Shown piece by piece: positions 1-32,835 of a stretch of DNA of 32,835 bases; the stretch's first letter is position 1, and every line of letters starts with the position of its first letter. The stretch spans positions 1 to 32,835 of the forward strand of contig JAHIOX010000020.1 of the NCBI GenBank assembly GCA_018895015.1, in the 5' to 3' direction. This DNA is from Patescibacteria group bacterium. Lineage in GTDB: Bacteria > Patescibacteriota > Minisyncoccia > UBA9983. The notes under the pieces were generated by a model that saw only the letters and a program-made list of their open reading frames with translations, was not told the origin of the DNA and made no database searches. Position numbers and translations under genes: made by a program.

Positions 1-1
1 C

Positions 2-775
2 GATGGCACGCAAGCAATTTGTGAAAACTACGCGAAAAAAGACCCGCGCATTATCTGCCATCGACAAGAAAAAAATATCGGCATGTTTCCTAATTTCAAG
101 TTTTTGCTTGACCGCGCCAATGGAGATTTCTTCATGTGGGCTGGACATGATGATCTGTGGGAAAAAGATTTTATAAAAATATGTGTAAAAAATCTTGATA
201 ATAATAAAAATATAGATATTTCCTCAACCGGAATCGCGGATGTTGATTCGTTCGGACGAACCTTGAGAGAATTGAACGAGTTCCCTTCTCTTTCAGGAAA
301 ACCGGGAATCATCTCAATAATTCGCTACGTACTTCAACCTGAAGTACTTGGTAAATGCAATATAATGTATAGTCTTTTCCGCCTTCCTGCCATTAAAAAA
401 ATATGGGAAATATACCCACAAAGACAAGAGTGGGGTTCTGACTATCACTTTAGTCTGGCTGCAATCAGCCATTTTGGAATATTCATAGAATCAAGAATAC
501 TTTCCAAAAGAAGACACGGCGGTTTTTCCAATCCTCTCTCAACAATAAATGACAAAGAGAATATTATACGAAAAATAGAAATTAAAAATCCCAAAAATCA
601 CATGTTCCCGTTCGGCAGATTCAACGGATATTTTAACGGACATATGAAAGCTTTAGACGGCACCCCCTACAAAACCCTTGCTACAATACTTTTATATTCA
701 AGGCTTCCCCGTTCTTTTATAATTCACGTCAAAGAAAGAATTAACAATAAATTTAAAAAAATATGCTTAAAATAA
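2..775 (+). CDS. Glycosyltransferase family 2 (5' truncated by window edge)
   Basis: Frame is open upstream of the listed ATG to the window start (DGTQAICENYAKKDPRIICHRQEKNIGM...), giving GT2 features ...RQxxNIG...LLDRANGDFFMWAGHDD. Confidence 0.85.
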   Translation, partial: DGTQAICENYAKKDPRIICHRQEKNIGMFPNFKFLLDRANGDFFMWAGHDDLWEKDFIKICVKNLDNNKNIDISSTGIADVDSFGRTLRELNEFPSLSGKPGIISIIRYVLQPEVLGKCNIMYSLFRLPAIKKIWEIYPQRQEWGSDYHFSLAAISHFGIFIESRILSKRRHGGFSNPLSTINDKENIIRKIEIKNPKNHMFPFGRFNGYFNGHMKALDGTPYKTLATILLYSRLPRSFIIHVKERINNKFKKICLK

Positions 776-1524
776 CCGACCCGCGACGTCTCAAAATACC
801 GCTCGCTTTATTTTCAAAAATAAAAGCGTATTTCGGGTTGAAAAAATCTTTCAGGAGATTCAAAGAATTATCTAAAAGGGCCGGAGGGCGGTTCCCTGTA
901 TCGTGGGATGATATATTCTTTATCGCAAATGAAAACACAAGCAACACGATTTTTGATGTTCATTATGTCTATCATCCGGCATGGGTAGCACGGATACTTG
1001 TAGATATCAAACCTAAAAAACATATTGATATATCCTCGACTCTCCATTTTTGTTCTATTATTTCCGCCTTCATACCAGTAGATTTTTATGATTACAGGCC
1101 GGCATTTCTTAATCTATCCAATCTTACTTCAAAGCGTGGGGATTTAATGGCTCTGCCATTTGAAGACGGTAGCGTTGAATCAATCTCTTGTATGCATGTA
1201 ATTGAACATGTAGGACTCGGTAGATATGGCGACCCACTGGACCCGGATGGCGACCTAAAAGCCATAAAAGAATTAAAGCGCGTAACCGCAAAAGGCGGTA
1301 GTCTTCTGTTCGTTGTGCCAATGGGGCAACCTAAGATTATGTTTAATGCGCATCGAATTTATTCTTATGACCAAATAGTGAGTTATTTTGATGACTTTGA
1401 ACTAAAACAGTTTGCTCTTATACCAGACAATGCAGCAACCAGCGGAATAATCCTAGAAGCAACAAAAGCTCAAGCCGATAAACAAAGTTACGGTTGCGGT
1501 TGCTTTTGGTTTGTAAAGAAATAA
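763..1524 (+). CDS. DUF268-like class I SAM-dependent methyltransferase
   Basis: Motifs IDISS..., GDLMALPFEDGSVESISCMHVIEHVGLGRYGDPLDPDGDLKAIKELKRV, FNAHRIYS; overlaps the upstream GT2 by 13 nt. Confidence 0.75.
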   Translation: MLKITDPRRLKIPLALFSKIKAYFGLKKSFRRFKELSKRAGGRFPVSWDDIFFIANENTSNTIFDVHYVYHPAWVARILVDIKPKKHIDISSTLHFCSIISAFIPVDFYDYRPAFLNLSNLTSKRGDLMALPFEDGSVESISCMHVIEHVGLGRYGDPLDPDGDLKAIKELKRVTAKGGSLLFVVPMGQPKIMFNAHRIYSYDQIVSYFDDFELKQFALIPDNAATSGIILEATKAQADKQSYGCGCFWFVKK

Positions 1525-1529
1525 TTAAA

Positions 1530-1598
1530 ATGATAATCGTTAAGCTACAAGGTGGACTCGGTAATCAAATGTTCCAATATGCAGTTGGGCGACATTAA
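1530..1598 (+). pseudogene. N-terminal remnant (22 codons + stop) of a GT11 alpha-1,2-fucosyltransferase-like gene
   Basis: ATG at 1530 reads MIIVKLQGGLGNQMFQYAVGRH* and stops at 1596-1598; nearly the same as the start of the intact GT11 at 2795 (MIIAKLIGGLGNQMFQYAIGRH...). Confidence 0.85.
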
Positions 1599-1617
1599 AC
1601 AAATTAAGTCTTACCCT

Positions 1618-2793
1618 ATGATCCCACTAATGAAAAACGCGTTCCTAAATGAACAAGAAACCAAAGAAGCATTGGCTGACTTTATACTGAGCGCTGACAA
1701 ATTTAGCATGGGAGAAAAATGCGCGGAATTTGAAAAAGAATTCGCAAAAAAACAAGGATCTAAATATGCCGTACTTTTCAATTCAGGCGGGAGCGCGAAC
1801 CTTTCCATGCTCCAAGCGCTAAAAAACCTTGGAAAATTGAAAGATGGCGACCTTATTGGATTTTCCGCGCTTACATGGTCAACAAACGTTATGCCAATTA
1901 TCCAAATGGGAATGAAGCCAGTAGCGATTGATTGCGACAAAAGCACCTTAAATGTGATGTCCGACAATTTACTGGAACGCCTCAAGCAAGTAGAGCTCAA
2001 AGCGCTTTTTATCACGAACGTACTTGGCTTTACCGGAGATCTCAATAAAATCAAAGAGGTTTGCGAGAAACATAATGTTATCTTAATAGAAGACAACTGT
2101 GAGTCGTTGGGGACGGAACTGCCTTCCGGCAAAGCGGGAAATTTTGGCATCGGAGCAAGTTTCTCGTTTTTTGTGGCGCACCATATGTCTACAGTTGAAG
2201 GCGGTATGGCGTGCACCAACGATGAAGAGTTTGCGGAAATGCTCCGTATCGTGCGGGCAAACGGATGGGATAGGAATCTATCAGCAACCCAACAAATAAA
2301 GTGGCGGGGAGAATATAATATTACCTCAGAATTTGAAGCCAAATACACATTCTATGATTTGGCGTTCAATATGCGGCCTACCGAAATCACGGGGTTTCTA
2401 GGATTATCCCAACTTAAATTTTTGGATGAAAATATCAAAACAAGAGAAAAAAACTTCCTGCGGCTGGAAAAAGCGCTCTTGAAAAATACCGATTTGCTTC
2501 CATTAAAGCGCGGCCACATAAACAAACTTTCTCCTTTCGCCATGCCAATAGTATGCAAAACTCCTGAACTGCGGGAAAAATACATGACGCAATTTTCAGA
2601 CGCCGGCATTGAAATACGTCCAATGATAGCCGGCAACATACAAAAACAGCCGTTTTATGCAAAATATGTAAAGGATAATTTTAATCTACCCGATACGGAT
2701 TTTCTGCATAATAACAGCTTTTATTGCGGCAACTATCCGGAACTTTCCGAAAATGATATTGAAACCATAAGCAGTTGTCTTTATAAATATTAA
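1618..2793 (+). CDS. DegT/DnrJ/EryC1-fold PLP-dependent enzyme, ColD/RfbH-like sugar 3-dehydratase subgroup
   Basis: NSGGSANLSML, IEDNCESLGTELPSGKAGNFG, SFSFFVAHHMSTVEGGM (His where aminotransferases have the PLP Lys). The listed ORF starts at GTG 1552, but codons before about 1599 are an out-of-frame reading of the GT11 remnant; ATG 1618 (MIPLMKNAF) or ATG 1579 is likelier. Confidence 0.8.
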   Translation: MIPLMKNAFLNEQETKEALADFILSADKFSMGEKCAEFEKEFAKKQGSKYAVLFNSGGSANLSMLQALKNLGKLKDGDLIGFSALTWSTNVMPIIQMGMKPVAIDCDKSTLNVMSDNLLERLKQVELKALFITNVLGFTGDLNKIKEVCEKHNVILIEDNCESLGTELPSGKAGNFGIGASFSFFVAHHMSTVEGGMACTNDEEFAEMLRIVRANGWDRNLSATQQIKWRGEYNITSEFEAKYTFYDLAFNMRPTEITGFLGLSQLKFLDENIKTREKNFLRLEKALLKNTDLLPLKRGHINKLSPFAMPIVCKTPELREKYMTQFSDAGIEIRPMIAGNIQKQPFYAKYVKDNFNLPDTDFLHNNSFYCGNYPELSENDIETISSCLYKY

Positions 2794-2794
2794 A

Positions 2795-3664
2795 ATGATT
2801 ATCGCCAAACTCATTGGAGGGCTTGGAAACCAAATGTTTCAATATGCCATTGGCAGACATCTCGCTCACATTAATTGTACTGAACTGAAATTGGACATCT
2901 CCGGCTTTAACGATTACAAACTTCACGCGTATGGCTTGGGCCATTTTAATATTGTGGAAAATTTCGCGACAGAAAAAGAGGTGGCAAAATTTCAAAAATA
3001 TAAAAGAAAGCCGGGGAGAAAATGGTTTCTCTATAATCGTCTTTTGGCAGACGAAACAAAGTACGCGCAAGAAAAACAATTTCATTTTGACCAGAAAATA
3101 CTGCGATTAAAACCGCCTGTTTACCTTGACGGCTATTGGCAGACTGAAAAATATTTTAAAGACATTAAAGATATAATCAGGCAAGATTTTATTCTAAAAT
3201 TACCGATGAGCGATAAATCAAGGGAAATCGCCGGGAATATAAGATCGTGCGAATCCGTAGCAATGCATATAAGACGCGGAGATTATGTTACAAATCAGCA
3301 GACAAACGAATATCATGGGACATGCGGAATTGATTACTATCGTAAGGCAATTGAGATCCTAGCCGGGAAAGTCAGCGACCCGCATATTTTTATATTCTCA
3401 GACGACCATGAATGGGCAAAAAACAATGTCGCATTGAAATACCCGGTAACGCATGTAAGCCATAATAAGGCTGACAAGAATTATGAAGATTTAAGGCTTA
3501 TAAGCCTCTGCAAGCATCAAATTATCGCCAATAGCTCGTTTTCTTGGTGGGGCGCGTGGCTAAACCCAAACAAAGAAAAAATCGTAATTGCTCCGACAAA
3601 ATGGTTCCAGGCGCCCAAAATGGACACGCGAGATATTATTCCTGATTCTTGGATAAAACTTTAA
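2795..3664 (+). CDS. GT11 family alpha-1,2-fucosyltransferase-like glycosyltransferase
   Basis: GGLGNQMFQYAIGRHLA, MHIRRGDYV (HxRxGD motif), IANSSFSWWGAWL. Confidence 0.9.
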   Translation: MIIAKLIGGLGNQMFQYAIGRHLAHINCTELKLDISGFNDYKLHAYGLGHFNIVENFATEKEVAKFQKYKRKPGRKWFLYNRLLADETKYAQEKQFHFDQKILRLKPPVYLDGYWQTEKYFKDIKDIIRQDFILKLPMSDKSREIAGNIRSCESVAMHIRRGDYVTNQQTNEYHGTCGIDYYRKAIEILAGKVSDPHIFIFSDDHEWAKNNVALKYPVTHVSHNKADKNYEDLRLISLCKHQIIANSSFSWWGAWLNPNKEKIVIAPTKWFQAPKMDTRDIIPDSWIKL

Positions 3665-3670
3665 ACATAC

Positions 3671-5449
3671 ATGTGCGGAATAATTTGCGTTACAGGAAAA
3701 AAATTAGACAAAATTAGAGATAAAAGCGTTAATGAAATGCTTGTCTCGTTATCTCGCCGGGGACCGGATGACTGCGGTATTTTAAAATTCCATGGCTGCG
3801 TATTGGGCCAGACGCGGCTTTCCATTATTGATATTTCCGGCGGGCATCAGCCGATGAAAGACAATGAAAAAAATATTGCCATAACTTTTAACGGAGAAAT
3901 ATATAACTATAAAGAATTAAGAAAAAAATTAGAAAATAAAGGGCATAAATTTTCAACGAATTCAGATACGGAAGTTATCTTAAAATCATACATTGAACAC
4001 GGGCATAAATGCTTAGATTATTTTGATGGCATGTTTGCTTTCGCGATTTGGGACGAGGAAAAACAATCTCTTTTTATGGCGCGCGACAGATTTGGCAAAA
4101 AACCGCTTTATTACGCTTTTGATAATGACGGTAATTTAATGTTCGCGTCGGAAATAAAAGCGTTATTCGCGTCAGGGCAAATAATTGGAGAGCTGGATTG
4201 CGGCGCGATAGATAATTATCTGACGCTTATGTATGTGCCCTCGCATAAAACAGTATACAAAAATATTTTTACGCTTCGACCAGCTCATTTTGCTGTCTTG
4301 GAAAACGGAAAATTAAATATTTCCTGTTATTGGGAACTTTTGCGCGAGCCGGAAAAAATCACTTACGGCGAAGCGAAAGAACGAATCAGGGAACTCTTCA
4401 GGCAAGCCGTGGAAAAACGCCTAATCGCGGATGTGGAAGTGGGCAGTTTTCTTTCCGGCGGCGTAGATTCAACGCTTGTGACCGCGTACGCGCAAGCGGC
4501 AATGAACCGGCCGCTCAAAACATTCTCTTTAGGCTATGGCAATTACATCAACGAACTGCCATACGCCGAGGAAGCGTCAAAAAAAATCGGCACTGACCAT
4601 TATACTTTGCAAACAACAAACGACCTCGCGCAAGAATTAAAAAAAGTCATTGAATACATGGATGAACCGCACGCGGATTCATCAAACTTTCCACAGCATT
4701 TAATTTCCGCCCTTGCTTCAACTAAAGTAAAAGTCGCCCTCTCCGGAGACGGAGCCGACGAGCTTTTTATGGGCTATGGCTGGTACCAAAAACACTGGCA
4801 TCTTCCTTTTCGCGAACGGCTAAAACAACAATTTTTTTCAGACCCGTTTAAAGGATACCTTAAAAACATTTCCATTTTCAGCATAGAAGAAAGGAAAAAA
4901 ATATGGCAAGATAAAACATGCCTCAACGCCGACATTTTTACGAAAGAACCGTCAATATTTGCCGATCCAATTACAAAAATAAACGATTTTGACATCGCCA
5001 CATATCTTCCGGGGCAGCTCTTAAGCAAAATTGACAGCATGGGCATGATGCATTCTCTTGAGGTGCGATCCCCTTTTCTTGACCACAAACTCGTAGAATT
5101 CGTTTATGGCTTGCCAACCGAATATAAGATGAACAAGCATGAAAACAAGATTATTCTCAAAGACATTCTCTCGGAAATTATGCCGAAAAAATTCGTTTAT
5201 CGCCGCAAACAAGGATTTGGCGCGCCGATCGCGCAATGGCTTAAAGCAAAAGAATTTGAAACTCTCGCGAGAGAGACCGTTGGAAACACACAAAGCCGAA
5301 TGTACAGCTTTTTAAATTCATCGTATCCGCAAGAATTAATGATGGAATTTTATAATGGCAAAAACGAAAAAGCCGCGTATAAACTCTGGTCGCTCCTTTG
5401 TTTTGAGCTCTGGCTCCGAAACCACGCGCCATTCATTAAGTTTTCCTAA
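3671..5449 (+). CDS. asnB: Asparagine synthase (glutamine-hydrolysing)
   Basis: MCGI N-terminal Cys2 amidotransferase, SRRGPDD, FNGEIYNYKELR, SFLSGGVDSTLV PP-loop, ALSGDGADELFMGY, MHSLEVRSPFLDHKLVEF. Confidence 0.95.
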   Translation: MCGIICVTGKKLDKIRDKSVNEMLVSLSRRGPDDCGILKFHGCVLGQTRLSIIDISGGHQPMKDNEKNIAITFNGEIYNYKELRKKLENKGHKFSTNSDTEVILKSYIEHGHKCLDYFDGMFAFAIWDEEKQSLFMARDRFGKKPLYYAFDNDGNLMFASEIKALFASGQIIGELDCGAIDNYLTLMYVPSHKTVYKNIFTLRPAHFAVLENGKLNISCYWELLREPEKITYGEAKERIRELFRQAVEKRLIADVEVGSFLSGGVDSTLVTAYAQAAMNRPLKTFSLGYGNYINELPYAEEASKKIGTDHYTLQTTNDLAQELKKVIEYMDEPHADSSNFPQHLISALASTKVKVALSGDGADELFMGYGWYQKHWHLPFRERLKQQFFSDPFKGYLKNISIFSIEERKKIWQDKTCLNADIFTKEPSIFADPITKINDFDIATYLPGQLLSKIDSMGMMHSLEVRSPFLDHKLVEFVYGLPTEYKMNKHENKIILKDILSEIMPKKFVYRRKQGFGAPIAQWLKAKEFETLARETVGNTQSRMYSFLNSSYPQELMMEFYNGKNEKAAYKLWSLLCFELWLRNHAPFIKFS

Positions 5450-6383
5450 AGAGTTTTTTCAGCTTCTTTTGTATGGACGACTTCAACGCCCTAAGCGCCA
5501 CCCAGCCGGAAATCTGCGGTCGAACCCATTCAGAAAACCACTCCGGCAAATGCGGGTACTTTTTTTCAATAATTTGATGGTTATCGTTTGATTTGCACAT
5601 TCCTTCAATAAGCGACATATCCTTACCCTGTTTTTTATGCCACGCAAAGAACGCGCGAGTATCTTTCGGAAGACAATGTCCGCCAAATGATTTTCCGTAA
5701 CGAAGATAGCTTTTTCTCTCAAAAAAGAAATCTGTAACCTTTTCAATACCGGCGATTTTTTCTTTGTCAACTGGATACGCCATCGCGTTACCAAATTCAT
5801 TAACAAAAGCAACGCGGAGCGCGTTCCATATATTTGATAAATATTTCAAATATGACGCCTCTTCCGGAGTGCCGTAGAATGTCTTGGTCGCGCGCTGTTG
5901 CCATAAATTAAAAAAACTTGGCTGCCGGCTGATAGCATCGCGGCTGCCAACAATAAAGTATTGCGGTGTCATACATTCCTCAACCGCCTTTTTTTCGTGC
6001 AAAAACTCGGGAACATAGTAATCAAAATGAAGCGATGCAAGATGCGCGGGAAGAACAGTTGAACGCAAAACAATTCCTCCCTTAGTATTTTTAAGTGATT
6101 CTAACGCTCCTTGAATAGCGGATATATCCTGTTCGCCATCAAAAGAAACTCTGTCGCCGACGCATATGATATACCACGTGTTGCCGCTATCTTGCGCGAG
6201 AGGACTCGCGAGCGGCGTTATAGTTTTATAAAGCTCGGCATATTTATCCGCGTAACGCAACTCGGGCTTCCCTGTATCATAATAATAAACCTTATAACCG
6301 GCATTTGAGAACGAAAGCGCGTTAGCTTGCCCTACCCAGCCGTAACCGACAATAGTAATTATTTCTTTTTGAGTAAAATTCAT
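5436..6383 (-). CDS. UDP-glucose/GDP-mannose dehydrogenase family protein, lacking the C-terminal UDP-binding domain
   Basis: Rossmann VGYGWVG; VPEFLHEKKAVEEC; YLKYLSNIWNALRVAFVNEFGN; catalytic-Cys motif FGGHCLPKDTRAF; only 315 aa. Confidence 0.85.
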   Translation of the reverse strand: MNFTQKEIITIVGYGWVGQANALSFSNAGYKVYYYDTGKPELRYADKYAELYKTITPLASPLAQDSGNTWYIICVGDRVSFDGEQDISAIQGALESLKNTKGGIVLRSTVLPAHLASLHFDYYVPEFLHEKKAVEECMTPQYFIVGSRDAISRQPSFFNLWQQRATKTFYGTPEEASYLKYLSNIWNALRVAFVNEFGNAMAYPVDKEKIAGIEKVTDFFFERKSYLRYGKSFGGHCLPKDTRAFFAWHKKQGKDMSLIEGMCKSNDNHQIIEKKYPHLPEWFSEWVRPQISGWVALRALKSSIQKKLKKLFRKT

Positions 6384-6419
6384 AGAATGCGCGTAAACAA
6401 TATATTTTATATTAACATT

Positions 6420-6447
6420 TTGCCAAAAATAATCAAAGTGATATACT
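6420..6447 (+). promoter_or_regulatory. Putative sigma70-like promoter for the NUDIX gene (TTGCCA-N16-TATACT)
   Basis: TTGCCA at 6420-6425 and TATACT at 6442-6447 in a divergent intergenic region; ATG at 6455. Confidence 0.5.
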
Positions 6448-6454
6448 AAATATA

Positions 6455-6970
6455 ATGCCTAGCGCGATTATTCCTGCCTCAAAATGGATACCGGACACGC
6501 TCTTTCAAGAAATTCAAAAGAATATTCCCGTTCCTTGCGTTGACCTGCTTCCGATAAGAAAAACAAAAGACGGGAAAATTGAAGCGCTTCTTATTAAGCG
6601 AAAAATCTATCCGGAACAAGAAAAATGGGGACTGATCGGCGGGCGCATATTGAAAAACGAACTCACAAAAGAAACAATCAAGCGCCAAGCCAAAGAAGAA
6701 CTCGGGGTGTCTGTAAAAATTGTCCCGCCGTGGACTGGAACTAATCCTTTCGCGGTTTTTAACGACCCAGTGTCAGACAAACAAAAACATTTTGTAGCGC
6801 TTACATATATAGTGTTTATAACAAAAGGAAAAATAAAAACTACCGGTCCGGAATTCAGCGAAGCAAAATGGTTCCAGCTTAATAATCTTCCAAGAATGTT
6901 TTCTTTTCACCATAAAAAAGTACTTGCTATGTTTATAAATTATATTACTGCTCATCCCATATCGTTGTAA
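6455..6970 (+). CDS. NUDIX hydrolase, GDP-mannose mannosyl hydrolase-like
   Basis: Nudix-like box GGRILKNELTKETIKRQAKEELGV; the GGR-x-x-K-[DN]-E start resembles Gmm proteins. Confidence 0.8.
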   Translation: MPSAIIPASKWIPDTLFQEIQKNIPVPCVDLLPIRKTKDGKIEALLIKRKIYPEQEKWGLIGGRILKNELTKETIKRQAKEELGVSVKIVPPWTGTNPFAVFNDPVSDKQKHFVALTYIVFITKGKIKTTGPEFSEAKWFQLNNLPRMFSFHHKKVLAMFINYITAHPISL

Positions 6971-6974
6971 TATT

Positions 6975-7955
6975 ATGAAAAAAATTCTTATCACAGGCGG
7001 CGCGGGATTTATTGGCTATCATTTAGCAAAACACTTGCTAAACCAAGAGTACGAAATAGTCATTGCTGATAATTTTTTTAGAAGCGAACGCGACGCTGAT
7101 TTGGAAAATCTGCTAAAACAACCAAACGTAAAACTCGTTACGGCAGACCTTACAATACCGGCTTCGTGGGAAAATATCGGCAATGGGTATGATTATGTCT
7201 ATCACCTTGTTGGAATAAATGGAACAAAACTTTTCTATGAAATTCCGCATGAAGTTCTTCGTATAGGCATAACAACTACTCTGAACGTCCTTGATTGGTT
7301 CAAAACAAAAAATAACAAACCGGGAGCAAAAATACTTTATACGTCGTCCAACGAAGCGTATGCCGGAGCGCTTGAAGCTTTCGGAAAATTACCTATCCCT
7401 ACGCCGGAAAATGTGCCACTCATTATAGCAGACCCTTACAACCCCCGCTGGTCATACGCGGGACAAAAGTTAATCAGCGAGCTTTTATTTATACACTACT
7501 CCAAGGCCTACAATTTCCGCATGTCAATTGTCCGACCGCATAACTTTTATGGCCCAAGAGAGGGATACATGCATGTAATTCCTGAAGTTATTGAACGCAT
7601 TAAACAAAAAACAGATCCGTTCCCAATCTTTGGAGCGGATGATACCCGCTCTTTCTGTTATATTGATGACGCGATTCTAGCCATACAAGGCGTCATGGAA
7701 TCTAAAAAAACAGACGAAGGAACCTATCATATAGGAACTCACGAAGAAACTGTTATTATGGATCTTGTTGAAACAATGTTCAATCTTATGGATTGGCGTC
7801 CAAAAAACCTTGAGATAAAAAAATCTCCTTTGGGAAGCGTCAAACGACGGCTAGCTGATGTTTCAAAAATAAAAATGGATATTGGATGGGAAGCAAAAAC
7901 GAATATAAAAGAAGGGCTGGAAAAAACAATTGCGTGGTACAATTCTCGCAAATAA
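6975..7955 (+). CDS. NAD-dependent epimerase/dehydratase (extended SDR)
   Basis: MKKILITGGAGFIGYHLAKHLL; YTSSNEAYAG; SYAGQK (YxxxK); RPHNFYGPR; FCYIDDAI. Confidence 0.92.
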   Translation: MKKILITGGAGFIGYHLAKHLLNQEYEIVIADNFFRSERDADLENLLKQPNVKLVTADLTIPASWENIGNGYDYVYHLVGINGTKLFYEIPHEVLRIGITTTLNVLDWFKTKNNKPGAKILYTSSNEAYAGALEAFGKLPIPTPENVPLIIADPYNPRWSYAGQKLISELLFIHYSKAYNFRMSIVRPHNFYGPREGYMHVIPEVIERIKQKTDPFPIFGADDTRSFCYIDDAILAIQGVMESKKTDEGTYHIGTHEETVIMDLVETMFNLMDWRPKNLEIKKSPLGSVKRRLADVSKIKMDIGWEAKTNIKEGLEKTIAWYNSRK

Positions 7956-7964
7956 ATAATAAGC

Positions 7965-9071
7965 TTATTTATTGAAAAAATTTTTTATCTCGCGGCAAAC
8001 TGTATAAACATCTTTATCGGTCATTGTAACCGCTGAAGGAAGCCAAAGCGCCTTTGGAATTATTTTAGCGCTCTCCGGGAACATAACGTCTGATTGTTTA
8101 TATGGCTTCTGGGCATGAAGCGGAAACCAAAACTTTCGGCAATCAATGTTTTTACTGCGAAGATAAGTATCAAGCTCGTCCCTTCGTTCAACGACAGCGT
8201 CGGTCCACTGCGGAACGATTCCTTTTTTGGTGTCGCTTTTAAAAATTGAAATTCCTTTAACTCCCGCAAGATGTTTTTTATATAAATCATGGTTCCGTTT
8301 CATTCTAACAAGACGCTTTTTCAGATAAGAAAGTTGTCCTAGCGCGACCGCCGCCTGGAGATCGGTGAATTTAAAATTGAACCCGACCGTCTCGTGCGTA
8401 TCGTCTCCCCCGGATAGACGCTCAAATACGCCCTGATTTTTTAGCTCTTTCGCGCGCCTGTATATTGCCTCATCATTTGTCACTAACATTCCCCCTTGCC
8501 CCGAAGTAACAGTCTTATTTGGAGAAAAAGAAAAACATCCAGCCGATCCAAATGTGCCAAGATATTTCCCGTCGGAAAAAGACATGAATGCCTCTGCGGC
8601 ATCTTCCACAACAGATATTCCGTTTTTTTTGGCAATATGTAAAATTTCTTTCATAGGAGCCGGCCTGCCGCTGATATGTACTGGTATTACAGCTTTTGTT
8701 TTCTTTGTTATAGCCCTTTTAAACTTTTCCGTATCAATCATGAGCGTATGAGAGTCAATATCAACAAGGACAACCTTTGCGCCGCAGAGCGTCGCGGCAT
8801 TTGCGGTCGCAATAAAAGTTACGTCAGGAACAATCACTTCATCTCCTTTGCCAACACCTGCGGCTTTAAGCGCGAGAAAAAGCGCGACTGTTCCGCTTGT
8901 CGTCGCGACGGCGTACTTTGCATGAAGAAGTTCGCAAACTTTCTTCTCAAGCAATTCCGTCATTGGACCCTGATTAGTAAAATTATTATCAAGTACCTTT
9001 TTTAAAAGGCCATATTCTTTTGGGCCAATCTCAGGCATCCACCATGGAATTTTTTTGTTTTTATTTTTCAT
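7965..9071 (-). CDS. DegT/DnrJ/EryC1 family sugar aminotransferase
   Basis: FTNQGPMTELLEKKV, ATTSGTVALFLAL, VVEDAAEAF, FSFSPNKTVTSGQGGM with the conserved PLP Lys. Confidence 0.92.
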   Translation of the reverse strand: MKNKNKKIPWWMPEIGPKEYGLLKKVLDNNFTNQGPMTELLEKKVCELLHAKYAVATTSGTVALFLALKAAGVGKGDEVIVPDVTFIATANAATLCGAKVVLVDIDSHTLMIDTEKFKRAITKKTKAVIPVHISGRPAPMKEILHIAKKNGISVVEDAAEAFMSFSDGKYLGTFGSAGCFSFSPNKTVTSGQGGMLVTNDEAIYRRAKELKNQGVFERLSGGDDTHETVGFNFKFTDLQAAVALGQLSYLKKRLVRMKRNHDLYKKHLAGVKGISIFKSDTKKGIVPQWTDAVVERRDELDTYLRSKNIDCRKFWFPLHAQKPYKQSDVMFPESAKIIPKALWLPSAVTMTDKDVYTVCREIKNFFNK

Positions 9072-9073
9072 TT

Positions 9074-10321
9074 CTACTTAATGATTCTAACGACCGGTAG
9101 CGGCATAATAAATTTGCCTTTATATCCAGCTTCTTTTGTTTTCTTAATAAGCTCCGTTCCAATATGCCATGAAAGAACCAGAACATACTCCGGCTGGTCT
9201 TTAAGAAGCTTATCTTCATCAACCACTGGAATATGCGTTCCCGGAGTAAACATCCCGATTTTCGGCGACCCGCTTTTCTCGCAAGCATAGTCCAAAATAT
9301 CAGAAGTAATCTTGGTAAAACCTAAAAGTGTGTTAGCGCGCGCTGGACTGCCAAGACCGGCAATGCGAGCGCCCTGTTTCTTAGCCCTTAAAAGAAGCGC
9401 GACAAGATCGTGTTTTGCCAGTATGATGCTGTCAGCAAATTTCTTGTGCGCTTCAACATCGTAGAGTCCAGCTTTTTCTTCGGCATCCATCAAATTTTTC
9501 GCTCGCGCGCTCATCTGCCGCCTGCCTTTCATGGCATAAACGCGAATTGATCCGCCGGCGGCAGAAATCCGCTCGGCGTCAACGATAGATAGGCCCACTC
9601 GCGCAAATAAGCGCCGCAGAGGCCGAAGAGCGTAAAAACGAAGGTGTTCATGATAAACAGTGTCAAACTCAAGCTTTTCAAAAATATCCATGAGATATTG
9701 CGACTCGGAAACAAACACGCCGTCTTGCGCTAGCAGATTCTTGATATTATTAGCCAAAGAAACAGTGTCATTAATGTGCGCAAACACGTTCGTGGCAGTA
9801 ATAATTTTAGCCTGACCGTATTTTTTTAGAATAGCCGCGACAGTTTCTTTATCAAAAAAACTTTTGATCGTCGGAATGCCATTTTTTCTTGCTGCATCTG
9901 CCGCGCCTGTCGGCTCAACGCCAACGACTTTCATCCCCTTATCCTTAAAACCTTGCAGGAGCGTGCCGTCATTTGAACCGATATCAACAATCAAACTTTT
10001 AGGTGTCGCGTAGCCCTGCTTTTCCAACATATCAGCGAGCGCTCTAAAATTTCGAATAAGCATGTTGGTGAGACCGGTCCGGTATGGATAATTTGGCGGA
10101 AAAACTATTTCTGGCGGCACGATATAATCTATCTGAGTCAATCCGCACTTATCGCAATACACTAAATTAAGCGGATAGGTTGCCTCTGGCTGATGCAATC
10201 CTTCCTTGGTTAAATATTCCTGCACCACAGGCTGATGGCCAAGAGAAAGAATTGGTTTCAAATTTTTATTTTGGCAAATCTGGCACTCAGTAACATAGCC
10301 AATGTTTTTTATTGATTTCAT
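9074..10321 (-). CDS. Class I SAM methyltransferase with N-terminal zinc-binding domain (deoxysugar C-methyltransferase type)
   Basis: CQICQNKNLKPILSLGHQPVVQEYL, YCDKCGLTQID, VDIGSNDGTLLQGF, YHEHLRFYALRPLRRLF. Confidence 0.88.
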   Translation of the reverse strand: MKSIKNIGYVTECQICQNKNLKPILSLGHQPVVQEYLTKEGLHQPEATYPLNLVYCDKCGLTQIDYIVPPEIVFPPNYPYRTGLTNMLIRNFRALADMLEKQGYATPKSLIVDIGSNDGTLLQGFKDKGMKVVGVEPTGAADAARKNGIPTIKSFFDKETVAAILKKYGQAKIITATNVFAHINDTVSLANNIKNLLAQDGVFVSESQYLMDIFEKLEFDTVYHEHLRFYALRPLRRLFARVGLSIVDAERISAAGGSIRVYAMKGRRQMSARAKNLMDAEEKAGLYDVEAHKKFADSIILAKHDLVALLLRAKKQGARIAGLGSPARANTLLGFTKITSDILDYACEKSGSPKIGMFTPGTHIPVVDEDKLLKDQPEYVLVLSWHIGTELIKKTKEAGYKGKFIMPLPVVRIIK

Positions 10322-10387
10322 GTTGTAATTAATGGGCTTTATTATATGTTATTATTATAGTAATATCAAATTAAGCCTAAAAAAGTT

Positions 10388-10957
10388 ATGAAATCTGAAA
10401 AAAATAACTCTCCCAAATATGACGCATCGCTCCTCAAATCGGTTGGCGACGATGTATTCATAAGCGCAAACGTTGAAATCAGAAGGCCGCATTTGGTTTC
10501 TGCCGGCAACCATATAGCCATAGATAGCGGATTTTATCTAACCACAGAGGCATCTATCGGCGACTATATTCACATAGGCCCATATGTTGCAATAATCGGA
10601 GGCGCGCGCTCTTCTATAAAAATAGGCAATTTTATCAACTTAACGCTAGGAAGTAAATTTATCTGCGGTTCAGACAGCTTTAGCGGCAATGGCCTAGTAA
10701 CTGCCCCGGGGATCCCGGAGGAATTACTCAACGAGAGGAACTTTGGCGCCATCACAATCAAAGATTTTGGTGTTGTCTGCGCTGGGGCAATTATTATGCC
10801 CGGAGTAACAATTGCTGAAGGTAGCGTTATAGGCGCAAATTCGCTCGTTACAAAAAGCACTGAGCCTTGGACAATTTATTTTGGCAATCCGGCGCGGCCA
10901 ATTAAAATACGACCGAAAAATAAAATGATTGAGTACGCAAAAAAACTTGGTTACTAA
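10388..10957 (+). CDS. Hexapeptide-repeat (left-handed beta-helix) acyltransferase
   Basis: Hexapeptide periodicity (IGDYIHIGPYVAIIGG..., CAGAIIMPGVTIAEGSVIGANSLVTKS) and YFGNPARPIKIRPK terminus. Confidence 0.88.
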   Translation: MKSEKNNSPKYDASLLKSVGDDVFISANVEIRRPHLVSAGNHIAIDSGFYLTTEASIGDYIHIGPYVAIIGGARSSIKIGNFINLTLGSKFICGSDSFSGNGLVTAPGIPEELLNERNFGAITIKDFGVVCAGAIIMPGVTIAEGSVIGANSLVTKSTEPWTIYFGNPARPIKIRPKNKMIEYAKKLGY

Positions 10958-10975
10958 TAACTGCACATTAACTCA

Positions 10976-11872
10976 ATGCAACCTATTGCAATTTCCTACA
11001 TTATCACCACAAAAAATAAGCTGCCATATCTTAAAGACAGGCTAGAAAAACTCTTCGCGCAAAAAAGCGGCGACGAGGAAATTCTTATTGCTGACGGTGA
11101 TAGCGCTGACGGCACTAAAGAATATCTTGCGGAATTGAAACAGGCTGGAAAAGTCGATTTTTATCTTTCAAAGCCGGATCATGGCGAAGCGCACGCGCTA
11201 AACAAATTGTTTCTTATGGCTGGCGGAACGCTTATAAAAATAATTACCGATGACGATGTTTTTTACTATCCTGCCATTAAGGCATGCAAAGAGTTTATGC
11301 TTGCGCAGCCGCGAGTAGACATGGTAAGCACTGAGGGTGGTTTTAAGAATCAAAATCCCGCCACCGGCGTTAGACCGCTTGTTTATGAACGCGGCTACCA
11401 TCAATGGCAGAAAAACCATACGCCATTTTCTTTTTGCGGGCTGGGCGCTATGATACGAAAATCATCGCTTCCAATTATAGGATTATGGAATCCGTCATTT
11501 CGGCGCGCTGATGCCGAATTCTCGTTGAGGGTTACTGCTGGCAAGGCAAACATTGCTTGGTATACCGGCTATTCGTTCGTAAACATAAGCAACCCGCAAA
11601 GCACCAGTTTGGTGTATATGAAAAAGATAAAGGATGAGACAGATCGTTTAAATAAATTTTACTTAAATAAAAATCCTGATTTATTTATCGTTGAAAAAAT
11701 AAAAGTTCTCAGGAATAAACTCAGAAATTGGTTTTTGTTTGGAAATAAAAATAAACTGCCGCCGGCAGAATTTCAAGCGCAGTGGCCCGATCTTGCGGCG
11801 GTTGCCGAGAAATGGCTTGAAATAAAAAATAAAGAAAGAAAGCCTGAGTTTCTATGGAACACGAGAAAATAA
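10976..11872 (+). CDS. Glycosyltransferase family 2
   Basis: ISYIITTKNKLPYLKDRLEKLFAQ, ILIADGDSADGTKEYL, IITDDDVFYYPAIK. Confidence 0.88.
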   Translation: MQPIAISYIITTKNKLPYLKDRLEKLFAQKSGDEEILIADGDSADGTKEYLAELKQAGKVDFYLSKPDHGEAHALNKLFLMAGGTLIKIITDDDVFYYPAIKACKEFMLAQPRVDMVSTEGGFKNQNPATGVRPLVYERGYHQWQKNHTPFSFCGLGAMIRKSSLPIIGLWNPSFRRADAEFSLRVTAGKANIAWYTGYSFVNISNPQSTSLVYMKKIKDETDRLNKFYLNKNPDLFIVEKIKVLRNKLRNWFLFGNKNKLPPAEFQAQWPDLAAVAEKWLEIKNKERKPEFLWNTRK

Positions 11873-13011
11873 TTATCTACGCGCGCAAGCTTGCCAGAAA
11901 GCTATTCGGGGTGATTACGATTAAACCTAAAAATGGCGCGCGCAATAAATGGGCGCTTCTCTCGTATGTTACCCACCCTTTTGCTATACAAAAAAAAGAG
12001 CTTATGAAAAGCCCTCATACTAATCCGTGGGAATGCTTAGAAATTGCGGATATTCTGCTTGAGCGCGGATATGGTGTTGATGTTATTGATTGGACCAACA
12101 CGACATTTATTCCCAAAAAAGATTATGCGATGGTAATTGACGTTAACCAAAATCTTGAACGCCTGACTCCGCTATTGCCTAAAAACTGCGTCAAGATTTT
12201 CTATATCACTGGGGCTCATTGGTCGTATCAAAACAGCGCCGAACGCGCTCGCCTAAAAGAACTCAAAAAACGCCGAGGCATAGCGCTTGTTCCCCGTCGA
12301 CAGATGACACCATCAAGCAATATTGAATACGCCGATTACGCAACCTCACTCGGCAATAATTTTGCCAAAGACACTTACGCGTACGCCGGAAAACCAATTG
12401 TCCAAATCCCTCTCCTTTCAACTGTTGCATTTCCATCTCCTGAAAAGAAAAATTTTAATAAAATTTCCAAAAATTTTGTATGGATAGGCGGCGGAGGCGC
12501 AATACATAAAGGGCTGGATTTAGCGCTTGAGTGCTTCGCAAAACTGCCCGAATACAGGCTCGCTGTCTGCGGACCTGTTGCCGCCGAGAAAGATTTTGCA
12601 GAGTATTACAAAAGGGAGCTGTATGAAACGCCTAATATTAAGCTGGTGGGGCGTATTGATATACGAGGCAATCAATTTAAAAAAATAATTAGTGATTCAG
12701 TCGGATTAATCTACCCGACATGTTCAGAAGGACAAACTGGCAGCGTCATCACCGGACTCCACGCTGGGCTTATTCCAATTGTAACCTATCAATCGGGAGT
12801 TGACGTGGAACCCTTCGGGATCATGCTAAAAACTGCTTCTATGCCAGAAATAGAAAAAGCGATCAAAACTATTGCTTCCCTGCCAGAAAAAGAGCTGCGA
12901 AAACGCGCTGTATCTGCATGGAATTACGCCCGCGAAAATCACACAATGGAAATTTTTAGAAAAACATACGCGGCATTTATTGACAATGTGATTAAAGAAA
13001 AAAATCTATGA
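11854..13011 (+). CDS. Glycosyltransferase, GT4-like
   Basis: FVWIGGGGAIHKGLDLALECFAKLPEYRLAVCGP, LIYPTCSEGQTGSVITGLHAGLIPIV; overlaps neighbours at both ends. Confidence 0.75.
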   Translation: MEHEKIIIYARKLARKLFGVITIKPKNGARNKWALLSYVTHPFAIQKKELMKSPHTNPWECLEIADILLERGYGVDVIDWTNTTFIPKKDYAMVIDVNQNLERLTPLLPKNCVKIFYITGAHWSYQNSAERARLKELKKRRGIALVPRRQMTPSSNIEYADYATSLGNNFAKDTYAYAGKPIVQIPLLSTVAFPSPEKKNFNKISKNFVWIGGGGAIHKGLDLALECFAKLPEYRLAVCGPVAAEKDFAEYYKRELYETPNIKLVGRIDIRGNQFKKIISDSVGLIYPTCSEGQTGSVITGLHAGLIPIVTYQSGVDVEPFGIMLKTASMPEIEKAIKTIASLPEKELRKRAVSAWNYARENHTMEIFRKTYAAFIDNVIKEKNL

Positions 13012-13865
13012 GCAAAGAACTTATTTCAGTAATTATTCCGACGCACAACAATGAAAAAACAATAAGTGCCGCCATTGATTCAATCCTCGCGCAAACCTAT
13101 CAAAACATTGAAATTATTGTAGTTGACGATAACAGTGCCGATAATACTGCAAACGTTGTCAAAGAATATGAAAAATTACATAACAAAATAAAATTTTACA
13201 ATCTTCCGTATGGCGACCCGCGTCGCGTTAATAAGCGCGGGCGCAATGTGAATGCCGGTTATATGGCGAGAAATTACGGCCTTGAAAAAGCGCGGGGGGA
13301 ATGGATTACTTTTCAAGACGCCGATGATGCCTCGCTTCGCAACCGCATAGAAGCGCAGTATCTCCTCGCGCTTCGCTTCAACGCGGCTCATATATGCCTT
13401 GAGTGGCAGCAATTAACCGATGAGCGCATTGGCGCATCGTTTGATTTTGAGCGAGCGCTTAATGAAAATCCGCGCCTTGCCATAAATAATGATGACATTG
13501 TAAAACTCGCCAAAAAAACACGGGGCCTTGCCATGCGTTTTTTGGGTAAATGGCATAAATATATTCCGTTTGAAATAAAAACAACGCGCGCCATAAACAA
13601 ATTATTTTTTGGTTCTCTTGATTCCTATCCTGGTTCTGGCAATAGTCCGCTCTTCAAAAGAGAGGTTATTGAACGGGTCAAATTCCGTTCTTTTAACGAG
13701 CGCGTCTGGCCATCATTCACTGGCCGCGGCGCTGACCGCGATTTTAATTTTCAAGCCGCGGAAACATTCGGCAAAAGCATTTCTTTCAAGCTTCCACTTT
13801 ATCTTTGGAGGGTAAATCGGGAAAATGATCTTGGTTACGAATTTAACAAATACTTGCTAAAATAA
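13008..13865 (+). CDS. Glycosyltransferase family 2
   Basis: ISVIIPTHNNEKTISAAIDSILAQTYQNIEIIVVDDNSADNT, WITFQDADDAS. Confidence 0.93.
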   Translation: MSKELISVIIPTHNNEKTISAAIDSILAQTYQNIEIIVVDDNSADNTANVVKEYEKLHNKIKFYNLPYGDPRRVNKRGRNVNAGYMARNYGLEKARGEWITFQDADDASLRNRIEAQYLLALRFNAAHICLEWQQLTDERIGASFDFERALNENPRLAINNDDIVKLAKKTRGLAMRFLGKWHKYIPFEIKTTRAINKLFFGSLDSYPGSGNSPLFKREVIERVKFRSFNERVWPSFTGRGADRDFNFQAAETFGKSISFKLPLYLWRVNRENDLGYEFNKYLLK

Positions 13866-14654
13866 ATGAGCATGAAAGAATCTCTCCGTGAAAAATTAAA
13901 AAGAATCACGCCGCTTAAGTTGATAATCGTTATCGGCAAAAGTTTGCGCGATAAGCACGGATTATTATCCAAAATTAAAAAACTCTCCGCTTTCTTCAAA
14001 GACTATCTGAACTACCGAGTCTTAGCAAAAAATAAAAAATTCTCGCTTGAAATTGCCAATCTCTATCCCCGCCTTTTTGATAAAACAAGCGTTACGGCCA
14101 TTGACCCGGTCTATTTTTACCAAAATGCGTGGTGCGCAAAAAAGATTTTTGAAAACAAGCCTGAAAAACATTTTGATATTGGATCAGACGCTAAATTTGT
14201 CGGCTTGATTTCACAATTTACTCCGACAACAATGATTGATATCCGGCCAATTCCTGTGTTGTTAGAAAACTTATCGTTTATCAAAGGCGACATTCTCAAT
14301 CTCCCGTTCAAAGACGGAGAAATCGCCTCGTTAAGCTCAATCTGCGTTTTGGAGCATATCGGACTTGGCAGATACGGCGATGAACTTGACCAATTTGGCT
14401 CGGAAAAAGCATTCAAAGAATTGATCAGGGTTCTTTCTCCCGGTGGCTCATTGTATATATCAGTTCCGGTGGATAAAAAAAACAAAATATACTTTAACGC
14501 GCATCGGGCATTTACGCGGAACTATATTATAGAGCTATCAGATGGATTAAAACTGGAAGAGGAAAAATATATTTATGGAAACACGCTCTATGATGCTTAT
14601 GACCCGCAAAATGGATTTGGCACAGGCTTGTATCATTTTAAAAAAATAATATGA
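13866..14654 (+). CDS. DUF268-like class I SAM-dependent methyltransferase (paralog of 763-1524)
   Basis: HFDIGSDAKFVGLISQF, GDILNLPFKDGEIASLSSICVLEHIGLGRYGDELDQFGSEKAFKELIRV, IYFNAHRAFT. Confidence 0.78.
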   Translation: MSMKESLREKLKRITPLKLIIVIGKSLRDKHGLLSKIKKLSAFFKDYLNYRVLAKNKKFSLEIANLYPRLFDKTSVTAIDPVYFYQNAWCAKKIFENKPEKHFDIGSDAKFVGLISQFTPTTMIDIRPIPVLLENLSFIKGDILNLPFKDGEIASLSSICVLEHIGLGRYGDELDQFGSEKAFKELIRVLSPGGSLYISVPVDKKNKIYFNAHRAFTRNYIIELSDGLKLEEEKYIYGNTLYDAYDPQNGFGTGLYHFKKII

Positions 14655-15478
14655 AAAAATTTATAAAAAACATTACCCCGCCGATTATCTACGCGCTTTT
14701 AAAAAAGATTTTGGTCAAACCAAAAATCTTTTCCCCTAAATGGAACACCATTACTTACAAGCCAATTGACGGCATACAAATATTTTTTGACCCTGCCGGT
14801 CCGTGGCAAAAAACGATTATTAATAATACTTATGACACTTTCTTTTTTGAACGACTAAATTCCGAGAAACTGCAAGGAAAAGTCATTTTTGACATTGGAG
14901 CGCATATAGGATTTCATTCTCTTTATTTTGCTCGGCTTGTCGGGCCCAAAGGAAAAATCTGCGCCTTTGAACCGAATCCAAAAAATGTTGAGCGGTTCAA
15001 ACTCATACGAGACAAAAATAATGATATACGAGACACTATTCATATCTTTGATATTGCCGTGTCAAATGTCTTAGGCGCCGAAAAATTCAGCATGAGCGAA
15101 AACATAGAGAGCGGAAGAAGCTCCGGAGGTTTTATTGACACGGCTGATACCATGTGGGAAAGAGGCGTTTTCAAGCAAAAAGGATTTTCTGAAATAAAAG
15201 TTAAAACAATTCCTGTTGATCTGTTTAAGGAAGAACTGGAAATACTGGAAGCCCCGGATATTATCAAAATAGACGTTGAGGGCGCTGAGTCTCTTGTACT
15301 GCTCGGGGCAAAGAATACTCTTATGGCCAAAAAACCGATTCTTCTTTTAGAGATTCATTCAATGCTCAATATGTTCAACGTTGTGTCATTTCTTTCTTCG
15401 CTCTCCTATGAATTAAAAATCCTCAAGGAGGAAAAGGATGGCCGATGTTTTATAGAAGCTCACCCGAAAAACATATGA
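14651..15478 (+). CDS. FkbM family methyltransferase
   Basis: VIFDIGAHIGFHSLYFARLVGPKGKICAFEPNPKNVERF, IIKIDVEGAESLVLLGAK. Confidence 0.9.
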   Translation: MKKFIKNITPPIIYALLKKILVKPKIFSPKWNTITYKPIDGIQIFFDPAGPWQKTIINNTYDTFFFERLNSEKLQGKVIFDIGAHIGFHSLYFARLVGPKGKICAFEPNPKNVERFKLIRDKNNDIRDTIHIFDIAVSNVLGAEKFSMSENIESGRSSGGFIDTADTMWERGVFKQKGFSEIKVKTIPVDLFKEELEILEAPDIIKIDVEGAESLVLLGAKNTLMAKKPILLLEIHSMLNMFNVVSFLSSLSYELKILKEEKDGRCFIEAHPKNI

Positions 15479-16410
15479 AAAAAATCGTCATTCTACAAAC
15501 CTCCGGCAATGAACTTGCAAACCAGCTCTGGAATTACGCGAGTATCTACGCGTATGCCCTGGAACGCGGCTATCTTCTGGAGAACCCGTCTTTCTTTGAA
15601 TACGGCAATTACTTTACGATGCCGGCGCCGAATCTTTTTTTTAAGCTGGTCTTTTTTCTGCCGTTCACTAACTACACAAAACGAAAGACTGCTTTTCGCC
15701 GAAAGATTTGGAGAAAACTGTATTTTTGGTACGCGCGTACAATGCTGCGGCTTTTTGGCAATCGTTTTATTGCTTATAAAAACGCGGACAACAAACCGTA
15801 TTATCTGCCGCCGACAAAAGAATCCGAGGGCAAATTAAGCGAACTTGAAAAAAGGGAAAAAAATATCTACCTTGACAGCTGGCTTTTTAGAAACCCGGCG
15901 GGCATAAAAAAATACTATAAAGAAATCAGGGGATATTTCCGGCCGCGAGATAGCATCAGCTCTCTCGTCGCATCCCAAATAAAAAATTTGCGAACTCGCT
16001 ATCAAAATGTCGTCGGGGTGCATATACGCCAAGGAGATTACAAAACATGGCGAAAGGGCGCTTATTTAATAGAGCAGAGGCGCGCGCGTGAAATTATCGA
16101 AGAATACCTCGCGGTGTTTGGAAAAAATAAAGAAAAAACTTGTTTCATTATAACTTCTGACGGCCCTATTAATGCGGAGGAATTTCCCGGACTGAATATC
16201 ACAGTAAGCAAAAACAACGCGGTAACTGATTTATTTCTTCTCGCGTCAACCGATGCAATTATCGGCTCAAACAGCACCTTTGGCGCTTTTGCCTCATACT
16301 ACGGCAACATACCATTTATTGTAATGCAAAAAGAAAAAATAGATTGGGAGTATTATAAAAACAAAGATAAATTTTTTGAAAATAAATACTGCGCCGTGGC
16401 GCACTATTAA
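15475..16410 (+). CDS. GT11-like (HxRxGD-containing) glycosyltransferase
   Basis: MKKIVILQTSGNELANQLWNYASIYAYALERG, VVGVHIRQGDYKTW, DAIIGSNSTFGAFASYYGNIPFI. ATG at 15475 (ATGA overlap with the upstream stop) preferred over the track start at 15445. Confidence 0.78.
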   Translation: MKKIVILQTSGNELANQLWNYASIYAYALERGYLLENPSFFEYGNYFTMPAPNLFFKLVFFLPFTNYTKRKTAFRRKIWRKLYFWYARTMLRLFGNRFIAYKNADNKPYYLPPTKESEGKLSELEKREKNIYLDSWLFRNPAGIKKYYKEIRGYFRPRDSISSLVASQIKNLRTRYQNVVGVHIRQGDYKTWRKGAYLIEQRRAREIIEEYLAVFGKNKEKTCFIITSDGPINAEEFPGLNITVSKNNAVTDLFLLASTDAIIGSNSTFGAFASYYGNIPFIVMQKEKIDWEYYKNKDKFFENKYCAVAHY

Positions 16411-17561
16411 ATTACCGGTCTTTCCATAAAATTCAAAATTCTCTTAGCCCTTTGGCTCCATGTATGAAGTTTGACATCTTGATATGCTTTCTCTGTAATT
16501 CTTTCCAAGTTATCATTATTCCCTAGCGCCTCAATAATGCCTTTTGCCATTGCTTCAGGATCATCAGGCGGAACAATAATGGCATTCGTATTATTGAGTA
16601 TCTCTCTGACAGAAGGAATGTCGGTCGCGACAACGGGCCGCTTGCTTGCCATATATTCAAAAAGCTTCATTGGCGAAGTATAATATTTTGAAATGTTTTC
16701 TTTAGCGGTATTTGGCAGAACCAAAACATCGGCGGCCTTTTGCCAAAGCGGGATCTCACTGTGTTTTTTATGTCCTGCTATCAATATGCGAGAATTACTG
16801 CCATGCTTTTCCTTAAAATCTTTGATATCTTTTCCCGTTCCTCCGACAAAAATAACAAGGTATTCCGCTGGAAGACTGTCAGCCGCCTGCGCCAAAGTGC
16901 CAACGCCCTTCCATCCGTACAGATGCCCTGTATACATTGCTATTTTTTTATCAAGCGGCAGCGCGAGACTTCTCCGCGCTTCATCTTTATTTGCAGCAAT
17001 ATCAAACTCATCCACATCCACGGCATTGGGCTCATAAATAATTTTATCGGCATTCATCTTAAATACTTCGTTCAAACGATTTATTTTCCATCGGTTATGA
17101 ACAAGCACTCGGCGCATCCTTTTTAAAAAAATCCCGAAAAGAGACAATTTGCTTTCCGGAAAATCATGCATTTCATAAAACGTATTTTTAAAGAAAAGCG
17201 ACGCGAATAAAAGCGGCAATGATTCATTTGAATATATGGCATCTCGTTTCCCCGCCTTGAATTTAAGATACAGGGCGCACGAGAAAGAAAAGAAAAAAAA
17301 GCCAACCGAGAAAAAGAGCTTCTTAAAAATCGGTAAAAAAAGCAGGTCAAGAGTCGGCAAAAACACTATCTCAAAATTTTGTTTTACATTATAGTAATGA
17401 TAAGCGTCTTGGCCAAATCGCCCCAAGCGTCTTGGCGCAAGTAAAACAACGCGCAATCCCTCATCAGCGAACGCTTCACAGCTTTTAACCGCAAACAGCG
17501 ACGCGGCTTTCTCGCTTGGCAACCTTCCGTTAAAAAGAAAAAAAAGTGTTTTTATAGGCAT
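16407..17561 (-). CDS. Glycosyltransferase family 4
   Basis: IAMYTGHLYGWKGVGTLAQAADSLPAEYLVIFVGG, DVLVLPNTAKENISKYYTSPMKLFEYMASKRPVVATDIPSVREIL. Confidence 0.92.
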   Translation of the reverse strand: MPIKTLFFLFNGRLPSEKAASLFAVKSCEAFADEGLRVVLLAPRRLGRFGQDAYHYYNVKQNFEIVFLPTLDLLFLPIFKKLFFSVGFFFFSFSCALYLKFKAGKRDAIYSNESLPLLFASLFFKNTFYEMHDFPESKLSLFGIFLKRMRRVLVHNRWKINRLNEVFKMNADKIIYEPNAVDVDEFDIAANKDEARRSLALPLDKKIAMYTGHLYGWKGVGTLAQAADSLPAEYLVIFVGGTGKDIKDFKEKHGSNSRILIAGHKKHSEIPLWQKAADVLVLPNTAKENISKYYTSPMKLFEYMASKRPVVATDIPSVREILNNTNAIIVPPDDPEAMAKGIIEALGNNDNLERITEKAYQDVKLHTWSQRAKRILNFMERPVI

Positions 17562-17608
17562 TATATGATGATAATTATAGCAAATTTAGTGTTATACTTG
17601 AAATCAAG

Positions 17609-18652
17609 ATGAGATTTTTCTATATCAGCACAGGGCATAACTACCCTCCGGACAAACATATCATAGACGGATTGCGAAAAAATGGGCACACTGTTTTTGA
17701 ATTAATTGAGAACGGCCAAGGACCTGGCAAGTACTTTCGTTTTACATGGCGTTTCTTGAAAAAGAAGCCTCTCTGCGATGCCGTCATTATAGGCTTTACT
17801 CTGCCGCTTTTGACGCTTATTGTTCGATTTATATCTCTGAAAAAAACCATATTCAACGCGGTCTCCTCGCAATACGAGGCAAACATTATCTCAAGGGATA
17901 TCCAAAGCCCGCGGTCTTTGGCGGCGCTTAAATGGCGGGTTATAGATTTTATTTCATTTCACCTATCGTCAATTGTGCTTCTTGAAAGCAATGCCCAGAT
18001 TGATTTTACGCATAAATTTTTTCTTGTTCCGCGGAAGAAACTCGTACGATCGTGGATGGGCGTTGACGAGAAAGTATTTTTTTATGATCCTAATATAAAG
18101 AAAAATCATGAGTTTACGGTGCTTTTCCGAGGAAGATTCCTGCCGGAGTCAGGGATACTTACGGTTATAGAAACAGCAAAAAAACTTGAGGATAAAAATG
18201 TGCGATTTCTTATTATCGGCCATGGCTTCATGTACAGAAAAGTGAATGCTCTGATGGAAAAGCTTAAGCCAAAAAATATAGATATGATATCCGAAAAACT
18301 CACGGGAAATGCGCTACGGAACCATATGCTGTCCTGCCATATAAGCTTGGGCCAGCTTGCGGATCACCCGAGGCTCTCACGCACTCTTCCGTGCAAACTC
18401 TTTGAAAGTTTGGCGCTCGGACTTCCCTATCTTACTGGAAGAAACGCCGGCGTCCTTGAACTTTTAAAAGAAGATGAAAACTGTATCGCTGTTGAGCCCG
18501 GCAATTCCGATGATTTGGCGCAAAAAATCCTTTTTTTAAAAAATAATCCTGATATGCTTGCAAAAATAGCCGAGCAAGGGTATAAACTTTATAAAGAAAA
18601 ACTTACTTCCAAGCAGCTTGCTAAAGAGGTTATTGATAATTGCTTTAAATAA
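17609..18652 (+). CDS. Glycosyltransferase family 4
   Basis: VLFRGRFLPESGILTVIETAKKL..VRFLIIGHG, LSRTLPCKLFESLALGLPYLTGRNAGVLELL. Confidence 0.88.
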   Translation: MRFFYISTGHNYPPDKHIIDGLRKNGHTVFELIENGQGPGKYFRFTWRFLKKKPLCDAVIIGFTLPLLTLIVRFISLKKTIFNAVSSQYEANIISRDIQSPRSLAALKWRVIDFISFHLSSIVLLESNAQIDFTHKFFLVPRKKLVRSWMGVDEKVFFYDPNIKKNHEFTVLFRGRFLPESGILTVIETAKKLEDKNVRFLIIGHGFMYRKVNALMEKLKPKNIDMISEKLTGNALRNHMLSCHISLGQLADHPRLSRTLPCKLFESLALGLPYLTGRNAGVLELLKEDENCIAVEPGNSDDLAQKILFLKNNPDMLAKIAEQGYKLYKEKLTSKQLAKEVIDNCFK

Positions 18653-18660
18653 AAATAACA

Positions 18661-19686
18661 ATGGTACAATTAAATTCCGGAAAAGAAAAAGGGTGGAATA
18701 AACAACAAGAAGTTTACTTCTGCACTGTAGCAGATGCGCGATTTGTATTAGAAACAACGGCTTTATATAACTCTCTTGCAAGAGAGGCTTTGCGTTTTAA
18801 CAGGCATTTAATTTTCTGGGTGTTATGCATTGATGATACTTCCATGTCAATTTTTAAAAAAATCAATTCCAACATCCAAACAATTTCTTTATCCTCGCTA
18901 AACGATCAGGAACTCCTTAATGTAAAAAACTCAAGAAAAGTCGGAGAATTTGCTCAGACAAGCAAGGCCTCTTTAGTAAATTATCTTTTAAAAAAGATGG
19001 CGCCTTCGCGTATTTTGACGTTTGTTGATTCCGATATTTATTTTTTTACAGACCCCGTACTTACATACGAAAACAATACAAAATGGTCTATTCTTATAAC
19101 GCCGCATTGGTTTACTGGAAAAAAGAAAGAATTTGCAAAAAAAGTTGGTATATACAATTCTGGGCTTGTCTGTTTCAGAAACGACAATGACGGGAGAGAC
19201 TGCGCGAAATTATGGAGGCGGCAATGCGTAGATTGGTGTTTTAACCGTACGGAAGATGGTAAATTCACGGATCAATTTTACTTAGAAGAGTGGGTAAAAA
19301 AATATGATTCTGTTCGTGTCACTCAAAGAAAAAATGTTAATGTCGGCAATTGGAGTATAGATGGGCTTAGCATTAAATTGAAAAATAAAAAATTTTTTGT
19401 TAATAATGAACCGCTTGTTTGTTATCATTTTCACGGTCTTATGCTATACCTAAACAAAAAAGGAAGAATAAAATCTTATCCTATAACAGTTCATCATAAA
19501 GGCATATATGGCATATATATTGATGAACTTCAAAAAATATATGAAAAAATTCATGGAATTGATGCCTCTCTTGAATTCAGATTTGCGCCAAATCCTGGCA
19601 TGCTTAGGATAGTAAAACAAATAATGTTTAGGTATTTGAAAGAATGGCTATTTTTAACACTTTTCAAGTTTAAAAACAAACGATAA
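18661..19686 (+). CDS. GT8-like / nucleotide-diphospho-sugar transferase
   Basis: VYFCTVADARFVLETTALYNSLA, RILTFVDSDIYFFTDP (DxD), GIYNSGLVCFRNDNDG. Confidence 0.72.
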   Translation: MVQLNSGKEKGWNKQQEVYFCTVADARFVLETTALYNSLAREALRFNRHLIFWVLCIDDTSMSIFKKINSNIQTISLSSLNDQELLNVKNSRKVGEFAQTSKASLVNYLLKKMAPSRILTFVDSDIYFFTDPVLTYENNTKWSILITPHWFTGKKKEFAKKVGIYNSGLVCFRNDNDGRDCAKLWRRQCVDWCFNRTEDGKFTDQFYLEEWVKKYDSVRVTQRKNVNVGNWSIDGLSIKLKNKKFFVNNEPLVCYHFHGLMLYLNKKGRIKSYPITVHHKGIYGIYIDELQKIYEKIHGIDASLEFRFAPNPGMLRIVKQIMFRYLKEWLFLTLFKFKNKR

Positions 19687-20304
19687 AGCAAACATGGACG
19701 GCCATGTTTGCGCAAGCAATTTCATAAATTTATCCAACACAATTTTTTGTTCCCAAAAAGTGTTTGTTTTTAGCGTAATCTGTTTCATGTTATTATTTTT
19801 CAACATTTTTTTTAAAATTTTATAATTAAACCAATATACATGCCCTTTGTTCGGCCTGTTGTTTTCGGGAGCATTCCCAAAAAGAACTTGGAGCCGCGCG
19901 GGCAAAGAATTAAAATTGGGGACGCTAATGATAATATATTTTTTTGAAACACGAGCGGCTTCTTGCAAAAGCGCCTCCGGCGCGTACAGATGCTCCAACA
20001 CATCAAGCATAATCACCGTATCAAATGCGCCGTCTTGGAAAGGGAGGTTCTCAATAGAAATATCAACAACTGACGCATCAAGCCCTTTTTCTCCGCATTT
20101 TTTTACCCCCTCTTCAGAAATATCAACACCGGAAGCTAAAACTTCTTTTTGCGCGAGCGCGTTCAAAAACAATCCGTCTCCACAGCCAACATCCAAAACT
20201 TTTTGCCCTTTCTCAACCATCTCAATAGCCTTGGCGTGTCGAAAAACAAGGGGTTGGTCGCTCTCCCGCCAGCGTTTGTTTTCAAATTCTTTTGCGTTGT
20301 TCAT
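19654..20304 (-). CDS. Class I SAM-dependent methyltransferase (MetW/Methyltransf_11-like)
   Basis: VLDVGCGDGLFLNALAQ, NLPFQDGAFDTVIMLDVLEHLYAPEALLQEAARV; its 3' end overlaps the convergent gene by 33 nt. Confidence 0.88.
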   Translation of the reverse strand: MNNAKEFENKRWRESDQPLVFRHAKAIEMVEKGQKVLDVGCGDGLFLNALAQKEVLASGVDISEEGVKKCGEKGLDASVVDISIENLPFQDGAFDTVIMLDVLEHLYAPEALLQEAARVSKKYIIISVPNFNSLPARLQVLFGNAPENNRPNKGHVYWFNYKILKKMLKNNNMKQITLKTNTFWEQKIVLDKFMKLLAQTWPSMFALSFVFKLEKC

Positions 20305-20334
20305 TTTTATTTTTTATATTGAACGGCTGATTAA

Positions 20335-21894
20335 TTATTTTTTTCTAGCGATGATATAAAGGTGCGCGGAAACATCTTCAGCGCCCGGGAGCCGCGCGAA
20401 AATCAGATCAAGATATTTAATGGGGCCGAGAACCAGCATAAAAATATGCGCGAGAAATGGCGCCGCTTTTTTAAAGCCGAAAGAAAATACCACGCCAAAC
20501 CAATACGCGAGAAACATAAGCAACGCGCTCCATGGCCCTGACCGCACGCCTTGTTCAACAATTTCAAGGTCGCGGAACAAAAATTTAAGTCCGCTTGATG
20601 TCCACCGGTTGAAATCATCAGGCGACGCATGGTACGGATGAATAAACGGGGCGCTCGCGTATAGAAAGCCGCCCGGCTTTAAAACCCTCACCATCTCGCG
20701 CGCCACGCTATCAGGGTCATCAACATGCTCAAGGAGCGATTCGCTTACTACCCCGCCCGCGGAAGAATCTCTGAACGGCAACAAACGCGCGTCCGCCACA
20801 ACGTCAACTTCAGGAAAAGGAAAAGAATCTATGTTGATAAATTCATCCCCCAATCTTTCCGGCCCTGAGCCAACGTCAAGTATAACGCTTCCATTTTTAA
20901 CAAAAGATAAAATTTTTCTCGGTCCGTTTTGAACCATAAGAACAGGGCAAAAAAAATGCCAGATACTATAATAAAGTTTTGGGAATTGCTTTAAAAAAGA
21001 CTTTAGCCAATTAATACCCGACCCGTGTTCGGCTTTACTAGATTCAAACATGCTCGTATTGAGAAATATCGGGCGGTTAGACTCGTCTAGTGCGAATATC
21101 CCATCTTTTTCACATGCATACCCTTTACGCGTTTTCCCTAACGGGCCGCGGCAGATCGGGCAGCACAACAAAGATAATGCGTCTTTTGGCTGTCGCGCGC
21201 TTGGTTTTCGAAGATGAAGCAGGCGATCGCCAATCAGCAAAAATATCGCGCGAAATCCATCGCGATAACGTATTTTTTTCCCTTCGGAAAAATCGCGAGG
21301 GCGATGAGAAATCGGGACTTCAAAAATCTTAATGCCCCGCCGCGCGAGCGCGACGGTAAAAAGCAATTCCGAATCAAAACCTCCGTCTTGGAAATTTCCT
21401 TTCGCTTCTTTCGGAAAAAGTTTATAACAAGTCCACGCGTCAGTTAAATGCACGCCGTAAAGCGCGTTGAGAAGCTTGGTAATAAACCAAACGCCCAAAC
21501 GCGGAGCGCAAAAACCTGATCGTTTTTCGTGGTGAAGATTGCGCGACCCGAATATCGCGTCGCCATACCCGCTGTCCAGCGCCGATAAAAGGTTTTTTAT
21601 TTCATCCGGGTTATACTCAAGATCCGCGTCTTGAATAATTATATAATCTCCCGTCGCCTCTTTTAAGCCGCGCCGCACCGCTGTTCCCTTGCCGCCGTTT
21701 TGCAATTGATAAATAATTTTTATATGATTTTCGCATTTTTTTAAAATATCTCGCGTGCCATCGGTAGAATAATCGTCAACAACAATAATCTCCTTTTCCC
21801 ATTTCGGAAAAGGCGCTTTCTCAACGCGACGCAATATTGTTTCTATTGTTTTTGACTCATTGTAACAAGGAATAATAATTGATATTTTTTTCAT
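20335..21894 (-). CDS. Fusion: DPM-type GT2 glycosyltransferase + Trm112-like zinc ribbon + class I methyltransferase
   Basis: N-term ISIIIPCYNESKTIETILRRV..IIVVDDYSTDGT..YIIIQDADLEYNPDEI; middle LLCCPICRGPLGKTRKGYACEKDGIFAL; C-term VILDVGSGP...GGVVSESLLEHVDDPDSVAREMVRVLKPGG in one uninterrupted frame. Confidence 0.88.
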   Translation of the reverse strand: MKKISIIIPCYNESKTIETILRRVEKAPFPKWEKEIIVVDDYSTDGTRDILKKCENHIKIIYQLQNGGKGTAVRRGLKEATGDYIIIQDADLEYNPDEIKNLLSALDSGYGDAIFGSRNLHHEKRSGFCAPRLGVWFITKLLNALYGVHLTDAWTCYKLFPKEAKGNFQDGGFDSELLFTVALARRGIKIFEVPISHRPRDFSEGKKIRYRDGFRAIFLLIGDRLLHLRKPSARQPKDALSLLCCPICRGPLGKTRKGYACEKDGIFALDESNRPIFLNTSMFESSKAEHGSGINWLKSFLKQFPKLYYSIWHFFCPVLMVQNGPRKILSFVKNGSVILDVGSGPERLGDEFINIDSFPFPEVDVVADARLLPFRDSSAGGVVSESLLEHVDDPDSVAREMVRVLKPGGFLYASAPFIHPYHASPDDFNRWTSSGLKFLFRDLEIVEQGVRSGPWSALLMFLAYWFGVVFSFGFKKAAPFLAHIFMLVLGPIKYLDLIFARLPGAEDVSAHLYIIARKK

Positions 21895-21898
21895 AAGA

Positions 21899-23293
21899 TT
21901 ATTTTGACAGCGGAGCTTGCCTGTTTGACAGCGATTGCTTTAAATTTAATAATCCATACGCGGCAAACATAAAAATAAACAAGTTAACCGGCTGTCGAAA
22001 GCGCGCATTAATGCCAAGCCCGTTGATAAAGGTTGTCGCGGCAAAATAAGCGACAAGGAACAAAGCGGAAATGATTTGCGGCGAAAACTTTTCCTTCCGC
22101 ATAAACAAAACAACGCCAAGTAAAAAAATAGCGGTAACAAAAACCCAAAATAATTTCATTAAAATAACTGCGATTAGCGGGACAGTCAAAATAGACCAAA
22201 TAGTCATAAAAAATTGAATTGGCGAATTAAAAAACATCATAAACGCCGGTTTTGGAAATCTCCCGGGTATAGTTATATTAAGATGTTTAAACACGGTCAA
22301 TACTCCATCATGAGTAAAAAAAGTAACGGCTGACACGCCCAGTGATTTGATAATACCAATGGGATGGTTTTTTATTTCATTTAAAGAACGCGATATAAAA
22401 TAATCGCTGTTGGATAAATTTATTTCTGTCCCGTCTACGCCGTCGCGAGCGGTTAAATCCGCCAATTCTTTTTTATACTCGGTTCCCTTATCCAAAGACA
22501 ATACTGTTGGCGTGAAATACATATATAAATTAAAAGCCGGCTGAGCAGTCATTCCAACTGCGCCGAATTCCTCATAATTTCTATAAAGCCACGGCGATAT
22601 AAGCATTAAAAATATAACAGCAAAAGACGCTATATGATAAAAAGTTTTTTTTGATATATTCTTGCGAAAATGCCACAAAATTAAAATCGGTATGACTATC
22701 GGCAAATACTGAGTAGTTGGCTTAACCAATGTTGCCAAGCCAAGAAACACAGACGCCCACGCAATATTTCTCAAGCTGTTTTCTTTAAAATATTTAAAGA
22801 AAAAAATCAGAAAAATAAAAAATAAAAAAATAAAAAATGTTTCCGTGTAAAAGATAAAAGACAAAAGCGCCGAAAATGGCTCTAGCGCCATTGCAAAACC
22901 AGCCGCAATACTTATTCTTTCATAGGCGATCGCTTGTTTAACAATAAAAAAACCGAGTACCGGCAAAAGGCTGGCAATAATCAAATTAAAAATAGTAACA
23001 ACCCAATAACTTCCAAATAATACTAAAAGACCGGCTAGATAATACGGGTAAAGCGGGGGGCGAAGAGGATGCGGCGCAAAAGGAGCTTCGCTGTCAACAG
23101 AAAAAACTCCATTATCAGCCAAATTTCGGCTTATTTCATAATATCCGTCGTAACCGGAAATAGTATTGAGCAAATTGCCGCCATTATGATTAAAGCTGAT
23201 AAAAAATAACAACGCTCTGACTAACAAAGCTGCCAAAAAAATAATGATGGCGATTTTGTGTTTCTTAAAAAAAGTTGGAATTGCCATATTCAT
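21899..23293 (-). CDS. GT39-like/PMT_2 integral membrane glycosyltransferase
   Basis: Multiple hydrophobic helices; YDGYYEISRNLADNGVFSVDSEAPFAPHPLRPPLYPYYLAGLL early loop typical of PMT_2/ArnT-like enzymes. Confidence 0.78.
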   Translation of the reverse strand: MNMAIPTFFKKHKIAIIIFLAALLVRALLFFISFNHNGGNLLNTISGYDGYYEISRNLADNGVFSVDSEAPFAPHPLRPPLYPYYLAGLLVLFGSYWVVTIFNLIIASLLPVLGFFIVKQAIAYERISIAAGFAMALEPFSALLSFIFYTETFFIFLFFIFLIFFFKYFKENSLRNIAWASVFLGLATLVKPTTQYLPIVIPILILWHFRKNISKKTFYHIASFAVIFLMLISPWLYRNYEEFGAVGMTAQPAFNLYMYFTPTVLSLDKGTEYKKELADLTARDGVDGTEINLSNSDYFISRSLNEIKNHPIGIIKSLGVSAVTFFTHDGVLTVFKHLNITIPGRFPKPAFMMFFNSPIQFFMTIWSILTVPLIAVILMKLFWVFVTAIFLLGVVLFMRKEKFSPQIISALFLVAYFAATTFINGLGINARFRQPVNLFIFMFAAYGLLNLKQSLSNRQAPLSK

Positions 23294-23296
23294 AAT

Positions 23297-24400
23297 TTAA
23301 CTTGCTAGATGTTTTGCCAGCTTATCTCCAAGGATAGTTAAGCCATGGTTAGACACGACAAACGCTCTCAATATTTTCCCCAGCTTTTCCCTCTCTTCAA
23401 GCGTAAGAGCCAAAAGGCGGATTAATTGCTTAACAAAATCTCCTTCGTCATTTTCAATAAAAAGAAACTCCTCGCCTATTTTACCTTTCAGATTTATATT
23501 TGAAGCAAGCGCCAGGCTCTCGCAAGCCATTGCCTCAAAAATAGTCTTGTCGTACATTCCGCTCGGACTTGCGTTTACAAACACCCCGTACTGATTATAT
23601 ATTGCCGGAGTTTTCTCGTTTGGCATGCCGGGATAAAAGTGGATAAACTTCGCGACGCCAAGATCGCCAGCTTTCTTTTTAAGAGATTCAAAATATTCTT
23701 TATCCCGCGGCGCCGGATTCCCGTATATATGCGCTTCCGCCAAAATATCTTTTTTTTTAAGCAAGGCGACCGCGCCAATAAGCATATCCGGGCGTTTAAC
23801 CGGGGCAATTCTTCCCAAAAAAAGAATTGAACGATGGTCGCGTGGAATTGTTTCGTCTCGCTTGAAAAGATTCGTGTCTATTCCAACCGGCATGAGCTCT
23901 GTTTTTTTATAACGCGCCGTAAATGAATATTCAGAAGTGCAAAAAACTTTATTGGATAAAAAAATTGCCATGCTTGTCAAAAAATTTCCATGCGGATGGT
24001 TTCTCCACATAAAAACCTTTTTGCCGAAAATTTTCCAAAATAATCCGCCAAGCAAAACGTATTCCTGGTTCATGTGGACAAAAACCGCGTCATAATTTTT
24101 GCGCTCTCGCCAAATATATTTATAAAAATTCCAGCAATACTTTATCTTGACAAAGAAAGAAAAAGCTTTTGCGAAAACTTTCCCTTGATGTTTGGCTCTT
24201 GCAGCAAAAGCATTTTCTTTCTTTGCTTGCTTTCCTAAACTTAAAACCTCAACGTTCTCCGGCAAATTATATTCTCCTTTTCGCAAACAAATGACAATAA
24301 TACTTTCACAGTGTTTGGCGAATTCTTTTATCCAGCCATTGAAAAAACTTAAGATATCATCATTGATATCAACTTTTTGAGTGATAATGAGTAATTTCAT
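23297..24400 (-). CDS. Glycosyltransferase family 4
   Basis: ILFLGRIAPVKRPDMLIGAVALLKKK..AHIYGNP, VFVNASPSGMYDKTIFEAMACESLALASNI. Confidence 0.92.
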   Translation of the reverse strand: MKLLIITQKVDINDDILSFFNGWIKEFAKHCESIIVICLRKGEYNLPENVEVLSLGKQAKKENAFAARAKHQGKVFAKAFSFFVKIKYCWNFYKYIWRERKNYDAVFVHMNQEYVLLGGLFWKIFGKKVFMWRNHPHGNFLTSMAIFLSNKVFCTSEYSFTARYKKTELMPVGIDTNLFKRDETIPRDHRSILFLGRIAPVKRPDMLIGAVALLKKKDILAEAHIYGNPAPRDKEYFESLKKKAGDLGVAKFIHFYPGMPNEKTPAIYNQYGVFVNASPSGMYDKTIFEAMACESLALASNINLKGKIGEEFLFIENDEGDFVKQLIRLLALTLEEREKLGKILRAFVVSNHGLTILGDKLAKHLAS

Positions 24401-24402
24401 TA

Positions 24403-27168
24403 TTAATTATTAATATATATCCCGCACGCCTCGCCGTAAAGCCCGTTGTTCTGAAAAATGTTACTGGAAAGAGTTGACGTTGAATTGCTTAATTTCAAGC
24501 CGCACCCTATCGCGTATTCAAACAATGAATTGCTGGCGAAAATTGGCGTTTCCCAAACACAAAGATTTGCCTTGCTATCCACCCAAGTCCCCCCGTCATA
24601 ATATTTGCCTCCGTATCTGAACACGGCATGTTCAAAAACAGAGTCCTCATTGTTTGATTCAATCCGAACGCCAAACCAAGCGCCCGGAGTGGAAGTTGAA
24701 AATCCATTATTGTTGACATCCCCGCCATATTCATCATCGGCAAAAGCAGTAAAAATAATTTGGTCATTTGCCGCGCCTTGAGCGATAATTTTCGCGTTAG
24801 CGCCAATTATCATTCCGCTATCATTGTAAAATTTAATAACTACCCCGGGTTCTATTGTTAAGCTTGAACTATCTTGAAAAACTTGAATCATGCCGTCATT
24901 ATTCATTCCTGCGACCAAATAAGGGCTGTTGGTTTTGGTCAAAATGATATCAGAAGAAATACTCGGCGCGCCTTTGGCAATCAAATAATTAACGCTGTTT
25001 CTAGCCTTAGGAGTTCCATTGATTGGAATATCTAAAACGTTTTTACCGTTTTTAATCAAACCTATATTTGTTCCCCAATTACTTAAATCGCTTCCGGGGA
25101 CATCCGGGGCATAACGCTCCATTGAATAACGATAATTTTCATTATTGCTTATGCCGCCGCACCATTTATAGCAATAAGGAACTTCGTCAATAGTTGTTGA
25201 AGCGTATGAAAGGATTAAATTTTCACCGCCATTGTCTAGCCCCGAGCCGCCGCCTTGAGTTGAACCAAAAGAACCTTTCCAATCAGCCGTAATACCCAAA
25301 ACTGTATTGTCGTCAGTTCGCTCAATTAAATAATATCCTTTTGCCGGAATTATTCCGCTTAGATTAATATATGGTTTTAAATCTGTTTCTGAATATAAAA
25401 TCCAATTATTTAAATCTATTTCATAATCCGTTCTATTATAAAGTTCTATCCACTCATCGCTTCCGCTGGCAGGCGTCCCCATCCACGCCACTTCGTTAAT
25501 TACCACCGGCATTGAGTAAATAACAACAGTTATTGTTTGTGGTTCGGACCAATTGCCGTAGGTATCAACCGCGCGAACGGAAAAAATATTTGAAGAATTA
25601 TTTTCAATAAAAACAATGGTGGATGTCGCGGTGGTTGTGCTTGTGATAGCTTCATTAGAAATAGTGAATTCAAAATAATCTAAATCTTCCGCGCTTGATG
25701 ACCAAAAAATATTGAGCGTTGTGGTTGCCATGAGACAAATTGATGACGCGTCCGTGTTCAAACAATCCGCGGCAGAAAGCAAAACATCAGGCGGAGTCGT
25801 GTCTTGCGGTTCTAATTGTTCTGGCTGTTCTAATTGTTGTTGATTTTCTTGAGTTTGAATATTTGAATTTTGGTCATTAAAATTTGTTTCGGATTCTTGC
25901 CCCGCACCAGAACTTTGTTCTTGGTTTGGGGTCGGATTTTGTGCTTCGGATTTAATTTCTGCTCCGCCTCCGCCGCCAAAACCCGGGTAAGGCGGCGCGT
26001 TGGACACAACCATGCGCGCGACCAAGTCTTGCGCATCTTGGGACTTCGGAGGCAAAGTTGGTGTTGGCAGAGGTGTTTGACTCGGAGTTGGGGTGCCATC
26101 AATCTGCAGGGCCGGCGAACGGCTCACCTGCGGCTCATGAGCCGTTGAGCCGATGTCCGGAATCGGTTCTGGTTCAAGCGGCTTTTGCTCTTCTGCCTCT
26201 TTTGGCTTTTCTGGTTCTAGATTCAAGACAAAGCCCGGGCCTGCCGCCTGCGGTGAACTAAAAATTTTTTCTTTTAATTTTTCAAGCCAGGATTTTTCCT
26301 GCTGTTTTTGCATTTCTTTTTCCGCCTCTTGAAAAAACAAATCAATCACCCCGGCCCCATATGAAATCGCTTTAGGCGCAAGTAGAGAGTAGTAGTCGGA
26401 GTGAACAGGTGCCTCAAAAAAATATTTATCTTCACCAAACTCTTTTTTTACTAAAACTAAACAATGATTTTCTTCACCTTTTATACATTTAAAGTTTCCT
26501 TGATTTGTTATTATAACAAATTGTTCTTTATTTTTTAAAGCTGTAATATCAATCGTATCTTTGCTTAAAAAATACTTGTTAGAATATCCCGCTAAAAAAT
26601 CAAAAAACTCGCCTATATTATTTAATTTTGAAACGTTTTCTGTCTTTATTTCTTTATTAGCATTGCTCTTTACCCATTCTTCATACGGATCGCCTTCAGG
26701 ATGCGCGTCTAATCTGGTATGAGCAGGCACAGACACATCTTCAATCAAATGAAGGATGTGACCAAGAGCGACAAACGCTTCTTGCTTGTTTCCTTTAATA
26801 TAAGAATCAATCGCCTTTTGCCAAGTTTGATTGCCTTTTGGATACAATAACTGTTTAATATTTTCTCTTGACCAATCTTTGGCAGAAGAAAAACCCCATA
26901 ATCCATTGCCGGTTATAGGATTGTAAAAATGATTCATCCATCTGATGGGAGTATCTTCTTCAATTGCTCCTTGCTTGAGCCATGCGAGTTGCTGTTGAGA
27001 AATCTGGATTTCGGAACTTTGATTAAATAATTCAACGGCTTTTTCTGTTAAAAATGGGTGGGCAACTTCACTATCATAAGAAAAAACCCGGCCAATAAAA
27101 ACAGCCGAGCCAATCATTATAAAACCAAAAAATAAAATAAAAAATATTCTCTTTATGTTCAGGAGCAT
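24403..27168 (-). CDS. Secreted multidomain protein: zinc-dependent phospholipase C-like domain, Pro/Gln-rich linker, lamin-tail domain, right-handed beta-helix segment
   Basis: N-terminal TM/signal; HPFLTEKAVELFN, ALGHILHLIEDVSVPAHTR; FEF-type Ig/FN3-like segment; VVINEVAWMGTPASGSDEWIELYNRTDYEIDLNNWIL (lamin-tail); VVIKFYNDSGMIIGANAKIIAQGAANDQIIFTAFADDEYGGD (beta-helix). Confidence 0.82.
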   Translation of the reverse strand: MLLNIKRIFFILFFGFIMIGSAVFIGRVFSYDSEVAHPFLTEKAVELFNQSSEIQISQQQLAWLKQGAIEEDTPIRWMNHFYNPITGNGLWGFSSAKDWSRENIKQLLYPKGNQTWQKAIDSYIKGNKQEAFVALGHILHLIEDVSVPAHTRLDAHPEGDPYEEWVKSNANKEIKTENVSKLNNIGEFFDFLAGYSNKYFLSKDTIDITALKNKEQFVIITNQGNFKCIKGEENHCLVLVKKEFGEDKYFFEAPVHSDYYSLLAPKAISYGAGVIDLFFQEAEKEMQKQQEKSWLEKLKEKIFSSPQAAGPGFVLNLEPEKPKEAEEQKPLEPEPIPDIGSTAHEPQVSRSPALQIDGTPTPSQTPLPTPTLPPKSQDAQDLVARMVVSNAPPYPGFGGGGGAEIKSEAQNPTPNQEQSSGAGQESETNFNDQNSNIQTQENQQQLEQPEQLEPQDTTPPDVLLSAADCLNTDASSICLMATTTLNIFWSSSAEDLDYFEFTISNEAITSTTTATSTIVFIENNSSNIFSVRAVDTYGNWSEPQTITVVIYSMPVVINEVAWMGTPASGSDEWIELYNRTDYEIDLNNWILYSETDLKPYINLSGIIPAKGYYLIERTDDNTVLGITADWKGSFGSTQGGGSGLDNGGENLILSYASTTIDEVPYCYKWCGGISNNENYRYSMERYAPDVPGSDLSNWGTNIGLIKNGKNVLDIPINGTPKARNSVNYLIAKGAPSISSDIILTKTNSPYLVAGMNNDGMIQVFQDSSSLTIEPGVVIKFYNDSGMIIGANAKIIAQGAANDQIIFTAFADDEYGGDVNNNGFSTSTPGAWFGVRIESNNEDSVFEHAVFRYGGKYYDGGTWVDSKANLCVWETPIFASNSLFEYAIGCGLKLSNSTSTLSSNIFQNNGLYGEACGIYINN

Positions 27169-27175
27169 AACTGGT

Positions 27176-27697
27176 TTATAAACTATCTAACTTCCAATCA
27201 CCATTAGCGTCTTTGGTAAAACTTGAGCAACCAATAAATTCTCCATCTTCGTGTTTCTGTTTATAACAAAGTTGGCCAATAGATTCTCCAAAGGTTCCTC
27301 TCCAAATATCTTCAGGATATGTTTCGTAAATCTCATTAAATCTATTTTCATTATAAACTTTTGTAATAACATCAACATTCTCCTTATATTTCTCCGATTC
27401 CCTGCTCAACTGCTCTATCGCCAGTTCCAAATTATTTTCTTTTAGCGCCTGCCTGAATTTGGCGTATGTTTCTTCCGGCGTAACTCGCGTCGGCACATCC
27501 GCGTATTTTATCTGCGGATACATTTTTGCCAATTCCTGCTCTGTGTAATCCCTGTACGGAAAACTGGATTCTGCCAATCCCAAAGCAACCTTGCGCATCT
27601 TGCTTTCTGTCCACTTATTCAAGCAAATGCCGCTGATTGAAATAAAAACCGCGGCAGTAACGCCGACAACAATAATCTTTTTTAAGCTAGGATTCAT
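27176..27697 (-). CDS. Hypothetical membrane-anchored protein
   Basis: Single N-terminal hydrophobic segment (IIVVGVTAAVFISISGICL) followed by a soluble domain; no family recognised. Confidence 0.7.
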   Translation of the reverse strand: MNPSLKKIIVVGVTAAVFISISGICLNKWTESKMRKVALGLAESSFPYRDYTEQELAKMYPQIKYADVPTRVTPEETYAKFRQALKENNLELAIEQLSRESEKYKENVDVITKVYNENRFNEIYETYPEDIWRGTFGESIGQLCYKQKHEDGEFIGCSSFTKDANGDWKLDSL

Positions 27698-27728
27698 AAT
27701 TTATTTTAATTAATTTATAATTGAACTC

Positions 27729-27757
27729 ATTTTACCAAAATTACCTTTATTTTACAA
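27729..27757 (-). promoter_or_regulatory. Putative sigma70-like promoter (TTGTAA-N17-TAAAAT) upstream of the 27176-27697 gene
   Basis: Minus strand TTGTAA (27757-27752), 17-nt spacer, TAAAAT (27734-27729), about 30 nt before the start codon. Confidence 0.5.
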
Positions 27758-27767
27758 GGCAAAAAAT

Positions 27768-28844
27768 TTACCGCGATTCGGCGCGGAGTTTTGGGGATTC
27801 GCCAACCTCAACAATTTCAAAATTTATGCGGCCGAGGATTTTATCCTGCCCTGTAATAACATCAACGCGCCATTTACCCGGCTCAATCTGATATTTCACG
27901 GAATAGCCTCTGTATCCGCCGTCCCTTCCGCCGGCAATCGGAAACCCAAGCCGGCTTTTCTCCTCCCACTCTTTTTTTTCTTCATTAAAATAAGACCAGC
28001 GATGCAAAATCTCGGTGTTTATCTTGGCAGGCGCGAAAACCGCGCTGTAGCAATAAACCGGCTCTCCTGACTTCCAATGGAATACGCGATTAAAATTATT
28101 AAAAAAACCAGGCCATTGAGACGGCTCAAATTGAACAATGTAATTCCCGTCCAATCGCGCCACGCTATGGTAAATTCCGCTTTCTTTAAGCGAAAGAGGA
28201 ATCGGCGGAATGATATTCGCGAAATAAAAAATATTGAACAGCAAATAAATGCCTGCGATGCTCTTGATAAAAAGGCCTCTCGCCGGGATTAATTTTTCTC
28301 GCAAAACAAGCCAAATTATAAAGATAAACAAAGAAATAAGCGCGATGCTCGCCAAACCGCTGAGCAAAAAAACCGTATCATTTATCTTATTTAAAACAAT
28401 TGGCATGGCAAAAACAGAATATGAGAAAATAACAACGAAATAAATGCTCAGCTGAAAAACAAGGCGCGAATATTGCTTGCGGAAAATTTCATTCCCAACC
28501 AAAAGCCCTGCCAGCGCAAGAAGAAACGGCCAGCTCGCGAAAAACGAGGCGCTTCTGAAATAAAAAACAACGAACACGCTGAATAGCCCGCCGAACGCGA
28601 ACTGCATGACAAACGGCAAAATATCGTATAGTTTATCAATTATTTTTCCTCGCAAACGGCCAACATCATAAGCGTTAAGAATCAAGATGCTCGCGCCAAC
28701 AATAAAAAGATACGAAAGAATGGCGATATTTTCAGCCAGCAAGTCAATGCGTCGAAGAGTAAGATTGTCGGCTATAAAACCGGCTAAAAGGGACAGAGGA
28801 GATATGTAGCGCTCGTATTTTGAGTGCAGTTCTTTAATTTTCAT
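27768..28844 (-). CDS. Multi-TM membrane protein with C-terminal DUF2914-like domain
   Basis: Several hydrophobic helices, then HRWSYFNEEKKEWEEKSRLGFPIAGGRDGGYRGYSVKYQIEPGKWRVDVITGQDKILGRINFEI. Confidence 0.78.
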   Translation of the reverse strand: MKIKELHSKYERYISPLSLLAGFIADNLTLRRIDLLAENIAILSYLFIVGASILILNAYDVGRLRGKIIDKLYDILPFVMQFAFGGLFSVFVVFYFRSASFFASWPFLLALAGLLVGNEIFRKQYSRLVFQLSIYFVVIFSYSVFAMPIVLNKINDTVFLLSGLASIALISLFIFIIWLVLREKLIPARGLFIKSIAGIYLLFNIFYFANIIPPIPLSLKESGIYHSVARLDGNYIVQFEPSQWPGFFNNFNRVFHWKSGEPVYCYSAVFAPAKINTEILHRWSYFNEEKKEWEEKSRLGFPIAGGRDGGYRGYSVKYQIEPGKWRVDVITGQDKILGRINFEIVEVGESPKLRAESR

Positions 28845-28851
28845 AATGCCG

Positions 28852-29511
28852 CTAATAAGATTTCAAAAGGTTTTGCAAGTCTTGGGAGGCGCCGGGATTC
28901 GCTTTAATTCCGTCTTCCAAAATCTTTTTGGCTTTGGCTTCATCTTTCATTACATTGAGATAAAAATCATGAACATTGCGGTAAACATAAACTTGGTCCG
29001 GGCCGTTTTCAAGCGCTTTTAAAAAATTTTCCTCCGCCTTCGCGCTGTCTTTCAAATAATAGGCGTATAAATCGCCTAAGTTATTAAACGATATCGCGTC
29101 GTTGGGCGCCATTTTGCTCGTGTATCCCCAAATTTCCTTTGCTCCTTCATAGTCGCTTATCATTTTTCTGTAAATCGCCAATTCCAGCCATGAATCAAAC
29201 GAATTTGGGTTTTGCTTTAATTCAACAATAAGTTTCTCAATATTTTCTCTAGCGATTTTTCGCGCGTCTTCAGGCAAATCAGCGGAGATATTTATGGCCC
29301 GGGCAAGGTCGGGGATTGGCGCGGAAACATTGTCCTCAATAGGAATTTGCTCTACTTTAAAATCCCCTGTTCCTTCTGCCCTAACGCCGCTATTGTCCGG
29401 CATGTCAGACACTCGGTGTTTGACAAAGTCAGAATAAATATAATAACCGGCTCCGCCGGCGAGAATAACTATAACAATAATAACAGCTATGACTTGAATT
29501 TTTTCACGCAT
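28852..29511 (-). CDS. Membrane-anchored tetratricopeptide-repeat protein
   Basis: N-terminal TM (VIAVIIVIVILAGGAGYYIYSDF) then TPR-like helices (SWLELAIYRKMISDYEGAKEIWGYTSKMAPNDAISFNNLGDLYAYYLKDSAKAEENFLKALENGPD). Confidence 0.82.
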   Translation of the reverse strand: MREKIQVIAVIIVIVILAGGAGYYIYSDFVKHRVSDMPDNSGVRAEGTGDFKVEQIPIEDNVSAPIPDLARAINISADLPEDARKIARENIEKLIVELKQNPNSFDSWLELAIYRKMISDYEGAKEIWGYTSKMAPNDAISFNNLGDLYAYYLKDSAKAEENFLKALENGPDQVYVYRNVHDFYLNVMKDEAKAKKILEDGIKANPGASQDLQNLLKSY

Positions 29512-29523
29512 AATTAACTTATT

Positions 29524-30234
29524 TTAGCCTTTTTCCCCATGAAAAGCAACAGCGAAGGACCGTCCTTCGCTGGCTTCGCTTTCTAACCATTCATCTATAA
29601 AATTTTCAAATTCTTTAAAATTTTCAAAATATTCTGGAAACACAGATTTATTTAAAATATCCATATTCTTATTGTTGTCTGTCACATAATTAAGATAACT
29701 GGAATATTTATATTTGTCTAAATATTGTCTGGTTTTTGCTTTGTCAGTAATGCCATTTTCTTTCCAATTAGGATCAATCAATTTAACGGGATTTAAATGG
29801 ATATAAGAAAGCAGATATTTAAGATATCTATCGGTATTTGCATGCGTTGCTTTAAAATTATTTTCAAATAATGACCCGCTTCGTTCATATTTTTTATTAT
29901 AATACATTGAATAACCGGTCAATAATTTTTTCATAAATAAACTTATCCCATTTTCTTGTTTTTCTCGAATAAGCAGATGAAAGTGGTTAGGAATAAGACA
30001 ATATGCTCCAATATCTGTTATTTGTTCCCCTCGTTCAATATCAAATATCTCCGCGAAGGACCGTCCTTCGCTGAAATGCTTGCTTATGTCAACGGGGTTA
30101 GCGCTGTTGCAAATATAAAGCAAAGCTAAAAAACGATTATAATCATTTGATTGATTAAAAATAATTCTTTTATCGGTTCCCCTGTTATACAAATGATAAA
30201 ATTCTCCGATAGAAAACTGGAATTTGCGTCTCAT
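29524..30234 (-). CDS. REP-associated tyrosine transposase (RAYT, Y1/HUH transposase family)
   Basis: FYHLYNRGTDKRIIF, YCLIPNHFHLLIREK (HUH motif HFH), MKKLLTGYSMYYNKKYERSGSLFENNFKA, YLKYLLSYIHLNPVK. Confidence 0.93.
   Translation of the reverse strand: MRRKFQFSIGEFYHLYNRGTDKRIIFNQSNDYNRFLALLYICNSANPVDISKHFSEGRSFAEIFDIERGEQITDIGAYCLIPNHFHLLIREKQENGISLFMKKLLTGYSMYYNKKYERSGSLFENNFKATHANTDRYLKYLLSYIHLNPVKLIDPNWKENGITDKAKTRQYLDKYKYSSYLNYVTDNNKNMDILNKSVFPEYFENFKEFENFIDEWLESEASEGRSFAVAFHGEKG
29551..29571. repeat. REP-like palindrome AGCGAAGGACCGTCCTTCGCT, copy 1 (inside the RAYT C-terminal coding region)
   Basis: 10-bp perfect inverted repeat around 1 central base; identical to 30243-30263. Confidence 0.95.
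30052..30072. repeat. REP-like palindrome, copy 2 (internal to RAYT CDS; CGCGAAGGACCGTCCTTCGCT)
   Basis: 20 of 21 positions identical to the other copies. Confidence 0.95.
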
Positions 30235-30242
30235 ATAAGCGT

Positions 30243-30263
30243 AGCGAAGGACCGTCCTTCGCT
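30243..30263. repeat. REP-like palindrome, copy 3 (just upstream of the RAYT start codon)
   Basis: AGCGAAGGACCGTCCTTCGCT, 8 nt separate it from the RAYT start codon ending at 30234. Confidence 0.95.
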
Positions 30264-30278
30264 ATTACATTCTACCAA

Positions 30279-30310
30279 TTCAAAAGCCCCCTGAAAAGGG
30301 GGCTTTTGAA
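30279..30310 (-). terminator. Strong intrinsic-terminator-like hairpin downstream of the surface-protein gene
   Basis: TTCAAAAGCCCCC-TGAAAA-GGGGGCTTTTGAA, 13-bp perfect stem with 6-nt loop; 64 nt beyond the stop codon of the 30375 CDS. Confidence 0.8.
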
Positions 30311-30374
30311 TAACCCTCCCCTCGACAAGCTCGGGGTAAACCGAGTCTTATCAAAGGAAGCACAAGATGGTTAT

Positions 30375-32835
30375 TTATTTAGTGAGCGTCTTAGAATCCA
30401 TGTTGTCTGAAGGCAAGCCTGTTACAAAGTAACCGTTTGTCCAGTCAACATGAGTTGTCAAAGACGTTGTTGTCGCGTTTGGTGACCAGATAAAGTCATC
30501 CTCGTCATCGGTATCAATACCTGTTGATGATGCCATGAATCCTGTCCCGCCATTAGTAACATATACGTTAGTGGTTGGGAAAGCTGAATCACCCTGAATG
30601 TTCGTTACAACTTGAGCGCCTGTCGGGCTTCCAGACATTGTTATTGTTCCTAAGACACGGAAGTAGTAGGTAGCGCCTGCAGGAATCTGCAAGTAATCCT
30701 TACCAGTACCTTGCGTCGAAGCTGTCAATAACACATTGGTGTTACCACTTGATAACAACCCCGCTGTAGTGTCATTCAACTGACCTGCTGGATCAAAACC
30801 ATTAACTGCTGATGAAAATCCAGAATCAGTGTAAGCCATTATCTTGAGGTTAGTAACCGTGGTTGACGATGTTCCGGTTGGCGTTGAAGATGTCGCGATA
30901 TTTACCGTAAACTTGTAGATACCGATAGGCCCTGAATTCGCGGTTACACTGAATCTGTAAAGATCAGCTACCGTGCCGCTTACAAGCGATCCTGAAGGCA
31001 AAGTTACTCCAGCGAATGTAGGATAAGCTTTGAATATTCTTAATCCGCTAAACGCCGTACTGCCTGTTGCCCATACCGTACCGCTTGATGAACCGACACC
31101 CTTTGTTGACGCATTAGCGTCAATTGACAAAAGGTGGCCTTGAACTCCTATGTCAGTAGGCCCTGATCCAATTGTTGTTAAATCAGCCTTAACAGTAAGA
31201 GTCTTGTCCTGATTCTGCGGAAGCGCTACCGGGACATCCAATGTTGATGTCGCTGTGGTGTTTGTGCCTGTAAAGAATGCCTCGCCAACCTTTGTTGCTC
31301 CGTCCCACAACGTTACCTTTATGAGGTCGTTTGGCGAGCTTGACGCGGAATTGGTAAGTGTCAATCCAACATTTTGCAGAGTAATTACGTCGTTTGTCGC
31401 TCGGAAGTTAATATTGCCGATTGTGTTTCCAGTGCTTCCAGCCGCGGCAAGCGCGTATGAAGGCGATGTCGCTGTTGTGATTACAAGAGTGGCTGTGCCA
31501 ACTAGCATTTGCTGGCCGGCTGAAGCGGTTGCTGTTTCAACAACATCAGAACCTGAAGATCCGGTAACTGTCATAAGACTGCCGGTTGAAACATCAATAC
31601 CCCATGAGAAGTATTTGGCGTCTGTCGCGGCGGTCGCCACATTACACTTGAGTGTAATAGTCTTTACAGTTCCTTTTGGAACTACTAAAGGATTGTCAAG
31701 CGTAAAGGTTACGTTATCTGCGGTTGTTAATGTTGAAGCAGGATTTACAACGCTAGATGCGTTCAATTGAGTTGTGCCGTCATACAAGAAACAGCCGGTC
31801 AAATGATTTGGGGTTCCATCAAACCTGTAATCAAGAGGAATGCTTGAGAATTTTACATCCTCTCCGGACTGCGTCGCGTCTAACTGGTAGTTCGCGAAAA
31901 TCAGATTTTGCACGCCGGCAACAATGGTCTGAGCGGCCGGATTTGCTGAAACAGTGATTGCCAAGGCTGCCGCCTTAACAGTCATAGTGTTCATAGCGAA
32001 TGAGCCGGCAGTTGAAAGACTGATTGTGTTGCCTGTTGTCTGGCCTGTAACGCTAGTCCATCCTGATGACGGAACAGTTGTCACAATAACCGTAGAGTTA
32101 GAAGATACACCTGAAGGAATCTTGCCCTTTAAGGTGTAAGTGTGCTCTCCCACAGGGTAAGTAATTGTATCGGTGAATGTGATGGTGCAACCGCTTGTGC
32201 AAGTGGAAGCTTCATCAATAGGACCGGCAACTACCGCGCCATTTTCATCGTAGATTGAGATGCCTGTGATTACCCCGTTTCCGGTAAAGCCCGATGTCGT
32301 GGCAATCGTGAAAGCTGAAGATTGAACCGAGATCGGCTCGCCACGGAAGCTTGTGGTGTAGCCGCCCAAGACCTGATTTGCAACGTTAACAGCAATGTTT
32401 TGAGCTGGAACGCTGTTGGCCTTGCTGACTGAAGTAACTGTGCCGGCTGTGATAGTTACAAGTGAAGCGTCAAAGAATGGCGTTGTAGCCAAGAATGTAG
32501 AAGCTGTTGAAGTCGTTCCTGCACCGACCGGAGGCGTAATGCCGTAACCGTAGGTTTCGCCAGTCAAATAGATATCGGTTGTCTTGTAAATATCAAACTG
32601 CACAGTTCGGGTTGCGGACCCTGTACCGACGATGTCTCCTTGAATGTAGACATCCTCGCTGTTTCCTTTGTCAATTACGACACCTGAACCGAGGAGCGCT
32701 GTGTAATATTTGCCATCGGATGAAACGGTTGTGTCATAAGCCGTGCCAGCAACATATACCTTCACATTCGCAAGGTCATTTGATGATGCTGAACCTGACT
32801 GATTGAAACGAATTGAATGCAAGCGAACCTTTTCA
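30375..32835 (-). CDS. Large secreted Ser/Thr/Ala-rich S-layer-like surface protein (N-terminus beyond window)
   Basis: Frame remains open past the track start (TTG at 32822) to the window edge (EKVRLHSIRFNQ...); repeated beta-rich segments such as DNPLVVPKGTVKTITLKCNV and VPVALPQNQDKTLTVKADL. Confidence 0.8.
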   Translation of the reverse strand, partial: EKVRLHSIRFNQSGSASSNDLANVKVYVAGTAYDTTVSSDGKYYTALLGSGVVIDKGNSEDVYIQGDIVGTGSATRTVQFDIYKTTDIYLTGETYGYGITPPVGAGTTSTASTFLATTPFFDASLVTITAGTVTSVSKANSVPAQNIAVNVANQVLGGYTTSFRGEPISVQSSAFTIATTSGFTGNGVITGISIYDENGAVVAGPIDEASTCTSGCTITFTDTITYPVGEHTYTLKGKIPSGVSSNSTVIVTTVPSSGWTSVTGQTTGNTISLSTAGSFAMNTMTVKAAALAITVSANPAAQTIVAGVQNLIFANYQLDATQSGEDVKFSSIPLDYRFDGTPNHLTGCFLYDGTTQLNASSVVNPASTLTTADNVTFTLDNPLVVPKGTVKTITLKCNVATAATDAKYFSWGIDVSTGSLMTVTGSSGSDVVETATASAGQQMLVGTATLVITTATSPSYALAAAGSTGNTIGNINFRATNDVITLQNVGLTLTNSASSSPNDLIKVTLWDGATKVGEAFFTGTNTTATSTLDVPVALPQNQDKTLTVKADLTTIGSGPTDIGVQGHLLSIDANASTKGVGSSSGTVWATGSTAFSGLRIFKAYPTFAGVTLPSGSLVSGTVADLYRFSVTANSGPIGIYKFTVNIATSSTPTGTSSTTVTNLKIMAYTDSGFSSAVNGFDPAGQLNDTTAGLLSSGNTNVLLTASTQGTGKDYLQIPAGATYYFRVLGTITMSGSPTGAQVVTNIQGDSAFPTTNVYVTNGGTGFMASSTGIDTDDEDDFIWSPNATTTSLTTHVDWTNGYFVTGLPSDNMDSKTLTK

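Follow-up and report, generated by a model that had tools for sequence, protein, structure and literature searches.

We know of sparse direct evidence on the targets of RAYTs, the transposases thought to copy REPs, and of no enzyme established as mobilising the RPE-like palindromes found in coding sequences. RAYTs and their flanking REPs have been described as coevolving (Nunvar et al. 2010, PMC2817692), and REPs have been reported inside ORFs, including that of DNA polymerase I, in a paper that also recalls the RPEs of Rickettsia (De Nocera et al. 2013, PMC3733652). In genes of tnpA-REP subclass 2.4, in-frame REPs lie generally between the HuH and Y motifs, within a variable extension, and no REP was reported near subclass 2.1, which has the motifs NH[YF]H, FQ or W[EQ] and Y[IV]HLNP and a median length of 238 amino acids (Quentin et al. 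2018, PMC6006769). A literature search that omitted most subscription journals returned no paper on such elements in Patescibacteria.

In this work we analysed a stretch of 32,835 nucleotides of a patescibacterial genome (hereafter the window), which contains a RAYT-like gene. The original prediction held that this gene carries three copies of one palindrome, two of them in frame in its own ORF, and that the window holds no others. Positions and mismatch count were reproduced: AGCGAAGGACCGTCCTTCGCT occurs exactly at 29551-29571 and 30243-30263 and with one mismatch (CGCG...) at 30052-30072, and no further copy with up to three mismatches is present in the window, where shuffled sequences would lead one to expect 0. 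Translation of the 236-codon ORF agreed with the prediction that the intragenic copies start at codons 55 and 222 and are both read as SEGRSFA. The features of the locus are as follows.

29524-30234, minus strand: ORF of a RAYT-like Y1 HUH transposase, 236 amino acids, with the Pfam domain Y1_Tnp; homologues within the family are 52-66% identical.
30243-30263, no strand assigned: upstream flanking palindrome, ending 9 nt ahead of the ATG; single-stranded DNA hairpin of -10.2 kcal/mol, z -4.6.
30052-30072, no strand assigned: internal palindrome, occupying codons 55-61, read as SEGRSFA and lying within the loop that precedes the HUH motif; hairpin of -9.4 kcal/mol; site and phase are kept in homologues, where each copy matches its own flanks.
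29551-29571, no strand assigned: 3' flanking palindrome over the end of the ORF, codons 222-228 (SEGRSFA); hairpin of -13.3 kcal/mol.
29977-29985, minus strand: HUH motif HFH, codons 84-86, from the translation.
29788-29805, minus strand: Y motif YIHLNP, codons 144-149, from the translation (motif classes in PMC6006769).
30278-30311, no strand assigned: inverted repeat, perfect over 15 bp and resembling a terminator, located between the transposase gene and the neighbouring ORF and outside the palindrome family.

All three palindromes fold as single-stranded hairpins far above shuffled sequences, and GCGAAGGACSGTCCTTCGC is the candidate single-stranded target of the transposase; at the homologous locus L144 the variant palindrome is GCGAAGGAGGGTCCTTCGC. 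Of the two copies predicted as intragenic, the one at codon 55 is indeed internal and precedes the HUH motif. The one at codon 222 is the 3' flank running into the end of the ORF; such an overlap is found in 46 of 83 comparable homologues (the flank-paired genes defined below), the stop codon lying within the copy in 22 of the 83; only the codon-55 copy is therefore truly internal.

The Y1_Tnp profile (PF01797) matched the protein with 31.2 bits against a cut-off of 23 (E 2.6e-07), and the HFH and YIHLNP motifs are those of a single-tyrosine Y1 HUH enzyme. The NCBIfam model REP_Tyr_transpos also matched, but with 39.9 bits it fell short of its cut-off of 80. No solved homologue was detectable by sequence, and a single-sequence structure prediction was useless (pLDDT 34.5). 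The gene is RAYT-like, as had been proposed; it has its own palindrome in frame in the ORF and cognate palindromes on both sides. Its palindromes are not canonical REPs, as which they had been described: the GT[AG]G foot was found at 7 of 166 flank palindromes, against a background of 6.8%, and canonical GTAG REPs were rejected. By motifs and length the protein resembles subclass 2.1 (NHFH, YIHLNP, 236 amino acids and LFEN near the W/F position, compared by eye with Table 1 of PMC6006769), whose members are reported to have no REP-like sequences nearby, whereas this gene has them. In-frame REPs within the gene are a trait of subclass 2.4, but the HuH-Y insertion and the YIxNNP motif of that subclass are absent here, the copy at codons 55-61 preceding HuH and the Y motif being YIHLNP.

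We gathered 124 homologues from the class, picking start codons by rule; in 83 of them the upstream palindrome recurred downstream, and these were called flank-paired. The best match within each ORF to its own flank palindrome was then compared with the matches found in genes bearing unrelated palindromes. An internal copy beating every unrelated-gene control was present in 45 of the 83 flank-paired genes, the distribution being bimodal, while 12 of 8865 control comparisons reached an identity of at least 0.85. As these copies follow their own flanks and differ wholly in sequence from gene to gene, an internal palindrome matching and covarying with the flanks is a common architecture, not a one-off. 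The idea that a palindrome within the ORF is unusual was thus not supported, the more so as subclass 2.4 offers a precedent (PMC6006769). In a flank-blind test, the strongest internal palindrome corresponded to the gene's own flanks in 33 of 65 genes, with a mean of 0.35 to the flanks of other genes, and internal palindromes stood above 20 synonymous shuffles in 49 of 123 genes. A Mantel comparison of flank and internal arms gave r = 0.98; we do not use this value as evidence, since selecting the internal copy by its flank match makes it partly circular.

Most of the closest homologues carry a palindrome at each of three places, namely upstream, in the same internal loop and at the 3' end; the copies are alike within a gene and different between genes, and in close pairs such as L143/L151 and L140/L161 (both 71% identical) all three changed alike. 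The homologues do not encode the same heptapeptide by different DNA; nucleotides and peptides both differ, each following its own flanks, in keeping with the original prediction. The centre of the internal copy lies at codons 53-71, before the HUH motif, in 41 genes and at codons 94-96, just after it, in 4, and its phase is constant within the clade of the window's gene. On the tree, presence of an internal copy requires at least 15 changes, compared with 28 when labels are shuffled, so that it is clustered, yet has been repeatedly gained or lost. Among seven flank-paired genes that belong to other classes of the phylum, two had an internal copy; none was found in proteobacterial and other outgroup RAYTs, where just two flank-paired genes are too few for a conclusion.

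Some genes show further arrangements. In a RAYT subclade (L202, L205, L214, L215, L217, L219, L226, L233 and L237) the internal palindrome lies just after the HUH motif, at about codon 90-96. The flanks of L180, L186, L173, L242 and L177 are composite, with two nested palindromes resembling the double hairpins of REPINs, and the internal copy of L242 is composite too. In the RAYT of genome G010 (L361:460-1194) the internal copy, CTTGGAGGC, is unlike both flanks, CTTGGAAGC, and it is this internal variant that the copy in the triosephosphate isomerase (TPI) gene of the same genome matches.

The genome from which the window comes (G000; 570,189 bases, draft in 29 contigs, 98% complete) was scanned by pattern search. 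That the palindrome occurs elsewhere in this genome, as the original prediction supposed, was borne out. Core copies were located only at the RAYT locus, in the TPI gene, as a pair, and in the gene of the NiFe hydrogenase large subunit, as one copy with a 2-mismatch partner; those within genes are all in frame. Six copies with at most one mismatch were counted, five of them in coding sequences (two in the RAYT ORF, the TPI pair and one in the hydrogenase), unlike the abundant and mostly extragenic copies of a RAYT. An unrelated palindrome, ACTTGGAAACTGGATTTCCAAGT, occurs three times at a second RAYT of this genome (L366, G000:C13:80708-82139), the central copy apparently near codon 150.

In a relative from another genus (G002) the palindrome lies in frame in genes for a 4Fe-4S (Fer4_22) protein, MreC and an O-antigen-ligase/TPR (Wzy_C) protein, with an in-frame variant in IF-2, and the RpiB gene of G005 holds an in-frame one-base variant. 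The genome of Ca. Kaiserbacteria RIFCSPHIGHO2_01_FULL_58_22 (G384) contains 21 cores, many as inverted pairs, with in-frame host copies including those in DNA polymerase I (PolA), MsrA and a NUDIX gene; its RAYT, 38% identical to that of the window, carries this palindrome in pairs on the 5' and 3' sides and as an internal copy at codon 59. One DNA palindrome thus sits in frame in unrelated functional genes such as those of TPI, hydrogenase, MreC, IF-2 and PolA, as RPEs do. Depending on the gene it is read as SEGRSFA, SEGPSFA, AKDGPS, AKDRPS or RRTVLR, and since the same DNA gives different peptides, it is the DNA and not the peptide that the copies have in common. We considered whether palindromes without stops in any of the six frames are selected for and rejected this, as they make up 40% of the total against 42% of shuffled ones; only genes that have an internal copy show some excess of them (51% vs 26%, Fisher p = 0.026).

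A second locus with the same behaviour is the TPI loop between CPPF-Y and LGAQ, which we compared in 10 genomes of the window's family. The loop holds a clear palindrome in G000, G001, G004, G007 and G010; in G009 it has a decayed inverted repeat, read by eye, and in four relatives it is palindrome-free. The palindromes of the six genomes are all different (genes L004, L316, L318, L322, L323 and L320). In G000 and G010 the TPI palindrome is identical to a RAYT palindrome of the same genome, and in G004 the similarity is 0.87. That of G007 matches a RAYT of G010 and none of the RAYTs found in G007 itself, and no RAYT serving the G001 copy was identified. A fixed loop with changing palindromes can therefore arise without autoregulation.

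The original prediction envisaged a peptide insertion of 7 residues, but a comparison of loop lengths among homologues revealed no such net insertion in the RAYTs: palindrome-free homologues have a loop of about equal length, the segment averaging 48.8 residues where an internal copy is present and 45.5 where there is none, and relatives often being equal in length when compared pairwise. The idea that 21 nt were simply inserted into the ORF of the RAYT was rejected, as loop lengths differ too little. Some host proteins are longer than their homologues (TPI of G000 by 8 residues, RpiB by 9 and hydrogenase by 5), and no length change accompanies the palindrome in MsrA, the TPI of G007 or the RAYTs. 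The palindromes may have been inserted and the loops trimmed later, or they may have overwritten existing sequence. In the MsrA gene of G384 (L263:1501-1517) the palindrome covers part of a conserved MsrA segment that is as long as in solved homologues, which looks as though sequence had been overwritten and not inserted.

We consider it reasonably likely that palindromes mobilised by RAYTs settle time and again in permissive loops of coding sequences and undergo homogenisation. Chance or an assembly artefact can be set aside with near certainty, even though the genome is a draft in many contigs, since chance would give about 1.7e-5 exact copies of the 17-mer in it, shuffles gave no copies and the pattern recurs in dozens of other genomes. 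It is also very improbable that the palindrome is kept for a functional loop peptide, with palindromy of the DNA merely following. Close RAYTs do have the loose pattern G-x-(S/P/T)-(F/L) in common at this position, but internal copies match the non-coding DNA that flanks their own gene and their palindromes exceed synonymous shuffles, and conservation at the peptide level was rejected because one palindrome is read as five different peptides in different genes. A single ancestral insertion, inherited vertically and without mobility, the three sites being held alike by compensatory selection for transposase binding, would explain why phase and alignment position are kept within clades, and coevolution of flanks and RAYTs has been described (PMC2817692). 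We nevertheless find this doubtful, as the internal site differs (pre-HUH, or post-HUH at codons 94-96), different host genes hold copies in different genomes, and the palindrome is common to the 38%-identical Kaiserbacteria RAYT.

The competitor that we take most seriously, while still judging it unlikely, makes the internal hairpin a selected self-recognition site: abundant transposase would bind or nick its own gene or mRNA and so sense or limit itself, with the hairpin tracking changes of specificity throughout the class. It would account for a position and phase that are constant within clades while the sequence tracks the flanks, for an internal hairpin that is stable alone, and for the occurrence of the pattern across numerous families within the class as well as in the two genes from other classes. 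Against it, 38 of the 83 flank-paired genes lack an internal copy and have mostly intact-looking ORFs, with repeated loss or gain on the tree, and TPI, which has no evident self-regulatory link, likewise holds changing palindromes in a single loop. This last observation leads us to prefer a permissive loop with turnover over autoregulation for the RAYT loop as well, and we infer that the copies stay alike through replacement and not through selection acting on a regulatory hairpin.

If permissive loops are indeed occupied and homogenised in this way, a RAYT-like Y1 HUH transposase of patescibacterial type, bounded by its cognate footless palindrome, would be the mobilising enzyme. Palindrome copies, single or as inverted pairs, would spread over the genome and settle in frame in tolerant coding loops, the transposase's own pre-HUH loop being one such site. 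As specificity drifts, flanking and internal copies would be replaced together, by renewed targeting or by conversion of existing palindromes. Several findings speak against this explanation: the length-neutral palindromes of the RAYTs, MsrA and one TPI are not predicted by simple insertion; the positions occupied are few, as selection for function would likewise predict; and the TPI palindrome of G007 fits a RAYT of G010 and none found in G007. Mobile palindromes are nonetheless probably being written into proteins, which suggests that they shape loops even in enzymes as basic as TPI and in IF-2. With in-gene copies that match the flanks, this group would supply natural pairs of transposase and target by the dozen, and the rules of recognition might be read from them; RPE-like coding palindromes are linked here to a candidate transposase encoded by the genome that carries them.

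Several described systems resemble this one in part. With tnpA-REP subclass 2.4 (PMC6006769) it shares REPs that both flank the gene and lie in frame within it; there, the REPs are mostly between HuH and Y, form an insertion of variable length, have a GT[AG]G foot and accompany YIxNNP, whereas here they are mostly before HuH, add no clear net length, are footless and accompany YIHLNP. The window's protein resembles TnpAY1 subclass 2.1, or TIRYTs (PMC6006769, PMC3733652), in NH[YF]H, F-E/Q, Y[IV]HLNP and a length of about 238 amino acids, but that subclass is reported to be without REP-like sequences, while matching palindromes flank 83 of our 124 genes, and the terminal inverted repeats of TIRYTs are self-complementary in some only (PMC3733652). 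Rickettsia RPEs and intragenic REPs (PMC3733652) are likewise short in-frame palindromes in diverse functional genes, DNA polymerase I among them; here the palindrome is tied to a RAYT-like gene of the same genome that is itself a carrier. Inverted pairs a few bases apart recall REPINs (PMC3116915), but copies are few (6 in G000 at up to one mismatch, 21 in G384) and many lie within coding sequences. New with respect to these systems are the host group, the motifs of a REP-less subclass, the footless palindromes, the pre-HuH site without clear gain in length, the quantified match between internal copy and flanks, and the TPI hotspot.
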